Below are positions 1-64,000 of a stretch of 64,000 nucleotides of DNA, one piece after another. The notes under the pieces are model-generated. The model searched no databases. It saw only the letters and a list, made by a program, of their open reading frames with translations, and had not been told where the DNA came from. The stretch is from an uncultured bacterium. GTDB taxonomy: Bacteria; Cyanobacteriota; Vampirovibrionia; Gastranaerophilales; Gastranaerophilaceae. Numbering within the stretch: the first letter of the stretch is position 1; each line of letters opens with the position of its first letter. The stretch covers positions 1 through 64,000 of the forward strand of contig CASFGU010000029.1 of the NCBI GenBank assembly GCA_949294395.1. Direction: 5' to 3'. Position numbers and translations under genes: made by a program.

Positions 1-256
1 CACAGCCTGTCAGATCCCCCTGACAGTATATGTGAATTTTATTAACTTATCAAACCCTTGTTCAGTTGGTAGAACTTATATGAACTAACGCAATCCCGAC
101 GGCTTGCTGGGCAACTGAACTAAGGACGCACAGCCTGTCAAGATCCCCCTGACAGTATATGTGAATTTTATTAACTTATCAAACCCTTGTTCAGTTGGTA
201 GAACTTATATGAACTAACGCAATCCCGACGGCTTGCTAGGCAACTGAACTAAGGAC
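1..256. repeat. 128-bp tandem direct repeat, two copies
   Basis: Two near-identical copies lie head to tail at 1-128 and 129-256. They differ by one inserted A near position 141 and one G/A change near the end. Each copy holds a short hairpin (CTGTCA / TGACAG at 7-12 and 21-26) around a C-rich loop. Each also holds a 9-bp inverted repeat, GTTCAGTTG / CAACTGAAC, at 60-68 and 112-120. The first copy begins at the window edge, so the array may continue to the left. No open reading frame is evident. The role is unknown; an intergenic repeat family or a duplicated small RNA are both possible. Confidence 0.85.
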
Positions 257-379
257 ATTCAACCTCGATAGATATTCTCGGCTGTCTTGTTCGCTCGCGA
301 TTAACGGGTCTGGTCTTTGTCTGCTCGTCTTGCTCTCGCAAGCCGACGCCGCAAAGACGTCGCCCTCAGCTCGCTCACG

Positions 380-547
380 CTACTTAGTTTCCTTGTGGTT
401 GGTATGTTTTCTGCAAGTCGGGCAGTATTTGCTCAACTCTAGTCTTTCTTTTGTGTTCTTTTTGTTTTTTACTGTGGTGTAATTTCTTTCCTTGCAGTCC
501 TCACAGGCTAGAACTACCATTCTGTCATTTTTCCCTTTGATACCCAT
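380..547 (-). CDS. rpmG: 50S ribosomal protein L33
   Basis: I translated this 55-residue protein by hand; it begins [18 protein letters not shown] and ends in KHTNHKETK. It is a small zinc-ribbon protein of the large ribosomal subunit. Two CxxC pairs (CEDC near residues 15-18, CPTC near 42-45) mark the four-cysteine zinc-binding form. The length is normal for L33. In many bacteria rpmG precedes secE and nusG; here the space downstream holds only intergenic DNA and the tandem repeat up to the window edge, so any secE-nusG must lie outside. Confidence 0.93.
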
Positions 548-591
548 AATTTTATTTCCTTTTTGTATTTAGATTTAAATTCTTCCTCTTT

Positions 592-626
592 AAAAAAGAA
601 TGTGAGTTAAATCACATTCTTTTTTT
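592..626. terminator. Hairpin terminator, A- and T-flanked
   Basis: Perfect 8-bp stem GAATGTGA / TCACATTC (598-605, 612-619) with loop GTTAAA, flanked by six A on the left and seven T on the right, so it could work in either direction. It lies upstream of rpmG and downstream of the minus-strand gene at 799-1401. Confidence 0.7.
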
Positions 627-746
627 CGGCTTACTATCATCATAAAACAAAAAAAATAAAATGCAAACAAATTGTAAACAATCTATAAGCGTTTGCCGGC
701 AAATAAAACAGCGGCCGCTAGCAGTCTGCTACTGTATTCATATACC

Positions 747-776
747 AAAAAGACCGGTTTGTCTGCCGGTCTTTTT
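747..776 (-). terminator. Intrinsic terminator after the coiled-coil gene
   Basis: Stem AAAAAGACCGG / CCGGTCTTTTT (747-757, 766-776) with an 8-base loop, just past the stop codon of the minus-strand gene ending at 799. The flanking A and T runs make it usable in both directions. Confidence 0.85.
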
Positions 777-798
777 GTATTTAAAATATTAAAACATT

Positions 799-1401
799 TT
801 ACTTAATTACGTAATTATTAGTCTGGGATGAACCGTAGTTTGCCTCATATCTTGAAGGGCTTAATGATTCGCTGCGGAGTTTTTCCATATAAACCTGACC
901 GTTTTTTACAACCTGTTGTAACTGTGTCAGATTTCCTTCAAGATTTGTCAGAACCTGTTCTGCGTAAAGTTCTGCGCCTTCTTTTGTCTTAAGCGCATCT
1001 TCTGCCGCCTGCATTCTGATGTTTTCGGCCTCTTCAAGTGCTTTTCTCTTGATTTCTTCACATTCTTCCTGAACCTGAGTTCTTATTCTGATGCCTTCAC
1101 GTTCAACTGCTTTTATAAAATCAGCCTCTGAAAGTTTTCTATCAGCTTCCATCTGGGCATCAGCAACAATTTTCTCAGCTTTTTGCTGCGCTTCAAGCTG
1201 CATTTCATCTCTGCGTCTTAAAAACGCTCTTGCTTCCTGAACTTCTACCGGGAGTGAAGCGTATATTCTATCAATTAATGTTTCTATCTCTTTTGGTTTT
1301 ACAACTACAAATCTTCCAGGAATTATCGGAAAGCTTTCATCCAGTGATAATTCCAACATTTTCAGTAAATCAAATACTCCATTTTGCTGCATGGTTGTCA
1401 C
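799..1401 (-). CDS. DivIVA/ATP synthase B-like coiled-coil protein
   Basis: The 200-residue protein has a short N-terminal globular part (about 1-60, with IPGRFVVVKPKEIETLIDRI). A long charged helix rich in Ala, Glu, Lys and Arg follows (about 60-165), as in DivIVA or the ATP synthase b subunit. The tail is polar (SRYEANYGSSQTNN). There is no signal peptide or membrane segment. Similar coiled-coil proteins sit beside coaD in Firmicutes, and the same pairing occurs here with about 80 bp between the genes. A role in cell-pole or division scaffolding is an inference; no enzymatic motif is visible. Confidence 0.7.
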   Translation of the reverse strand: MTTMQQNGVFDLLKMLELSLDESFPIIPGRFVVVKPKEIETLIDRIYASLPVEVQEARAFLRRRDEMQLEAQQKAEKIVADAQMEADRKLSEADFIKAVEREGIRIRTQVQEECEEIKRKALEEAENIRMQAAEDALKTKEGAELYAEQVLTNLEGNLTQLQQVVKNGQVYMEKLRSESLSPSRYEANYGSSQTNNYVIK

Positions 1402-1484
1402 ACATATACCTTTCTTAATATAATATTATTCTACCTGAGCGAAATTTAATTGTCAAATAGTTTGCGCTGATATTTCAGGATATA

Positions 1485-1964
1485 TTAACTTACTTTACGA
1501 TTTTTGAGATATTCATAAACAGCTTCCGGAACAAATTTTGAAATATCGCCGTTATTCAGGTAGATTTCTTTGATAGTGCTGGAAGAAATAAAGTTGTATT
1601 TGGGTTTTGTTGTCAGAAATACTGTTTTAATATCGCCGGAAAGCGCGCTGTTTGCCTGTGAAAGCTGAAGTTCGTATTCAAAATCAGATACGGCTCGAAG
1701 TCCTCTTAAAAGAACCTTTGCTCCTCTTTTTTTCGCGTATTCTATGGTTAAACCTTCAAAGCTGTCGACTTCTGCATTTTCTATATCAAGAATGCTTTCT
1801 TTTATAAGTTTTACACGCTCTTCTACCGTTAAAAATCCTTTCTTTTCAGAATTTCTGGCAACTGCAATTATTACTCTGTCAAATATTTCGGCGCCGGTTT
1901 TAAGGATGTCCAGATGTCCTTTTGTTATAGGGTCAAAGCTGCCCGGGTATATAGCAATTGTCAT
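1485..1964 (-). CDS. coaD: Phosphopantetheine adenylyltransferase
   Basis: CoaD joins ATP and 4'-phosphopantetheine to give dephospho-CoA, the penultimate step of coenzyme A synthesis, in the cytoplasm. The 159-residue length is typical. The nucleotidyltransferase start YPGSFDPITKGH carries the T/HxGH motif at residues 14-17, and the ISSSTIKE motif sits in the C-terminal third. The start is supported by the motif lying right at the N-terminus. It precedes the coiled-coil gene at 799-1401 in the same direction and may share its transcript. The upstream pantothenate genes panB and panC are elsewhere in the window (19756-21495). Confidence 0.96.
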   Translation of the reverse strand: MTIAIYPGSFDPITKGHLDILKTGAEIFDRVIIAVARNSEKKGFLTVEERVKLIKESILDIENAEVDSFEGLTIEYAKKRGAKVLLRGLRAVSDFEYELQLSQANSALSGDIKTVFLTTKPKYNFISSSTIKEIYLNNGDISKFVPEAVYEYLKNRKVS

Positions 1965-2085
1965 GAAAAAGTCCCCTTTCAGATTTTATGCCTACTTATT
2001 ATATGGCAAAATAATCCGGCTGGCTGTTAAATTTTGTAAAGATAGTCAATCCGGCTAATATGCGTTTGTGCCGGTGTCTGCTCTA

Positions 2086-2126
2086 AAAGAAAAAAGGGTG
2101 CTGTTCATATAGCCAACAGCCCCTTT
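2086..2126 (-). terminator. Intrinsic terminator after the HD-GYP-like gene
   Basis: Stem AAAGGG-T-GCTGTT / AACAGCCCCTTT with one bulged T (2093-2105, 2115-2126). On the minus strand it is followed by a T-rich run. It lies 25 bp past the stop codon at 2151. Confidence 0.8.
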
Positions 2127-2150
2127 CTCTTTTTATGGTCATTGTAATTC

Positions 2151-3434
2151 TTATAAGCATTTTCCTAATGCTTCGACAACATCTTTATCCCATTTTTTGC
2201 CGGATTCTTCCAGCATAATTGAATAGGCTTTATCAGCCGGCATGGCTTTTCTGTAAGGTCTATCTGATGTCATTGCACTGTAGGCGTCTGCTACTGCAAT
2301 AATTCTTGAGCCGAGCGGGATTGACTGGCCTTTTAAGCCTTCCGGTTCGCCGGAACCGTCCACTCTTTCTTTCTGGTAATTTATGTACGGCACAACTTCC
2401 GAGAGGAAATTTATGTTCATCAAAAGGTTTACGCCGATATTTGAGTGGTTCTGGATTTTTTTCAAATCTTCCGGCGACAGCTTGCCGTTTGTCGCAAAGA
2501 TTTTCTCAGGGAGTGTAATTTTCCCGATATTCTGCAAAAGTCCTGCATAATATATTAAGTCGGTTGTTTTTTCGTTCAGGCCGAGAGCTTTGCAAATTTT
2601 GCGGGCAAGGTTGGCTGTATTTTGAGAATGTGACACCTTGTATTGCCCTTTTGTGTCAACAGCATTTGCAAGCTGTTCCACAAAGTTCTGCTGATAATCG
2701 CATAAATCTCCGATTAGCGCGGTAAGTTCTGCTCTTTCGTGCTGCATGTCGCTTACACTTGAATCTTCATCTGCGATTAATTTATTTGTAGTATCAATTT
2801 CGACCTGTAAAGTAATTGATGTTGCAAACAGCGCTGCAATACTTTCTACGAGGTTCAGGTACTGCGGCTGGACAGGCTGGGCGCTTTCAAGTGCTATAAC
2901 CCCTATGGATTTTGAGTTGCAGCACATGGCAACTGCTGTTACATTGTCTTTGGCAATTGTGTCCTGTTCGTTAAATGCTACACTGATTATGGAGTTTTCG
3001 TTTAAATTGTATCCTTTATGTTTCAGGTTTTCTACCGAACTTCCTGTTAATATAAGATCGTTTTTGTTATCTTTAAAATCTTTTACGAAAGATTTTTCAA
3101 GATAAATGTTGCAATTTTCTATCTCGAGCATCTGTTTTATTGAATGTGCGATAGAAGTGTAGATGGCATAATTCTCTTTTGAATTGAAGTCAAGAACGCA
3201 GAGCGTATTGTTAAGAGAATAAATAGAAATAAGCTCTTTCAGCTGATTTTTCAGGCTGACTTTTTTGTCTTTGACGTTAGAGCCTATTTTTTTAGCCAGA
3301 TCTTCTGAAATTAAATGTTCAGAGATAAAGTCGCCGAGGTTCAGCGCAAAAATTTCCTCAATAGGATCGTTTTCCATGAGGAATTCTGACTGTCCGAACA
3401 GTGAAACACCGCTGTTTGTATCTTTATTTTTCAT
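2151..3434 (-). CDS. Degenerate HD-GYP domain protein with GAF-like N-terminus
   Basis: The 427-residue protein has a GAF-like region (about 70-215), a helical linker, and an HD-GYP-type domain (about 260-425) recognisable by HSQNTANLA, SNIG, SGEPEGLKGQSIPLGSRI and AVADAYSAMTSDRPYR. Active HD-GYP enzymes hydrolyse cyclic di-GMP. Here the defining HD pair in the usual HDIGK motif is QN (Q301, N302), the usual HHER is YQKER (around 353-357), and GYP is GEP (362-364). Several metal ligands are therefore missing. A role as a catalytically dead sensor or binding protein is the likeliest reading. It is a lone gene closed by its own terminator, with no signal peptide. Confidence 0.85.
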   Translation of the reverse strand: MKNKDTNSGVSLFGQSEFLMENDPIEEIFALNLGDFISEHLISEDLAKKIGSNVKDKKVSLKNQLKELISIYSLNNTLCVLDFNSKENYAIYTSIAHSIKQMLEIENCNIYLEKSFVKDFKDNKNDLILTGSSVENLKHKGYNLNENSIISVAFNEQDTIAKDNVTAVAMCCNSKSIGVIALESAQPVQPQYLNLVESIAALFATSITLQVEIDTTNKLIADEDSSVSDMQHERAELTALIGDLCDYQQNFVEQLANAVDTKGQYKVSHSQNTANLARKICKALGLNEKTTDLIYYAGLLQNIGKITLPEKIFATNGKLSPEDLKKIQNHSNIGVNLLMNINFLSEVVPYINYQKERVDGSGEPEGLKGQSIPLGSRIIAVADAYSAMTSDRPYRKAMPADKAYSIMLEESGKKWDKDVVEALGKCL

Positions 3435-3568
3435 TCAATCTATCCTTCTACTTGCATGCTTTTGTATATATATACGGCATGACTTTGGAAAAACTTTAAT
3501 GAAATTTACAAAAATTCATACTTTAGTATGGGATTTTTCAAACTTTTGTTTGAAAGTAAATTTTAAAC

Positions 3569-3615
3569 GTTCGTTTCTTTTCTTTTTTAGCCGGAAAAAA
3601 ATAAAAGAAATGAAC
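3569..3615. repeat. Long hairpin related to the arm of the inverted-repeat elements
   Basis: Stem GTTCGTTTCTTTT / AAAAGAAATGAAC (3569-3581, 3603-3615) around an AT-rich loop containing AGCCGG. The outer arms match the GTTCGTTTCTTTCTCTTTT / AAAAGAGAAAGAAATGAAC hairpin in the elements at 10717-11195 and 24292-24927. It lies between the divergent HD-GYP-like gene and tmk and looks like a solo fragment of that family. Confidence 0.6.
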
Positions 3616-3633
3616 TTATAGATATAAATTATG

Positions 3634-3661
3634 TTGAAAATATTCCTTGATATTTTATAAT
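3634..3661 (+). promoter_or_regulatory. Candidate sigma-70 promoter of tmk
   Basis: TTGAAA at 3634-3639, a 16-bp spacer, and TATAAT at 3656-3661, followed 18 bp later by the tmk start with AAAGG in between. The predicted leader is only about 12 bases long. Confidence 0.5.
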
Positions 3662-3679
3662 CATAATTAAAGGTGATTT

Positions 3680-4291
3680 ATGAAAAGAGGCTTATTTATA
3701 ACATTTGAGGGTGCTGACGGCTGCGGAAAGACAACACAGCTTATGCTTCTAGCAAAAGGATTGAAGGCAAAAGGCTACGATGTAATAGTCACACGCGAAC
3801 CGGGCGCAAAAGGTTTAGGTGAAAAGATTCGCGAAATTCTTTTGAATTATGACGGCGAGGTGTCGTCTAAGTGTGAAACTTTTTTGTTTCTGGCAGACAG
3901 AGCCCAGCACATGGATGTTATTGTAAGACCTGCGGTAGAAAAAGGCAAAATTGTCCTCTGTGACAGACATACTGATAGTACGGTCGCCTATCAGGGGTAT
4001 GGCAGAGGGCTGGATATTGAAAGGATTAATGCGCTTAATAATATTGCCACAGGAGGCGACAAGCCTGATTTGACTTTTGTTTTCGATATTGATGCAGAAA
4101 CCTCTATGCAGCGTGTAGGGTCTGAAAAAGACAGAATGGAAAGTGCGGGGGTGGAATTTTTTAACCGTGTGCGGCATGGCTACCTTGAAATTGCGCATAA
4201 TGAACCGCAGAGGGTTAAGGTTATAGATGCCTCAAAGTCAATTGAAGAAATTCACAAGGATGTTGTGAATTTGTTTAGACAGGTTATTTAA
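3680..4291 (+). CDS. tmk: Thymidylate kinase (dTMP kinase)
   Basis: Tmk phosphorylates dTMP to dTDP with ATP, an essential step toward dTTP. The 203-residue length is normal. The P-loop is GADGCGKT at residues 11-18, followed by TREPG near residue 40. The DRHTDST motif for the nucleotide site is near 100-106, and the lid region RVGSEKDRME is near 145-154. The start is supported by AAAGG about 7 bases upstream and by the motif spacing. It stands alone on the plus strand between minus-strand genes. Confidence 0.95.
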   Translation: MKRGLFITFEGADGCGKTTQLMLLAKGLKAKGYDVIVTREPGAKGLGEKIREILLNYDGEVSSKCETFLFLADRAQHMDVIVRPAVEKGKIVLCDRHTDSTVAYQGYGRGLDIERINALNNIATGGDKPDLTFVFDIDAETSMQRVGSEKDRMESAGVEFFNRVRHGYLEIAHNEPQRVKVIDASKSIEEIHKDVVNLFRQVI

Positions 4292-4341
4292 AACTTGTGC
4301 TTCTATAATTAATAAAATCTTTCTTTGTACAAATAGCTCAC

Positions 4342-4536
4342 ATGTCAAGGCTGAAAATTCTCGGACAGAATATTGCAAAATACAGGCAGGCAAAAAGTCT
4401 CTCGCAAGAAAAGCTTGCGGAGCTTGTCGATTTATCGCGCGAATATATTACCCGTGTTGAACGCGGACAGAAAAATATCAGCCTGAAAAATTTATTTGCT
4501 ATTGCGGATGCACTGGGGTTGATTTTTGTAATTTAA
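4342..4536 (+). CDS. Small XRE-family HTH regulator
   Basis: The 64-residue protein is essentially one helix-turn-helix domain of the Cro/C1/XRE type. It runs LGQNIAKYRQAKSLSQEKLAEL, with the recognition helix around SREYITRVERGQ. It lacks any effector domain. It follows tmk by about 50 bp in the same direction, so co-transcription is possible. Its 3' end overlaps the convergent gene at 4533-5159 by four bases. Target genes are unknown. Confidence 0.85.
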   Translation: MSRLKILGQNIAKYRQAKSLSQEKLAELVDLSREYITRVERGQKNISLKNLFAIADALGLIFVI

Positions 4537-5159
4537 CAAACTTTAAGTAAGTTAGGATTTTGGATTACATCAATTACCGGCAAGCTTCTGAATTCTGCAA
4601 TTGTTTTAATATTTTTTTTGTTTTCGAAATTTTCTTTAGCAAGCAGCGCTCCTGTAATTGCCTCTAATTGTGACATCGGCATCATATTCTGCGGTAATTC
4701 AATTCCCCACTCATTTGTTAGTGTCTGCTGCAGAAATTTGCAATCAGCAGGCGAACGCTCTTTAAAGCATGAATTCAGGTGCATGCTCTGCCTTGTTAAA
4801 TAAATTTCAAAACGATTTACATTTGCCCCGCGTTCTGTGAGTGATTTAAAGTAGTCGCTGCCTCTTGTAGTAAATCTTTGCGTCCAGTTGTCCTGATTTG
4901 GCATAAGCGGGTTTGTCGAGACCATCTGGTATGGTTTTGACAGTATCCGCCATTTGCCGTTTAGCATTGTTCTGTCCCAAGCAAGCGACACGCAGATTTC
5001 GGCATCTCCGGTTGAGGAATAGTTATCGAAAAAATGGATTATGTCATTCATTTTGTAAAGCTTGTCAACCATAATCAAAGTCAGGTTTTCGTCAAAAATA
5101 GCAAGCCCTGAGTCCATTCCGGAAGTTGAAGCGAGTGATAATCCTATATAGTATCTCAT
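4533..5159 (-). CDS. Hypothetical protein, possibly RNase H-fold (DUF429-like)
   Basis: I do not recognise this 208-residue protein with certainty. It begins MRYYIGLSLASTSGMDSGLAIFD, a small-residue glycine-rich strand followed by an acidic residue as in RNase H-fold proteins. Later it has VSLAWDR near residue 58 and SQLEAITGALLA near 165-175, which resembles the DUF429 pattern loosely. There is no signal peptide or membrane segment. It lies directly upstream of nothing obvious and two bases after map in the same direction, so it probably belongs to the adk-map transcript. Confidence 0.6.
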   Translation of the reverse strand: MRYYIGLSLASTSGMDSGLAIFDENLTLIMVDKLYKMNDIIHFFDNYSSTGDAEICVSLAWDRTMLNGKWRILSKPYQMVSTNPLMPNQDNWTQRFTTRGSDYFKSLTERGANVNRFEIYLTRQSMHLNSCFKERSPADCKFLQQTLTNEWGIELPQNMMPMSQLEAITGALLAKENFENKKNIKTIAEFRSLPVIDVIQNPNLLKVC

Positions 5160-5161
5160 TA

Positions 5162-5914
5162 TTACTCCATTAATTTAGTTGTAATCAGCGGGCCATCTTC
5201 GGTTGCTATAACAGTATGTTCAAAATGTGCGGAAGCTTTGCCGTCTATGGTTGACACTGTCCACTCATCATCGGCTACGGAAACTTCATCCCCGCCGAGA
5301 TTGAGCATCGGCTCTATTGCAATTGCGTAACCCTGTTTGATTAAAGTTCTGTCGCCTACTCTGTAGTTGAACAGAAACGGTTCTTCGTGCATAACATGAC
5401 CGACGCCGTGACCGCCGTATTGCCTTACTATTCCGAATTTGTAATGGTTTGCAACATCTTCCACCGCGCCAGAAATGTCGTCAAGGACATTCCCTATTCT
5501 CATTTTGTCAATACCGGCGTAAAGGGATTCTTCAGTTGCTTTCATAAGCCGTTTTTTATCTTCGTCAATTTCGCCGACTGCGTAAGTCCACGCGCTGTCG
5601 CCGACAAGTCCGTGGTAAGTTGCGCCGACATCTATGCTTATAATATCACCGGCCTTGACTTTAATATTTTCATTTGGAATTCCGTGTACTACCTGTTCGT
5701 TAATTGAAGTGCAAATGCAGCCCGGAAAACCGTTATAGCCTAAAAATGTCGGAACTGCTCTGTTTTCTTTGATTACCTGATGGGCAATTTCGTCAAGTTC
5801 TTTTGTGGAAATTCCGGGTTCAAGAACTTCTTTCATCTTCTGGTGAACAAGCGCCACAATGTGTCCGGCATGGCGCATCAATTTAATTTCTTCTCTGGAT
5901 TTTCTGTTAATCAT
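5162..5914 (-). CDS. map: Methionine aminopeptidase, type I
   Basis: This enzyme removes the initiator methionine from new proteins, using two metal ions. The 250-residue length is typical of the bacterial type I form. The five metal ligands can be placed: D95 and D106 (in the DVGATYHGLVGDS stretch), H169 in GGHGVGH, E201 in AIEPML and E232 in HFEHTVI. Its start overlaps the end of adk by eight bases, indicating translational coupling. The adk-map pair usually follows secY in ribosomal protein operons, but secY is absent here. Confidence 0.97.
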   Translation of the reverse strand: MINRKSREEIKLMRHAGHIVALVHQKMKEVLEPGISTKELDEIAHQVIKENRAVPTFLGYNGFPGCICTSINEQVVHGIPNENIKVKAGDIISIDVGATYHGLVGDSAWTYAVGEIDEDKKRLMKATEESLYAGIDKMRIGNVLDDISGAVEDVANHYKFGIVRQYGGHGVGHVMHEEPFLFNYRVGDRTLIKQGYAIAIEPMLNLGGDEVSVADDEWTVSTIDGKASAHFEHTVIATEDGPLITTKLME

Positions 5915-6569
5915 TTATTACCTTCAACAATCTTTCCCAAACTTCATCAATAGTTCCGTTGGCGTCGATGGTTTTCAGAACGCCTTTGTTTTTGTAGTAG
6001 TCAATGAGCGGAGCTGTTTCGTGGAAGTATGTGTCAAATCTTGCCTGAGCCACTTCTCTTGTGTCATCTTTTCTTTGAGTGAGTTCTGCACCATCATTGT
6101 CACAGCGGCCTGCAACTTTCGGCGGTTTAAATTCAAGGTTGTAAATCTCGCCGCAAACAGGGCAGGAGCGTCGGTTAACAATTCTTTCTACAAGAACATT
6201 AGTATCTATGTCAAAGTAGATGGCTCTAAAGTCAACTTTTTCGGTTCCGTTTATTTCCTGATTTATAATATCAAGTCTGTCAGCCTGTTCAAGGCTTCTC
6301 GGGTAACCGTCAAGCACGTAGCCGTCTTTGCAGTCCTCCTGCGAAAGTCTATTTTTAATAATCTTTGCAACCAGATCGGCAGGAACCAGCTGCCCTTTGT
6401 CAATAAATTTTTTAGCTTCTTTCCCGGCTTCTGTTTCGTTTTTAATTTCTGCTCTTAAAAGCGAGCCTGTATCAACGTGCGGAAATTTAAGTTCTTTCGC
6501 AAGTCTTTCTGTCTGAGTTCCTTTTCCGCAGGCCGGAGGGCCAAGAAAAATAAGTTCTTTTTTTGTCAT
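5907..6569 (-). CDS. adk: Adenylate kinase with zinc-type lid
   Basis: Adk interconverts ATP, ADP and AMP. The 220-residue protein has a P-loop GPPACGKGT at residues 10-18, the AMP-binding DGYPRSLEQA near 87-96, and a lid with C136, C139, C156 and D159 arranged as a CCCD zinc site. It is therefore the long, zinc-stabilised form. It heads the adk-map unit on the minus strand and has about 100 bp of intergenic DNA upstream, so the promoter probably lies there. Confidence 0.96.
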   Translation of the reverse strand: MTKKELIFLGPPACGKGTQTERLAKELKFPHVDTGSLLRAEIKNETEAGKEAKKFIDKGQLVPADLVAKIIKNRLSQEDCKDGYVLDGYPRSLEQADRLDIINQEINGTEKVDFRAIYFDIDTNVLVERIVNRRSCPVCGEIYNLEFKPPKVAGRCDNDGAELTQRKDDTREVAQARFDTYFHETAPLIDYYKNKGVLKTIDANGTIDEVWERLLKVIND

Positions 6570-6654
6570 TTCTCATCTCTTTTCTTGTTAATTAATTGTT
6601 TATGGTTTTATTCTACTACAATTTTTATGCTATTTCAAGAAGTCCGCTAATAAT

Positions 6655-6684
6655 AAAAAAGGCTCCCGACAGGGGAGCTTTTTT

Positions 6685-6686
<2 letters not shown>
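6655..6686 (-). terminator. Intrinsic terminator of gyrB
   Basis: Stem GCTCCC / GGGAGC (6662-6667, 6673-6678) with loop GACAG, flanked by A and T runs. The T run overlaps the gyrB stop codon at 6685-6687, so the terminator starts immediately after the gene. It is usable in both directions, but the divergent adk side needs none. Confidence 0.85.
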
Positions 6687-9207
<2,521 letters not shown>

Positions 9208-9276
9208 TTATATAATTCTCCCCTTATTAAAAATCTTTTACTATACCAGAATTATAGCATAAATAAATAATTTTGG

Positions 9277-9450
9277 CTATTTTGTATCGTTATTTATTGT
9301 TACATTTTCGGCTTTTGTTATTTTGACTGTGTCATTTTCTACTTTTACTTCCAAATAGTCTGCCTCAGGATCTACGTCGATAAGTTCAAGTAGAGTCTTA
9401 GGCATGAATAATGCCCAGCCGCTGCCTGAACGTGAAAGCTTTTTCTTCAT
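9277..9450 (-). CDS. AbrB/SpoVT-like small DNA-binding protein
   Basis: I translated this 57-residue protein by hand: it starts MKKKLSRSGSGWALFMPK and continues with LLELIDVDPEADYLEVKVEN. A small swapped-hairpin pattern (short basic N-terminus, WALFMPKTLLELI, acidic turn, then a hydrophobic strand LEVKVENDTVKITKA) fits the AbrB/MazE/SpoVT family of transcription factors and antitoxins. There is no adjacent toxin gene. It faces the pilin gene at 9587 across a perfect inverted repeat, so it may regulate that promoter. The assignment rests on pattern, not on a database search. Confidence 0.7.
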   Translation of the reverse strand: MKKKLSRSGSGWALFMPKTLLELIDVDPEADYLEVKVENDTVKITKAENVTINNDTK

Positions 9451-9511
9451 AATATTTTTATTTCTCCCTTATTTTATACATATAAACACTTTACAAAATA
9501 AGAGAAATCGG

Positions 9512-9558
9512 TTATACTTATATAAAATAATTATAATATAACTATTATATAAGTATAA
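9512..9558. promoter_or_regulatory. Perfect 14-bp inverted repeat upstream of the pilin gene
   Basis: TTATACTTATATAA at 9512-9525 is exactly repeated in reverse complement at 9545-9558, with 19 bp between. The half-sites are 33 bp apart, about three helical turns. It lies between the AbrB-like gene and the pilin start, as an operator would. Very high AT content lowers the weight of the match. Confidence 0.5.
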
Positions 9559-9586
9559 AATAATATTATTATCAAGCGAGGTATTT

Positions 9587-10300
9587 ATGAAAAGAGGATT
9601 TACATTAGCGGAAGTGTTGATTACTTTGGGACTTATAGGTATAGTCGCAGCTATGACATTGCCTACATTGGTAAATAAATATCAGACAAAGGTTTTAGAA
9701 ACAGGTTTTAAAAAATCCTATGCAAACTTACAAAATGCTTATATTTTAACAAAAGCAGCATTAGGTGTTACAAATCTTAGAGAAGCCTATGCTATTTATG
9801 ATTATGATAATTCTAGATATCCTTTTGCTGATGAATTTTATGAAGAATTTAATCGCAATATAAAGTCTATAGGTGCTGTAGACTTTTATTCTTTTAAAAA
9901 TTATAGTGGTAATAAGATTATGACTACAAATGTAGGAAAGGATATGCCCCAAGCATTGAGTATTTTGCCAGATGGAAGTTCTATAGGAGTATGCATAAAT
10001 GCAGAGGCTATAAATTTCTTTGTTGATACAAATGGGCCTTATAAAAAGCCTAATAGATATGGTTTTGATATTTTTTCTTTTATGGTTAAGGATTCTTCTG
10101 ATAAGGTCAAACCTATAAAACCAATTCGTAAATACACTGAAGAAGAGTTAAAAAATGAGCAGTGGCCTGAATATGCTGGACTCCCTTGTGACAAAACTTC
10201 TACTCAAGGGGCTAATGGTGTCGGCTGCAGCTGGTATGCTATTAATAATATAAATCCTGATGATGAAACTAAAACTTATTGGGATAATTTACCTAAATAG
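9587..10300 (+). CDS. Type IV pilin-like / pseudopilin protein
   Basis: The 237-residue protein begins MKRG|FTLAEVLITLGLIG, a class III signal with glycine at -1, phenylalanine at +1 and glutamate at +5. A hydrophobic helix of about 20 residues follows. Prepilin peptidase would cut after the glycine. The remainder is a mostly polar globular domain with two cysteines late in the chain (LPCDKTS and GVGCSWY), which may form a disulphide loop. It resembles the second pilin at 41886 only in the N-terminus. No assembly ATPase or peptidase gene is nearby, so it is an orphan minor pilin or surface protein. Confidence 0.88.
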   Translation: MKRGFTLAEVLITLGLIGIVAAMTLPTLVNKYQTKVLETGFKKSYANLQNAYILTKAALGVTNLREAYAIYDYDNSRYPFADEFYEEFNRNIKSIGAVDFYSFKNYSGNKIMTTNVGKDMPQALSILPDGSSIGVCINAEAINFFVDTNGPYKKPNRYGFDIFSFMVKDSSDKVKPIKPIRKYTEEELKNEQWPEYAGLPCDKTSTQGANGVGCSWYAINNINPDDETKTYWDNLPK

Positions 10301-10375
10301 TTTAGCCTTATATCCTGATATTTTCATTAAAAATCTCTATTATAATTCAATTGTATTTAATATGGGAGATTTTTT

Positions 10376-10678
10376 ATGTCAAAACCTGTTTCAAAAGCTA
10401 TTTACAAAATTGCAGAAAAAAGAGGCTCAAGCAAGATTGTTATTTTTACAGACAAGCTAAAAATAGATGGTAATATTTATAAAAAAGACGGGCACTGCGA
10501 GGAATGCCATGAGGATATTCTTGCACTGGAAAATGCGCTTGTCTGCCGTCTGAGTGATTACTGTACCTGTGATGAAGATAACTGCGACTGTGATGACTAT
10601 GTATGCTTCCGCTACGACTGGCTGAATGTTAATGTTGATGAGATTGTAGCATTTAGTATCCTTGATGAGGATGATTAG
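10376..10678 (+). CDS. Hypothetical small Cys- and Asp-rich protein
   Basis: I do not recognise this 100-residue protein. Its middle has HCEECHED (about 41-48) and a second dense run CTCDEDNCDCDDYVC (about 63-77), which could bind zinc or another metal, or a cluster. The C-terminus is acidic (ILDEDD). There is no signal peptide, so it is probably cytoplasmic. An AGGGAG-like GGGAGATTTTTT stretch precedes the start. It follows the pilin by 75 bp but its function is unrelated as far as can be seen. Confidence 0.7.
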   Translation: MSKPVSKAIYKIAEKRGSSKIVIFTDKLKIDGNIYKKDGHCEECHEDILALENALVCRLSDYCTCDEDNCDCDDYVCFRYDWLNVNVDEIVAFSILDEDD

Positions 10679-10682
10679 TATG

Positions 10683-10702
10683 ACCTCCCTTAAAAGGGAG
10701 GT
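10683..10702. repeat. 20-bp perfect palindrome
   Basis: ACCTCCCTTAAAAGGGAGGT forms a 9-bp stem with an AA loop. The identical 20 bases occur at 48722-48741, so it is a repeated element and probably also a transcription stop for the gene ending at 10678. Confidence 0.8.
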
Positions 10703-10716
10703 TATACTGAAGCTTC

Positions 10717-11195
10717 TTAAGGGAATAGACTAGTACGCAAATGGTACAAGTTTATTTTCTTATTAAGTCTATTTCTTTTCTTTTGTTGCGAAGCAAAAGA
10801 AAAGAAAAGAAATAGACGAAAGAAAAGAAAACACGCGACCAAAAGAAACGAGTCAGCAGAAGATACGAAAGTAGTCGTATAGTTAAAACTAAAATTGTTA
10901 AAGAGGTTAGAAAAAGGGTTCCGCACCTTCCTTTGACCGACCTACAGGTCGGTAGGGTGTGCGTGTGCGATAGCACGATAGCACACCACTAGAGGTTGAA
11001 GGCTCTGCCTTCAACTACTTTCATTTGATTCCGCGGCGCGCAGCGACGCTGTAAACGATTGCGTTTTTTCTCTTTCTTTGGTTCGTTTCTTTCTCTTTTA
11101 ATTCGCAATAAAAGAGAAAGAAATGAACATACAAAAAAATAAAATTAATAAAAGAAATATGATAGTGCCATTTGCGCACCAGTCTATTCCCTTAA
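10717..11195. mobile_element. 479-bp non-coding element with 31-bp terminal inverted repeats
   Basis: The ends 10717-10747 and 11165-11195 are inverted copies matching at 28 of 31 positions (outer part TTAAGGGAATAGACT). Inside are a long hairpin with arms GTCTATTTCTTTTC and GAAAAGAAATAGAC (about 10767-10816), a GTTGAAGGC / GCCTTCAAC hairpin near 10994, and a further long hairpin (GTTCGTTTCTTTCTC arms) near 11082-11128. About 180 bp from 10950 are almost identical to 24685-24860. No transposase or credible ORF is present. It looks like a MITE-type or structured intergenic repeat; mobility is inferred from the copy number only. Confidence 0.8.
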
Positions 11196-11266
11196 ATTAT
11201 CCTGTGCTAACGCAGTGCCGCATTTTATAAAAAATTATTACAATTTCAATCCGCAAAACCATGCAA

Positions 11267-11294
11267 AAAACCGCTCTTTTTTAAGAGCGGTTTT
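11267..11294 (-). terminator. Intrinsic terminator of the small winged-helix gene
   Basis: Perfect stem AAAACCGCTCTT / AAGAGCGGTTTT (11267-11278, 11283-11294) with a TTTT loop, 25 bp past the stop codon at 11319. Confidence 0.85.
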
Positions 11295-11318
11295 AAAATT
11301 TTTTCCAAAAACTGAAAA

Positions 11319-11525
11319 CTATTTAAGTCTTACGTTTACAGAAGAACCTTTTTTAGAAATTTCAACTTTGTCTTCTCTGGCTAACCAGCCAAGACCTAAG
11401 TCTGCAAAGTTACCTTTAAGATCTAATTCTTTTTTGATTTTTGAGAATGTAGTTTCGCCGTTGTTGTTAAGATAGTTGTAAATCTGTCCGGCAGACATTC
11501 CGATTTGTTCTTGTAATTCTTGCAT
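11319..11525 (-). CDS. Winged helix-turn-helix protein, DUF2582 type
   Basis: The 68-residue protein starts MQELQEQIGMSAGQIYNYL and has GLGWLAREDKVEI near residues 45-57, a pattern I associate with the small winged-helix family PF10771 (DUF2582). These are presumed DNA-binding proteins of unknown target. I chose the internal start at 11525 because AGGAGG lies 6 bases upstream; the longer frame beginning at 11558 has no such site. The gene stands alone with its own terminator. Confidence 0.8.
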   Translation of the reverse strand: MQELQEQIGMSAGQIYNYLNNNGETTFSKIKKELDLKGNFADLGLGWLAREDKVEISKKGSSVNVRLK

Positions 11526-11688
11526 TTGATACCTCCTACTTTTCTTACAATGCACCATAAAGTATTTACTTCTATGCTTAAATAATAGACTAAATTTTTA
11601 AAAAAGGCAATAGTATATAAGGATTAGATTACCTGTATAAATTACACTTATTTTTATGATAAAATAATATAAAAAGAGGATTGTGTAA

Positions 11689-14600
11689 TTGATTATTGAC
11701 GGCACCATATCGTCCGGCAAAACGGAATTTTTAATCGGGAAGTATGCGGAATTGTTAAATTCCGGAGTTGATGCTTCAGAGATTCTGGTGCTTGTTCAAA
11801 ACTCCAATCTTAAAAATAAATTTATTGAAAAAACTCTTGAAAAATTAAATATAGAATGCTTTGAAAAACTTCAGGTGCATTCGTTTTTTTCGCTTGTCTA
11901 TAACACAATCTGCGACAACTGGGCGTTTATTGAAAACGGCAATCCTTTTGACAGACCTGCTGTTCTGCCGAACCTTGCGGGGTTAGAAATTTCACAATTT
12001 GTACTTAATGATATTTTAAAATCTGTCCCGTTCAAGGGATATAATTCAAAAAAGTCGCTTTTGCATCAGCTTTTTAGAAGATATTCTTTGATTGTGCAGA
12101 ATAATTTAACCGATGATGATGTAGAATGGCGTTCGCGGGTTCTCGGCGAAAGTTTTGCGGATGACGCTAAGATAGCCTTAAAAAAACTCCTTGCAAAAAC
12201 CCTTTACCTGCGTGATTTCGATTATTTAAGACAGGGGCTTGTTTTTAATTATATTTATAAAAATACAGAATATTTTGCAAACATTAAATATCTAATTCTG
12301 GATGACGGGGATGAGATTACGCCTATATGCTACGATTTTATAAAATATCTTGTGCCGCAGCTCAAGGATATTTTTGTGGCATTTGATTCAAAGGGCGGAA
12401 GCCGTATAGGGTATCTTAGCGCTGACAGAACTGCAGTGTGGGCGTTTGAAAAACTTTTGAACCAGCCGGTGACTGTAATTGATACTAATACTGAGTTGAG
12501 ATTTGATGCAGAAACAATTTTTAATAATGTTACAAAGTGTGAATTTAACACTTTAAATCATTTTACAATCCAATCACCTTCAAAGCGCTCAAAAATGATT
12601 GAACTCGCAGCTTTGAAAATTAACGAACTATTAAAAAAGCAGGTTCTTCCGTCTGAAATTTCGATTATTACTCCGGTGATTGACGAGATGTTGAAGTTTG
12701 GCTTGAAAGAAAATCTTAATAAGCAGGCAGAACTTTTATTTTTGTCAGGCAGCGAAAAACTTATTCAAAATCCGCTTGTGCTTTCGGCGGTTACTATTTT
12801 GAAACTAAATACTTCTTTGAGGGAAAAGCTTACCGAATTTGACCTGCGTCCTGTATTAACTAATTTTCTCGGGATTCCTCTCAAATACTGTCGTGAGGTT
12901 CTCACGTATTTTGACCGTACAAAAGAACTTGCTGATTTTGAGTTTGCTTCGGAAGAGCACAATTTGAAATATCAGAAATTAAGGGAACTTGTCGCGAAAT
13001 TCGCAGCTGACAGGGCAAAACTTTCCGAGCAGGTTTTTGAAATTTACAATGAACTTGCAGAACTCACTTCTGTTGATGCTGTTCAGTTAAATAAGTTTAA
13101 CTTTTTTATAAAACAGCTTCAGGATTTTGAAAATATTTTCGGCGCGGAGGTTCTGAAAAGGAAGGAAGAAATTTTAACCCGTATCGAAAACTCAATTATC
13201 TCTGAAAACCCTTATTCAGTTCTTGAAATCGGTGAGAGGCAGCTTGCTGTCGGTACACCGCAGAAGGTTATTGATAATCAAATCCGTACAAAATACCAGT
13301 TCTGGCTTGACGTTTCAAGCGATGAGTGGATAAAATCAGACACCGGCCCTTTGTATAACGCCTGGGTATTCCAGCGCGGATGGAGCAAGGATGAGTATAC
13401 TATTGAAGATAACATTGAACTTGGCAGGGAAAAAACAGCCAGGATTTTGAGAAAATTAACCCTTGCAGCTGATGAGAAAATTTTTACATATTCCAGTCTT
13501 TTTGACGGAAACGGTGTGGAAAATTTTGGCGGAATTGAGGAATATATTGTAGTGGATAAGGAGGTGCTGCAGCAGGGTCAGAATGACACAGCTCCACCGC
13601 GCCCAATTGTTCCGCGTGATGACCAGAAGCCGGTACTCGAATATGAAAGCGGGCAGATGGCAATTTCTGCTGTTCCGGGGGCCGGCAAGACCACTATTCT
13701 TCTTGCGCTTATCCTTAAGCTTCTTGATAAAGGCATAAATCCTGAAAATATTTTTGTAATGACTTATATGGAATCTGCCGCAAGAAATTTCCGAGAACGC
13801 ATCAAGGCGGTGAGAGAAAATTTAAACCAGCTCCCGAATATCAGCACAATTCACGGGCTTGCATTAAGAATTCTGAAAGAGAACGGAAATTTTGAACGCC
13901 TCGGACTTTCTTCGGATTTTGAAATTTGCGATGATACACAGCGTTCAAGAATAGTCAGAGAAATCTCTATAAAAATGAAATTAAAGAAAAATGAAACAGA
14001 TGAATTTGACAGGGCAGTTTCGGTTTTTAAGATAGGCGGCGGAGTGTTAAGACCGGAAGATACGGGGGCGTGTTCTGATGCAAAGATTAAAAAGTTTAAA
14101 GAGTTTTTTGAAAGGTATCAGCAGATTTTGCGGGAAGCAAATTTGATTGACTATGACGATATGCTTATTTCATCTGTTAGGCTGCTTGAAGAAAATGAGG
14201 ACATCCGGAAGTATTATCAGGATTTGTGTGCATATATTATTGAAGATGAAGCTCAGGATTCTTCTTCAATTCAGCAGCGGTTAATTAATATTTTGAGCGC
14301 AAGGCACAAAAATCTTATCCGCTGCGGCGATATTAATCAGGCTATTACAACAACTTTTACTAACGCGGATGTCAAAGGTTTTAGAAAATTTATTTCAGAG
14401 AGTCAGAATGTAAGTATGAACTGTTCGCAGCGCTGTACAAAAGATGTCTGGATGCTTGCGAATAATCTTCTTCTCTCCTCTGAAATGAGAGAGGAAACAA
14501 AAGAAGCGTTTTTTCATATCCTGATGAATCCTGTTGAAGGCAGAAATCCCGTCAGTGAAAACGCAGTGTCCGGTCATATTTTTGAAAAACCGCTTGAAGA

Positions 14601-15573
14601 ACGTAACTTTGTTCTTCGAGAGATAAAAAATGCCTTTCGCAAAAATCCTAAAGCTACATGCGGAATACTTCTGAGAAATAATTTTCAGGTTGCACAGTGG
14701 ACAGCGTTTATTAATGACAGCGGCTTAAAAAGTATTACGAGGAGTGAATGCCTTGAGCAGAAGTCAATTTTCAGGGCAATTTATGCTGTTTTAAGTATGA
14801 TTTTGAAACCTTTTGACAATGAGGTGATTGCTGATAATTACGAAATTCTCGCAGAACTCGGATTTTATAAGCAGCGGCTCGGCGTTGAAATCAGAAAGTA
14901 TGAAAATCCGTTTGTGCAGATTGACTGTGATAACTTAAACAATCCGTATCTGGAACAGTTTTACTGGGATTTGAATTACTGGCTCTATTTCCCGCACCTT
15001 ACGGTTGATGAACTCGCTATAAAAATCGGACTGTATTATTTTACAGGTGAGATTGAAAAATCAAATATCTACCTTATTTCAACATTGATAAAAAGAATAA
15101 GTACAAATACAAAAGGTTTTGCTCAAATTGTCGAAAGGTTTGCAGAGCTTGCTAAGAAAAACAGTCTGAGCGGATTTAAATTTTTCTCGGAAGAAGATGA
15201 AAGCGACAGAGGGTTTCTGGAAGGCAAAGTCCAGATTATGACGCTTCATAAATCAAAAGGTGACGAGTTTGATTATGTTTTTCTGCCGGAGATGACAGAG
15301 AAAAATCTTACAATAGATTTTGATAAAATTAAACTCAAAACATCTGACTTTATGGAAAATGTAAAACGGCTGAATCCTTCTTACAAACCGAAATCAGAAT
15401 ACGAAATGAAGCAGGAGCTGGTTGCAGAAAACCTCAGGCTTTTGTATGTTGCAATTACCAGAGCAAAAAGAAAACTCTGTTTTTCTGTTTCTAAAAAAGC
15501 TAAATCTTTTGAAAAAATTGTTGCGCAAGAGCCGTCTGTGATTTTTGATATGCTGGAGGTGAATTATGATTAG
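11689..15573 (+). CDS. Large UvrD/Rep-like helicase with two P-loop halves
   Basis: The 1294-residue protein begins at TTG with GAGGA 8 bases upstream; ATG alternatives would lose the first P-loop. The N-terminal half has GTISSGKT (5-12) and a Walker B-like LILDDGDE (about 202-209). The C-terminal half is a full UvrD-type superfamily 1 motor: AVPGAGKTT (about 660-668), EDEAQD (about 852), RCGDINQA, TLHKSKGDEFDYVFLPE and LYVAITRAKRKL. It overlaps the nuclease gene by eight bases. The pair resembles AddAB/AdnAB-like end-processing enzymes, but no nuclease domain is fused here, so the exact role is inferred. Likely cytoplasmic, in double-strand-break repair or DNA defence. Confidence 0.85.
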   Translation: MIIDGTISSGKTEFLIGKYAELLNSGVDASEILVLVQNSNLKNKFIEKTLEKLNIECFEKLQVHSFFSLVYNTICDNWAFIENGNPFDRPAVLPNLAGLEISQFVLNDILKSVPFKGYNSKKSLLHQLFRRYSLIVQNNLTDDDVEWRSRVLGESFADDAKIALKKLLAKTLYLRDFDYLRQGLVFNYIYKNTEYFANIKYLILDDGDEITPICYDFIKYLVPQLKDIFVAFDSKGGSRIGYLSADRTAVWAFEKLLNQPVTVIDTNTELRFDAETIFNNVTKCEFNTLNHFTIQSPSKRSKMIELAALKINELLKKQVLPSEISIITPVIDEMLKFGLKENLNKQAELLFLSGSEKLIQNPLVLSAVTILKLNTSLREKLTEFDLRPVLTNFLGIPLKYCREVLTYFDRTKELADFEFASEEHNLKYQKLRELVAKFAADRAKLSEQVFEIYNELAELTSVDAVQLNKFNFFIKQLQDFENIFGAEVLKRKEEILTRIENSIISENPYSVLEIGERQLAVGTPQKVIDNQIRTKYQFWLDVSSDEWIKSDTGPLYNAWVFQRGWSKDEYTIEDNIELGREKTARILRKLTLAADEKIFTYSSLFDGNGVENFGGIEEYIVVDKEVLQQGQNDTAPPRPIVPRDDQKPVLEYESGQMAISAVPGAGKTTILLALILKLLDKGINPENIFVMTYMESAARNFRERIKAVRENLNQLPNISTIHGLALRILKENGNFERLGLSSDFEICDDTQRSRIVREISIKMKLKKNETDEFDRAVSVFKIGGGVLRPEDTGACSDAKIKKFKEFFERYQQILREANLIDYDDMLISSVRLLEENEDIRKYYQDLCAYIIEDEAQDSSSIQQRLINILSARHKNLIRCGDINQAITTTFTNADVKGFRKFISESQNVSMNCSQRCTKDVWMLANNLLLSSEMREETKEAFFHILMNPVEGRNPVSENAVSGHIFEKPLEERNFVLREIKNAFRKNPKATCGILLRNNFQVAQWTAFINDSGLKSITRSECLEQKSIFRAIYAVLSMILKPFDNEVIADNYEILAELGFYKQRLGVEIRKYENPFVQIDCDNLNNPYLEQFYWDLNYWLYFPHLTVDELAIKIGLYYFTGEIEKSNIYLISTLIKRISTNTKGFAQIVERFAELAKKNSLSGFKFFSEEDESDRGFLEGKVQIMTLHKSKGDEFDYVFLPEMTEKNLTIDFDKIKLKTSDFMENVKRLNPSYKPKSEYEMKQELVAENLRLLYVAITRAKRKLCFSVSKKAKSFEKIVAQEPSVIFDMLEVNYD

Positions 15574-16198
15574 TTTTTCGCCCAATATGTTTAAAACTTT
15601 TGCGGACTGTCCTTATAAATATTATCTTAAATATATAAAGAATTTTTCAATGCCTCAGCCTGCGTCGTATTTTGAAAAAGGTAAAAAGATTCATGCGCTT
15701 GCAAACTATTATCTGCGCGGGGATGATATTTCAAAAATTATTAAAGGTTTGAGCGGGCAGGAACTCGAGGTTTGGAATAAGCTTTTGGATAACGAGTTTT
15801 TTCAGAAAACCTATGTAAAATCAGAGTATAACCTTTCCTGTAAAATCGGCGGCTACTGGGTTGGAGGTCGGCTTGACGCTCTTATGCGCAACGGGGAAGA
15901 TTATTTTATACTTGACTATAAAACAGGGGCAATCCCGAAAAATTCTGAAACTGATTTTCAGACTATGGTTTATTTAGTATGTGCGGCAAGAAAGCTTAAA
16001 AAATATAATTCACTGAAATTTATCTACATAGATTTGAAAAATGATAAGAATTGCATAATCGAATTAACGCCGGAGCGTAAGGAGCTTTATGAAAACGCTC
16101 TTAAAAATGCCTGCGAGTTTATTTCCAAAGCAGAAGAATACCCGCAAAATCCGGACAGATGCCGTTTTTGCGAGTATTCAAAGCTGTGTAATATTTAA
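15566..16198 (+). CDS. PD-(D/E)XK nuclease, RecB/Cas4-like, with Fe-S cysteines
   Basis: The 210-residue protein has the nuclease core GGRLDAL (about 99-105) and ILDYKTG (about 114-120), the D and D-x-K of the PD-(D/E)XK fold. A cysteine near the N-terminus (ADCPYKYY, C15) and three at the C-terminus (CRFC and LC, about 199-208) make the four-cysteine set that holds an iron-sulphur cluster in AddB and Cas4. Its ATG overlaps the helicase stop by eight bases, with GGAGG upstream, so the two proteins are probably made together and act as a complex. Confidence 0.88.
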   Translation: MISFSPNMFKTFADCPYKYYLKYIKNFSMPQPASYFEKGKKIHALANYYLRGDDISKIIKGLSGQELEVWNKLLDNEFFQKTYVKSEYNLSCKIGGYWVGGRLDALMRNGEDYFILDYKTGAIPKNSETDFQTMVYLVCAARKLKKYNSLKFIYIDLKNDKNCIIELTPERKELYENALKNACEFISKAEEYPQNPDRCRFCEYSKLCNI

Positions 16199-16611
16199 TT
16201 TGAAGTGCACACCGCAGGATTGTTCAGTAGTTTACCGAGTGTCGCGGAGAGTGGATCTGTGGTAGTTACAGACGCACTGCCTGATGAGTATGAATTTGTT
16301 CCCAAGCCTTTATAGCTGTCAGCAATTTCTTTAATTTGTTCATTGTTAAAGTTGCATGTTGTGTTTCCATACAATATAACCTGACATTTGCCGTCCTCTT
16401 TCCCTACGATTTTATTTGTTAAGGTTATGTTGCCAATAGGGGCTTTGGTTGTTTCGGTGTAAGGCAGACATTTGTCAAGCTTTGACACAAATTTAGCCGA
16501 GAAAAGTTTGTCGGATGTGTTTACGCCTGCAAAACTGATACAGTTTGTTGAATACCCGATGAGTATTGCTCCGACAGCCAGCATACCAATGATTACATTA
16601 GTTGTTTTCAT
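16195..16611 (-). CDS. Secreted Cys-rich protein, paralogue 1
   Basis: The 138-residue protein has an N-terminal hydrophobic stretch (about 6-28, VIIGMLAVGAILIGY) that acts as a signal or anchor. The rest is polar, with cysteines in DKCLPY, GKCQV, TTCNF and AVCTSN. The pattern F..KLDKC.PY.E, DGKCQ, and NNPAVCTSN recurs in the gene at 16706-17077, so they are paralogues. Function is unknown. It overlaps the convergent nuclease gene by four bases. Confidence 0.75.
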   Translation of the reverse strand: MKTTNVIIGMLAVGAILIGYSTNCISFAGVNTSDKLFSAKFVSKLDKCLPYTETTKAPIGNITLTNKIVGKEDGKCQVILYGNTTCNFNNEQIKEIADSYKGLGTNSYSSGSASVTTTDPLSATLGKLLNNPAVCTSN

Positions 16612-16705
16612 ATTGCTCTCCTTTCATTTTCAGGTAAATAATAATATATTTTCGAGAATTTATCAAGAATTATAACTATTTAAGGAGTATTCTGTTTTTT
16701 ATTTA

Positions 16706-17077
16706 CTATTTAGTTTTTGGCAGTATGAAGTTTGTGCTGGCATTTGAGGTGCAGACTTTCGGGTTATTGATGTATTTGTTAAACACCATCATCTGTTTTT
16801 TGTAGGCGTTGTAAGAAAATCCTTCTTCTTTTACCCGTTTATTATACGTTGTAATTGCGCGGCTTATTGCCTCAGCCTGAGAGGATGACAGCCGGCATGT
16901 GTAGTATTCAGCATTCATAACACATTTACCTTTATCCATACCGGAGATACTGCTGGCGTTTTCCGAATATTCTGTACAGGTTAAGAGGTTTTTTGCAAAC
17001 TCATCCGAAAAATCTGCCGCTGATACATAAGAGCCGGCAGCAAGCAGTGTTAATAGAAAGCTAAGTAATTTTTTCAT
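16706..17077 (-). CDS. Secreted Cys-rich protein, paralogue 2
   Basis: The 123-residue protein has a clear signal peptide (MKKLLSFLLTLLAAGSYVSA, cut near residue 20). It then has C34 in LLTCTEYSEN, MDKGKCVMN, YTCRLSSSQAEAI and NNPKVCTSN. Four cysteines and the closing NNPxVCTSN align with the gene at 16195-16611, although the two differ elsewhere. Both are probably periplasmic or exported, with two disulphides. The genes are in tandem, about 95 bp apart, and point the same way. I recognise no family. Confidence 0.78.
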   Translation of the reverse strand: MKKLLSFLLTLLAAGSYVSAADFSDEFAKNLLTCTEYSENASSISGMDKGKCVMNAEYYTCRLSSSQAEAISRAITTYNKRVKEEGFSYNAYKKQMMVFNKYINNPKVCTSNASTNFILPKTK

Positions 17078-17103
17078 GTAAACTCCTTTTTGTTAATCAG
17101 TAT

Positions 17104-17136
17104 ATAAAAAGAGCCCTTGAAAAACAAGAGCCCTCT
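17104..17136 (-). terminator. Imperfect terminator hairpin after the rplL region
   Basis: AAAGAGCCC... / ...GAGCCCTCTTT around an AAAAA-containing loop, with G-U pairs and flanking A and T runs. On the minus strand it is downstream of rplL, separated from it by the repeat-bearing stretch. Confidence 0.5.
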
Positions 17137-17192
17137 TTAATTTCTGTATTTGCAGATTTATTCAAGACGTGCCGTGGCCGCCAAGGCTCACA

Positions 17193-17466
17193 GTCGCACT
17201 TGCAAAAATCCGCTTCTTGGATTTTTGTTTCACTCGGACAAGCCGCTCATTACGCTAACGCTGTCATCCGCTAATGTCCTCGCAACTTCGAGTTCCACTC
17301 ACTACATTCGTTTCACTCTACACAAAATCCGCTTCTTGGATTATTTGCAACTCAAAACTTTAAATTCCACTTCATAATTTTATTCAAAATTATTTCGTTC
17401 CATAAAGTTTTTTGTCTGGACGTGCTAGGTTCGCTGCGCACACCGTCGCACTTGCAAAAATCCGCT
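17193..17466. repeat. Short direct repeats in the rplL 3' region
   Basis: A perfect 22-base direct repeat, beginning GTCGCACTTGCAAAAATC, lies at 17193-17214 and 17445-17466; the second copy runs into the rplL stop codon. A third partial copy (AAAATCCGCTTCTTGGAT) is at 17324-17341 and matches 17204-17221. The 17137-17464 stretch holds no gene that I can see. Confidence 0.7.
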
Positions 17467-17842
17467 ACTTAACTTCAACTGTAGCGCCTGCAGCTTCAAG
17501 CTGTTTTTTGATAGCTTCAGCATCTTCTTTTTTGATGCCTTCTTTAACAGGTTTTGGAGCGCCGTCAACTAAGTCTTTAGCTTCTTTCAAACCAAGACCA
17601 GTGATAGCTCTTACTTCTTTCAATACAGCGATTTTGTTAGTGCCTGCAGAAGTTAAGATTACGCTTACTTCAGAAGCTTCTTCAGCTGCTGCTTCGCCTG
17701 CTGCTGCCGGAGCTGCTGCTGCAACTGCTACTGGAGCTGCTGCTGATACGCCGAATTTTTCTTCCATAGCTTTTACTAATTCAGCTGCTTCTAACAAAGT
17801 TAATTTTTCAATTGATTCTAAGATTGATTCTACGTTGCTCAT
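17465..17842 (-). CDS. rplL: 50S ribosomal protein L7/L12
   Basis: L7/L12 forms the ribosome stalk and recruits translation factors. The 125-residue protein starts [14 protein letters not shown], has the Ala-rich hinge (about 34-56), and ends with the factor-binding domain [24 protein letters not shown] chose the internal ATG because AAGGAG sits just upstream; the longer frame to 17920 is non-conserved. It follows rplJ by 98 bp on the same transcript. Confidence 0.96.
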
Positions 17843-17940
17843 TATTTTTTCTCCTTTAATTATTTTTTGTTTTGTACGTAATTTTTGTTTTGTTCCAGCC
17901 GTTTCCGGTCTTTTATACACTCTGGACGGCGGAATTATAA

Positions 17941-18471
17941 CTATGCAGCGGCTTTTTCTTTCTGATCTCTGACAGCTGCAACAGCGCGTGTAAGCGATGC
18001 CATAACTGCATTAACAGCACCGACAATACCTGATGCAGGTGAGTTGATAGAACCGAGCATTTTGGCGTAAAGTTCTTCTTTGGAAGGAAGATTTGCAAGT
18101 GCTTTTGTTTCTTCTACTGACAAAAGTTTGCCATCAAGAACAGCACCTAAGATTTCGCCTTTTTTGGTATCTTTAATAAATTTAGATACAATTTTAGCAG
18201 GGCTAACCTGATCTTCAAACCCGAAGGCAACAGCCACAGGACCTTTGCAAAGATCAGCAAGCGCTTCAAATTCAGTGCCTTTGATAGCAATTTTTGCTAA
18301 AGTATTTTTGGTTACGGTGTAGTCGCCGCCTTCTTTCTGAAGATTGCGTCTGAGGTTGGTAATTTCTTCTACCGAATATCCTTTATACTCTGTTACAACT
18401 GCTACCTGAGCTTTTTCAAATTTAGCTTTCATTGCATCTATTTTTTCAGATTTGAATGCTTTAGTTGACAT
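17941..18471 (-). CDS. rplJ: 50S ribosomal protein L10
   Basis: L10 anchors the L7/L12 stalk. The 176-residue protein has the family pattern [25 protein letters not shown] in its start, NTLAKIAI (about 60-67), and a C-terminal helix for stalk binding ([20 protein letters not shown]). L10 normally represses its own operon by binding the leader, and a leader of that kind lies upstream at 18601-18775. The rplK-rplA pair that often precedes rplJ is absent here. Confidence 0.96.
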
Positions 18472-18600
18472 TTTTGCTCCTTTTTATTTGTAACTTATTT
18501 TATCGACCTTGTTTTGCCCGAACACTAAAAAATTTTGCTTATCCAGTATCCGGAACCGCAAAATTACACAGGCAAAATAGTATTATTATAATGACTGATG

Positions 18601-18775
18601 CAACCTCGATTAGCTGTTTTACCATTTAACCGTAAGGGGGATGTATTTAGACTACTTCCGGAACAGAATTCCGACCCGTTCTGCCTATCTCTGGCCGCCT
18701 TCAGTGAACACATCCGGTGCGCCTTCAGTGTGGACATCCGGTCTGCCAGACCCCGACGGACTAATTGTCTGCGGT
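18601..18775 (-). ncRNA. L10 (rplJ) leader RNA, enlarged
   Basis: Reading the minus strand, CCGCAGACAATTAG near 18762-18775 and CTAATCGAGGTTG near 18601-18613 match the AGAC-x-AGG ... CCT-x-CGAGG core of the autoregulatory L10 leader; ATTAG and CTAAT pair to close the stem. The stretch between, about 145 bases, is larger than in the familiar Bacillus form and contains a 24-bp tandem duplication (18697-18720 and 18721-18744). L10 would bind this RNA to limit its own synthesis. Assignment is by motif, not by covariance search. Confidence 0.6.
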
Positions 18776-18785
18776 TTACTGTTTT

Positions 18786-18813
18786 ATAATATCAAAAAAT
18801 TTTTTTTAATCAA
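18786..18813 (-). promoter_or_regulatory. Candidate promoter of rplJ-rplL
   Basis: On the minus strand, TTGATT (18808-18813), a 16-bp AT-rich spacer, then TATTAT (18786-18791), about 10 bp before the L10 leader begins. Confidence 0.45.
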
Positions 18814-18821
18814 GTATTTTC

Positions 18822-19745
18822 TTAATTTTTCTTAACTAAAGCCCAGACGTTTTCATCTTCTGTAATGTCGTAAGTACCTTTTAAATAGGCTTCAAACTGC
18901 GGTTTTTTAATCAGTTCGTAGCGGTTGCAGAAGTTTCCGTAACAGAGAATCTCGTTTGGAATATTTAGTTTAAGAAGGGTTTTTATATCGGCATATACAT
19001 CTTTAAGTAAGACTTTATCTGTGTAAACATCAATTGCGATATTAGAATTCAGTGTAAGTTTTTTTGCCTTCAAATCTATTTTAAGTTTATCCAGCGCCAT
19101 AGTCAGAGTATTTAATATATTATCAATTCTTTCAAACTGTTTACACGTAATAATAAGAGTGCTGTTGTCCTTAGAAAAATTACATTCATCAGCGGCTTTC
19201 ATCAAATTGTAAAACAGAACAAGCGCAGCATCTTCCTGTTTTTTATCAACCTTCTGGTCAGTGTATTGCGCGAGATAAGCATCTCTTATAAGAGGCTTCA
19301 GCGATATTTTTACGAGAAGAACAATATTTTTGTATTCAAGGATTGCCCTGTGTGCTTCGGCTTTTAACTGGAGGTTAAAGCGTTTTTCTTCTTCCTGTTT
19401 TGCAACTTTAATTTTTCTGTCAAGTGCTTCCATTGAATATTTGATAAATATTTTGACTTGAGAAAGTATGTAAAGCAGTGTCAAAACCAGCATTATAAAG
19501 ACAAATAATGCTCCGTCAAGTCCTTCTTTACCCTTTTTTAATTCTTCGCCGAACTGGGCTTCCATCATTTTTTGAATGCCGTTAATGAACGGATCCATAA
19601 AGCTAAAAGCATGGCTGCCTATTAAACTAAAGAACCAGTAAAGAGATACTATAAGAATCAGCAATATTGCTGCAATCTGTATTATTACAGTCAAATGTTC
19701 GGTAAGCTTAAATAGTTTTTTAGTGTGTTCCAACCCTTTGGCCAT
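18822..19745 (-). CDS. Two-helix membrane protein of unknown function
   Basis: The 307-residue protein has two hydrophobic segments near residues 20-43 (VIIQIAAILLILIVSLYWFF) and 80-103 (ALFVFIMLVLTLLYIL). These are followed by a helical region (about 104-160) and a folded C-terminal cytoplasmic domain. I recognise no family or catalytic motif. It starts 10 bp after panC ends and runs the same way, so it is probably transcribed with panB-panC. A structural or signalling role at the membrane is only a guess. Confidence 0.65.
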   Translation of the reverse strand: MAKGLEHTKKLFKLTEHLTVIIQIAAILLILIVSLYWFFSLIGSHAFSFMDPFINGIQKMMEAQFGEELKKGKEGLDGALFVFIMLVLTLLYILSQVKIFIKYSMEALDRKIKVAKQEEEKRFNLQLKAEAHRAILEYKNIVLLVKISLKPLIRDAYLAQYTDQKVDKKQEDAALVLFYNLMKAADECNFSKDNSTLIITCKQFERIDNILNTLTMALDKLKIDLKAKKLTLNSNIAIDVYTDKVLLKDVYADIKTLLKLNIPNEILCYGNFCNRYELIKKPQFEAYLKGTYDITEDENVWALVKKN

Positions 19746-19755
19746 TAAAATCCTC

Positions 19756-20607
19756 TTATAATGCTATGTTATCTATTAATCGTACATTCTCAACTCTTGC
19801 TGCAATAAATACAATTGTATCTCCATCTGCTGTCAACTTTTCTTCAAGCGTATTTTTGTCTCTAAATTCCAGATATTCAAGAGTATGATTATTGTTCAAA
19901 AAGCCGTATGCTGTTTCTTTTAGAGCCTTTACGTCTTTTATACCTTTATTATAACACATTTTTATATTAAATAAAATTTTGCTTAGAGCAAGTGCCTCAT
20001 CTTTTCCTTTTTCTGTTAAATATTTATTTCTTGAACTGAGCGCTAACCCGCTTTCCTCGCGGACTATAGGGCAAGGAATTATTTCTACCGGAATGTTTAA
20101 ATCGTTAACCATTTTTTTAAGAATTATTAACTGCTGCCTGTCCTTTTCTCCAAAAAATGCAAAATCAGGCTGAACAATGTTAAATAATTTGTTAACAACG
20201 GTACAAACTCCGTCAAAGTGCCCGACGCGGGATTTGCCGCAGAGCTTGTCAACGTAGAAGTAAGGCGGGATTACATAAGTAAGAAAGTCGTTGGATAAAA
20301 TATGTCCCCGACCGTACATTTCCTCAGGTGAGGGGGCAAAAACAATGTTTACACCGGCATCATTGCATAATCCTTCATCAGCGTCGAGTGTTCTCGGATA
20401 TTTGTCCAAGTCTTCTCCGGGGCAGAATTGTATCGGGTTTACGAAAACCGATACGACTGTTCTGTCGCATTTTTCAACACTTTTTTTAATAAGGCTTAAG
20501 TGTCCGGCGTGAAGTGCGCCCATCGTAGGTACAAGCCCCACTGTAAGCCCCTGTTTTTTCCATTCTTTTATCTGCTCTCTTAATTCTTTAATTTTATGGA
20601 TAATCAT
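19756..20607 (-). CDS. panC: Pantothenate synthetase
   Basis: PanC condenses pantoate and beta-alanine, using ATP, to give pantothenate. The 283-residue length is normal. VPTMGALHAGHLSLIK near 27-42 includes the HAGH-type nucleotide motif, FGEKDRQQL lies near 150, and LALSSRNKYL near 185-195. It follows panB by 21 bp. Together they make pantothenate, the precursor that CoaD uses later; panD and panE are not seen here. Confidence 0.96.
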   Translation of the reverse strand: MIIHKIKELREQIKEWKKQGLTVGLVPTMGALHAGHLSLIKKSVEKCDRTVVSVFVNPIQFCPGEDLDKYPRTLDADEGLCNDAGVNIVFAPSPEEMYGRGHILSNDFLTYVIPPYFYVDKLCGKSRVGHFDGVCTVVNKLFNIVQPDFAFFGEKDRQQLIILKKMVNDLNIPVEIIPCPIVREESGLALSSRNKYLTEKGKDEALALSKILFNIKMCYNKGIKDVKALKETAYGFLNNNHTLEYLEFRDKNTLEEKLTADGDTIVFIAARVENVRLIDNIAL

Positions 20608-20628
20608 TTCTACACCTTCTTTTTGTTG

Positions 20629-21495
20629 TTAGTGAAGAGAATTCGTATTCTCTCCTTCATGTGTATTTAAACGTTTTACTTCATCTTCTTCGAGTTTGAA
20701 AACTTCTTCTTCTGACGGGAATTTTCCGCTCCTGACATCGTCGTTATACTGTTTTGTACAATTTAAGATTAAAGATTTCATATCACCGTATTTTCTTGCA
20801 AATTTCGGTTTGAAATCTGAAAATTTGCCAAACAGATCATCGCAGACTAAAACCTGCGCATCGCAGTATCTTCCGGCCCCGCAGGAGATAGTCGGAACGT
20901 TTAATCTTCCGGTTATGAATTGAGCACTTTCTTCCGGAACCATTTCCAGCACTATTGAAAAAACTCCTGCCTGCTCAAGTTTTTTAGCCTGTTCCAGAAT
21001 TTCTAATGTTGCTTCGTAAGTTTTTCCCTGAATATTGTAGCCGCCTATTGCGTTCAAAAATTGCGGGGTAAAGCCAATATGCCCCATTACCGGAATCCCG
21101 ACTTCTGTTATGTGTTTTATAACTTTTATAATATAATCGGATGCCCCTTCTATTTTAACGCCGTTTGCACCGGCTTTTATCATTCTTCCGCAGTTTTCGA
21201 CGGCTTCGGTTTCATTCTTGTGGTAACTCATAAACGGCATATCTGTAATCACCATTGCGTGCTGAGTTCCTCTTGAAACTGCGCGGGTGAAGATTTCCAT
21301 CTCGTCAACACCGACCGCGTTGGTGTTTTCGTATCCCAGTGCTGTCATTGCAAGACTGTCGCCGATTAAAATTATATCAATGCCGGCTTCATCTATATAT
21401 TTTGCGGTTGAATAATCATAAGCCGTAAGAACCGAAAATTTTTCTCCGTTAATTTTGTATTTCCGGATAGTGTTTACGCTAATTTTTTTTGTCAT
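20629..21495 (-). CDS. panB: 3-methyl-2-oxobutanoate hydroxymethyltransferase
   Basis: PanB transfers a hydroxymethyl group from methylenetetrahydrofolate to 2-oxoisovalerate, making ketopantoate. The 288-residue protein shows VLTAYDYSTAKYIDEAGID near the start, IGDSLAMTALGYENT, DMPFMSYH near 85-92, and MGHIGFTPQ near 140, all in the family pattern with an acidic metal site. Its ATG overlaps the TAA of the YvcK gene by one base, so the two are translationally coupled. The C-terminal tail (NTHEGENTNSLH) is probably disordered. Confidence 0.96.
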   Translation of the reverse strand: MTKKISVNTIRKYKINGEKFSVLTAYDYSTAKYIDEAGIDIILIGDSLAMTALGYENTNAVGVDEMEIFTRAVSRGTQHAMVITDMPFMSYHKNETEAVENCGRMIKAGANGVKIEGASDYIIKVIKHITEVGIPVMGHIGFTPQFLNAIGGYNIQGKTYEATLEILEQAKKLEQAGVFSIVLEMVPEESAQFITGRLNVPTISCGAGRYCDAQVLVCDDLFGKFSDFKPKFARKYGDMKSLILNCTKQYNDDVRSGKFPSEEEVFKLEEDEVKRLNTHEGENTNSLH

Positions 21496-22862
21496 TATTT
21501 AACGCCTTTTATTGCTGTTGCGGCAGGTTCTTTATGCTGAAACAATGTGCTGCGTTCGTTCCTGTGTTCTTTTTTGTACCAGTAGTAAAGTGCTCTTGCT
21601 ACTCTGTTAGAACTGTGGCGTACAAGTCCTTCTTTGTTATCTTCAATTAATTTTTTTGAAAATATTTTAATGCCAAGTTTTTTAATGTTTTCTGCATCAA
21701 TTTTTACCGGATAAGACCCTGCCATCTGGTATTTAATTGCAAGATTAGACGGTATGAAGTCATTTACAAGAACTGCGTCGAGAATTCTTCTGCTGTTTGC
21801 ATGTTTCATAAGTGCATTAACATGGTCTGATACGGTGTAGTTATCAGTTTCACCGGGCTGAGTCATAATATTACATACATATATTTTTTTTGCATTTGAG
21901 GCAGCAACTTCACGAGCAATTTCTTCAACAAGAAGGTTAGGTATAACGCTTGTGTAAAGACTGCCCGGCCCCATAATTATGAAATCTGCGTCTTTAATTG
22001 CAGCGATAACATCTTCCAGCGCTTTACAGTGTGATGGATCTGTGAATAATCTTTTAATTTTACCGTGTGCTTCCGGAATATTTGATTCCCCGCGTATAAT
22101 CCGCCCGTCCTCCATTTCGGCTACAAGCTTCATATCGTCAAGTGTTGCGGGCAGTACGCGGCCTCTGATTGATAAAACGTTAGAGGATTCTTTTACCGCA
22201 CGAACCATATCGCCTGTGATTGAGCACAGCGCAGTTAGAAACAGGTTGCCGAAGCTGTGTCCTTCAAGTCCTTCACCTGATTTGAATCTGTACTGGAAAA
22301 GCTTTGTGATTAAATCTTCATCATCAGCAAGTGCTGCAATACAGTTTCTTATGTCGCCAGGAGGAAGAATTCCCATATCTTCTCGCAGTCTGCCCGAGCT
22401 TCCGCCGTCGTCGCCGACTGTTACAACTGCTGTAATATTGTTTGTAATATGTTTTATCCCCTTTAATAACATAGAAAGACCGGTTCCCCCGCCAATAGCA
22501 ACAATTTTCGGCCCGCGGTTGAGTTTTCTTCTCCGGTAGAGTGCTTCTAAAATGTTAGAATCTGCTCTGTTGTTGTTAATATCTAATATAGATAGATTTG
22601 TCTGTTTCCAGCCTTTAAAAAATATGGCAGCGCCGAACATAATAACCGCAAAGGCAATCCATTCGGTTGAAATATTCATTGCAATTTTGCGGATAAATTC
22701 CATTGTATAAAATATAGGTTTAATATCGCAAAGGATTAAAAATCCAAGCCCCATCAAAATTGCGCCTAAAAATATTAAGAAAAACCATCTCTTAACCTGC
22801 AGACCCGGTATTAACCATCCTGCATCCTTAGGCATTTTTACAGTATTTCTAAAATTTTTCAT
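21495..22862 (-). CDS. YvcK/CofD-type protein with two membrane helices
   Basis: The 455-residue protein has two N-terminal hydrophobic helices (about 27-46 and 65-85). A CofD/YvcK domain follows (about 115-430) with GGGTGLSMLLKG, TVGDDGGSSGRLRED, PPGDIRNCI, GPGSLYTS and MTQPGETDNYT. In Bacillus YvcK binds UDP sugars and is needed for gluconeogenic growth and cell shape. A membrane-anchored form is, as far as I recall, common in cyanobacteria-related bacteria. The gene heads the yvcK-panB-panC unit, 21 bp after the PxpA-like gene. The catalytic role is not known for this branch. Confidence 0.88.
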   Translation of the reverse strand: MKNFRNTVKMPKDAGWLIPGLQVKRWFFLIFLGAILMGLGFLILCDIKPIFYTMEFIRKIAMNISTEWIAFAVIMFGAAIFFKGWKQTNLSILDINNNRADSNILEALYRRRKLNRGPKIVAIGGGTGLSMLLKGIKHITNNITAVVTVGDDGGSSGRLREDMGILPPGDIRNCIAALADDEDLITKLFQYRFKSGEGLEGHSFGNLFLTALCSITGDMVRAVKESSNVLSIRGRVLPATLDDMKLVAEMEDGRIIRGESNIPEAHGKIKRLFTDPSHCKALEDVIAAIKDADFIIMGPGSLYTSVIPNLLVEEIAREVAASNAKKIYVCNIMTQPGETDNYTVSDHVNALMKHANSRRILDAVLVNDFIPSNLAIKYQMAGSYPVKIDAENIKKLGIKIFSKKLIEDNKEGLVRHSSNRVARALYYWYKKEHRNERSTLFQHKEPAATAIKGVK

Positions 22863-22883
22863 TATTTCCTCTTATAATCATCC

Positions 22884-23678
22884 CTATTCAACCCAGCCGG
22901 ACAAGCAAGCATTTTTGTAATTGACCGGAACCGGAGTAATAATTTCTTTCGATTGTTTAATAAGCGCCTGCGCATTTGCAACTTTATTTGTGAAATGTAT
23001 GGTATCTGCTATTACACATGTCTTGCCTCCTGTAATATTATCTATCTGCGAGGTTGCAAGAAGTGTTTTCAGTCTGTTTATTGAAGCAAAGATGTTTTCG
23101 TTATCTCTGCGGCTGAAATCTATTGTGCCGTCAGGATTGTAATTCTTTTCCAGATGAACTTCATGCGCTACCGGAATGTTTACTTCCTCACCTACTCCTG
23201 CTGTAATTTCTCCGGACGCTCCGTAATAAACAAGCCACTGCGAGCATTTTTTTACAGCCTTTGCAACCTTAAGTGCAAACTGAAAATCTTCAGCAGCCAT
23301 CTTATACATTGCACCGTGCGGTCTGACATGTTCAATTTCCAGTTTAAAGGTTTTAGCAAAGGACATTAGCGCACCTACCTGATAAATTACAAGTGCTTCA
23401 ATCTCGTCATCAGAAAGTTCCATCGGGCGGTAGCCAAATCCCTGAATATCATCAAACCCGATATGAGCGCCGACAACTACATTTTGTTCTTTTGCTTTTA
23501 AAAGAGCATTTTTAATTGTCATAGGATCTCCTGCATGAAACCCGCAGGAAATGTTTACGGAACTTGCATAATCCAGAAGCGAAAATTCGGAATTGTTTTT
23601 GTATATCCCGAAACTCTGTGCAAGGTCTATATTAAAGTCAATATTTTTTATCTGTTTTCTTTCCAAAACTTCGTGCAT
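22884..23678 (-). CDS. PxpA (LamB/YcsF)-like protein
   Basis: The 264-residue protein matches the LamB/YcsF family: VNISCGFHAGDPM (about 43-55), GAHIGFDDIQGFGYRPM (about 71-87), YQVGAL (about 99) and VRPHGAMYKMA (about 118-128). PxpA, with PxpB and PxpC, forms 5-oxoprolinase. No pxpB or pxpC gene is adjacent, and the usual N-terminal DLNCDLGE is altered to DFNIDLAQ, with two expected residues missing. A changed substrate or a lone role is therefore possible. It precedes yvcK by 21 bp. Confidence 0.82.
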   Translation of the reverse strand: MHEVLERKQIKNIDFNIDLAQSFGIYKNNSEFSLLDYASSVNISCGFHAGDPMTIKNALLKAKEQNVVVGAHIGFDDIQGFGYRPMELSDDEIEALVIYQVGALMSFAKTFKLEIEHVRPHGAMYKMAAEDFQFALKVAKAVKKCSQWLVYYGASGEITAGVGEEVNIPVAHEVHLEKNYNPDGTIDFSRRDNENIFASINRLKTLLATSQIDNITGGKTCVIADTIHFTNKVANAQALIKQSKEIITPVPVNYKNACLSGWVE

Positions 23679-23860
23679 AACTATCTTTCTTAATAAACTA
23701 CCGTATTTAATAAAATAATTATACTCACAAAATAATTTATTACCACTATCTTTACATAAATTTAACCTGCAGGCGGAAGCTGTACTGACAGTTTAATATT
23801 ATTTTACGGCATGTCAAAGCAAATTTCTAGCGGAAAGCTGCCGGTTACCATATACATATT

Positions 23861-23888
23861 AAAAGCCCCTGCAGTTGCAGGGGCTTTT
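23861..23888 (-). terminator. Intrinsic terminator of rpsT
   Basis: Perfect stem AAAAGCCCCTGCA / TGCAGGGGCTTTT with a two-base centre, 21 bp past the rpsT stop codon. Confidence 0.88.
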
Positions 23889-23909
23889 AGAAAAAGTTTT
23901 CCGGAAAAA

Positions 23910-24179
23910 CTATTTTGTCTGTAATTTATTTACAGCAATAGTTAATCTTGATTTTTTTCTGGCAGCTGTATTTTTGTGCAATATGCCTTTTCCTACAGCT
24001 TTGTCGCACAGCTGGTAAGCTTTAGAAAGTGCTGAGTTTAAAGCTTCTTTATCTTCGCCTTTAGCAAGTTCAAGAACTTTTTTTACGGCTGTTTTGATAG
24101 AAGTTTTGAACGCTACATTTCTAACTCTGTTTTTCTCAGCTATGAGAACTCTTTTTTTTGCAGATTTAATATTTGCCAT
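23910..24179 (-). CDS. rpsT: 30S ribosomal protein S20
   Basis: S20 binds 16S rRNA in early assembly of the small subunit. The 89-residue protein starts MANIKSAKKRVLIAEKNR and has the helical, lysine-rich pattern and the closing HKNTAARKKSRLTIAVNKL. The start and length are standard. It is a single-gene unit with its own terminator, next to the large inverted-repeat element. Confidence 0.96.
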   Translation of the reverse strand: MANIKSAKKRVLIAEKNRVRNVAFKTSIKTAVKKVLELAKGEDKEALNSALSKAYQLCDKAVGKGILHKNTAARKKSRLTIAVNKLQTK

Positions 24180-24291
24180 TGTTGTTTTCCTTTTCTAAGT
24201 CTTGCGGTGCTTAATGACGGCACCTTACTTGAGGATGTGAGTATTTGTATATTAAATAAAAAAAACTTTATTTTCAATAGGTTTGTTAAAA

Positions 24292-24927
24292 TTATTACAT
24301 AAGGGAATAGACTAGTGTGCAAATGGCACTAGTCTATTTTATATATGGGGCTTATGCAGCCCCATACCCTGCACTGACATTCTTTTTCTTTTCCTCGCAA
24401 AAAAGAAAAAGAATGTCAGCCAAGAAAAAGAAACCCGCTATAAAATAGCGCTGCGAAGCAGCGCAAGACCGAATGGATGTCGTTGTAAAAACTTCTGTCA
24501 TCCTGAATTTAGTTGACTACTTTTGCCGAAATCTTTGATTTCGTGCAAAATGTCTGGTTTTCCACAGGAGCTCAACAGAGATTCTGAAACAAGTTCAGAA
24601 TGACATGTTGGACAGAAGTTTTTACAACCATTGAGCCTCACTATTGCACTTCGTGCACGTTCGGCAACCTGCCTACGGCAGGTCTTGTGTGCGTGTGCGT
24701 AAGCACGATAGCACACCTTAAAAGGTTGAAGGCTTTGCCTTCAACTACTTCCATTTGATTCCGCGGCGCGCAGCGACGCTGTAAACGATTGCGTTTTTCT
24801 CTTTCTTTGGTTCGTTTCTTTCTCTTTTAATCGCAATAAAAGAGAAAGAAATGAACATATAAAATAAAATTTATAAAGGGAATAGACTAGTTCCATTTGC
24901 ATACTAGTCTATTCCCTTATGTAATAA
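24292..24927. mobile_element. 636-bp non-coding inverted-repeat element, second copy
   Basis: The ends 24292-24330 and 24889-24927 are inverted copies matching at 37 of 39 positions. Each end also folds on itself: AGACTAGTG / CACTAGTCT on the left and AATAGACTAGT / ACTAGTCTATT on the right. The internal long hairpin CTGACATTCTTTTTC / GAAAAAGAATGTCAG lies at about 24384-24420. The stretch 24685-24860 nearly repeats 10950-11130, including GTTGAAGGC / GCCTTCAAC. A further palindromic repeat is nested at 24482-24628. No transposase is encoded. It lies between rpsT and the GH57 gene. Confidence 0.82.
24482..24628. repeat. 147-bp palindromic repeat nested in the larger element
   Basis: GTTGTAAAAACTTCTGTC (24482-24499) returns in reverse complement at 24611-24628. 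The inner part has TCATCCTGAA and TTCAGAATGA arms. Translating it gives the stretch CHSELVSES, which I recognise as a frequent spurious product of a widespread bacterial palindromic repeat. It interrupts the larger element and so arrived later. Confidence 0.75.
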
Positions 24928-25081
24928 GAATATACATTTTATATTTTAACTTTTGTAACATTATTCACAAGAATTAGTTCTGAAGGATTATATTTTTAAC
25001 CCGGTTGTGCTATATATTAAAATAACAGAATTGGATTATAGTTATATAATAATTCAAGTTAAGAGAGATATGGAGGCGCAA

Positions 25082-26803
25082 ATGTCAGTAGGACAATTCG
25101 TATTTATGTTACACAGCCATCTTCCTTACTATAGAATGGCAGGCATGTGGCCTTTCGGGGAAGAAAACCTTTATGAATGTATGGCGGAAACCTACGTTCC
25201 TTTGTTGAACGCTATTTCCGAACTGTATGAAGAAGGAATTAAAGCAAAGCTAACTGTCGGTATTACACCGATTCTGGCAGAGCAGCTTAATGATGAACAC
25301 CTCAAGCATGGTTTTGTCAAATATCTTGACTCAAGAATTGCTCAGGTCGCAAAAGACCTTGAGCGCTATCCTGATCCGAAAGTAGCTCATTCACAGCACT
25401 TGAAATATCTGGCAAAATACTATTTTGACTGGTTTAATCATATTAAAGATTCTTATGTAAACAAATACGGAATGGACTTAATCGGAGAATTTAAAAAGTA
25501 TCAGGATTTAGGCTGTATTGAAATTACAACCTCCGGTGCTACTCACGGTTTCTCTCCGCTTCTGGCAACAGACAGCAACCTTAATGCTCAGTTTAAAGTA
25601 GGTGCGGATACTACAAAACGCCTTTTCGGCAGAAAAGCAAAAGGCTGCTGGCTTCCTGAATGTGCTTACAGGCAGGGGTATGAATATGTTGGAAAAGACG
25701 GTAAAAAACACTGGAGACCGGCTATTGAAGTTACTCTTCAAAATAACGACATTGAATACTTCTTTACAGAATCTCATGTAATTGAAGGCGGAAATTCAAT
25801 CGGTAACAGACGTGTTATCGGGGTTTACGGTAATATTGAATACATACCGCTCCCTGAACGTCCTGCTACAGGTTATGATACTTATTCAGCTTACTGGCTC
25901 CCTGACGCACAGGTTGCCGTTATGGGCAGAAATGACAGAGCCGGCTATCAGGTCTGGTCGGCTGCTGACGGATACCCTGGCGACGGCTGCTTCCGTGAAT
26001 TCCACAAAAAAGACGACAAGTCCGGTATGCACTACTGGAGAATTACTTCCCCTACAACCGATTTAGGAGATAAAATGCTCTATGATCCGGTGCTTGCTTT
26101 GAATAAAATAAATGAAAACTCAGACCACTATACAACATTAATCTACCATCTGTTGAACGATTACAAAAAATCTCACAACGGTAAAGAAGGGCTTGTAATG
26201 GTATCATTTGATACAGAGCTTTTCGGACACTGGTGGTTTGAAGGTGTTGAATTCATCAAACAGGTTATCAGAAAGTTCAACACATACCTTCCGGAAGTTG
26301 AAAGAATGACTGCAGGGGAATATCTCCATGCTCACCCGCCGACAGAAGCTATTCAAATTCCTGAAAGCTCTTGGGGACAGGGCGGTCACTTCTACGTCTG
26401 GAACAATCATTTAACTGAATGGATGTGGCCTATTATTCACGCATGTGAAAAACGTATCAACAGAATTGCGGATAAATATCCGGAAATTCCTGAAGATAAG
26501 CTTTTACATAGAGCGCTTAATCAGATGGCAAGAGAAAATTTGTTATTGCAAAGTTCTGACTGGCCGTTCCTGATTACAACATGGCAGGCAAAAGATTACG
26601 CAACAGACAGGTTCAGAGAACATGTTGACAGATTTGAAAAAATCTGCGATATGATTGAAAGCGGTAATATTGACGATGCTGAATTAAAGAAAATCGAAAG
26701 CATTGACAACTGCTTCCCTGTAATTGACTACAGAGTATATCAGTCAATTGAGGAAGGCGTAATTCCGCAGCAGTCCGCAAAACTCGCTCCGCTGTATACT
26801 TAA
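25082..26803 (+). CDS. GH57 1,4-alpha-glucan branching enzyme-like
   Basis: The 573-residue protein starts MSVGQFVFMLHSHLPYYR, the typical GH57 beginning. WLPECAYRQGYE (about 203-214) holds the likely nucleophile glutamate, and VSFDTELFGHWWFEG (about 385-399) the acid/base aspartate. GH57 branching enzymes make alpha-1,6 branches in glycogen; related enzymes in the family are amylases or glucanotransferases, so the exact reaction is inferred. I chose the ATG at 25082 because GGAGG lies five bases upstream and the earlier frame adds only non-conserved residues. No other glycogen gene is adjacent. It ends with a strong terminator. Confidence 0.85.
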   Translation: MSVGQFVFMLHSHLPYYRMAGMWPFGEENLYECMAETYVPLLNAISELYEEGIKAKLTVGITPILAEQLNDEHLKHGFVKYLDSRIAQVAKDLERYPDPKVAHSQHLKYLAKYYFDWFNHIKDSYVNKYGMDLIGEFKKYQDLGCIEITTSGATHGFSPLLATDSNLNAQFKVGADTTKRLFGRKAKGCWLPECAYRQGYEYVGKDGKKHWRPAIEVTLQNNDIEYFFTESHVIEGGNSIGNRRVIGVYGNIEYIPLPERPATGYDTYSAYWLPDAQVAVMGRNDRAGYQVWSAADGYPGDGCFREFHKKDDKSGMHYWRITSPTTDLGDKMLYDPVLALNKINENSDHYTTLIYHLLNDYKKSHNGKEGLVMVSFDTELFGHWWFEGVEFIKQVIRKFNTYLPEVERMTAGEYLHAHPPTEAIQIPESSWGQGGHFYVWNNHLTEWMWPIIHACEKRINRIADKYPEIPEDKLLHRALNQMARENLLLQSSDWPFLITTWQAKDYATDRFREHVDRFEKICDMIESGNIDDAELKKIESIDNCFPVIDYRVYQSIEEGVIPQQSAKLAPLYT

Positions 26804-26822
26804 GTGAATTTAGATACTAAAG

Positions 26823-26854
26823 AAAAAGGTTCGGTTATAATCGAACCTTTTTTA
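26823..26854 (+). terminator. Intrinsic terminator of the GH57 gene
   Basis: Stem AAAGGTTCG / CGAACCTTT (26825-26833, 26842-26850) followed by a T run, about 20 bp past the stop. Confidence 0.85.
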
Positions 26855-26882
26855 TTGCTTATTATCATTTCAATCAATAAAA

Positions 26883-27563
26883 TTAAGCAATCGTCATAAA
26901 TCCTGATTTTTGAATAAATTGGGGAAAATTTTCTCTTATATAATCAACGGTTTTGCTGCTGATTTCAGGATTATGATCAGATGCAAAAACGAGTTTTTCA
27001 AATTTGCCATTTAGCCCGAGTTGAGAGGCAAATTCTGAATTGTACCTGACGACAGCATTGCTTCCGTAATCAGCAAATCCTAACCATGGATCAATTACAA
27101 TAATTTTTTGCAAATCCTGATTTTTGTACGCAATAAAATTTTTGGCCGGCGGATTAACTATTAACACGGCATGGTCAATATTTTTTAAATGGCCTGTCAT
27201 GATTTTAGCTTTGACAGCCTTAATACCGTTTGCAGCAAGAATAAGTTCAGCAAGTTTTGTATAATCCGCACAGTTGATATTTTTATATTTTTTCATATTT
27301 TCAACGAAACGTTTGTAGAAATTCAGAGGTTCTGATGTTTCGTAGAGTTTCCAGGCATCGTCGCGTATGGCTCTGTTTTCATACTGTTTGCGTTTATAGA
27401 AGCGGATAAATCTATCCTGACTTTGAGCATGAGGAAGCGTTTCAACTTTAGTGCCTGAAATAGCTGGAAATTCTTTCGATATAATCCTGCAAACTTTATC
27501 AGCATCCCTTATTATTTTATTTGAGCCGAAAGCCGGCTGGTAAGATACACTACTTACTTCCAT
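26883..27563 (-). CDS. Putative transglutaminase/cysteine-protease-like protein
   Basis: The 226-residue protein (ATG at 27563; an alternative ATG is at 27587) starts MEVSSVSYQPAFGSNKII. A possible Cys-His-Asp triad is seen as INCADYTKLAELIL, IDHAVLIVN and IVIDPWLGFAD in the order and spacing of transglutaminase-like or papain-like folds. The N-terminal YQPAFGSN motif resembles those of nearby orphan proteins. There is no classical signal peptide and no Shine-Dalgarno site before either start, so the start is uncertain. The catalytic call is an inference. Confidence 0.55.
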   Translation of the reverse strand: MEVSSVSYQPAFGSNKIIRDADKVCRIISKEFPAISGTKVETLPHAQSQDRFIRFYKRKQYENRAIRDDAWKLYETSEPLNFYKRFVENMKKYKNINCADYTKLAELILAANGIKAVKAKIMTGHLKNIDHAVLIVNPPAKNFIAYKNQDLQKIIVIDPWLGFADYGSNAVVRYNSEFASQLGLNGKFEKLVFASDHNPEISSKTVDYIRENFPQFIQKSGFMTIA

Positions 27564-27690
27564 ATTTCTGATAAAACATCTGAACAAGAAAAATTGCCTT
27601 AAAAGAAAAATTTTTTATAATAAAACTCTTGCAAAAAAAAATTCAGCAATATATAATAATAAATGTCGAAAGGCAAAGAAAACAGCATAA

Positions 27691-27768
27691 GGGAGCGTAG
27701 CTCAGTTTGGTTAGAGCGCATGCCTGTCACGCATGAGGTCGCGAGTTCGAGCCTCGTCGTTCCCGCCA
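27691..27768 (+). tRNA. tRNA-Asp (anticodon GTC), CCA encoded
   Basis: Acceptor GGGAGCG pairs with CGTTCCC (one G-U), the D arm has GCTCAGTTTGGTTAGAGC, the anticodon loop is CTGTCAC (anticodon GTC), and the T arm has GCGAGTTCGAGCCTCGT. CCA is at 27766-27768. The 3' end is duplicated at 27959-27980. Confidence 0.95.
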
Positions 27769-27980
27769 TTTTTGAAAAACTCCACATTATGTGGAGTTTT
27801 TTTGTTTTATGTTTTGGATGATTAGAGGCGAGAACTCCACAAAGCAAAGCTTTGTTTTAGAGTTCGGCGCGAGCGAGCTGAGGCTGGAGAGTTTTTGCGT
27901 TGTGTTGAAAACACAACAGCAAAACTCGGAATTGCCGTTATACGCGAGCGAGCAAGACAGCCTCGTCGTTCCCGCCATTT
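27750..27980. repeat. tRNA-Asp 3' end duplication (att-like scar)
   Basis: The 22 bases at 27750-27771 (the T-arm to CCA end of tRNA-Asp, plus TTT) recur exactly at 27959-27980. The 187-bp interval holds a terminator and short GC-rich inverted repeats, but no gene. Site-specific recombination at tRNA 3' ends leaves this pattern. Confidence 0.65.
27775..27801 (+). terminator. Terminator just after tRNA-Asp
   Basis: Stem AAAAACTCCACA / TGTGGAGTTTTT (27775-27786, 27790-27801), loop TTA, followed by T residues. Confidence 0.85.
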
Positions 27981-27985
27981 AAATT

Positions 27986-28012
27986 AAGAGCCTTTTAAGA
28001 GGCTCTTTTTTA
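27986..28012 (+). terminator. Second terminator after the tRNA-Asp scar
   Basis: Stem AAGAGCC / GGCTCTT (27986-27992, 28001-28007) with a T run. It sits right after the duplicated tRNA end and may be the original tRNA terminator, with the first one carried in by the inserted piece. Confidence 0.7.
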
Positions 28013-28240
28013 ATAGCAGAATGCCAGTGGCGAGAACCGCAGATTGCGAGTTCAGCGGATGTATTAAACCAGACATTTCAATCCTGTACGGTTAAAATGA
28101 TTTTACCCCTTAAAGTGGCTTTGTGTTTAGGTTCTGACCTGCCGGAAGTGTCCGAAAAAATCAAACCATGTGTTCTTTTACATTGAGAAAAACAAACATG
28201 AAATTGAAAAGATGCCAAACTGACAAAGCAAGAATATTAT

Positions 28241-28690
28241 TTAAAAAAATTCAGGTGCTTCACTAAAATGTCTAGTATCACCTTCATCTAATTTAGAGTT
28301 TTTATATATGTCATCTAATTCTGTCCGTACCTGTTTTTTATCAGTAAAATTTCTAATGATTAATTTTATCGAATCTAAAATTCTGTTGCCTGTACTGGTA
28401 TTTTTCTTTGAAACAAAAGGGGATTGATTATGTAAAAAATCTTTTTCTATATCATTTACATATAAACTTGTCTTTAGATATTCATCCGTGTTATGTGGGC
28501 AACGATAAGAAACTATGCTTATAGTATCATTTTTCCCATCATTTAAAATAGTTTTTACAGAATTTAAAAATTTAACATCACAAGTTTTTTTAGCATGATC
28601 AAAAGCATCTCTCAAAGTATTATTCGGAACTAATTTTGACGAAAAAGTTGGATTCGTGTTATTGCTAGCTTTAATTGATTGAATATTCAT
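28241..28690 (-). CDS. Orphan protein with NPTFSS-type N-terminus
   Basis: I do not recognise this 149-residue protein. It starts MNIQSIKASNNTNPTFSSKLVP, sharing a short N-terminal P-x-F-S/G pattern with several neighbours, and is rich in Lys, Asn and Ser. There is no signal peptide or membrane helix. It is the gene nearest the tRNA-Asp scar on this side. A secreted effector-type role is only a guess. Confidence 0.6.
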   Translation of the reverse strand: MNIQSIKASNNTNPTFSSKLVPNNTLRDAFDHAKKTCDVKFLNSVKTILNDGKNDTISIVSYRCPHNTDEYLKTSLYVNDIEKDFLHNQSPFVSKKNTSTGNRILDSIKLIIRNFTDKKQVRTELDDIYKNSKLDEGDTRHFSEAPEFF

Positions 28691-28804
28691 TTTTATACTC
28701 CTTAAATATTATATTAATAACATAAAAATAAAATTTTGCTAATTTATAAATATATTTCTTGCTTTATTGTTACAAAATTTATATTTTTATGCTATTTTCA
28801 TTTT

Positions 28805-29389
28805 ATGCAAAATAAAATTTTATACATAATTGCAGGTGCAAACGGCAGCGGGAAAAGTACCTTAGCAAGTGAACTTTTACCGTCAGAAAATTTAGATTTT
28901 TTAAATGCGGATGAAGTTGCAAAAGAAATCTGTCCTGAAAATATAGAAAGTGTAAAAATAAAAGCAGGCAAAATTGTTTTGGAAAGACTTGAAAAATTGC
29001 TAAACAGCCAAAAATCTTTCGCAATAGAAACGACTTTAGCCGGTAAAAACCATATAAAAACTATTCAAAAAGCCAAAAATTTAGGTTATTATACAGTTTT
29101 AATTTATTCTTATCTCGATAGTCCGATTTTATGCGAAAACAGAATTAAAATCAGAGTATTAAATGGCGGACACAATATTCCAAAAAATGACATAATAAGA
29201 AGATTTTACAGAAGTAAAGAAAACTTCTGGAATACATATAAAGACCTGGTTGATGAATGGAATTTGTTCTATAACGGTACATCAGAGTATATTTTAGTTG
29301 CTCAATCCAGTGAAAGTAAGATTGAAATATACAACGAAAATTTGTATAATAAATTTATAAAGGATTTAAATAATGACAAAGTTATCTGA
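28805..29389 (+). CDS. Zeta-toxin-like kinase
   Basis: The 194-residue protein begins MQNKILYIIAGANGSGKST, with the Walker A motif GANGSGKST at residues 11-19. FLNADEVAKE follows near 35-44, the position of the catalytic Asp in zeta toxins. NRIKIRVLNGGHNIP then gives the R..R...GGH.xP pattern I know from this group. Zeta toxins phosphorylate UDP-N-acetylglucosamine and block cell wall synthesis; some relatives are harmless kinases. I chose the internal ATG because the earlier frame adds only a hydrophobic non-conserved tail. A small gene follows with a 17-base overlap. Confidence 0.8.
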   Translation: MQNKILYIIAGANGSGKSTLASELLPSENLDFLNADEVAKEICPENIESVKIKAGKIVLERLEKLLNSQKSFAIETTLAGKNHIKTIQKAKNLGYYTVLIYSYLDSPILCENRIKIRVLNGGHNIPKNDIIRRFYRSKENFWNTYKDLVDEWNLFYNGTSEYILVAQSSESKIEIYNENLYNKFIKDLNNDKVI

Positions 29390-29546
29390 AAAACTGTTAA
29401 TACTCGGTAACAGGGCTATAAAAAAAGCTCAGGAAAATAACCATAAAAAAGGTATCCCAAATGTTTATTGCATAAACGGTAAAATTATTTTTGAACTGCC
29501 GAATGGGGAAATTACAACAAAATACAGTTTTTCATAAATAGTTAAA
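29373..29546 (+). CDS. Small protein downstream of zeta, possible antitoxin
   Basis: I translated this 57-residue protein by hand: it starts MTKLSEKLLILGNRAIKKAQ and has GIPNVYCINGKIIFELPNGE. The start has AAGGA 8-9 bases upstream. It overlaps the zeta stop by 17 bases in another frame, which suggests coupled translation. Its short helical N-terminus followed by a beta hairpin pattern (PNVYCINGKIIFELPNGE) resembles small partners found next to zeta-type genes. If it is the antitoxin, the toxin comes first in the operon. This is inference. Confidence 0.55.
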
Positions 29547-29674
29547 ACTTCTGTAATTTATTATCAAACCGACAGTTACTTTACATTTGGAGTGGAGCTA
29601 CCTCAACATTACCCCAAAGTAGTTAAACCATCTGGAACAAAAAATCAAACCTGCATTTTTTTTTCAGCGGATTT

Positions 29675-29810
29675 GCGGACGGATTGCGTCATCGTAGTGA
29701 ACTAATCCGTCCGGATAGCGAACAGATTGAGCCGGCTGAGCCGATAGGCTCTAAGGCGAAATTCTGTTCGCGTGGAGTAAATCCAAGACGAGCCTCGTTG
29801 GACTTTTTTG
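29675..29810 (+). ncRNA. Candidate structured RNA with terminator-like end
   Basis: Nested inverted repeats follow each other: GGACGGATT / AATCCGTCC (29677-29685, 29704-29712), then GCGAACAGA / TCTGTTCGC (29718-29726, 29763-29771) with GAGCC / GGCTC inside. A last hairpin CCAA...TTGG (29783-29801) is followed by CTTTTTTG. The block is GC-richer than its surroundings and codes for nothing. Rest of 29547-29919 shows no gene. Promoter not identified. Confidence 0.55.
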
Positions 29811-29919
29811 TTCGGATTGATTTGTACGGATAGATAGATTATTTTTGTAAAGTTTATACAGTATAGGGTTATAATAAAAACTGCTGAAAGATTTTTTGAC
29901 AGTTATAATCCACATTGCA

Positions 29920-30180
29920 TTATTTATTTCGGGTTTTTATATAGGTGCAGGTGCCGGCGATTGCGGCAAGGGTGCTGTTAACAAACAGTGAGTTCTTGAC
30001 CGGAGATTTAAAGAACGTGATTTTTCTGCACACAAAATCTAGCCCGACGCCAAAGCCAAGCCAGGCTCCTGCTGTTTTCAAGCTCTCCTGCACCGGACTT
30101 TGTAATCTGTGTGTTGGTTTAATTCCGGCGGGCAAATTTTTTCTATTGTTGTGAGTAAATTGTATATTCTGCACTTTCAT
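29920..30180 (-). CDS. Small membrane-associated orphan protein
   Basis: The 86-residue protein starts MKVQNIQFTHNNRKNLPAG and has two weakly hydrophobic segments (TAGAWLGFGVGLDFV near 36-50; SLFVNSTLAAIAGTC near 63-78). It has a Shine-Dalgarno site GGAG 6 bases before the ATG. No family is recognised. The N-terminal IQFTxN resembles the ISFTS motif of the gene at 30252-30815. Confidence 0.6.
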   Translation of the reverse strand: MKVQNIQFTHNNRKNLPAGIKPTHRLQSPVQESLKTAGAWLGFGVGLDFVCRKITFFKSPVKNSLFVNSTLAAIAGTCTYIKTRNK

Positions 30181-30220
30181 AATTTTCTCCGGAGGGTAAA
30201 AGATACATCTGTAAATTGAG

Positions 30221-30228
30221 CCCCCCCC
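30221..30228 (-). repeat. Run of eight G upstream of the 86-residue gene
   Basis: Eight consecutive C on the plus strand (G on the coding strand) lie about 40 bp before the start codon at 30180, between two genes that are AT-rich. Homopolymers of this length are prone to slippage. Confidence 0.7.
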
Positions 30229-30251
30229 TCACAATAATTTATGTTAATATA

Positions 30252-30815
30252 TCAAACTATTTCGTCAAGCTTGTTGATTTTTACTCTGTCAAACCCTAAC
30301 TCAAGGAGTTTTTTAGAATCTTTTTCTCCGCTTTTTATAAGACGGTCTATATCAAAATTTGAAATAATCCATTCGTCATTTTTTGAGTGGTAACCAATTT
30401 TATGCACTGTATCCCCGCCTTTTAGTTCCGAAAAAGGTATTTTATGTTCTTTTAAAAACCGCATAAAATTGTTGTAACCAATCAGGCTTTCTCTGCTGTA
30501 GCTTCTGGCGCCGACAAGTATTCCCTGTAAATACTGGCAGCTCAAATCCATACTGTTTTTTATTTTTTCAAAGATTTGCGGCAGAAATTTTTTATTAGAA
30601 CTCAGTTCCGGAATTATGTGCATTAAAAATACATTTTCTCCATCTGTAAGCCCGAGCGCAGTGCAGTCCATAATCCGGTCAGTTTTTGCAGAAAGCCCCT
30701 TTTTTGCCCCTTCAGGACTCCAGTTTGATACGTTGTTGAGTATGTCAAGGGTCATCCTGCGAAAGCTGTCAGATGATACCGGTCTTATTGATGAGGTAAA
30801 TGATATATCAGTCAT
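30252..30815 (-). CDS. Orphan protein with ISFTS-type N-terminus
   Basis: The 187-residue protein starts MTDISFTSSIRPVSSDSF. It has no signal peptide. The middle part, LQGILVGARSYSRESLIGYNNFMRFLKEH, is a possible folded alpha/beta core. I recognise no family. Its start lies just after a terminator-like hairpin at 30831-30853 and lacks an evident Shine-Dalgarno site. Confidence 0.6.
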   Translation of the reverse strand: MTDISFTSSIRPVSSDSFRRMTLDILNNVSNWSPEGAKKGLSAKTDRIMDCTALGLTDGENVFLMHIIPELSSNKKFLPQIFEKIKNSMDLSCQYLQGILVGARSYSRESLIGYNNFMRFLKEHKIPFSELKGGDTVHKIGYHSKNDEWIISNFDIDRLIKSGEKDSKKLLELGFDRVKINKLDEIV

Positions 30816-30830
30816 AAAAAATCCTTTCTC

Positions 30831-30853
30831 TTTTGTAAGTTTTGTGAAAGGAT
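30831..30853 (-). terminator. Hairpin between two orphan genes
   Basis: ATCCTTTC / GAAAGGAT (30831-30838, 30846-30853) flanked by A and T runs. It is downstream of the minus-strand gene at 30862-31203 and also forms the 5' leader of the next gene. Confidence 0.65.
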
Positions 30854-30861
30854 TTTTTTGC

Positions 30862-31203
30862 CTAATATAAACCTAAGAGTTTAAATTTATTTAATTTTGC
30901 TATCTGTTCGGCTCCTGTCATATTCTGTGCCTGAATTGCTGTGTCCTTAGCCGCATCGGAAGAAGAAGCTGCTTCTGCTTTTGAACTTTCTTCAACTCCG
31001 CTTACAAACTGCACCTGAGAAGCTGCCTGTGCCTGCTCTGCTTTTTTTTCGTTGCGAGCCTGCTCAAGCTTTGCTTTATCTGTACTTTTGTCCCCGGTTG
31101 GTTCTATCCCGAGTGCTCTTAATTCTCTCATAATCCTTTGATGTTCAGGATCTATATAAACCTGTGCATTCATTGCTCCCAGTGACGAGATATTCATTGA
31201 CAT
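30862..31203 (-). CDS. Alanine-rich orphan protein
   Basis: The 113-residue protein starts MSMNISSLGAMNAQVYIDPEHQ, has a middle rich in Ala, Glu, Lys and Ser (about 40-90), and ends NKFKLLGLY. It has no signal peptide and no known family. The middle may be disordered. It is separated from the next gene by a terminator hairpin. Confidence 0.6.
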   Translation of the reverse strand: MSMNISSLGAMNAQVYIDPEHQRIMRELRALGIEPTGDKSTDKAKLEQARNEKKAEQAQAASQVQFVSGVEESSKAEAASSSDAAKDTAIQAQNMTGAEQIAKLNKFKLLGLY

Positions 31204-31289
31204 AAAACTTAGCTCCTCTACTTACTATATATTTAGTATATACCACAATATATATAATTTATAACATGCTGTTAAGTTTTGTAAATAAA

Positions 31290-31311
31290 AAGCCGGTTTT
31301 TAAACCGGCTT
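31290..31311 (-). terminator. Intrinsic terminator hairpin
   Basis: Perfect stem AAGCCGGTTT / AAACCGGCTT with a TT loop. On the minus strand it ends the 58-residue gene at 31389-31565. Confidence 0.8.
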
Positions 31312-31388
31312 ATGTATATTCCTAAATTCCTTTTTCCTATATTTCCAACGTTCCTTTTTTCCTTTTAATCCTTTTTTCCAACGACATT

Positions 31389-31565
31389 TTATGCAATGAA
31401 GTTGTTTCCGTATTTGTTTGGACCTCTGAAGAATGATTGTTTCATCATTTCTACAAGGGTTTTTCTTATAACAAATTTTTTGTTTAAATCGATTGAATTT
31501 ATTGCTTTAGCTGTTTCTTTGTATGTATCAGTTACTGTGTTGTTGAATAATAACATCTGTGCCAT
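31389..31565 (-). CDS. Small hypothetical protein
   Basis: I translated this 58-residue protein by hand: it starts MAQMLLFNNTVTDTYKE and ends NKYGNNFIA. AGAGG lies seven bases before the ATG, and a terminator follows about 80 bp past the stop. It is basic and helical. No family is recognised. The start, the Shine-Dalgarno site and the terminator together make a real gene likely. Confidence 0.6.
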   Translation of the reverse strand: MAQMLLFNNTVTDTYKETAKAINSIDLNKKFVIRKTLVEMMKQSFFRGPNKYGNNFIA

Positions 31566-31835
31566 CCTGGAACCTCTCTTCTTTATTTATCTCTCGTACT
31601 TATATAAAAAATTTACTTAAAAAAATATTGACTTTTTATATTCAATTTATATAAATTTTGTTACATAACTTAATATTAAGCCTATTATTAATCTTTGTAA
31701 ACCCTAATTTTTTCTTGCAGAGACAGTGTTTTCACGAATTATAAAAAATGTGTGTTAAAGTTTTGAGCGTACAGACCGTAACCATAATAGAAGTATTAGA
31801 AAGTATTGTCAGTTAAAGATAAGGAGATGACACAC

Positions 31836-33170
31836 ATGGTAGATGCAATAGGAGCAAGTACAAACAAACCGGTTAAACTCGTGCAGGATCAAAGTATTAA
31901 CTGGGAGCAGTGCACGATTGATGAAATTAAGGAATTTCAAGGACAGGGGCAGGCTGTTCCGTCGGAGATTCTCCGGTGGGCGGAAGAAATTGCTAAACTT
32001 GAAAGTTTGCCGGATGATGTTACCTATGAAATGACAAACGGCAGTACGGATATAGAACAAATTAACCAGCTTCTTGAAATGCCGGAAGAAGGTAGTACGG
32101 AAGGCGAAGAAGCTCAGGCTGCTCAGGCAAATATGTCGCAGGCTCAATCAGAACGTGCATCTATGGAAGCCGGAGGCACTTCGCTTGCGGATCAGGGCAA
32201 AACATTTAAGGATAAAAGCCAAGAGGCTTCTTTTGCAACAACAAGAGCAGTAATAGGACTTGATGATACAGTTGATCAGGCCAATACAATTGCAAAGCTG
32301 GCTGAAATGAGGGCGGCCATGACACAATCCAAAACAGAAAGCATAAAAAAAGAGTATGATGAGCTTCTTGAAAAAGCAAAAACTAAAAAAGATGATGAAA
32401 TCGGGCTTGACGCAGGTGAACAGTCACGGATGGCGGAGCTCGGCCAGCAGTTAAATACTGCCGGAACAAGGGCTCAGTCAGTACTTGCAGGATTTGACGA
32501 AAGGATTACAGGTTTGAGCAATTCTGTTAATGCAAATGCTGCCATTCCGGCTACCGCTACCGATTACGGAACCCAGACTACAGACATAGGGCTCGAGTTG
32601 ATGGGTAAGACCGAAGAAGAAAGAGCCTCAATTATGGGTGAAGCTTCAGCCGTTGCCGGTACAAACAAAGGTTTTCTTGGACTATTTGGCGGAGGGAAAG
32701 GCGGAGCTTATGGGGCAATTAAAGATGAAACACGTATAAGTTTTAGGCATCTAGCCGATGCTGACTACATGTTAGGCCGACAGGTAGCAAAAGCGGGTGC
32801 AAGAGCTATGGATACAGGTGCACAGGGTACTAAACGGATTACGCAAGCCATTAATGACATTGATGCCGCCTCGGGTATTGTAAATCAGGCTCAAAATACC
32901 GTAGGTAATGCAACCTATGTTCAGGCACAGCCGTCTGCTGACAATACAGATTCCGGAGAAAACAATCAGGAAGGCAATACCGAACAGGCTGCAGCAGGGA
33001 CAGATAATCCTGAACAGGCTGCAGCAGCGCAGGGTACAACCGGTCAGGATAATCAGGATACACAGGCTCAGAGTGCAGCAGCACAGGAGAATGTAACTCT
33101 TGCTGATCCGGCTATTACAACAGATCCTGATGAAATTCTGAGAAGGAAAGAACGCAGAGGTTTAGCGTAA
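31836..33170 (+). CDS. Large Ala/Gln-rich orphan protein
   Basis: The 444-residue protein starts MVDAIGASTNKPVKLVQDQ (ATG at 31836, AAGGAG 9 bases upstream). A helical region (about 90-250) contains acidic and alanine-rich stretches. The C-terminus after 365 is low-complexity (Q, N, A, D, T). A glycine-rich hydrophobic patch GFLGLFGGGKGG lies around 285-297. There is no signal peptide. It overlaps the convergent rpe gene by nine bases. I know no family; a surface or secreted scaffold is a guess. Confidence 0.6.
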   Translation: MVDAIGASTNKPVKLVQDQSINWEQCTIDEIKEFQGQGQAVPSEILRWAEEIAKLESLPDDVTYEMTNGSTDIEQINQLLEMPEEGSTEGEEAQAAQANMSQAQSERASMEAGGTSLADQGKTFKDKSQEASFATTRAVIGLDDTVDQANTIAKLAEMRAAMTQSKTESIKKEYDELLEKAKTKKDDEIGLDAGEQSRMAELGQQLNTAGTRAQSVLAGFDERITGLSNSVNANAAIPATATDYGTQTTDIGLELMGKTEEERASIMGEASAVAGTNKGFLGLFGGGKGGAYGAIKDETRISFRHLADADYMLGRQVAKAGARAMDTGAQGTKRITQAINDIDAASGIVNQAQNTVGNATYVQAQPSADNTDSGENNQEGNTEQAAAGTDNPEQAAAAQGTTGQDNQDTQAQSAAAQENVTLADPAITTDPDEILRRKERRGLA

Positions 33171-33803
33171 ACTTTCGATAGCTGATTTTATATCAGCGGA
33201 TTTGTAAATATAATTTCCGGCAACCAGTGAGTTTGCGCCGTAATCGGTGCAAACTCCTGCCGTTTCTGCGTTAATTCCTCCGTCAACCTGAATAATTAAA
33301 TTTTCGGGTGCGTGTTTTTTTATAACAGGAATTTTTTCAGCGCAATCCGGCATGAATTTTTGTCCGCCAAAGCCGGGTTCAACTGTCATTACCAGAACCA
33401 TATCCAGCACCGGCAGGTATTTTAAAATGCCTGCCGGCGGAGTTTTGGGTTTTATTGAAAGTCCTGCTTTTACTCCAAAACTCTTTATTAATTTTACAAT
33501 TTCTTCAACGTTGTCCTCTGCCGCTTCATAGTGGAATGTAAGAATTGAAGCGCCGGCTTTTGCGAAAGGTTCTATATATTTTTCCGGATTTTCAATCATT
33601 AAATGCACATCCAGCGGAATTGACGCCACTGCTTTAATTGATTTTACAACGGGAACACCGATTGTGATGTTCGGAACAAAATGTCCGTCCATAACGTCAA
33701 TGTGAAGCCAGTCTGCTCCATATTTTTCAACGGTTTTAATATCTCTTTCAAGGTTTGCGAAATCCGCCGAGAGAATTGATGGTGATATTATAATATTTTT
33801 CAT
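33162..33803 (-). CDS. rpe: Ribulose-phosphate 3-epimerase
   Basis: Rpe interconverts ribulose 5-phosphate and xylulose 5-phosphate in the pentose phosphate pathway. The protein from ATG 33803 is 213 residues, starting MKNIIISPSILSADFANLE. HIDVMDGHFVPNITIG (about 34-49), LMIENPEKY (about 70), TVEPGFGGQKF (about 140) and QVDGGINAET (about 170) are the family motifs. The ATG overlaps the rnc stop as ATGA, so the genes are coupled; the longer frame to 33824 lacks a start signal. Confidence 0.95.
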   Translation of the reverse strand: MKNIIISPSILSADFANLERDIKTVEKYGADWLHIDVMDGHFVPNITIGVPVVKSIKAVASIPLDVHLMIENPEKYIEPFAKAGASILTFHYEAAEDNVEEIVKLIKSFGVKAGLSIKPKTPPAGILKYLPVLDMVLVMTVEPGFGGQKFMPDCAEKIPVIKKHAPENLIIQVDGGINAETAGVCTDYGANSLVAGNYIYKSADIKSAIESLR

Positions 33804-34483
33804 AGTGCTCCAAGTTTCAGGCATGCTTCGTAAGCTGCTTTTTGTTCCGCGTCTTTTTTGGATTTGCCGGAACCTGTTGCAACAATTTTGCCGCGGTAGG
33901 CTACTTCCACCTCAAAAGTTTTGTTATGATCGGGGCCCTTTGTGCCTGTGAGGGTGTAGACAGGGGTTTCTTTTGTAAGCCCCTGTGTGTATTCCTGCAA
34001 AATTGCCTTTGCATTATATTTCCCAAAATTGCTGCTGATTTCTTCTATGTAGGGATTAAAAATTTCTGTGACAAATGCCAGAAGTTCTTTGAATTTACCG
34101 TCAAGATAATACGCGCCTAAAACAGCTTCAAATGCGCAGGCCGTTACGGATTCCAGATGTTTAATCCCCTGTTTTTCATCGTGCCTGCCGGTTATAATTA
34201 AATTACTTAACCCTGTTTGCTCTGCGATTTTTGAAAGTGTACTATCCGATACGGCGATAGAACGGATTTTAGAAAGTTCACCCTCTGCTGATGACGGGTA
34301 TTTTTTATACAAAATGTCCGAAATCATAAGCTTCAGAACAGCATCCCCGAGAAATTCCAGCCTCTCGTAACTTTCAGTGTAGTCAAGGTTATGTTCTTTT
34401 GTGTAAGACGGATGTGTGAGAGCCTTCCGATAAAGTTCTTCGTTTTCAGTTTTTATGCCGAAAATATTCTGAACCTGCTTCAT
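33800..34483 (-). CDS. rnc: Ribonuclease III
   Basis: RNase III cuts double-stranded RNA, for example in rRNA maturation. The 227-residue protein has the signature ERLEFLGDAVL (E40-L50, with catalytic E43 and D47) and later residues of the metal site near 115-118 (EAVLGAYY). The C-terminal double-stranded RNA-binding domain (about 155-225) has KGPDHNKTFEVEV and GSGKSKKDAEQKAA. It overlaps cdsA by four bases. Confidence 0.96.
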   Translation of the reverse strand: MKQVQNIFGIKTENEELYRKALTHPSYTKEHNLDYTESYERLEFLGDAVLKLMISDILYKKYPSSAEGELSKIRSIAVSDSTLSKIAEQTGLSNLIITGRHDEKQGIKHLESVTACAFEAVLGAYYLDGKFKELLAFVTEIFNPYIEEISSNFGKYNAKAILQEYTQGLTKETPVYTLTGTKGPDHNKTFEVEVAYRGKIVATGSGKSKKDAEQKAAYEACLKLGAL

Positions 34484-35355
34484 CCTAAAAATCCTTTAAA
34501 TATATTTATCAAACCGTTTATAATGTCGCCGGAGAAGATAAAGTATTTGCAGAAATAGTACATTACAGGGATAGTAAAGATAAAGCTGTCAGTCCTGTCC
34601 AGAAATCCGCCGTGTCCCGGAAGCGAGTCTCCTGAATCTTTTACTCCTGCGTCTCTTTTTATAAGAGATTCACAAAGGTCGCCGATTTGCGCAAATGCAG
34701 TACAGAGTATTCCTGCAGACATTGAATAATACCATTCAAGACCAAATGACCAGCCCACAATCATTGCCCCGATTATTGCACAGATTGAACCGCCTATAGA
34801 GCCTTCAATTGTTTTATTAGGGCTTACAACCGGTGCAAGTTTATGTTTTCCGAGGTGTCTGCCTGCATAGTAGCAGCCAATATCTGTTAAAAGAATTGCA
34901 GTAAACATCATTACGACAAACCCGAGCCCGTCATGAAATCTGGCGGAACTCAGGTGTCTTAAAAATATTAAATGAAGCGGAAACCATCCGCAGTAAATTA
35001 AGCCAAGGACTGTAGTTGCAGCATTTGCAATATAAGGCTGTCTGCCTCTGAAAAGCACCCACATAAATGAGCCGATTACACTCAGGGTAACCGCAAATGC
35101 TATCAAATCCACCCTCTGGATATATGAAATCCCGGCAATCAGTAATTCTGCCGCAATCATGACTTTAAGGCTCGGATAAAAACCTTTATGTTCAAGTATT
35201 TTTACATACTCTTTTGACGCAACAACAATTATAAATAAAAGAAGGAAAAGAAGTGCAAGTTTGCCGTAAATAATACACAGCATTGCAATTGTTCCCATTA
35301 TAAAGCCGGTCAGCATTCTTGTTGCGTTTTTATTCAAGCCTTTAATTTCAGTCAT
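34480..35355 (-). CDS. cdsA: Phosphatidate cytidylyltransferase
   Basis: CdsA makes CDP-diacylglycerol from phosphatidic acid and CTP, feeding phospholipid synthesis in the membrane. The 291-residue protein has about eight hydrophobic segments. It closes with KRDAGVKDSGDSLPGHGGFLDRTDS (about 232-256), the S-x-x-K-R-x-x-K-D-x-G-x-x-P-G-H-G-G signature. It overlaps frr by one base and rnc by four. In many bacteria uppS lies between frr and cdsA; it is missing here. Confidence 0.95.
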   Translation of the reverse strand: MTEIKGLNKNATRMLTGFIMGTIAMLCIIYGKLALLFLLLFIIVVASKEYVKILEHKGFYPSLKVMIAAELLIAGISYIQRVDLIAFAVTLSVIGSFMWVLFRGRQPYIANAATTVLGLIYCGWFPLHLIFLRHLSSARFHDGLGFVVMMFTAILLTDIGCYYAGRHLGKHKLAPVVSPNKTIEGSIGGSICAIIGAMIVGWSFGLEWYYSMSAGILCTAFAQIGDLCESLIKRDAGVKDSGDSLPGHGGFLDRTDSFIFTIPVMYYFCKYFIFSGDIINGLINIFKGFLG

Positions 35356-35933
35356 TATACTGTAAGAACCTCTTTTTCTTTTTCAGTCACGTTGCTGTCA
35401 ATTATGCCTGTATATTTGTCGGTTAATTTCTGAATTTTGTCCTGATTATCTTTAACCATATCCTCAGGCAGTTTTTCATTTTTTTCAATTTTTTTCAAAT
35501 CGTCAGTCATATCACGGCGGATGTTTCTTATTGCAACTTTTGAATCTTCGCCGATTTTTTTAACGTCTTTAACGATTTCTTTTCTTCTTTCTTCTGTGAG
35601 CGGCGGGAAAGCTAATCTTATGCAGATGCCGTCGCTGTTCGGGGTAATTCCGATTTCGGCTTTGATAATAGCTTTTTCAATCTCTTTAAGGATAGATTTG
35701 TCATAAGGTGTAATAACAAGAGTTGTGCCGTCCTGAACAACAACCTGCGACATCTGTCTGAGCGGTGTTGGTGCTCCGTAATAGTCAACTACAACTTTGT
35801 CAAGGATTAGCGGATTTGCACGCCCTGAACGGATTGTGCCAAACTCTTTTTTCAACTGATTAATAGCTTTTTCCATTTTTTCTTCGCCGAATAAAAATAA
35901 TTCTTCCAAAGAATCATTTGCCTGTTCTGACAT
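35355..35933 (-). CDS. frr: Ribosome recycling factor
   Basis: With EF-G, RRF splits the ribosome after termination. The 192-residue protein has FGTIRSGRANPLILDKV and VDYYGAPTPLRQMSQV (about 31-66), then LTEERRKEIVKDVKKIGEDSKVAIRNIRRD, the family core. A short N-terminal extension (about 10 residues) precedes the usual start. It follows pyrH by about 19 bp. Confidence 0.96.
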   Translation of the reverse strand: MSEQANDSLEELFLFGEEKMEKAINQLKKEFGTIRSGRANPLILDKVVVDYYGAPTPLRQMSQVVVQDGTTLVITPYDKSILKEIEKAIIKAEIGITPNSDGICIRLAFPPLTEERRKEIVKDVKKIGEDSKVAIRNIRRDMTDDLKKIEKNEKLPEDMVKDNQDKIQKLTDKYTGIIDSNVTEKEKEVLTV

Positions 35934-35952
35934 TTTTACCTCTTTCTTTAAT

Positions 35953-36681
35953 TTATAAACTTATGTATGTGCCGATTTCTTCCGAATTTAAAATTTTGCA
36001 GATGCCGTTCGGTGCATCAAAGTCAAACACTACTATCGGAATATTATTCTGCTTGCACAGTGCGCAGGCAGAGGTATCCATGACTTTAAGACCGTTTTTA
36101 ATAATATCATCATAAGTGATTTTTTCTAACTTTCTGGCCTCCGGGTTTGTTTTAGGATCGTCCGTATAAACCCCGTCAACGCCGTTTTTCGCCATCAGAA
36201 GCGCCTCAGCATTAATTTCGGACGCTCTTAACGCTGCCGCGGTATCTGTTGTAAAGAAAGGATTGCCGGTACCTGCAGCAAAAATTACAACCCGTCCTTT
36301 TTCAAGGTGTCTGATTGCCCTGTGTCTTATGTACGGTTCAGCCACCTGATTAATTGCAAGCGCGCTCTGCACTCTGCACGGAACCCCGATTTGATTAAAT
36401 GCACTCTGTAGTGCAATAGCGTTCATAACTGTTGCGAGCATTCCGACATAATCGCCGGACGCCTGATCCATGCCGAGTTTGGAACTGTTGCGCATTCCTC
36501 TGAAAATATTTCCGCCTCCGACAACAACCGCAATTTCTGCCCCTAAATCACGGGCTTTTTTTATTTCTTCCGCAATCATTCTGACTGGATTCTGATCTAT
36601 ACCGAACTGTTGTTCACCAAGAAGCGCTTCTCCGCTTATCTTTATCAGAACCCTATTGTATTTTAAATTATTTTTCATCAA
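35953..36681 (-). CDS. pyrH: UMP kinase
   Basis: PyrH phosphorylates UMP to UDP, a step of pyrimidine synthesis. The 242-residue protein shows RVLIKISGEALLG, VVGGGNIFRG, RVQSALAINQVAEPYIRHRAIRHLEKGRVVIFAAGTGNPFFTTDTAAALRA, and TYDD near 200. It heads the pyrH-frr-cdsA-rnc-rpe cluster, which is closely packed and presumably one transcript. Confidence 0.96.
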   Translation of the reverse strand: MMKNNLKYNRVLIKISGEALLGEQQFGIDQNPVRMIAEEIKKARDLGAEIAVVVGGGNIFRGMRNSSKLGMDQASGDYVGMLATVMNAIALQSAFNQIGVPCRVQSALAINQVAEPYIRHRAIRHLEKGRVVIFAAGTGNPFFTTDTAAALRASEINAEALLMAKNGVDGVYTDDPKTNPEARKLEKITYDDIIKNGLKVMDTSACALCKQNNIPIVVFDFDAPNGICKILNSEEIGTYISL

Positions 36682-36929
36682 CGACCTCTTTTATAATTCA
36701 TTATATTATATTAAACCTGACATGTTGTAAAGGTTTATCGGAAGTTTAAAGTTAATAATTAAACAAATGTTACAAAATGTTAACGAATGTTTGCGGGTGA
36801 AAACCCTTGTCTTGAGTGATTTTGAAAAAATAGTATATAAAAAGAATATAAATTTTAGCACTTTTTTATAATGGAATGTTTTTATTAAAGTATAAGAGAA
36901 TTTTATAACAATAGAGAAAAGGAGAATAT

Positions 36930-37118
36930 ATGGCGCGAGTACTTATTTCAATGCCCGAAGAATTTTTGAACAAGATTGATCAGGTTGCTGACGTAGAAAA
37001 CCGTTCACGCAGTGAATTAATCAGAGAAGCGCTGCGTACTTACATTTACAAACAGAAAGTTCGCGAATCTACTACAGCAAGCAAAAATGCCAGCATCCTT
37101 GAGGAGTTGTTAGAATAA
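36930..37118 (+). CDS. Ribbon-helix-helix (CopG-type) protein
   Basis: The 62-residue protein starts MARVLISMPEEFLNKIDQ and has ENRSRSELIREALRTYI, the ribbon-helix-helix pattern of small DNA-binding proteins (MetJ/Arc/CopG). AAAGGAG precedes the ATG. The C-terminus is a short helix. It is a lone gene with its own terminator. Function as an antitoxin or autoregulator cannot be told from the sequence; no toxin gene follows. Confidence 0.82.
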   Translation: MARVLISMPEEFLNKIDQVADVENRSRSELIREALRTYIYKQKVRESTTASKNASILEELLE

Positions 37119-37152
37119 ATTCTCTAAACGGACGGCGCGAGATTTGGGTGTT

Positions 37153-37184
37153 AAGGTGTAAGATTTTTTCTTGCACCTTTTTGG
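37153..37184 (+). terminator. Terminator after the CopG-type gene
   Basis: AAGGTGTAAG / CTTGCACCTT (37153-37162, 37170-37179) around a T-rich loop, followed by TTT. One G-U pair. Confidence 0.6.
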
Positions 37185-37343
37185 TATTTGTGTGTTCTGA
37201 ATGGCAGATGTTTTTAGATTACTTGCGTGCCTGCGCTTTCCGGGTGTCTTTTTTGTAAATTCTTCTTCATAAAATAACAAAAAATATATTGATGTTTTTT
37301 TATAAATAGTGTATTATTAATAAATCAAAAAGGATTTGTGTGT

Positions 37344-38504
37344 ATGAAGGAAGATAATTATATTTTGCCGCAAAAATCAGCGCTCAGACAGCTGAAAATT
37401 TCCGAAATAAGTGCGGAAGCGCCGGATTTAAAAAATATATCTGAATCAAAAGCCGTAGCTATTGCAAAGTGGATGATTCAATGGATTGAGGATGAAATAA
37501 ATAACGGGGCTTCTGTAAAAGGGACGCTTCTGCCTTCAAAAGCTGATATGGCTTACTTTTTAGGGGTTAGTGTCGGTACAATCCAGAACGCTCTAAGATA
37601 CATTGAAGATTTGGGCTATGTGGAATCTAAGCAGTGCATAGGAACGATTATTAAAAACGGAGAACCTTCCGGAACTTCAAATATGCGCAAATTAACTTCA
37701 AAACGCGAAATTGCGGTTTCTGCCATAAAAAAATATATTCTCGAACAAAATTTTTCAGCCGGAAAATATCTGCCTTCATCGAGAAAGATTGCGGAAATTA
37801 TAGGATGTTCCGCTAACACAACACGGCTTGCGCTTGAGTATCTCTGCACGGAAGGAATTATCGAACACAGATTTAAAAACACAAGAGATGCCGGCTGGCT
37901 GCTTAAAAATAAAAATTTTGCATTCAATACCGGAGATGTTCCGGAGCAGGAAACCCTTGTAAGTAAAGTTGAGGATGACTTAAAAAAATATATAACAGCC
38001 AATCTTAAAACCGGAGATAAACTTCCTGCGCATGCAAGGCTTTCTGAGCTTTTGAAGGTCAGCGTAAAGACAATCCATGATGCGCTGAAAGTGCTTGTGG
38101 ATGAGGGGATTCTGCTCCCGAGGCGCGGCAGATACGGAACTATTGTAATAAAACAGCCTGATGAGGCTGCTTCAGGTATTAAAAAAGAAACCTCAATTTT
38201 TGCGCCGGCACAGCAGACTGCTTTTTATTATTATGAAAAAACTCAGAATCACATAAAGCGAATGATTAGCGAGAATTATGAAATAGGCTCAAAGCTTCCT
38301 TCAATAATGGAGTTGTCAAAGGAAATGGATTTGAGCCCGAATACAATAAGAAAAGCTTTCCAAAATCTTGCAAAAGAGGGTTATCTGGCATTTTCCAGAG
38401 GGAGGTACGGCGGAACATTCGTTATTGATATTCCGGAAACAGAAGAAGCCGCCTTCAAATGGCTTGCCGTTAACCCGCAGTATACAGGAGTTTATGATAA
38501 TTAA
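37344..38504 (+). CDS. Protein with four tandem GntR-type winged helices
   Basis: The 386-residue protein (ATG at 37344; GTG at 37338 is also possible) contains four GntR-like winged helix units. In the longer numbering they lie near 42-106, 124-190, 206-272 and 300-364. Each has a basic helix-turn-helix (for example LPSKADMAYFLGVSVGTIQN and LPSIMELSKEMDLSPNTIRK) and the RGRYGG-type wing in units 3 and 4. There is no recognisable effector domain, unlike usual GntR proteins. It may bind long or multi-site operators or build DNA architecture. It lies in a region without an obvious target operon. Confidence 0.85.
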   Translation: MKEDNYILPQKSALRQLKISEISAEAPDLKNISESKAVAIAKWMIQWIEDEINNGASVKGTLLPSKADMAYFLGVSVGTIQNALRYIEDLGYVESKQCIGTIIKNGEPSGTSNMRKLTSKREIAVSAIKKYILEQNFSAGKYLPSSRKIAEIIGCSANTTRLALEYLCTEGIIEHRFKNTRDAGWLLKNKNFAFNTGDVPEQETLVSKVEDDLKKYITANLKTGDKLPAHARLSELLKVSVKTIHDALKVLVDEGILLPRRGRYGTIVIKQPDEAASGIKKETSIFAPAQQTAFYYYEKTQNHIKRMISENYEIGSKLPSIMELSKEMDLSPNTIRKAFQNLAKEGYLAFSRGRYGGTFVIDIPETEEAAFKWLAVNPQYTGVYDN

Positions 38505-38506
38505 TT

Positions 38507-38773
38507 TTAAGGGCAGAGGCTTTCCCAGTCGGGTTCATCATCCTCTTCTCCCGGTTCTTTTATATGTTCTCCGCTTTCCAACATTACCATAAGATTAAGT
38601 TTAAGCTGCTTTTTGTAATTTTCACGCGCCTTTTCGGCAGTTTTAGCGCAAAAACAAAAGCTCGGAATTTCTTCTATCATCACGTAATGATACGGTTTGC
38701 CTTCAAAATCCAAATCCTCGCCTTCAATCAGCGTCCAATCAAGATTTAAGTAGTAATCCAAATCCTTTTCCAT
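38507..38773 (-). CDS. HicB-like orphan antitoxin
   Basis: The 88-residue protein has VMIEEIPSFCFCAKTAEKARENYKKQLKLNLMVMLESGEHIKEP, resembling the HicB core fold (strand, then an amphipathic helix and a strand). A HicA toxin gene is not adjacent. It converges with the four-winged-helix gene, two bases apart. It lies before the GerMN gene on the same strand, so shared transcription is possible. The C-terminal end is acidic and short, with no DNA-binding HTH as in full HicB. The call is tentative. Confidence 0.5.
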   Translation of the reverse strand: MEKDLDYYLNLDWTLIEGEDLDFEGKPYHYVMIEEIPSFCFCAKTAEKARENYKKQLKLNLMVMLESGEHIKEPGEEDDEPDWESLCP

Positions 38774-38779
38774 CCGGAC

Positions 38780-39403
38780 TTACTCACCTAATGAATTTTC
38801 TGTTAACGGCTGGGTTATCATAATTCCGTCGCCGCCGATTACATCAGCCTGTTTGCCTTCAATATACAGATAAACAGGTTTTTCGGTATTACGTCCGGCT
38901 GTTTTTATCAACTGATAAAGCCTTTTGTAAACGCTGTCTGTTCCGCCGCCGTATTCAAAGTTTGAGGAAAGATTGATTATAACTTTGTCAGGGCGTTCCT
39001 GAACGTTTATAACCTCTGTTCCGGAAGGTATTTCTGAATAAATTCCCTTTGACTTTTCTCCGGCTTTCGGCCCGAGTATAAGTGTATTTATAGCGTACTT
39101 AAGTTTTGAGCCGTCGATGTCCGGATCGTACTCACGTTTTACTATTTTATAAACTTCTTCATGGTTTTCATTCTGACCTATAAAGACGACGTTCACATAT
39201 TCTTTAGGTTTTTCGGTCTCCGGAGAGTCAGGAGTTTCTGAAGGTTTTTCCGCGACCGGAGGTTCCGGCTGCTGTTCAGGAATTTCTGTTCCGGTATTGC
39301 CCGGGCCGAGAAGTTTTAATCCCATAAACACTGCTGCTGCAACCATGATTACAGCTATTATTCCTAATAATAAGTTTTGATTTGATGATGATTTTTTCTT
39401 CAT
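38780..39403 (-). CDS. GerMN-domain protein, membrane-anchored
   Basis: The 207-residue protein has a hydrophobic anchor near residues 11-32 and a Pro-rich linker (about 38-68). A GerMN domain follows (about 70-200) with YAINTLILGPKAGEKSKGIYSEIPSGTEVINV, VIINLSSNFEYGGG, and a last YIEGKQADVIGGDG stretch. The domain is known from spore germination proteins and from cell-envelope proteins elsewhere. No spore genes are seen here, so an envelope role is likelier. It follows the DUF2993 gene by three bases. Confidence 0.82.
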   Translation of the reverse strand: MKKKSSSNQNLLLGIIAVIMVAAAVFMGLKLLGPGNTGTEIPEQQPEPPVAEKPSETPDSPETEKPKEYVNVVFIGQNENHEEVYKIVKREYDPDIDGSKLKYAINTLILGPKAGEKSKGIYSEIPSGTEVINVQERPDKVIINLSSNFEYGGGTDSVYKRLYQLIKTAGRNTEKPVYLYIEGKQADVIGGDGIMITQPLTENSLGE

Positions 39404-39406
39404 ACT

Positions 39407-40279
39407 CTAGTCCTTAGTTTCGGTAACCACATCTTTTAACACCAGAATTGTGCCGTCCACATTTATCTGATTATCTTTTATAACAGCTTCTTCCACCTGC
39501 ATGTCAGCGTCTTTGTTTTCAAGAATTTTCAGGGTGAAGTTCAGCGGGTTCAGGTAATTTATTGCGTAAGCCGCGCTGCTTAAGTCCATTGCAAAGTAAT
39601 CATTTATCAATTTTGTGTGTGAAAAAATGATTTTCCCGTTGTGAACGTTTATATCAGCAGTCAATACAACATCTTTTTTCGTATTAACAAACGGGAAGGC
39701 TACCTGCACAACATACATAAATTTGTTATCTCTGATTTTTACATGTGATGTTGTTATTTTAAACAGATTAAAGCTTCCGCCGATTGAGTTTAATTCATCT
39801 ATCAAAGCATTATAGCCTGCGGCTTTCATTGTGTTGTTTAAATCGTTTTCCGTAACCGATGCGGCAAATGCCATACCGAAATCTTCTTTAAATGTTGCGG
39901 TGTTATTTTTAGAATCCACAACTATATAATTATAGTCGCAAAGGGTTTTGAGCTTTAAGTAAGAAAGGTAGACGTCATCTGTGATAATGTTTTTCCCTGT
40001 GATTTCCAGCCCTTTGAACCTGCCGGCTTTCAAATCAGGAACGCTGAATGAGTCTACTTTAACATTAAAACTGCCCTTAGCTTCTTTTTTTATCTGGCTT
40101 TTAATTATAGACTGGGCGGCTTTTTCAGCGAGGAAGTTTGTACCTGTTGCATTACTGAGTGCTCTTGCAAAGCCGTTTGACAGTTCAGGGTTTGACGGAC
40201 ACTGAAAAGTAAGACAGCCGGCAAATGTTATATTTGCGCTAAACAGTAGAATTCCCAATGCTAACATTAATTTTTTCAT
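39407..40279 (-). CDS. DUF2993 (LmeA-like) exported protein
   Basis: The 290-residue protein starts MKKLMLALGILLFSANITFA, a signal peptide with cleavage near residue 20. Two cysteines (AGCLTFQC) follow at the mature end. The body has the repeated beta-strand pattern of LmeA-like lipid-binding proteins (KVDSFSVPDLKAGRFKGLEITGKNIITDDVYLSYLKLKT). DUF2993 proteins are common in cyanobacteria. Its ATG overlaps the truB end by four bases. Envelope lipid handling is inferred. Confidence 0.72.
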   Translation of the reverse strand: MKKLMLALGILLFSANITFAGCLTFQCPSNPELSNGFARALSNATGTNFLAEKAAQSIIKSQIKKEAKGSFNVKVDSFSVPDLKAGRFKGLEITGKNIITDDVYLSYLKLKTLCDYNYIVVDSKNNTATFKEDFGMAFAASVTENDLNNTMKAAGYNALIDELNSIGGSFNLFKITTSHVKIRDNKFMYVVQVAFPFVNTKKDVVLTADINVHNGKIIFSHTKLINDYFAMDLSSAAYAINYLNPLNFTLKILENKDADMQVEEAVIKDNQINVDGTILVLKDVVTETKD

Positions 40280-41148
40280 ACAGTACCAAACACCTTCTTT
40301 GCTGAGATTTTATCACAATCAGCAGTACCGATTGCACTTATGCTATTATTATAAGCTAAAATTAAAAAATCAACACATTCAAATGTTTTATTTTTAATAA
40401 ACTGTCCGTGCAGAATTCTGGTATGTTCATCTTCAGTAAGTTCTATTACAGGATAATCCAGCACCTCAAGCGGATTTATTAAGTTTACACTGACATCTAA
40501 ACCCTCGAGCCGGACGCTGTTTTCTATTGTGAAATTACCGGCTTTTGTTCGGATTAAACCTGTTAAATGAGCGCCGCAGCCGAGAATTTTCCCTAAATCA
40601 TAAGCTATTGAACGTATATAGGTGCCTTTTGAGCATGAAACAAGAATTTGTGCGGTTTGGTTTTCTTTATCAAAATCCTTAAGTTCAATCCGGCGTATAG
40701 TGACTTTTCTCAGCTGAACCTGAACTTGCTCGCCTTTTCTTGCATATTCGTAAAGCTTTTTGCCCTTAACTTTTATGGCTGAATAAATCGGCGGCAGCTG
40801 TGATATTTCGCCTTCAAAATATTTCAGCGCCTTCTTAACTTCATCGGCTGTAACTTTTTTGTCAAAAGTTTCGGTTACATCGCCTTCTATATCGTAAGTT
40901 GAGGTATTTGAGCCAAATTGCACCGTTGCAAGATATTCTTTATCGTCTTTTAGGTATTCAATAAGTCTTGCAGCCTTTCCTATTGCAACCGGCAGAACCC
41001 CTTCCGCAAACGGATCTAATGTTCCGCTGTGGCCTATTTGTCTAATTCCAGTAAGTTTACGCAGCCTTGCAACAACATCGTGCGATGTAAGACCTGCAGG
41101 TTTATTGATATTTATAAATCCGAACGGTTGCTTGCAATTCTCAGGCAA
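40276..41148 (-). CDS. truB: tRNA pseudouridine-55 synthase
   Basis: TruB makes pseudouridine 55 in the T loop of tRNAs. The 290-residue protein has INKPAGLTSHDVVARLRK and GHSGTLDPFAEGVLPVAIGKA, where the Asp of GTLDP is the catalytic residue. YSAIKVKGKKLYEYARKGE (about 120-138), SKGTYIRSIAYDLG and AHLTGLIRTKAG (about 190-205) follow. It follows rbfA by two bases. Confidence 0.95.
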   Translation of the reverse strand: MPENCKQPFGFININKPAGLTSHDVVARLRKLTGIRQIGHSGTLDPFAEGVLPVAIGKAARLIEYLKDDKEYLATVQFGSNTSTYDIEGDVTETFDKKVTADEVKKALKYFEGEISQLPPIYSAIKVKGKKLYEYARKGEQVQVQLRKVTIRRIELKDFDKENQTAQILVSCSKGTYIRSIAYDLGKILGCGAHLTGLIRTKAGNFTIENSVRLEGLDVSVNLINPLEVLDYPVIELTEDEHTRILHGQFIKNKTFECVDFLILAYNNSISAIGTADCDKISAKKVFGTV

Positions 41149-41150
41149 TC

Positions 41151-41495
41151 CTATATTTCCCCTTTTGAAATTTTATCGATGATTTCGCTTACTTTAGAAC
41201 CTTTTTCAAGCGAATCGCTGTAGACAAATTTTAATTCCGGTGTTAATCTCAATCGTATTCTCTGACCGACTTCGTATCTGATTTTTCCGGTACTGCGTTC
41301 GATTACATCTTTTGATTTTTCTATTTGTTCCTCTGAACCGAGTACACTATAGATTACTTTTGCAAAAGAGTTGTCGTGAGAAACTTCTACATCAATTATT
41401 GATACAACCCCTTCAAGCCCTCTGATTTCTTTTCTTAAGATTTCAGAGATGTCACGCATTAATTCTTTTCGTACACGTTCGTTTCTGAGTGTCAT
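41151..41495 (-). CDS. rbfA: Ribosome-binding factor A
   Basis: RbfA helps mature the small ribosomal subunit. The 114-residue protein has VRKELMRDISEILRKEI, VEVSHDNSFAKVIYSVLGSE and RYEVGQRIRLRLTPELKFVYSDSLEKGSKV, the KH-like fold with its two helices and strands. It belongs to the classic infB-rbfA-truB set, but infB is separated by 1.1 kb containing two genes. Confidence 0.94.
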   Translation of the reverse strand: MTLRNERVRKELMRDISEILRKEIRGLEGVVSIIDVEVSHDNSFAKVIYSVLGSEEQIEKSKDVIERSTGKIRYEVGQRIRLRLTPELKFVYSDSLEKGSKVSEIIDKISKGEI

Positions 41496-41549
41496 AATTT
41501 TCTCCTTTTAAAAGGATTGTAGCATAAAAAGATTATAAATGAATATAAC

Positions 41550-41774
41550 CTACTGTCCTAGACGAATTTCGTCAAAATCAATATAAATCCTGTAGCCGAG
41601 AATTTTGCAGATTAATTTCATTTCAGTGTAGCGCAGAGATTCGCTCTTTAATTTGTGGGAAATCAGGCTTTGAGAGTAATGTTTGCCGGAAAGTTCCGTC
41701 ATTTGTCTGGCTAATTCAGTCATGGTCATACGTTTTGAAAATAGCATTATTCTTACTTCTTCCCGTGTGTTCAT
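41550..41774 (-). CDS. Small HTH protein next to the second pilin gene
   Basis: The 74-residue protein starts MNTREEVRIMLFSKRMTMTELARQ and has an HTH-like turn around TMTELARQMTELSGKHYSQSLISHKLKS. It is close to the XRE group of small regulators. It sits divergently from the pilin gene at 41886, with a promoter carrying repeated ATATTCAT sites between them, and so probably regulates that gene. The placement inside the infB-rbfA cluster suggests a later insertion. Confidence 0.7.
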   Translation of the reverse strand: MNTREEVRIMLFSKRMTMTELARQMTELSGKHYSQSLISHKLKSESLRYTEMKLICKILGYRIYIDFDEIRLGQ

Positions 41775-41795
41775 AGATATTATTATACAATTCTA

Positions 41796-41859
41796 TTGAC
41801 TAACTATGAAAAATATTGTATATTCATGAATAATATTCATATTTATTAAAAATATTCAT
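41796..41859 (+). promoter_or_regulatory. Pilin promoter with three ATATTCAT sites
   Basis: TTGACT (41796-41801), a 17-bp spacer, then TATATT (41819-41824) form a promoter. The octamer ATATTCAT occurs at 41820-41827, 41833-41840 and 41852-41859, and TATTCATGAATA (41821-41832) is a palindrome overlapping the -10 box. They lie between the divergent HTH gene and the pilin gene. Confidence 0.6.
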
Positions 41860-41885
41860 ATAATTTTTATACAAAGGAGCATATC

Positions 41886-42608
41886 ATGAGAAAAGCTTTT
41901 ACGTTGGCTGAAGTTTTAATAACGCTTGGAATTATCGGGGTAGTGGCAGCAATGACCCTGCCGGCTATAATTCAAAAACAACAGAAGCTTGTTGCTGCAA
42001 AACGCTTATCGCAGACATACAGCCAGATTTATTATGCAATTAATATGTCTCAGTCAAAATTTGGTGATATGAAGAATTGGTCTGTTGGTGATAATTACGG
42101 TACGTCTTTTGATCCTGAAAATCCTGATACTTCCGCAAATGAAAGTATTATGATAAAAGATTTTGCCGAAACTTATCTAAAACCATACCTCAAATATACC
42201 GGCAGTCCTGATATTAAAACATTGAAAGATGCAGGTTATAATGTCTACCAATCAAAAGATGGACGTGTGTATATGAATGAAAATACTACTTATTATATTA
42301 TTGAACTGGTGAACGGGGTAACTCTTTTTATCGGGTACAATCAAGGAACAACTATATTTACTCTTCCTGTTATTTTTGTTGATATAAACGGAAAGACCAA
42401 ACCTAATATTCTCGGAAGGGATTTTTTCTTATTTAGTTTAGATGCAGTCAGTACAATGAAAGTACTTCCATACGGTCAAACGCTTGACCGTACTACTCTT
42501 CTGGAAAGATGTGCAAAACATAACGACGGGAATGTTTATGATAATTTTGCCTGTACAGCCTTAATTATGAGTGACGGATGGGAAATTAAAAAAGACTATC
42601 CATGGTAG
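41886..42608 (+). CDS. Type IV pilin-like / pseudopilin protein, second copy
   Basis: The 240-residue protein starts MRKA|FTLAEVLITLGIIG and has the same hydrophobic N-terminal helix as the gene at 9587. The residue before the cleavage point is alanine instead of glycine, an uncommon but tolerated choice. AAGGAG lies just before the ATG. The rest is a polar domain with two late cysteines (LERCAKHN, NFACTAL) that may form a disulphide. It sits between infB and rbfA on the opposite strand, which is an odd place. It is unlinked to any assembly gene. Confidence 0.88.
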   Translation: MRKAFTLAEVLITLGIIGVVAAMTLPAIIQKQQKLVAAKRLSQTYSQIYYAINMSQSKFGDMKNWSVGDNYGTSFDPENPDTSANESIMIKDFAETYLKPYLKYTGSPDIKTLKDAGYNVYQSKDGRVYMNENTTYYIIELVNGVTLFIGYNQGTTIFTLPVIFVDINGKTKPNILGRDFFLFSLDAVSTMKVLPYGQTLDRTTLLERCAKHNDGNVYDNFACTALIMSDGWEIKKDYPW

Positions 42609-42638
42609 GTCTGCACAAATTTACAACTCTTTTGACCT

Positions 42639-45164
42639 TTACAGGCTGTCGCGTTCCACTTCTTCGGTTGTTGAAACTTCTATTATATCGCCGACTTCAA
42701 TGTCGTTCCATTTACTGAATGATATACCGCATTCAAACCCTTGCGCAACTTCTTTTACATCATCTTTGAAACGTTTAAGCTGGTCTATCGCGCCTTTGAA
42801 AATTTCTTCGCCGTTACGCAGAAGTCTTGCGGCCTTGCTTCTGACTATTTTGCCTTCTGTTACGTAGCAGCCCGCAATTTTTGTAGTCTTACCGATTGTA
42901 AATACCTGACGAACTTCGGCTTTCCCGAGTTCAACCTCTTTAATTTCCGGCTGGAGAAGCGAGAGCATTGTTTTTTCCATATCCTCAAGTATTTGATAGA
43001 TGATGTCATAAGTTTTTATGGTAACGCCTTCTCTTTCTGCAGCGGCTGCAGCTTTGTTGTCGGTTTTTACTGTAAACCCTAAAATCAGTGCTCCAGAGGC
43101 TGAGGCTAGCATTACGTCGGCTTCTGAAATATCACCGACCCCTACGTGAATAATTTTTGTTGTAATTTCTTTGGATTCAAGCTGGGCAATTGCCTGTGAT
43201 ACCGCTTCTGCAGAACCGTGAGTGTTTGCTTTTATGATTAAGTTCAACTGAGGAATATCTTCATCCCCCGCAACAGCTTCACGTCTGATATGTGCCGGAA
43301 GCATTGCTTCTAATCGTTTGTCGCGTTCTTTTTCACGTCGTTTTTCAACGATTGCTTTCATTTCTTTTTCGTTTTTAACAACTTCAAACCTGTCGCCTGC
43401 CTGCGGTACTTCTGTTAACCCTAAGATTTCAACAGGAGTAGAAGGTTCAGCTTTTTGAATTTTTTCACCGCTGTCGGATAAAAGTGCGCGCACTCTGCCG
43501 CATGCTGTTCCGACAACCACGCAGTTACCGATTCTTAAAGTTCCATTTTGAACAAGTAATGTTGCAACAGGACCTTTACCCTTGTCTAAGTTTGCTTCAA
43601 TAACAACGCCTGATGCTTCTGCTTTCGGGTTGGCTTTTAAATCCTGAACTTCTGCAACAAGAAGAATATATTCTAACAGTTCATCAATACCGGTGCCCTG
43701 CAGCGCTGAAACTTTTACTGTAATTGTATCTCCGCCCCATTCTTCCGGCACAAGTCCGTGTTCTGTAAGCTGCTGGAGAATTTTATCAGGATTTGCTCCG
43801 GGTTTATCAATTTTGTTTACCGCAACGATAATAGGCACTTCCGCAGCTTTTGCATGGTTAATTGCTTCAATTGTCTGCGGCATTATACCGTCATCTGCAG
43901 CAACAACAAGAATTGCAATATCTGTAGCTTTTGCCCCGCGTGCTCTCATTTCCGTAAACGCTTCGTGCCCCGGGGTGTCTACAAATACGATTTTCTTTTC
44001 TTTATTGTTGTCTAAATAAACTGTGTATGCACCGATTGACTGTGTAATTCCGCCGACTTCGGTTGCGACAATTTTATGTTTTGAGGCGCGGATGCTGTCG
44101 AGTAACGTTGTTTTACCGTGGTCTACGTGTCCCATAATACTAACAACCGGCGCCCTCTTTTTAAGTAACTTTTTATCAACTTCTGTAAGAGCTTTCTTTT
44201 CCTGTTCTTTTTCAAGTTCTTCTTCTATATATGCGTCTAAATCCTCGTCAAGCACTTCCAGATTGTATTCCGCGCAAATCTTTTTGATTACATCAACATC
44301 TATAAGCTGGTTAACTGTTGCCATAATGCCGTTCATCATAAGGAACTTGACTATTTCAGCCGGTGTTTTCTGAATTTTTTCTGAAAGTTCGGAAATTGTC
44401 ATAGCATGGTTTACAACGATTGACGTTACTTCTTTGACTTCTTCATCTTTGTGAACTTTCTTTTTATGTTTTTGCGCTGCGGCTTTTTCTAAGGAAATTC
44501 TTTCCTGTTCTTCTTTTTTGTTAAACTCTTTATCCTTGCGTCTGCTGTCGGAGCGTCTTTTGCCAGAACCTTTATTTTCATAGATTTCCTGAGGAATTAT
44601 GCGGCGCTGTATAGGTTGTTTTGTGCCGTCTGTTTTTTCAGGACGCTTTGCAGGTGTATTTTTCCCGTCCTGTCCTTCTTTTTGCGGAAACGGTTTTTTC
44701 CCGCGTTCACCCTCAGGTTTTGCACCTCTTGGAGGAAATTTTTTCTCACCGTCTTTTTTGTAAGGCTGCCTTGATGGTGTTTGTGTCTGAGTTTCTCCCG
44801 GCTGCGGACGCGGTGCACGTCTGACAATTTCAAGGCGGCTCTGCGGTTTCACGATTTCTATTTTTGGACGTTTAATTTCTGTTTCTTCTGTTGATTTTTT
44901 TGCTTCAGCTTCTTTAGTTTTTTCCTGTTCTTTTTTTTCTTCCTGAATTTTTGCTTTTTTTACAACAAAAGCTTTAGGCTTTTTGACTTCTTTTACGGAA
45001 CCCGCATTAATAAAGTCTTTCAACCGTCTTACCTGATCAACTGTAAGGGTGCTGGAATGAGTTTTTCCTGTTATAGAAATCTGCGCGAGCTTTTCTATTA
45101 CTTCTTTGCTTGTTAATTTTAATTCTTTAGCCAGTTCATTTATTCTTATTGTATCAAAACTCAT
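42639..45164 (-). CDS. infB: Translation initiation factor IF-2
   Basis: IF-2 is the GTPase that places initiator tRNA on the ribosome. The 841-residue protein has a basic N-terminal region (about 70-270, with Pro/Lys-rich runs), then the GTPase with [18 protein letters not shown] and NKIDKPG. Domains II to IV follow, with [11 protein letters not shown] and the [13 protein letters not shown] stretch near the C-terminus. It overlaps rnpM by 11 bases. It is separated from rbfA by the pilin and HTH genes. Confidence 0.96.
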
Positions 45165-45399
45165 TTAGTAATTTCCCTTTCAACTCCTGCGGTATTGGAG
45201 TTTTTAGTGCTTTTTGCAATTTATTTTTTTTGAATGCCGCTTCTATACACGAATTATTATAACAGAGATATGCAGATCTGCCAAATATTTTTGAATCCCC
45301 GTTAATAACAAGGTTTTTGTGCGGGTTTTGTCTGGTGATTTTTATTAATTCATCTCTGTTTTTTATTTTTCCGCAGCCCGCACATTTTCTTTCAACCAT
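45154..45399 (-). CDS. rnpM: RnpM (YlxR, DUF448) RNase P modulator
   Basis: The 81-residue protein starts MVERKCAGCGKIKNRDELIKI and has FGRSAYLCYNNSCIEAAFKKNKLQKAL, the YlxR pattern. In Bacillus this protein binds RNase P RNA. It usually sits between nusA and infB; here prfA stands upstream instead of nusA. It overlaps infB by 11 bases, indicating coupling. Confidence 0.88.
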   Translation of the reverse strand: MVERKCAGCGKIKNRDELIKITRQNPHKNLVINGDSKIFGRSAYLCYNNSCIEAAFKKNKLQKALKTPIPQELKGKLLNEF

Positions 45400-45408
45400 T
45401 ATTAATCC

Positions 45409-46491
45409 TTAATTTACTTCAGCCAGTTTTTCAAGTTTTAATTTCTGGTCATATTCCATCAGAAGCTTGATAAGTTCGTCAAGTTCGCCGTCAATCACTG
45501 TCCACACGTTCAGGTTATGGTTAATTCTGTGGTCGGTCAGTCTTCCCTGAGGAAAATTGTAAGTCCTGATTCGTTCGCTTCTGTCGCCGGTGCCTACCTG
45601 AGAGCGTCTTAAATCAGTGATTTCTTTCATCTGTTTTTGAACTTCCATATCATAAAGTTTGGCTTTTAAGATTTGGAGAGCACGTTCTTTGTTTTGGAGC
45701 TGGGAGCGTTCTTCCGTACAGAAAATCATAATTCCGGTAGGTTTGTGGAACACTCTGGCTGCTGTTTCAACCTTGTTAACATTCTGACCTCCGGCGCCGC
45801 CCGAGCGTGCTGTTGTGATTTCAATATCGTTCATGTTAAGTTCGACTTCAACGTCGTCAACCTCTGGCATAACGGCAACGGTTGCGGTTGATGTGTGAAC
45901 TCTTCCCTGCGATTCTGTTGCAGGAACTCTTTGAACTCTGTGGACACCTGATTCGTATTTCAATCTTGAATAAACCGCATCGCCTTTTATTGAAATAATA
46001 ATTTCAGATACACCGCCGGCTTCGCATTCGGTTTTGCTCAAAACCTGTGTTTGCCAGCCCTGTTTATCAGCGTAGCGCATATACATTCTTGCAAGATCGC
46101 CGGCAAAAATGTTTGCCTCGTCGCCTCCTGCACCGCCGCGGATTTCAAGCATAATGTCCTTGTCGTCCATAGGGTCGCGCGGTAACAGTAATATTTTCAT
46201 CTGTTCCTCATATTGAGGAATTTTTGCTTCATTTTCTTCAATTTCGGCTTTAATAAGGGCTTTCATCTCGTCATCATTTTCGGAATGCAGCATTTCCTTG
46301 GCTTCTGCTATTGCGTCGGTTGCTTTTTTCCAGTCGTAGTAGAGATGAACGGTTTCCTCCATTGATTTTCTCTGTTTGGATAAATCTCTAAACCTGTTGT
46401 AGTCCTGAATTACAGCAGGGTCAGAGAGCGTTTCTCCAAGCTCTTTATATTTCTTTTCTATTTGTAATATTTTGTCTAGCATATCTTTCAT
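45409..46491 (-). CDS. prfA: Peptide chain release factor 1
   Basis: RF1 ends translation at UAG and UAA codons. The 360-residue protein contains [19 protein letters not shown] (about 117-135) and [16 protein letters not shown], where PAT is the stop-codon recognition tripeptide of RF1. [15 protein letters not shown] (about 230-245) has the catalytic GGQ. It heads the prfA-rnpM-infB run on the minus strand. The absence of nusA in front differs from the common order. Confidence 0.96.
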
Positions 46492-46685
46492 ACCCCGATT
46501 ATAACAGGAACAAAATTTTTTTCAAATTATTAACGCGTTTCTCTGATGACAACTATGCAGCTGTGCTCTGAACGGGAGGCATAGTTAAGGCTCTTGAACT
46601 CATCCGGAAAGCCGATTACTGATTTTATTTTTTATGCTTTAATTTATAATTATTTATTAGATTATAGTAAAGGAGAGAAAAATTT

Positions 46686-47756
46686 ATGCTGGAATACTTT
46701 TTAGGTTCATATATAGTAACAATAGCGGGGCTTGTCGGAGCGTATTTGTGGGGTGAACATGTTCATCAGGGCACAGGGCTTACGTGTGTATTTATTGCGA
46801 TTGTGCTTGGTATTCTTGAGGTAAGCTTATCGTTTGACAATGCCGTGGTTAACGCCATGAAGCTTGAAAAGATGTCGCACAAATGGCGTCACAGATTTTT
46901 AACCTGGGGTATTATAATTGCTGTTTTCGGTATGAGGTTTGTGTTCCCTATACTGGTTGTTTCTATTTTTGCAAAACTTGGAATGCTTGAGGTTGCAAAG
47001 ATTGCGCTTACAAATGCCGATAAATACGCCCATTATCTCCATCAAACCCACGCTCCGATTGTTACATTCGGCGGAATGTTCCTGATTATGCTTTTTCTCA
47101 ACTACTTTTTCAATCACGAAAAAGATGTTCACTGGATTAGATGTATTGAAGCTCCGCTTGCACATTTTGACCATATAAAAGGCATTGAAATTATTATTTC
47201 TCTCGGTATGCTTCTGGCAACCCAGAATTTTGTACCTGCAGAACAGAAGGTTCATGTTATGATTGCAGGGATAAGCGGTATTATTACATATCTTGCGATT
47301 GACGGGTTTACCCATTATCTGGAAAAGCATGAAGAAATGCGTGCCGCAAAATGTGTTACCGGTGCTGCCGGATGTACGGGGCTCATAAGTTTTATATATC
47401 TGGAACTTATTGATGCGTCATTCTCTCTTGACGGGGTTTTAGGCGCGTTTGCTCTGAGTAAAGATATTATAATTATTTCAATAGGGCTTGCAATAGGTGC
47501 AATGTTTGTCAGGTCTTTAACAATTATGCTTGTTGAAAAGAAAACCCTCAAGCAGTTTCTCTATCTTGAACACGGTGCACACTGGGCAATAGGGGCGCTT
47601 GCCTGCCTGATGCTGGTGTCAACAGTTAAAGAAATTCCGGAGGTTGTAACAGGCGGTATAGGACTCGGCTTTATTGTTTGTGCTTTTATATCTTCAATTC
47701 TCCACAACAAAAAGCTTGAAAGATGTCTTGCCGACGAAGGAAAGGAAAATGCTTAA
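46686..47756 (+). CDS. DUF475 (TerC-like) membrane protein
   Basis: The 356-residue protein has about eight hydrophobic segments, with ILEVSLSFDNAVVNAMKLEKM (about 43-63) and DASFSLDGVLGAFALSKDI (about 246-264). These are the two acidic repeats of the DUF475/TerC group of presumed metal-ion transporters or stress proteins. AAAGGAGAG precedes the ATG. Its 3' end overlaps the glycosyltransferase gene by eight bases. Confidence 0.85.
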   Translation: MLEYFLGSYIVTIAGLVGAYLWGEHVHQGTGLTCVFIAIVLGILEVSLSFDNAVVNAMKLEKMSHKWRHRFLTWGIIIAVFGMRFVFPILVVSIFAKLGMLEVAKIALTNADKYAHYLHQTHAPIVTFGGMFLIMLFLNYFFNHEKDVHWIRCIEAPLAHFDHIKGIEIIISLGMLLATQNFVPAEQKVHVMIAGISGIITYLAIDGFTHYLEKHEEMRAAKCVTGAAGCTGLISFIYLELIDASFSLDGVLGAFALSKDIIIISIGLAIGAMFVRSLTIMLVEKKTLKQFLYLEHGAHWAIGALACLMLVSTVKEIPEVVTGGIGLGFIVCAFISSILHNKKLERCLADEGKENA

Positions 47757-48690
47757 AAATCCGCTTGTAAGCTTTATTGTTACATCGTACAATTATGAAA
47801 ATTTTATCGGGAAAACTCTCGAAAGTATTAAAAATCAGACCTATAGAGAATTTGAAATAATTGTCGTGGATGATTGTTCTTCTGATAATTCGGTTAGTGT
47901 TGTTGAACGGTTTATTGCAGAAAATCAGGATTTGCGTATAACTCTGATAAAACATAACGAAAACAAAGGTCAGCTTGCTGCGTTTAAAACAGGATTGCAA
48001 ACCGCACAGGGTGTTTTTGTTAGTTTTATAGATTCGGATGATTTAATTTTAAAGGATTTTGCAAAAGCACATATAAAAGTTCATCTAGCAGTAAGTGTTG
48101 CGTTTACCTCGGCGCAGATTGTGGAAATTGATGAGAACGATGCTGTTCATACGGCCTGTTCTCCGGCTTCGCCTGGAATATCTGCCGGATTTGAGGCAAA
48201 GACGCTTCCGGAACTTTTAAATATTGATGTAGAAAAGGTGGAGTATAAAATTCTTGATACGAAATCCGCGCCCTTTGGCGGCTGGTTCTGGTCTCCAAAC
48301 AGTTCTGCAATGTACCGGAAATCGGCGCTGGAATTTCTTCTTGAGTATGATAATACTGATAAGTGGCGGATTTGTCCTGATAAGTTCCTTTTTAATTTTG
48401 CAAACTTAATCGGAGGCTCTGCCATAATTCGGGCTCCTTTATGCGCTTACCGCCGTCACAGCGGAAATGCAGGCAGCTGTAATTATATTACGGGAAACAA
48501 AAAGTACAACAACGATACTGCAACAGCCGTAAATTTACGCAATAACTTCAAAATCAGACCGGAAGCCGTAAGATTTATTCTTCAAAAGCATAAATTTTTT
48601 GAAGAAAAATTCGGTAAAAAAAACACCGTCAAATTTCTTTTAACGGTGCTTCTGTCATATTATTATTTATTGAAACAGTTTTTATCCTGA
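47749..48690 (+). CDS. Family 2 glycosyltransferase
   Basis: The 313-residue protein starts MLKNPLVSFIVTSYNYENFI and has VVDDCSSDNSV and SFIDSDD (about 88-94), the GT-A fold of family 2 enzymes with its DxD site. It transfers a sugar from a nucleotide sugar, probably to a wall or surface polymer; the substrate is unknown. I chose the ATG at 47749 because GGAAAGG precedes it and conserved residues begin at once. It overlaps the DUF475 stop by eight bases. Confidence 0.9.
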   Translation: MLKNPLVSFIVTSYNYENFIGKTLESIKNQTYREFEIIVVDDCSSDNSVSVVERFIAENQDLRITLIKHNENKGQLAAFKTGLQTAQGVFVSFIDSDDLILKDFAKAHIKVHLAVSVAFTSAQIVEIDENDAVHTACSPASPGISAGFEAKTLPELLNIDVEKVEYKILDTKSAPFGGWFWSPNSSAMYRKSALEFLLEYDNTDKWRICPDKFLFNFANLIGGSAIIRAPLCAYRRHSGNAGSCNYITGNKKYNNDTATAVNLRNNFKIRPEAVRFILQKHKFFEEKFGKKNTVKFLLTVLLSYYYLLKQFLS

Positions 48691-48721
48691 CGGGCTGAAA
48701 ACCCTTCGCCGCTCACGCGCC

Positions 48722-48741
48722 ACCTCCCTTAAAAGGGAGGT
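48722..48741. repeat. 20-bp perfect palindrome, second copy
   Basis: ACCTCCCTTAAAAGGGAGGT, identical to 10683-10702, lies about 30 bp past the glycosyltransferase stop and is followed by AAAAAT. Likely a transcription stop and part of a repeat family. Confidence 0.8.
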
Positions 48742-48793
48742 AAAAATCTAACCGTAGAAGAAACTATAAAATCCCATCTACAGTTGTTAGCCT

Positions 48794-48824
48794 GTGCCTT
48801 TTGCGCACCGGTCTATTCAATTAA
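48794..48824. repeat. Solo copy of the element end
   Basis: GTGCCTTTTGCGCACC and the following bases match the right end (11165-11195) of the inverted-repeat element at most positions, ending in ATTCAATTAA instead of ATTCCCTTAA. No left end lies nearby. It overlaps the stop codon of the gene at 48821-50557. Confidence 0.65.
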
Positions 48825-50557
48825 CCCTGGAACATTGTGAAGGTTTTTTCAACGTTTTTGTTAATCAAACTCTTAACAGTATCGTATTCTGTGGTTAATG
48901 AAGAAATCTCAAGGTCAAGCTGTTTCATATCAAGATCAAGCTGTTCTTCTTTGGCTTCAATCTTTAATTTGACAACAGAAAATTCTCTTTCTGCCCGTGC
49001 AATTGCATCGTCGTCGGTGTCTTCCATGATATATCCGTTGGCATTATATCTATCCTGATAATAATAGCCGTCGCCGTTCATTGTTGTTACAAACAGTTGT
49101 CCGTTTTTAATTGCATTGTCCAGATATTCTTTATCTTCAATATACAGGTTATTGTACCAGCCGTTTGACAGGATGTTGTTAAACAATATACTGTAGAATT
49201 CAGACTCAAACATTTCTTTGCTTGTTCCGGCATCACCGTTTTTAACCCTGTAATAGTAACCCTGATCGTCTGTTACGTAAGATGATTTGTTACCATCCTG
49301 CCTGATGTAATAATTGTCGTCGAAGCCGCCTTTAGCCTGTGCATAGAATGTCAGGAAGGCTTCTGCGAGTCCTGAAATACTTATTGCAGTTGTGCCAAAG
49401 TTTTTATTCTTTGATGCTGCTTTTGTAACAAATCCGTTATAATTGTTTGATTCGTTTATTGCATCATTGAAGGCGTCCTCAGAATGGTTTCTGCTGCCTA
49501 AATCCTTTGTTTGTGACAGGAGGTTCATTGTTTCCTGAATTGCGTAGTTAAAAGCGGTTACATCAATCTCACTCTGGCTGGTATCAAGAATTTCAGAGAA
49601 ACCTGTGAACATCTTATCCAGTATTGTGACAAGTTGTTGTTCCTGGGCTGATAAATCTCCGTAACCGCCCATCTTATAGTTCATTAAATCCAACAAACCT
49701 TTATATCCGCCAAATAGTACAGTACCTGTAAGTACGGAACCAAGTGCCGCCCCAATCTTTTTCCATATAGAATTTCTGTTTTTTTCGGTTGTATATGCAA
49801 ATGTTACATCTTCAGTCAACAGGTCAGATAAAGTAAAATTAATTTGATTATCGCCGGAGTTGCTTTGTTTTGTTCCGTTTATTACTAAATAGTTTGAACT
49901 TGCATCTAGATTTGACTTGAATTCAATAGTCCCGCTGTTGACTGAATTGATTGTAATATTCAACGCATCATGAACACGTTTTTCGTCCGCTGTCAAGTAT
50001 TCGGGATCAGTATTGGCCTTAAGGTCAATGAAGTTAATCAAGTTACCGAGAGTCATTTCGTATGCGGTAGTTTTATCAAGGAGTTCGCCGCCGAGCCCTG
50101 CAGATTCATTCAAGCCGATAGCTTTTGCCGAGCGTGCTGCGGTTTCTGACATACCTCCTGTTGCAACCATTGCATCAAGAAATGCCAGATAAACCTCCTG
50201 TTTGCTTCCGGTTATGGAACCATCCTCGTTAATACCTGCAGCTTTAGCCGCCTGAGCCATTGAAGAACTCAAAGCAATTCTTCCGTCTCGTCTGGAGAGC
50301 AGGAACGGTGTATAATCATTTACTTCTGTCGGACGCATTAATAAATCATAGGTTACATCAAACGGAGTTTCTCCGGAACCGTCCGGATCAAATATCAGAT
50401 TAGTCTGGTTAAGGCTTGCCTGATAATCGGCGGTTGCCTGTTCGAGTTCGCGCGACAATGACAGCTTCTGCTGCGCAATCTGCATTGATTCAAATTCACA
50501 GCGCGCCTTTCTGGAAGTTATGGCTAAAAATCTTGCCTGTGATGCTGCCAATCCCAT
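48821..50557 (-). CDS. Large helical surface- or appendage-like protein
   Basis: The 578-residue protein starts MGLAASQARFLAITSRKARCE and keeps a long helical N-terminus. It has one hydrophobic patch (VLTGTVLFGGYKGLL, about 270-285) and a coiled-coil C-terminus (DLDMKQLDLEISSLTTEYDT, about 540-560). The two helical ends around a globular middle recall flagellin- or hook-type subunits, but I recognise no specific family. There is no signal peptide. Its stop codon lies in the solo element end. Confidence 0.6.
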   Translation of the reverse strand: MGLAASQARFLAITSRKARCEFESMQIAQQKLSLSRELEQATADYQASLNQTNLIFDPDGSGETPFDVTYDLLMRPTEVNDYTPFLLSRRDGRIALSSSMAQAAKAAGINEDGSITGSKQEVYLAFLDAMVATGGMSETAARSAKAIGLNESAGLGGELLDKTTAYEMTLGNLINFIDLKANTDPEYLTADEKRVHDALNITINSVNSGTIEFKSNLDASSNYLVINGTKQSNSGDNQINFTLSDLLTEDVTFAYTTEKNRNSIWKKIGAALGSVLTGTVLFGGYKGLLDLMNYKMGGYGDLSAQEQQLVTILDKMFTGFSEILDTSQSEIDVTAFNYAIQETMNLLSQTKDLGSRNHSEDAFNDAINESNNYNGFVTKAASKNKNFGTTAISISGLAEAFLTFYAQAKGGFDDNYYIRQDGNKSSYVTDDQGYYYRVKNGDAGTSKEMFESEFYSILFNNILSNGWYNNLYIEDKEYLDNAIKNGQLFVTTMNGDGYYYQDRYNANGYIMEDTDDDAIARAEREFSVVKLKIEAKEEQLDLDMKQLDLEISSLTTEYDTVKSLINKNVEKTFTMFQG

Positions 50558-50671
50558 TGGTTTGTACGCGTTCCTTTCGATTTATTTCTGATACATGTAG
50601 TCCTATTATTCATGTCTACGGCTTTTTTAGGCTAAAACTTTAAAATAACATGGATTTTATGTAACAAATAT

Positions 50672-50905
50672 TTACATAGAATTCTGGATTACGCAGTCAT
50701 ATATTTTGTCAATTTTTTCTTTCATTTCGCTGAACTGTTCTTTCAAATCTTTGTAGCTGTGGATTGTCACAAATCTTTTCCCTACATCGTCAATGATTTC
50801 GCGGTGCTTTTTCTCAAGTTGTTCCGGCGTAACTACAATCCGTTCCTGTATTAAAAATATCAAAACAGCAATCAGTATAGGGGAGTATTGCAGTAATTTT
50901 TCCAT
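50672..50905 (-). CDS. Small phage membrane protein
   Basis: The 77-residue protein has one N-terminal membrane helix (about 8-20, SPILIAVLIFLI) and a charged, coiled-coil C-terminal part. Phages often carry such a protein after the terminase as a holin-like or spanin-like lysis protein. No signature is present. It is the last gene of the cluster, 15 bp after the large terminase. Confidence 0.55.
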   Translation of the reverse strand: MEKLLQYSPILIAVLIFLIQERIVVTPEQLEKKHREIIDDVGKRFVTIHSYKDLKEQFSEMKEKIDKIYDCVIQNSM

Positions 50906-50920
50906 TTTTCCCTCTTATTT

Positions 50921-52210
50921 TTATAAAGTTATCGGCCAGTAGAAGTCCACAAGATATGATGCTGCATCCATCGGATGAGACAAAAATTTTAGTTCTTTTG
51001 TCTGTTTTATCTGCTGGTAGGTTGGAACATCAATTCTTGAGGTGCCTTCTTTATACTTCAAATTGTAAATATTGTATAAGAGTTTTTCGCATTTTTTGTC
51101 TACGTAAAGACAGACTTCGCCTTCCGCGTTGCGCACTTTTGCGTTAAATGCCGCAATCCTGTTTTTCACCGGCGGGTTGTAAGCCTTTATCTGAATATCA
51201 ACGTCATAGCCGTACTGGAGAAGTTTTTTCTTGATTATGACATAGTTTGTATATTCGCTCGTGCAGCTTCTGTTGTCGCCAGAGGCATCACCGTTAATGA
51301 TAATTCTGCCTTTATGCGCCGGATAGCGCCTGCAAAATTCTTCGCACGCCTTTGCAGTTGTTGTGTTTTCCATTGCGATTTCATCAAAATAAAAAACTTT
51401 ATCCTCAGTCTTGTGTGCCAGAACCCAGCACATAGGATCCACGTTAAAGTCGCAGGATATATGCAAATCCATTTCCGGCTGGTATTTAATCTCTTTTATG
51501 TTGTCATCCGTAAAGTCTTTTATTACAAGCCCGTTGTTGTATTCCCCGTTCTGTGCAAGCACAAAAATCCGGTAATACTGTTCATCGTAGATTTTTTTTA
51601 ATTCATCGCAAAAGCCGTCGGGCAGATAGATGTTTTCTGTTGTCGGGGCTGTAATAAGCCTGTAATTAGGTGCGGGTTTTTCGACAAATGTTTTATAAAT
51701 CCATCCGCGCTGCATTTCAGGGTTTGTGTGTCCGAAAATTCTGTAGGTGAAGTTTTTCCACTCCTTTTTCTTATACTGGCGCATTCTTGAAAGAAGTACT
51801 TTAAACGTATCATAAGGAACATCGGACATCTCTTCAATTTCTACAAACCCGAGGTTCAGGGATTTAAGTTTATTCGGCTCGTCAAAATGCTTGAAAAGGA
51901 TTTCCGAGCCGTTTTTGAAAGTGAGTTTCTGCAGAGAACCCGACCACTCATAATCAACCCCTTCACGGAAATTTATATTTTCAAGGTGCTCGAAATACGA
52001 CTGCAGCGTAGTATCTCTTACCAGCGTATAGGTCTGAGCGCCTACAAGTCCCCTCACCCCCGGATATTTCATTGCAAGCAGAATACCGAGGAGGGAGCCG
52101 GAAAATGTCTTTCCGGAACCGTATCCCCCCTGATATACCGCTACATCAAGGCTGTAGTTGTGCGGGATTTCAAGAAATTCCCGCTGCGCTTTTAATAACT
52201 TATATTCCAT
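50921..52210 (-). CDS. Phage terminase large subunit
   Basis: The enzyme pumps DNA into the capsid and cuts it. The 429-residue protein has Walker A GGYGSGKT (28-35), Walker B FVEIEEM (about 122-128), and the nuclease acidic residues in SCDFNVDPM, INGDASGDNRS and SHPMDAASYLV. It looks complete. It overlaps the portal gene by 11 bases. Confidence 0.92.
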   Translation of the reverse strand: MEYKLLKAQREFLEIPHNYSLDVAVYQGGYGSGKTFSGSLLGILLAMKYPGVRGLVGAQTYTLVRDTTLQSYFEHLENINFREGVDYEWSGSLQKLTFKNGSEILFKHFDEPNKLKSLNLGFVEIEEMSDVPYDTFKVLLSRMRQYKKKEWKNFTYRIFGHTNPEMQRGWIYKTFVEKPAPNYRLITAPTTENIYLPDGFCDELKKIYDEQYYRIFVLAQNGEYNNGLVIKDFTDDNIKEIKYQPEMDLHISCDFNVDPMCWVLAHKTEDKVFYFDEIAMENTTTAKACEEFCRRYPAHKGRIIINGDASGDNRSCTSEYTNYVIIKKKLLQYGYDVDIQIKAYNPPVKNRIAAFNAKVRNAEGEVCLYVDKKCEKLLYNIYNLKYKEGTSRIDVPTYQQIKQTKELKFLSHPMDAASYLVDFYWPITL

Positions 52211-53870
52211 TGTTTTCAGTTGTTCCGTTCAGTAAAAAGTTGTTGGCGTTTTCTATCCCGTATTGTTCAAGCGCAAATTTAAAGCATTCCAGCCAGTCTA
52301 TTTTTTCTTCAACTTCCGGAACATTTGCAAACGACTGTACAACTTCAAAAAGTTCTTTCAGTCTCGATTTTCTCTCAAATGTCGCTTTTCTGTCGCCGTA
52401 TCTGTAGATGTAATTTGCGTTTCTGATGCTGTCGTCTATTGCTGTGAAAACAACTTTTCCTCTGTCATTCATCCTGATTAATTCTTCACCGAGTTTGAAG
52501 TTTGAGATTATTTCGGCGGTTTTTTCTACCATAGGAATAATAATTTTCCGGTAAACCGCATCCAGCATCATATTCAATCGTGCTTCCTGACCGCTTACGG
52601 AGTAATTGAGTTCGGTTGCGGTTCTCTGTACTGTTTGAATATTTCCCGCCATATTTTTGAAAATACCGGTGGCGCTTTCGATTGTAGATTTGAAATAATT
52701 CAAAAAATCCCAGCCTGTCATTGCTTTGTCAAAGCTCAAAGGCGCAGGCGCAGTTGTCATAAGCGCAGAATCGTATTCTATAATTTTGCCGGGTCTTACT
52801 TCCTGTTCTCCTTTAAAGCATCCTTTAGGTGCAAGATAAGGCGGATTCATCATCAAAGCCAGCGCGTCTATCTGTTTGTTCAGAATTGTCGATGAAATAT
52901 CGTTTAAAACGAGTGCTACCCGAAGCGGTGACACCCCTCTGCCGGTGTCGGGAGATTCAATTATATTTGCGTGAATAAAAGGATTTATTATAAACGGGTT
53001 TGCCTCAAGCCGTATAATCTCGCATCTTCCTGCTACTGTCACAAGCCTGTTTTTCAGTATTCTACCGTCAGAAAGTTCTATATCTCCCCAGAATTCCAGA
53101 ATTTCCAGCCTGCTGCCTTCCGGTGTACTGTCGTCCCCTCGCTGTTTTTTGTTTGCCACCACTCCTTTCAGTTTTTCAAGTTTTTCTTTTGTGAGAAAGT
53201 TGTTTGATTTGTCGCAGAAAATTTCGTCAATGGTTGCGTAAGTTCTGTAAATCTTGGCACAACTGTCCCATTTATCCCTGTTTGTTTTGTCAAAAACAAA
53301 ATCTTCGGGTTTGATAAATTTAATTTTGGCATTGTCATATATGACCCTGTCTTCTGTAACAAAGCTCCTACGGTCGGTCATTGAAAGCTGTTCTTCAAAA
53401 GTTTTTGCGCGTCTGACCTGCTTTATTATGGTTTCCCAGCCGACAAAAAGCGTGCATTCGCCGGTTTCCACAATGCTGTCAATAACCTTTTCCAGTTCAT
53501 TTTCAATATTCATCTGCTCAAATGTGTTGACGAGCATTGCCTTTTGTTTGTTTGCATATCCCTGTGTTTCCGGGGTAGTTCCCGAAACATCAAACATCGC
53601 ATCCGGATGTGAATATAGATTTTCGGAAAGATGTGATTTTAACGTCTGGGCAAGCTCATAAATGTCAGGCAGGTTTATTTTGCTGTTCCAGCCGCTAAAA
53701 TGCGGGGTGTCAGAATTGTAAATTGCGTTCCGGACGGCTTTTATGTCGCTTAATTGCTGCGTCCTGAGTGCTTCAAATCTGTCGTATTTCTCACAGATTT
53801 CAGATAAAAGCATAATTTCTTCATCCGGTCTTATTTCCTGAGTTAAGTCTTGTTGTTCAATTTTCATCAT
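52200..53870 (-). CDS. Phage portal protein
   Basis: The 556-residue protein is the size and composition of podovirus portals and sits next to the large terminase. The DTGRGVSPLRVALVLNDISSTI stretch (about 310-332) and the LNKQIDALALMMNPPYLAP region are typical. It forms the ring through which DNA enters. It overlaps the GNAT gene by 14 bases. Confidence 0.85.
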   Translation of the reverse strand: MMKIEQQDLTQEIRPDEEIMLLSEICEKYDRFEALRTQQLSDIKAVRNAIYNSDTPHFSGWNSKINLPDIYELAQTLKSHLSENLYSHPDAMFDVSGTTPETQGYANKQKAMLVNTFEQMNIENELEKVIDSIVETGECTLFVGWETIIKQVRRAKTFEEQLSMTDRRSFVTEDRVIYDNAKIKFIKPEDFVFDKTNRDKWDSCAKIYRTYATIDEIFCDKSNNFLTKEKLEKLKGVVANKKQRGDDSTPEGSRLEILEFWGDIELSDGRILKNRLVTVAGRCEIIRLEANPFIINPFIHANIIESPDTGRGVSPLRVALVLNDISSTILNKQIDALALMMNPPYLAPKGCFKGEQEVRPGKIIEYDSALMTTAPAPLSFDKAMTGWDFLNYFKSTIESATGIFKNMAGNIQTVQRTATELNYSVSGQEARLNMMLDAVYRKIIIPMVEKTAEIISNFKLGEELIRMNDRGKVVFTAIDDSIRNANYIYRYGDRKATFERKSRLKELFEVVQSFANVPEVEEKIDWLECFKFALEQYGIENANNFLLNGTTENNGI

Positions 53871-54399
53871 TGCAGTTCCTTTCGGTTATGAAACCCCATT
53901 CTTCAATATCCTGCGGTTTGCCGTTTTTGACGGTTTCTGCGGGATGGAGGGCTTCTTTTTGAAATCCTAATTTTTTTAGTAAAGTTTTTACGCGGAAGTT
54001 TTCCCTGTATATAACCGCCTTGAGCTTTTTTAGTCCGAGAGCGTCGCGGCAGTAATTCAGAAATATTACGCCTGTCAGGTATGTGAAATTCCCCCAGTAT
54101 TTTTTGTTGAAGCAGGTATTTATCTCTGCGCTGTGGAGGGTTTTTCCGGAGCCTGTAAAGTTTTCAAGGTATATAAAGCCCGCAAGTCTGTCCTCTTTAT
54201 CCACAACCGCCCAGAAAAAAGGACTCACTCGTTCGACTAAATCCGTAAAAGAGGCTAAAAATGAACCTTTTCTGTCAGTGAAGTCATCTTCCAGATACTT
54301 TGCATACCTTAGATAAAGAAACATAATCTCCGGCAGGTACCGGCAATTCTCAAAAATCCCGCGCCGGCGGTTTATTATTACAGGTTTAAGCCGGCACAT
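53857..54399 (-). CDS. GNAT-type acetyltransferase in the phage cluster
   Basis: The 180-residue protein has LAGFIYLENF (about 72-81), a CoA-binding-like stretch (ALGLKKLKAVIYRENFRVKTLLKKLGFQKE, about 121-150) and an overall GNAT layout. Similar genes occur beside phage portals, but the substrate is unknown. It overlaps both neighbours by 14 bases, so it is translated with them. Confidence 0.75.
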   Translation of the reverse strand: MCRLKPVIINRRRGIFENCRYLPEIMFLYLRYAKYLEDDFTDRKGSFLASFTDLVERVSPFFWAVVDKEDRLAGFIYLENFTGSGKTLHSAEINTCFNKKYWGNFTYLTGVIFLNYCRDALGLKKLKAVIYRENFRVKTLLKKLGFQKEALHPAETVKNGKPQDIEEWGFITERNCNDEN

Positions 54400-54751
54400 T
54401 TAACTTTATCCTCTCAAATTTTACGTAAGCATCAGAAGTTGTAAAGGCACTCTGTTCGCCTTTCAGCATTTTTTCTCTTACGCCGGCCTGCATTCCTGTA
54501 AGCGCTTCTGCCTGAATTCCGTTTATATATGTCTGAACTTTAGTGTTCCGGTTAAAAACTTTATACACGGCATCTTTTGAAAAAATAAGTTTTGCCGGTA
54601 CTTTTGAAATATCTGTTTCTATTCGGGTTACAAGTGTATGTCCGGAATTTTCCAGTTCTGTTTTAAATTCTTCTTCTATTTTTCTTTTTATTAGATCATC
54701 AATGGAAGTTTCGCTGATGAGCATCTGCTCTATTTCGTCTTTATTTTTCAT
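54386..54751 (-). CDS. Phage protein of unknown function
   Basis: The 121-residue protein starts MKNKDEIEQMLISETSIDDL, is rich in charged residues and ends in VKFERIKLNVPA. It has no recognisable domain. Its position between small terminase and GNAT gene suggests a head or assembly factor. It overlaps the GNAT gene by 14 bases. Confidence 0.6.
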   Translation of the reverse strand: MKNKDEIEQMLISETSIDDLIKRKIEEEFKTELENSGHTLVTRIETDISKVPAKLIFSKDAVYKVFNRNTKVQTYINGIQAEALTGMQAGVREKMLKGEQSAFTTSDAYVKFERIKLNVPA

Positions 54752-54768
54752 GGTATCTCCTTAATTTG

Positions 54769-55203
54769 TTAAATTTTGTTTTCATCAAGATTTGAGATTG
54801 TAATAATTTTTACGGGTTTGTCAGCTTCAATTTCTGAAGAATTGTTAAGCCCCAGATATTTGCAGAGGCTTTCCAGAGCTTTCAATCCTGCAGAGGTGTC
54901 GCGGAGCTTTTTTTTGCCGGTCGGGCAGCCTTCTTTATCCAGAATATCCTCCTCTTCAAGGGAAAATTCCGCTATTTGCAAAAGTTTTTGGATTACATAA
55001 GCCTTTTCAACCTGCAGTGAGATTATTTGTTCTTTTAATCTTGATTTGATTTCTTTTATTACAATTTTTTCTGAAAGCAGTTTCTTAGCTGTTTCTTTCA
55101 AATTGTTGTTTTTGTAACCGGCTAATTCGGCTGAAAGTTCGCCGTTGACGGTCTTTATGTATTCAGTTATAAATTTTTTATGCTTTTGCGTCAGGTATTT
55201 CAT
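54769..55203 (-). CDS. Phage terminase small subunit
   Basis: The 144-residue protein starts with LTQKHKKFITEYIKTVNGELSAELAGY, the DNA-recognition HTH of terminase small subunits, followed by a helical oligomerisation region with SAGLKALESLCKYLGL (about 108-123). It recognises the packaging site. No Shine-Dalgarno site is evident. It lies 180 bp after the adaptor gene. Confidence 0.82.
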   Translation of the reverse strand: MKYLTQKHKKFITEYIKTVNGELSAELAGYKNNNLKETAKKLLSEKIVIKEIKSRLKEQIISLQVEKAYVIQKLLQIAEFSLEEEDILDKEGCPTGKKKLRDTSAGLKALESLCKYLGLNNSSEIEADKPVKIITISNLDENKI

Positions 55204-55259
55204 TGTTTCGTATTTTTAACATTTCTTATTAAAGTTTTGTTTTTTTTTTTAACATGTGT

Positions 55260-55336
55260 TATAATAAACATGCTATTTATATTTCGGCTAGTGTAAATCT
55301 TAACAGGGGGGAATGAAAAACTTCCTGTTTTTTTTA
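55260..55336 (+). promoter_or_regulatory. Candidate plus-strand promoter and terminator, possible small RNA
   Basis: TTGTTT (55237-55242), 17 bp, TGTTATAAT (-10 at 55260-55265, extended) form a promoter on the plus strand, opposite to the phage genes. A stem AACAGG / CCTGTT (55302-55307, 55324-55329) with a T run to 55335 follows. Any RNA would be about 65 bases. It lies in the gap between small terminase and adaptor. Confidence 0.4.
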
Positions 55337-55383
55337 TGCGCGTTTTATGAAGTGGCATTGCTGCGCGCGCCTCAATAAATTAA

Positions 55384-56022
55384 TTATTTCCTGAAAAGTT
55401 TTACAACCGGTGCTGCATCTGCATCAACTGATAGTTTTGAGCGCATGTTTAAAAGGGCATCTTTATACATGCCGTACCAGTAATTAAACCTTATGTGCTG
55501 CGGATTACCCTTTAAGCGCATGCAGGTTCCGTAGACCAGAAGAGGTTCCGCAAATATTTCAGGGATTAAGCTTTCATCGGTTTCTGAATCAAGCGACATT
55601 TTTTCTGCATTCTCAGCATCTTTTGCGCAGTTTGATGTGTAGTAGATGATGTCGATGGTTTTGTCCTCCTCAAATACCGGAAAAAGCAGTTTGTCATTAA
55701 AAGATGTATAGCCGCGTGCTGGTTTAGAAGAGGTGAAAAATTTTTCAAAATCCTCAACATAGTGATAGCGTTCACCGTCAATTGACAGCAATGCTATTCT
55801 GCCTTTTACTGGATTCGTAATTTCTGCAGCGTTTGCAGGCAGTGTGACGGAGGTTTTTCTCAAAAGAAAGTTCCACTTTTCAGAATTGCAGACCTCTGTG
55901 TTGATTAGATTAATAATATTTTTAATTTTTTTGTGGTCGTTTTTGGTTAGTTCGTTGAATGCCGTGACTGTTTTGTAATTAAGTTCGGTCAGACACTTAT
56001 TTATAAGTTCAAAGTAGTTCAT
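55384..56022 (-). CDS. Phage head-tail adaptor protein
   Basis: The 212-residue protein starts MNYFELINKCLTELNYKTV, with AAGGAG upstream of the ATG at 56022. It has VCNSEKWNFLLRKTSVTLPANAAEI (about 44-68), a pattern I associate with podovirus adaptor proteins that sit under the portal. The longer frame to 56112 lacks a start signal. It may complete the capsid after packaging. Confidence 0.7.
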   Translation of the reverse strand: MNYFELINKCLTELNYKTVTAFNELTKNDHKKIKNIINLINTEVCNSEKWNFLLRKTSVTLPANAAEITNPVKGRIALLSIDGERYHYVEDFEKFFTSSKPARGYTSFNDKLLFPVFEEDKTIDIIYYTSNCAKDAENAEKMSLDSETDESLIPEIFAEPLLVYGTCMRLKGNPQHIRFNYWYGMYKDALLNMRSKLSVDADAAPVVKLFRK

Positions 56023-56128
56023 ATTTTCTCCTTTTCGTGCTGCTGAGAGATTATTAGAAAAACGGCGGTTTTGATTAATAATCACATGCGGCAGAAAAAA
56101 TCTGCCGCACAATGATTACTTTGCCGGA

Positions 56129-56794
56129 CTAGCGAATGAGCCCCTGTCTGAGCTGTTCCATAATCGCATTTTCATATCTGGCAAATTCTGCTCCGCTCAT
56201 TTTGCCGATTTGCTCGCGCGTAAAACCCCTTGTCTTTATATCGTCAAAGTTTGCATTTTGAGCATTTGCTCTCAATCTTTGCTTTGCGAGTTCGTTTTCG
56301 TCATTTAATGTTTTTGCGTGAGCTGTTTGTTTTAAATATCTGTCAACCGCGCATCTTTCGATGTTTTCGATTAACTGTGATATTCTGGAAACCTCGTCTT
56401 TATCCAGTACGGAGTTGGAATTTTTTAAATAGTTGAGCACGTCGGCTCTTCCTTCACGGTTAAAAAATCCCTGATGCTCGTTTTCAAACTCCTGAATCCC
56501 GTCGGAAAAATATCCTGCATTACCCGTATTCTGGTTGTTTCTAACCATGTTATACGCCTTATTCATAACATAGTTCACTAAATATTGTCCTTGCGTACTG
56601 TCGATTTTCCCTGTTTCAACAAGGTTTTTGATATTCAAAATATCCTTCTCGGCAATACTTCTAACATCATACTGCGGGTATTGCTGCTGTAATTCTCCGG
56701 CGTTCATAAGAGATTGCTGCGCGGCGGCCTCCGGACGGATACCGGCATAAGACGCGTTACCTGTAATTAATCTTTGTAATTCTTCGTTATTCAT
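56129..56794 (-). CDS. Phage protein of unknown function
   Basis: The 221-residue protein starts MNNEELQRLITGNASYAGI, is helix-rich, and has many Asn and Gln residues, with no motif I know. Its position between adaptor and a small holin-like gene, and its size, fit a scaffold or internal protein. It overlaps its upstream neighbour by eight bases. Confidence 0.6.
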   Translation of the reverse strand: MNNEELQRLITGNASYAGIRPEAAAQQSLMNAGELQQQYPQYDVRSIAEKDILNIKNLVETGKIDSTQGQYLVNYVMNKAYNMVRNNQNTGNAGYFSDGIQEFENEHQGFFNREGRADVLNYLKNSNSVLDKDEVSRISQLIENIERCAVDRYLKQTAHAKTLNDENELAKQRLRANAQNANFDDIKTRGFTREQIGKMSGAEFARYENAIMEQLRQGLIR

Positions 56795-57050
56795 AAATTA
56801 TTTCTCCTGTATTGTTATCTTCCAGCGAGTTCATATACTCGACAGCAAATTCTACTGCTTCATCTATAAAATTGGAAAGAAGGGCGGCGATAAAACCTTT
56901 GAATATTGCAGGAACCGGAAGATGTGATACAACATATTCAACAGCCATCTGCTTTTTCTGTTTGCCGGCAGAGGAGCCGAGAGCCTTTTCTGCTATGGCG
57001 ACAGCACTTTGCGCAAGCTGTTTTATTGTATTTTTTAAACTGCCTAACAT
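56787..57050 (-). CDS. Small holin-like phage protein
   Basis: The 87-residue protein has a lysine-rich start, an amphipathic helix and a hydrophobic stretch (LPVPAIFKGFIAALLSNFIDEAVEF, about 44-68). A holin-like or capsid-inner role is plausible. It is preceded by a terminator (57075-57116) and overlaps the next gene. Confidence 0.55.
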   Translation of the reverse strand: MLGSLKNTIKQLAQSAVAIAEKALGSSAGKQKKQMAVEYVVSHLPVPAIFKGFIAALLSNFIDEAVEFAVEYMNSLEDNNTGEIIYE

Positions 57051-57074
57051 TTATTTCCTTTCGCATTTATTAAT

Positions 57075-57116
57075 AAAAGTACCTTTAAACGCTATAATTG
57101 GAATAAAGGTACTTTT
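57075..57116 (-). terminator. Terminator after the capsid gene
   Basis: Stem AAAAGTACCTTT / AAAGGTACTTTT (57075-57086, 57105-57116) lies 22 bp past the capsid stop codon, so the capsid transcript can end here while the downstream genes need readthrough or their own promoter. Confidence 0.75.
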
Positions 57117-57137
57117 TTCGGGGTAATACTATCCGGC

Positions 57138-58019
57138 TTAAGCGGTCGGTTTTTTAACGACTAATTTAGCCAGAGCGTTTGGCTGAACTGTTTTGGCACC
57201 GTATAAATATAAGCCTCTGATTAAGTCTGAGAAACTGTCTTTATCTCTCAAACTTTCTATTTTGGCAAGCTGTGAGGCGAAAGTTATTGCATCGTTGGTG
57301 CCTGCCAGAACATAGTATTTACCGTCAACATCGGTGAGGTTTGTGCTGACAAGAACATCCATACCTGCGATTCTGCCGATAGCTCCTTCTCTTAATGTTT
57401 CGTCCGCAACGTTATGCGCACCGATAAATTCAGTGCTCTGAAGGAGGTAAGATTCAATTGTCGGGTTAATTACAACCCACGGACGTTTTGCTGCTGAAAC
57501 CGCATTCGAATTTTTCAGACAGAGCGCAAGTTTTACAAACTGTTCGTAGATTGTTGTCTTGCTTAATTCAACAGCAGCACTGTCAGAGCCGACAGTATTT
57601 GCTGCGGGAACATTCGAGTGCATGCCGAGAAGATAGGCATCCTGAACTTCTTCAATTGCATTTTTTGCGTTTTCAAGATGGGCTACCATAATATCGGTAT
57701 TTGCCTGAACCTGTGCAACGTCGTTAATTTTGAACGCAAAGAATTTTTTCTGATCAATAACAAGATCTGTTGATGTCGGTTCAAGTTCTGAGTAAGTAAT
57801 GTTTCCTGTACCGAGGGAAGAAATGCTTACAGCTGCAGGGGTTATGATTTTTACGGTGTCGCCCTGATTTTTAATTTCACCTTCATAGTTTCTGTTTACG
57901 CACTGAAGCATTACGCATTCTTTTGAGAGCATGTTGTTTAATTTCTGGCTCCAGATTTCCGGAATAAATGCGGAATAGCCGCTTGTTGTTGTTCCGGAAG
58001 TTGGTGTGTTTTCAGTCAT
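57138..58019 (-). CDS. Phage major capsid protein
   Basis: The 293-residue protein starts MTENTPTSGTTTSGYSAFIPE and has FIPEIWSQKLNNMLSKECVMLQCV, then QGDTVKIITPAAVSISSLGTGN, a pattern of P22-type coat proteins with the HK97 fold. AAAGGA is upstream. It forms the shell. No separate scaffold was identified. Confidence 0.82.
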   Translation of the reverse strand: MTENTPTSGTTTSGYSAFIPEIWSQKLNNMLSKECVMLQCVNRNYEGEIKNQGDTVKIITPAAVSISSLGTGNITYSELEPTSTDLVIDQKKFFAFKINDVAQVQANTDIMVAHLENAKNAIEEVQDAYLLGMHSNVPAANTVGSDSAAVELSKTTIYEQFVKLALCLKNSNAVSAAKRPWVVINPTIESYLLQSTEFIGAHNVADETLREGAIGRIAGMDVLVSTNLTDVDGKYYVLAGTNDAITFASQLAKIESLRDKDSFSDLIRGLYLYGAKTVQPNALAKLVVKKPTA

Positions 58020-58079
58020 AGTTTGTGTCCTTTCTTTTTAAGTTTGTGAGTAAATACATGAGCGGTGCAGTTTTAAATT

Positions 58080-59600
58080 TTAGTCATCGTTATAAATTTC
58101 TCGGAATTGAAGTCCTATAATTGCGCAGTTGTTGCTGCTCAAATTCCCGTGGACGCATAATTGTACCGAATAATTCGCTCCTGATATTTCGGCTTTTTCG
58201 AGAGTGTCAGTGCTTATAGACCAGACAGGAACCGGTTCATTATCAGGGGCCCAGACGCAGGGCAGATTCTCTGACATTTCATCGTCCGCCCAGATTAAGT
58301 GTTCAAGATGGATTGAGTAGATTTTTTCGGTGTCATCGGAGTATTCGCTGTCGTAGTCTTTGTAGACAGAAAAATCAAAGTTGTTGTCGTAAGCCTGATC
58401 AAGAATAAAGTAAAACTCGTCAATGAGCTTTCTGTGGTGGGCGGAATTCAGCGCAAGGAAAGGCGATTTCCACATAAATTCGATTGCTTCCCCGTCAAAA
58501 CTTGTTCCATAGTCCTCTCTGTAAATTTTCCCGCAGTCGTCCGCTGTCAGAATATAACCGTTAAACATGCAGGCGGTTGTTATGTTTTGCGGTACAACCC
58601 TTTTGTACCATGCCTTATTTATGTAATCGTTAATCCAGATTGTATTGAAATATTCATTATCAATATACGGAATAAAATACCATACCTGATTTTTGCTTTC
58701 ATAATGAAGGCTTATTGCATAAGGCATTGCAACCCTGTTGAAGTTTGAAAATTCGGGGCTGATTTTTCTTGAGATTTCAGAGCCCAGCTGTATCTGGTTT
58801 AACTGTCCTGACTGTTCCAGTGCATAAATTCCGCTGCTCAGGAAATACTGTTTGTTTTCAACATTTACAATGCTCCGTGTTGAATAGGCTCCTTTGTCGG
58901 CAAACGGTGTAATTGCAAAATTATCCTGACTTATGCCGGTTAAGAGATAAACGGAATTACTTTTATAAATAGCCAGATATTCTTTGTAAGGCTTAAGTGC
59001 GGTGATAGAATCCGTATTTGTATGGAAATTATTAATATACCCTGCGTCATTTTCAGATGAAAAGTCATCGTAAGTTCCGAGCGCTGAATAGTAAAGAGTT
59101 GCTCCGCTTGCAACCCAGACCCGTCCGTTGTATATGCTTATCACCTCTGAATATACAGGGTTCTCATCTCCGTCTTTAAGATTGCAGTTAACAACATCAA
59201 AGTCTGCATTATTTTTTATATAAAACAGACTGTCAGAACTGCTTGTAACCAGCACTCCGTCCAAAAAGTTTGCAAAAACAGGATGCTCGCCGGTAATTGT
59301 TTTTGAAAGTTGTGTCAGTTTTGAACCGAGCGGGGTGTAGATGTAAATTTTCCCTGAAATTGTCGTGATTACAAGATTATAAATGCTGCCTTTTTTCATT
59401 TCGCAAAGTCCGGTAATTTTTTCTTCAACCGGAAGCTGTAAAAATTCCGTATTGCCGTTTTGCCTTATAATCCCGCGATTTTGAAGAATTTCAATATTCT
59501 GGGAATCTGACCAGTAAAGCTTTTTGGTATCAAGTCCCAGCTCTGTTTTTGTTAACGACTGATTTATGCCGCCTGAAAGGTCGTAGTATGAAATTTCCAT
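58080..59600 (-). CDS. Phage tail nozzle/stabilisation-type protein
   Basis: The 506-residue protein has beta-rich repeats typical of a propeller (YWSDSQNIEILQNRGI near 29-44, ILTADDCGKIYRED near 350-363). Such proteins form the podovirus nozzle below the portal and keep the packaged DNA in. It lies between capsid and amidase genes. Confidence 0.72.
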   Translation of the reverse strand: MEISYYDLSGGINQSLTKTELGLDTKKLYWSDSQNIEILQNRGIIRQNGNTEFLQLPVEEKITGLCEMKKGSIYNLVITTISGKIYIYTPLGSKLTQLSKTITGEHPVFANFLDGVLVTSSSDSLFYIKNNADFDVVNCNLKDGDENPVYSEVISIYNGRVWVASGATLYYSALGTYDDFSSENDAGYINNFHTNTDSITALKPYKEYLAIYKSNSVYLLTGISQDNFAITPFADKGAYSTRSIVNVENKQYFLSSGIYALEQSGQLNQIQLGSEISRKISPEFSNFNRVAMPYAISLHYESKNQVWYFIPYIDNEYFNTIWINDYINKAWYKRVVPQNITTACMFNGYILTADDCGKIYREDYGTSFDGEAIEFMWKSPFLALNSAHHRKLIDEFYFILDQAYDNNFDFSVYKDYDSEYSDDTEKIYSIHLEHLIWADDEMSENLPCVWAPDNEPVPVWSISTDTLEKAEISGANYSVQLCVHGNLSSNNCAIIGLQFREIYNDD

Positions 59601-59603
59601 AAG

Positions 59604-60101
59604 TTATTCTCCCTGTAATTTAAGTTTGTACCACTTGATTTTTGAGCGGATAAAAGAACCCGCATCATCTTTTTCAACCCACGGATAGGGAGGAATGTAT
59701 GTAATATCAATTTTGCCGGCGCTTGTTGTTTGTGGATGTTTTTTGCCGAACTCGTAATGCGTCATAATTGTTTCGGGAGTGATAGGAATTTCATATTTGA
59801 TTGATAATTCCGCGCATAATTTCATTGCCGCTTCAAACTGTTCCGGGGTAATCGGGTAAGCTCCGGTGTTGTTTTTGGACTTAAAGTCTGCCATTGCGCA
59901 GAGTGCAACCCCTATGGAACCGGTGTTGCCTCCTCCTGTATGGGCTGCGTATTCCCCGTCATTGCAGTTTAAGTTTGCTTCCGGTGCGTGGGTTCCGTTG
60001 TGAACTCTGCCTTCTCTGTCAACCAGAAAATGGTAACACGATTTGTCGCAGGCATTAGGATAATAGTTTCCTGCCGTCCAGTGTAAAATAATTCTTTTCA
60101 T
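59604..60101 (-). CDS. N-acetylmuramoyl-L-alanine amidase (endolysin)
   Basis: The 165-residue protein from ATG 60101 starts MKRIILHWTAGNYYPN; H7 would be the first zinc ligand. YHFLVDREGRVHNGTH and AAHTGGGNTGSIGVALCAM follow, then MTHYEFG, with the later histidine as a ligand. These are the Amidase_2 motifs. It cuts the peptidoglycan link for cell lysis. GGAG precedes the ATG. Confidence 0.85.
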   Translation of the reverse strand: MKRIILHWTAGNYYPNACDKSCYHFLVDREGRVHNGTHAPEANLNCNDGEYAAHTGGGNTGSIGVALCAMADFKSKNNTGAYPITPEQFEAAMKLCAELSIKYEIPITPETIMTHYEFGKKHPQTTSAGKIDITYIPPYPWVEKDDAGSFIRSKIKWYKLKLQGE

Positions 60102-60115
60102 AAATAGCTCCAATC

Positions 60116-60331
60116 TTATATTGATTTAATTGAATAAAGCCAATCTGAGTGTATCTTTGCGTATAAAATTGCTGCATGGGTTCGATTTCTGGCTTGAAGT
60201 TTCAGAACAATTTTATCTATATAATCTCTTACCGTTCCGTAAGAAATTTTTAAGATTACCCCAATTTCTTTATCAGAATACCCCGATGCAACCAAAGTTA
60301 TAACAGCCCTTTCCTTTGGTGTTAATTTCAT
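60116..60331 (-). CDS. Stand-alone LuxR-type HTH protein
   Basis: The 71-residue protein starts MKLTPKERAVITLVASGYSD and has KEIGVILKISYGTVRDYIDKIVLKL, a LuxR/GerE helix-turn-helix with no sensor domain. AAGGA lies just before the ATG. It heads the amidase-nozzle-capsid unit, so it may switch on that unit. Confidence 0.85.
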   Translation of the reverse strand: MKLTPKERAVITLVASGYSDKEIGVILKISYGTVRDYIDKIVLKLQARNRTHAAILYAKIHSDWLYSIKSI

Positions 60332-60488
60332 CCTTAATTCCTTAATCTGGTATCCGGTTAATTGTCTTTTTAAATATTACATTAATCAAATTTTTTTATT
60401 TTAATAATAATTCCTTTTTAAAATATTTGGCGCAAGAGTGCCGTATGCCGCACTGGCAGGGCAATACGCTTTTTATAAAAAATAAAAA

Positions 60489-60509
60489 GGGATGAAGCAA
60501 TTTCATCCC
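60489..60509 (-). terminator. Intrinsic terminator of the zinc-ribbon gene
   Basis: Stem GGGATGAA / TTCATCCC (60489-60496, 60502-60509) with an adjoining T-rich minus-strand tail, about 80 bp past the stop at 60588, separates that gene from the LuxR-type gene. Confidence 0.8.
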
Positions 60510-60587
60510 GGTTAAGAGAGTAAGATAATTTAAAAGGATTGTTTTTACGGTGAATGTAAGAAATTTAAGAAAGGTAATGCCGGTACT

Positions 60588-60950
60588 TTACAAGAATTTA
60601 TTCTCATGTAATCCGATTTTTAAAGAGCTTAAGTTTGAATAACATCGTTTTTTTACTCCGTATTCGTTGTAATTCAGATAGAATTTACCGCAGCGATTGT
60701 AGGATTGGGATGCTTTTTCGTAGAGGATAAATTTCTGCATCCGGTGAAAAAACTCTTTCGCCTTAGAATTAGTTTTTCTGATAACAGAAATATTGTCATC
60801 TTTATCTATCCTTGTGAGCTGTACAACTGTATGTCCGCAAACGGGGCACTTTTTTAAAAAGTCGAGTTCGCACAGCACAAAATCTCCTTGAGGAACTACC
60901 TTATAAGTTTTAGTCTTATGAAGGGTTCCGCAGCAGTGAATATATCCCAT
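60588..60950 (-). CDS. Zinc-ribbon phage-cluster protein
   Basis: The 120-residue protein has CC near residues 6-7, CELDFLKKCPVCG (about 27-39) and two later cysteines (RCGK and KRCYS). Together they look like one or two zinc sites. Its function is unknown. It is transcribed alone before its own terminator, and a palindrome lies upstream of its start. Confidence 0.65.
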   Translation of the reverse strand: MGYIHCCGTLHKTKTYKVVPQGDFVLCELDFLKKCPVCGHTVVQLTRIDKDDNISVIRKTNSKAKEFFHRMQKFILYEKASQSYNRCGKFYLNYNEYGVKKRCYSNLSSLKIGLHENKFL

Positions 60951-61071
60951 CCGGACACTTCTCCCCTGTATCCTGCGGCAAACAGCTTTACCATCGAAGG
61001 GTGTGAGCCTTAACCGCTTACATTATGAGTATAACGTATTTGAAAAATAATAAAAGACGCCATTTCAACCG

Positions 61072-61099
61072 CCATGAAAACACCCCCGTGTTTTCATGG
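61072..61099. promoter_or_regulatory. 12-bp perfect palindrome upstream of the phage cluster
   Basis: CCATGAAAACAC / GTGTTTTCATGG with loop CCCC. It has no T run on the side needed to end the radical SAM gene, so it looks like an operator or an RNA hairpin before the zinc-ribbon gene. Confidence 0.5.
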
Positions 61100-61183
61100 G
61101 TATATTATAAAGTCTTTCAAAAATTCCCGACATCCAAATCCAGTGCACGTGCTAATAACAGAAAAAATCTGTCTGAGAGTTAA

Positions 61184-62251
61184 CTACTTAACGCAAAGCT
61201 CGCAGCACATCTGGCATGCCCCGAATACTTTTGCAACCTGAAGATTTTTTCTGAAACACCTGTAGTGCGGCAGGTTAAAGGCTTCCTTGAGAGGCATGTT
61301 TCTGACGTTCCCTATTTTTTGTGACAAACACGGGTAAACATCACCTGACGGGTTAATCATCATATTTGAAAAAGGATACATACACGGTTTGTAAATCTCG
61401 GAAACCGGTTTGTCCGCAGGCGTGTTGAAAAATTCTTCAATTTTTTCAAGCGGATTTTTTGAATACTCAAATTTAGGAGAAAATCTTATCCTGACTTTTG
61501 ATTTTTTGCTGAGGCTTTCGAGTTCTCTGTAAACCTCTTTAAAGTGCTCCATATCAAAATATTTTTGTATTGGGTAATTCCCGTTAAACTCTGGCACAAA
61601 GCTGTCAAAAAGAACAGAATTTTGTTTCAGATTATTGTTGCGCAGAAATGAAATCGAAAGAAAATTAAACTTCATCTCATCGCACATTTTGTAAAGTTTA
61701 ACAAGGTCATCGAGGTTGTTTTCAAGAACAATAGTCTTAATATCAACCATCGGGCGTTTTTTGCGGGAATTCATGTTTTCAAAGTTTGACATTATTTTAT
61801 CCCAGATGCCTGCTTTTGCACGGTTTTTGTCATGGTTTTCACCGTAACCGTCTAAAGATACCGATAAAAGCATCATTTTACTTTTAATAAACGCGTCAAT
61901 AATTTCATCGTTTATTAAAATTCCGTTGGATACAACATTGAGTTTGCCGTAAGTTTTTTTTGCGGTGCGCATAAGAATATCAACAAAATCTTTTCTGATA
62001 AGCGGCTCTCCGCCGACAAGGGTTACAAATGAATAGAAAGGAATCTGGTCAATAATTTTAAACCACTCATCTGTTGTGAGTTCTTCCCTGTTTCGCTCCG
62101 AACCTACGTAACAGTAAGGGCACTGCAGGTTACAGCGGTAAGTAAGTTCAAAAAAGTACCTGAGAGGCATTGGAGCTTTGCCGCTTCTGTCTTTGTAAGC
62201 GGGCAGTGCATAAAGATTTCTTCCTATATCAAACAGATTGGATAAATTCAT
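61184..62251 (-). CDS. Radical SAM protein with SPASM-like C-terminus
   Basis: The 355-residue protein has the CNLQCPYC motif (C40, C44, C47) that binds the 4Fe-4S cluster and SAM. VGGEPLIRKD (about 78-87) follows, as does a C-terminal cysteine group (PCMYP, VYPCLS, CFRK and CQMCCELC) that resembles a SPASM auxiliary cluster. Its start overlaps the end of trpD by 23 bases. The substrate is unknown; peptide modification is common in this group but no precursor peptide is seen. Confidence 0.88.
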   Translation of the reverse strand: MNLSNLFDIGRNLYALPAYKDRSGKAPMPLRYFFELTYRCNLQCPYCYVGSERNREELTTDEWFKIIDQIPFYSFVTLVGGEPLIRKDFVDILMRTAKKTYGKLNVVSNGILINDEIIDAFIKSKMMLLSVSLDGYGENHDKNRAKAGIWDKIMSNFENMNSRKKRPMVDIKTIVLENNLDDLVKLYKMCDEMKFNFLSISFLRNNNLKQNSVLFDSFVPEFNGNYPIQKYFDMEHFKEVYRELESLSKKSKVRIRFSPKFEYSKNPLEKIEEFFNTPADKPVSEIYKPCMYPFSNMMINPSGDVYPCLSQKIGNVRNMPLKEAFNLPHYRCFRKNLQVAKVFGACQMCCELCVK

Positions 62252-63263
62252 TTTTCCCCGCTCCGGTTTGCTGTAATCCCTGTAATTTGTTATAAACTTT
62301 TCCGCTCAAAATAGTTTCTTTCGCAAGTTCAAAACCCTCTGCAATAGTAGGGGTTAAGCCGGAAAGATAAACCATGGCTCCTGCGTTAAGGCTTATAATG
62401 TCAAACATGGCATCCATACGTTCCCCTTTGAAAACTTCCGTAACGAACCCTGCGTTGTCAGAGCTGTTGCCGCCCTGAATTTCCCTGAGCTGTGCCCGCT
62501 TAATCCCGAAATCTTCCGGCGTAAGTATGTATTCCGAAATCCTGCCGTTTTTAAGCTCCAATACTCTTGTTTCGGAGCAGATGCTTATTTCATCAAGGTT
62601 AGGCTCAAGCCCGTTTACCACAAGTGCCCTGTCTGTACCTAGTTTAAGGAGTGCATAAGCCATTTTGTCGCACATGGCATTTGACGAAACCCCGAGAAGT
62701 TGTGCATCCGGAAAAGACGGGTTAATCAGCGGCCCGAGATAATTAAAGATTGTTTTAATTCCTATCTGCTGGCGGATAGGGTTGTTCACTTTTGCAAAAT
62801 TGTTAAAATACGGCGAGTGTACAAAAGTTATGCCGTTTTTGTTAAAGTTTTCGAGTGCTTTTTCAGGGGTTCTTGTAATTTCAATACCGAGTGCGCTTAA
62901 AAAGTCTGTGCTTCCGCAGGCGCTTGTGATTGAAGAGTTAGTTTGTTTGATAACATTAACCCCGCATGCGTTAGCGGTTATTGATGCAGCTGTTGAAATA
63001 TTAATAGTTTTGGACATATCCGCACCGGTTCCGCAGGCGTCCACAACATATTTATCTGTTTTAACCCTGACGGCAAAATTTCTCATCGAACGGGCAAAAG
63101 CGTAAAATTCATCTTTAGAAACCCCTTTTGCAGTAACCGCGGTTAAAAATGCACCGATTTGAGCGTCAGACGCTTCATTATTGGCAATTCTTTCCACAAT
63201 ATCGTTAATTTCGGCAAAACTCAAATCCTCTTTTGCCATAAGTTTTTTAAGACAATCTTTCAT
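62229..63263 (-). CDS. TrpD-like anthranilate phosphoribosyltransferase, divergent
   Basis: The 344-residue protein keeps the phosphoribosyl-binding CGTGADMSKTINIS (GTGAD at 78-82) and FNYLGPLINPS (about 168-178). The usual KHGNR loop for anthranilate binding is KQTNS (106-110), and GTGGD has become GTGAD. So it may not serve tryptophan synthesis. It overlaps the radical SAM gene by 23 bases, and other trp genes are absent. A TrpD-related phosphoribosyltransferase of unknown substrate is likely. Confidence 0.82.
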   Translation of the reverse strand: MKDCLKKLMAKEDLSFAEINDIVERIANNEASDAQIGAFLTAVTAKGVSKDEFYAFARSMRNFAVRVKTDKYVVDACGTGADMSKTINISTAASITANACGVNVIKQTNSSITSACGSTDFLSALGIEITRTPEKALENFNKNGITFVHSPYFNNFAKVNNPIRQQIGIKTIFNYLGPLINPSFPDAQLLGVSSNAMCDKMAYALLKLGTDRALVVNGLEPNLDEISICSETRVLELKNGRISEYILTPEDFGIKRAQLREIQGGNSSDNAGFVTEVFKGERMDAMFDIISLNAGAMVYLSGLTPTIAEGFELAKETILSGKVYNKLQGLQQTGAGKNEFIQSV

Positions 63264-63315
63264 AATTATATGTTACCTCAAAAATATAAATACGCAGGCA
63301 CCGTTTTTTGAAGGG

Positions 63316-64000
63316 TTACGGCAGCAACAGCAGACTAACCCAGATAAACAAGATGCCGGTTGTGATTCCGACCATAGAGAGGTGCCAGTTTCCGTATTCT
63401 TTCGCAAGCGGGAGCAGTGTATCAAAAGAAATATAAATCATAATACCTGCAACTGCCGCCATAGATAATCCGACCATAATTTCCGGCATAAAAAGCTGAA
63501 TTAAAAACATCCCTATAACGGCTCCGACAGGTTCGGAAATCCCTGAAAGTGCCGCATAAAGCATTGCGTACCGTTTTTTGCCTGTAGCGTGATAGATAGG
63601 AAGCGCTACAGCAATGCCTTCCGGAATATTGTGTATTGCAATTGCAACGGCAACAGAAATTCCTAGTGTTAAATTGTGGGTGGAAGCGAGAAATGTTGCC
63701 ATGCCTTCCGGAAAATTGTGTATACAGATTGCGACAGCTGTCAATAGTCCTGCTCGTTTAATCATGTGGTTATGTTTTATACATTCGACCTCGGGATTAA
63801 GGAGTTCTTCTTCCTCAACGTGATCCGGCAGAAAGTAGTCAATTAAAATAGCAATCAGCAAGCCGAGAATAAACCCGCCGTACACAACCCATTCAAAATC
63901 GTTCGGGAAAACTTCTTTCAGCATCTCGCCGGCACTCGGGATTATGTCTACAAATGAGAGAAAAATCATAACCCCTGCAGAAAATCCAAGACCTATAGAA
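63316..64000 (-). CDS. ZIP-family metal transporter, cut by the window edge
   Basis: The visible part has ICIHNFPEGMATF and IAIHNIPEGIAVALPIY, the paired helix IV-V motifs of ZupT-type ZIP transporters for zinc or other divalent metals, and several hydrophobic helices. The reading frame continues to the window edge (GLGFSAGVMIFLSF), so the true start lies beyond 64000. It is a 3' partial gene. Confidence 0.88.
   Translation of the reverse strand, partial: SIGLGFSAGVMIFLSFVDIIPSAGEMLKEVFPNDFEWVVYGGFILGLLIAILIDYFLPDHVEEEELLNPEVECIKHNHMIKRAGLLTAVAICIHNFPEGMATFLASTHNLTLGISVAVAIAIHNIPEGIAVALPIYHATGKKRYAMLYAALSGISEPVGAVIGMFLIQLFMPEIMVGLSMAAVAGIMIYISFDTLLPLAKEYGNWHLSMVGITTGILFIWVSLLLLP

What the first reader, a model, noticed from the sequence alone, without database searches (positions are those of the whole stretch)
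50672..60950. Compact capsid gene cluster without integrase, replication or repressor
Seen: terminase small and large, portal, capsid, adaptor, nozzle, amidase and a GNAT enzyme within about 10 kb on one strand, with a LuxR-type HTH near the head of the run. Not seen: integrase, replication, repressor, tail fibre or flanking repeats. Transcription order puts packaging genes last, with a terminator after the capsid gene. This could be a decayed prophage, a satellite, or a domesticated particle such as a gene transfer agent. I cannot distinguish them from one copy.
Basis: partly seen in the sequence, partly recalled or inferred. Interest (0 to 1): 0.72.

Follow-up and report, generated by a model that had tools for sequence, protein, structure and literature searches.

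The report
Domesticated capsid linked to tagged toxins
These gut bacteria have carried a complete set of genes for a small DNA-packing virus particle, fixed at one place in the chromosome, since long before their species split, and their genomes hold scattered genes that look like antibacterial poisons bearing the particle's own scaffold motif, which suggests that bacteria have turned a virus shell into a vehicle for DNA and toxins.

Summary
The cluster is real: 14 genes on the minus strand, window 50672-60950, in a Ca. Gastranaerophilales genome (genus of Ca. Scatousia). It is not a decaying prophage and not a satellite. Portal and terminase are single-copy and intact in all 13 genomes of the genus, and the portal ortholog is in about 149 of 383 species of the family. 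Gene order is fixed in every long stretch examined. dN/dS is about 0.04-0.10. The cluster tree shares 13 of 25 splits with rpoB (shuffles: at most 3). No integrase, replication, repressor or att repeat was found. Closest known kind: a short-tailed gene transfer agent such as Faecalibacterium FpGTA (PMC12946183).

New here: gene 56129-56794, by position the capsid scaffold, ends in a conserved 31-residue motif. In carrier genomes the motif also sits, often twice, in genes outside the cluster: lipase-like, GH108 muramidase, PBECR1 nuclease and DUF6973 proteins, many beside immunity-like small proteins (GH108 beside an LprI lysozyme inhibitor). Genomes without the cluster almost lack it (1 of 12 clearly, against 28 of 36 carriers with extra copies). 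Best reading: a domesticated DNA-packing particle that also carries tagged toxins. DNA content, loading and delivery are inferred, not shown.

The parts
60588..60950 (-). 120-aa Cys-rich (Zn-finger-like) protein, first gene of the run
   Evidence: ORF; ortholog in 23 of 32 clusters examined; no Pfam or PHROG family
60116..60331 (-). 71-aa LuxR/GerE-type HTH, probable regulator
   Evidence: Pfam GerE 3e-14; found in all 32 clusters
59604..60113 (-). N-acetylmuramoyl-L-alanine amidase, probable endolysin
   Evidence: Amidase_2 6e-16, PHROG 5867 endolysin 6e-35
58080..59600 (-). tail nozzle, beta-propeller, short-tailed type
   Evidence: PHROG 3287; AlphaFold model matches Pa223, VP1, P22 gp10, SU10 and T7 gp12 nozzles
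57138..58019 (-). major capsid protein, HK97 type
   Evidence: PHROG 267 1e-51; profile matches solved capsid 8e16 3.7e-33
56787..57050 (-). holin (LLH-like)
   Evidence: PHROG 6918 holin 9e-8
56129..56794 (-). scaffold-position protein: variable body (37% mean identity) with a conserved C-terminal 31-residue motif (76%), the 'tag'
   Evidence: in related phages the protein between portal and capsid ends in the same motif
55384..56022 (-). head-tail adaptor (likely start 56022; the open frame reaches 56112)
   Evidence: SU10_adaptor 4e-6; lengths in relatives
55270..55335 (+). probable small RNA gene antisense to the cluster: -10 box TATAAT at 55260-55265, conserved 5' part, terminator hairpin
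   Evidence: sequence; exact 15-mer in nearly all cluster loci held and in both g2 relic sites; conserved promoter and changing stem; fold z -2.6; no Rfam match
54769..55203 (-). terminase small subunit
   Evidence: Terminase_2 6e-15
54386..54751 (-). 121-aa conserved protein; in related phages it lies just after the capsid gene
   Evidence: AlphaFold model pLDDT 82 without a clear PDB match
53857..54399 (-). GNAT acetyltransferase, also present after the nozzle gene in related free phages
   Evidence: Acetyltransf_3 4e-10
52200..53870 (-). portal protein
   Evidence: SU10_portal 2e-22; profile matches portal 9k09 5e-28
50921..52210 (-). terminase large subunit with intact ATPase and nuclease motifs
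   Evidence: Terminase_3 1e-21; Walker A and B and nuclease Asp 254, 308, 415 conserved; dN/dS 0.01-0.06
50672..50905 (-). 77-aa protein with one N-terminal hydrophobic segment, holin-like
   Evidence: ORF; weak BhlA match 0.076; present in 29 of 32 clusters

Best explanation
The cluster encodes a short-tailed, DNA-packing particle that the host lineage has domesticated, working like a gene transfer agent. Under the HTH regulator the cell makes capsid, portal, adaptor and nozzle, packs DNA with its own terminase, and releases particles by holin and amidase lysis. The particle cannot copy or integrate itself. In addition, the capsid-binding end of the scaffold has been attached to a changing set of toxin genes around the genome. 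These tagged proteins are most likely taken into the procapsid with the scaffold and delivered to neighbouring cells, while kin are protected by small immunity proteins. Shown: gene content, fixed site, vertical inheritance, purifying selection, intact terminase, the shared motif, toxin domains, immunity-like neighbours, co-occurrence of motif and cluster. Inferred: that particles form, which DNA they hold, that the motif loads cargo, that toxins are delivered.
For: Conservation: TerL single and intact in all 13 genus genomes, 88-99%; portal in 227 of 383 family genomes, about 149 of them the orthologous type, counted from the table at E < 1e-190. Order and strand: 31 loci, flanking genes shared in the genus. 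Selection: overall dN/dS 0.04-0.10. Inheritance: 13 of 25 splits shared with rpoB, permuted mean 0.3, maximum 3, sampled genera monophyletic. Loss at the same site in g2 with an adaptor relic. Viral contigs carrying the orthologous TerL (>= 77%) are all under 19 kb, while 39-48 kb phage contigs carry TerL of 59% or less. Motif: at the C-terminus of the protein between portal and capsid in phage contigs L212, L217, L209, L223, L200, L179, L207. Motif in carriers: 28 of 36 have matches beyond one; of 12 genomes without a related cluster 9 have none, 2 weak, 1 clear (Fisher 3e-5). Toxin domains on tagged proteins: GH108 with a neighbouring LprI inhibitor, PBECR1 2e-13 in the window's own genome, DUF6973, lipase-like. 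All 8 tagged lipase genes in the fetched orphan loci have a small 3-4 TM protein on the opposite strand next door.
Against: No particle, packaged DNA or killing has been observed. No receptor-binding tail protein was found in the cluster. Genus g17 has lost the nozzle, holin, GNAT and 77-aa genes yet keeps the rest and tagged genes. Eight of 36 carriers show only one motif match, presumably the scaffold. The PBECR1, LPD3-like and similar tagged proteins mostly lack an obvious small immunity neighbour. TerS matches a full Terminase_2 domain, so a loss of DNA specificity, expected for a gene transfer agent, is not visible. 'Scaffold' rests on position and motif; no PHROG names it. The carriers share ancestry, so the Fisher test overstates independence.
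Confidence: 0.6

Rival explanations
1. A plain gene transfer agent: the cluster packs and transfers host DNA, and the motif-bearing toxins are unrelated to it, loaded by another system or simply sharing an old phage motif.
For: Everything about conservation and selection fits without toxins; eight carriers have no extra motif copy; FpGTA is a precedent without described toxin cargo (PMC12946183).
Against: The motif is the conserved end of the cluster's own scaffold-position protein, co-occurs with the cluster, and tagged genes also sit inside the cluster between portal and terminase.
Confidence: 0.25
2. A conserved but self-mobile small prophage or a phage satellite that spreads between hosts using a helper.
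For: Phage-type genes; related true phages exist in IMG/VR.
Against: No integrase, replication or repressor; fixed site; genus-wide presence; host-like tree; no flanking repeats.
Confidence: 0.05
3. A phage-derived weapon only: particles carry toxins but no functional DNA transfer; terminase acts only in particle maturation.
For: Wide tagged toxin repertoire with immunity-like partners.
Against: TerL is the most conserved gene (84% mean identity) with all catalytic residues under strong constraint, which suggests that DNA packing matters.
Confidence: 0.08
4. A decaying prophage kept by chance.
For: Some lineages (g2, g17) show partial or full loss.
Against: Intact frames and low dN/dS across about 20 genera.
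Confidence: 0.02

Closest known systems
FpGTA of Faecalibacterium (PMC12946183, 2026)
   Same: About 10 kb cluster of TerS, TerL, portal, scaffold, capsid and short-tail genes, genus-wide, vertically kept, in a gut bacterium.
   Different: Other phylum; lysis and nozzle genes lie in the one cluster here (FpGTA keeps lysis and tail genes in a second operon); toxin cargo is not described for FpGTA. Sequence relationship not tested.
RcGTA and other gene transfer agents (Rhodobacterales, Bartonella, Brachyspira, Desulfovibrio)
   Same: Domesticated, single-copy, non-mobile, purifying selection, lysis genes.
   Different: RcGTA is long-tailed; particle activity is proven there and not here; no tagged toxin set is known to me.
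MuF polymorphic toxins of temperate phages (PMC5576092; Bxa, PMC11699363)
   Same: Toxins proposed to ride in a phage head, with immunity proteins; related toxin domains (PBECR occurs fused to MuF in phages, PMC5512222).
   Different: Here the vehicle is not a phage but a fixed host locus, most toxins lie elsewhere in the genome, and the sorting piece is a scaffold-like motif rather than MuF, except a few MuF-like proteins in the cluster hotspot.
SU10/Kuravirus, P22 and T7 type short-tailed phages
   Same: Portal, adaptor and nozzle families.
   Different: No replication or lysogeny genes, different gene order.

Membership tests
Gene transfer agent | Phage-type head, tail and terminase genes kept as host genes at a fixed locus across species | tested here: met
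Gene transfer agent | Vertical inheritance and purifying selection | tested here: met
Gene transfer agent | No replication, integration or excision genes, so not self-transmissible | tested here: met
   for the cluster and its flanks
Gene transfer agent | Packs mostly random host DNA, shorter than its own locus | not testable with these tools
   needs particle DNA sequencing
Gene transfer agent | Small terminase without sequence-specific DNA binding | tested here: inconclusive
   full-length Terminase_2 match; no binding test possible
Gene transfer agent | Transfer of DNA to recipient cells | not testable with these tools
   needs a culture experiment
MuF polymorphic toxin | N-terminal MuF domain | tested here: not met
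   absent from the tagged toxins scanned; only weak MuF-like matches in L145 and L144
MuF polymorphic toxin | Variable toxin domain beside immunity-like genes | tested here: met
Active or recent prophage | Integrase and att sites, patchy presence among close relatives | tested here: not met
Phage satellite (PICI type) | Integrase, replication or capsid-remodelling genes, helper dependence | tested here: not met
   complete own capsid set

The most novel reading that the evidence does not exclude
A host-owned virus capsid has become a general toxin-delivery machine: effectors encoded all over the genome are sorted into it by a copy of the scaffold's capsid-binding end, released by lysis together with packed DNA, and injected through a short tail. 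This would be a class of bacterial weapon based on an icosahedral head, separate from contractile injection systems and from phage-borne MuF toxins, and possibly a gene transfer agent that kills non-kin.
Probability: 0.5. Interest if true: 0.95.

Novelty: new variant of a known kind. Interest (0 to 1): 0.85.

Why it matters
Gene transfer agents are known from few lineages, and the first short-tailed one from the gut was reported only in 2026. This one would extend them to the non-photosynthetic relatives of Cyanobacteria in animal guts, across about 20 genera. The tagged toxin genes give a concrete, testable sorting rule (one 31-residue motif) for how proteins may be loaded into a virus-derived capsid, and they bear on an open question: what benefit keeps such particles in a genome when producers lyse. 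If the motif works as inferred it is also a ready tag for loading proteins into capsids.

Tried and rejected
Decayed prophage and satellite were rejected by conservation, selection and missing genes. The downstream 578-aa gene (48821-50557) was considered as a tail fibre or cluster member and rejected: it belongs to a host protein family with many paralogs per genome. The 121-aa protein was folded but matched nothing convincing in the PDB. The small RNA was tested for targets near starts of cluster and tagged genes: none apart from its own place. An exact 16-mer search for it in viral contigs found the same RNA gene in short Gastranaerophilales-like contigs plus unrelated coding matches in other phages. 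A search of viral contigs with one tagged nuclease, and of cultured phages with a tagged lipase and with the scaffold, found no real relatives. PHROGs gave no scaffold annotation. Literature searches for gene transfer agents in Melainabacteria/Gastranaerophilales/Vampirovibrionia and for toxin-loaded gene transfer agents found nothing on point; most subscription papers and preprints are outside that library.
Full report
OBSERVATION. In transcription order on the minus strand: Zn-finger-like 120 aa, LuxR/GerE-type HTH 71 aa, amidase, nozzle, capsid, holin, scaffold-position protein, adaptor, TerS, 121-aa protein, GNAT, portal, TerL, 77-aa holin-like protein. The nozzle was checked by structure prediction: the model (pTM 0.81) matches the nozzles of Pa223, VP1, P22, SU10 and T7, so the particle would be short-tailed. 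Capsid and portal profiles match solved phage capsid and portal proteins. One detail fails: the minus-strand terminator-like hairpin lies after the scaffold gene (56111-56085), not after the capsid gene. No flanking direct repeat suggests att sites.

HOST. Close relatives of the terminase lie in metagenome-assembled genomes named Candidatus Gastranaerophilales, Candidatus Scatousia and Melainabacteria, many from animal guts.

FIXED, INTACT, VERTICAL. TerL is single and unbroken in all 13 genomes of the genus, 88-99% identical (one of them, G012, also has a distant second copy). The portal is found in 227 of 383 family genomes; I count about 149 of these as the orthologous type, in about 19 genera, nearly always one copy and open. 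In every long stretch examined the genes have the same order and strand, and within the genus the same flanking genes. Pairwise dN/dS over the cluster is 0.04-0.10; TerL and capsid are mostly 0.01-0.09. The tree of nine concatenated proteins shares 13 of 25 splits with rpoB against at most 3 in 1000 name shuffles, and every genus sampled more than once is monophyletic. On the rpoB tree the carriers form one crown group with a few losses inside it. Sister genus g2 lacks the cluster, but genome G052 keeps a shortened adaptor fragment beside the same flanking gene, and both g2 genomes keep the small RNA there. That is deletion of an ancestral cluster, not an empty att site.

RELATIVES. Other genera and families of the order (g9, g36, g37, G099, G107, G090, G092) carry single-copy homologs in other orders, often spread over 15-30 kb or several contigs. 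Viral contigs with a TerL like this one (77% or more) are all under 19 kb; contigs of 39-48 kb with TerL of 59% or less are real phages. Several phages with TerL around 45% show the order TerS, TerL, portal, about 100 aa, about 300 aa, capsid, adaptor, nozzle, GNAT. So the cluster descends from a short-tailed phage group, and its gene order has been reshuffled.

THE MOTIF. Gene 56129-56794 has a variable body and a constant end, FTREQIGKMSGAEFAxxExxIMEQLRxGLIR: 37% against 76% mean identity among carriers. In related phages the protein between portal and capsid, where scaffolds lie, ends in the same motif (L212 52.7 bits, L217 47.5, L223 38.5; weak in L207, L200, L179). By position and form it is a capsid-binding scaffold end; this is inference, as no PHROG names it.

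TAGGED TOXINS. In other carriers the gaps portal-TerL and TerL-U77 hold extra genes that vary between close relatives. Many encode the motif and a toxin-like domain, next to small exported or membrane proteins: a GH108 muramidase with two motifs beside an LprI lysozyme inhibitor (L120), lipase-like proteins beside exported proteins of about 155 aa (L079, L095), DUF6973 proteins (L094, L163, L301). The gaps also hold some untagged candidates, such as a MuF-like protein with a serum-amyloid-A-like domain (L145). A search of 51 whole genomes with a profile of the motif found it far from the cluster as well: 13 matches in the window's own genome. There contig 50 holds a tagged PBECR1 nuclease, an LPD3-like protein, a lipase-like protein and a further protein side by side, plus another tagged gene some 20 kb away; contig 19 holds a tagged lipase-like protein; contig 30 a protein with an N-terminal motif followed by a membrane protein. 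Of 36 carriers, 28 have matches beyond one. Of 12 genomes without a related cluster, 9 have none, 2 only weak and 1 a clear one (Fisher p 3e-5; carriers share ancestry, so this overstates independence). Two of the motif-free genomes are g2, the sister of this genus. The divergent g9 clusters have 8 and 17 matches, in arrays with opposite-strand small membrane proteins. All 8 tagged lipase genes in the fetched orphan loci have such a 3-4 TM protein of 111-134 aa next door on the opposite strand; the nuclease-like ones mostly have none.

MECHANISM. Shown: gene content, site, inheritance, selection, intact TerL motifs, the motif and its spread, toxin and immunity-type domains. Inferred from established phage biology: scaffold ends bind capsid protein during procapsid assembly, so proteins carrying that end can be enclosed; TerL then packs DNA; holin and amidase release particles; the nozzle delivers content. 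That TerL is the most conserved gene (84%) argues that DNA packing is still needed. I put about 0.9 on a domesticated, non-mobile particle locus, about 0.7 on DNA transfer like a gene transfer agent, and about 0.55-0.6 on tagged toxins as its cargo; the stated 0.6 is for the combined model.

KNOWN SYSTEMS. The closest published relative in kind is FpGTA of Faecalibacterium, a 10.5 kb short-tailed gene transfer agent locus with 8-9 kb of host DNA in 40 nm particles (PMC12946183, read). Toxins riding in phage heads have been proposed for MuF proteins of temperate phages (PMC5576092) and studied for Bxa (PMC11699363); PBECR nucleases are described in phage proteins (PMC5512222). I found no report of a domesticated capsid with genome-wide tagged toxins, within the limits of the open library searched.

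SMALL RNA. Between adaptor and TerS, antisense to the cluster, lies a probable small RNA gene (about 55270-55335, plus strand) with a conserved promoter and 5' part and a terminator stem whose sequence changes while pairing is kept. The exact 15-mer occurs in nearly all cluster loci held, in the rearranged g9 clusters, and in the g2 relic sites. Its role is open; no targets were found near starts of cluster or tagged genes.

Noticed in passing
window 55270-55335 (+): Probable conserved small RNA gene antisense to the cluster, kept in sister genus g2 although the cluster is gone; no Rfam family matches.
   Followed up: partly
window 48821-50557: 578-aa gene next to the cluster belongs to a large host family (N-terminus MGLAASQARFLAITSRK), with many paralogs per genome; no Pfam or PHROG family.
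   Followed up: partly
L069, L300 (genus g17): Nozzle, holin, GNAT and 77-aa genes are lost while capsid, portal, TerS, TerL and tagged genes remain; the nozzle is absent genome-wide. How such a particle could deliver is unexplained.
   Followed up: partly
L051, L382, L383 (genus g9): Arrays of tagged DUF6973, lipase-like and GH108 genes interleaved with small opposite-strand membrane proteins; genes in L382 and L383 end in shared near-identical stretches.
   Followed up: partly
L057, L059, L061 (genera g24, g29, g34, g40): A second, more distant capsid gene set (TerL about 58%) recurs in most genomes of these genera, sometimes twice; prophage or another domesticated particle not decided.
   Followed up: no
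L066, L067: TerL of order family f6 keeps the same nuclease half but has a different ATPase half, as if the N-terminal domain had been swapped.
   Followed up: no
L378:4777-7173, L379:2587-4794: Very long tagged proteins that join two toxin modules in one frame, apparently by recombination between neighbouring toxin genes.
   Followed up: no
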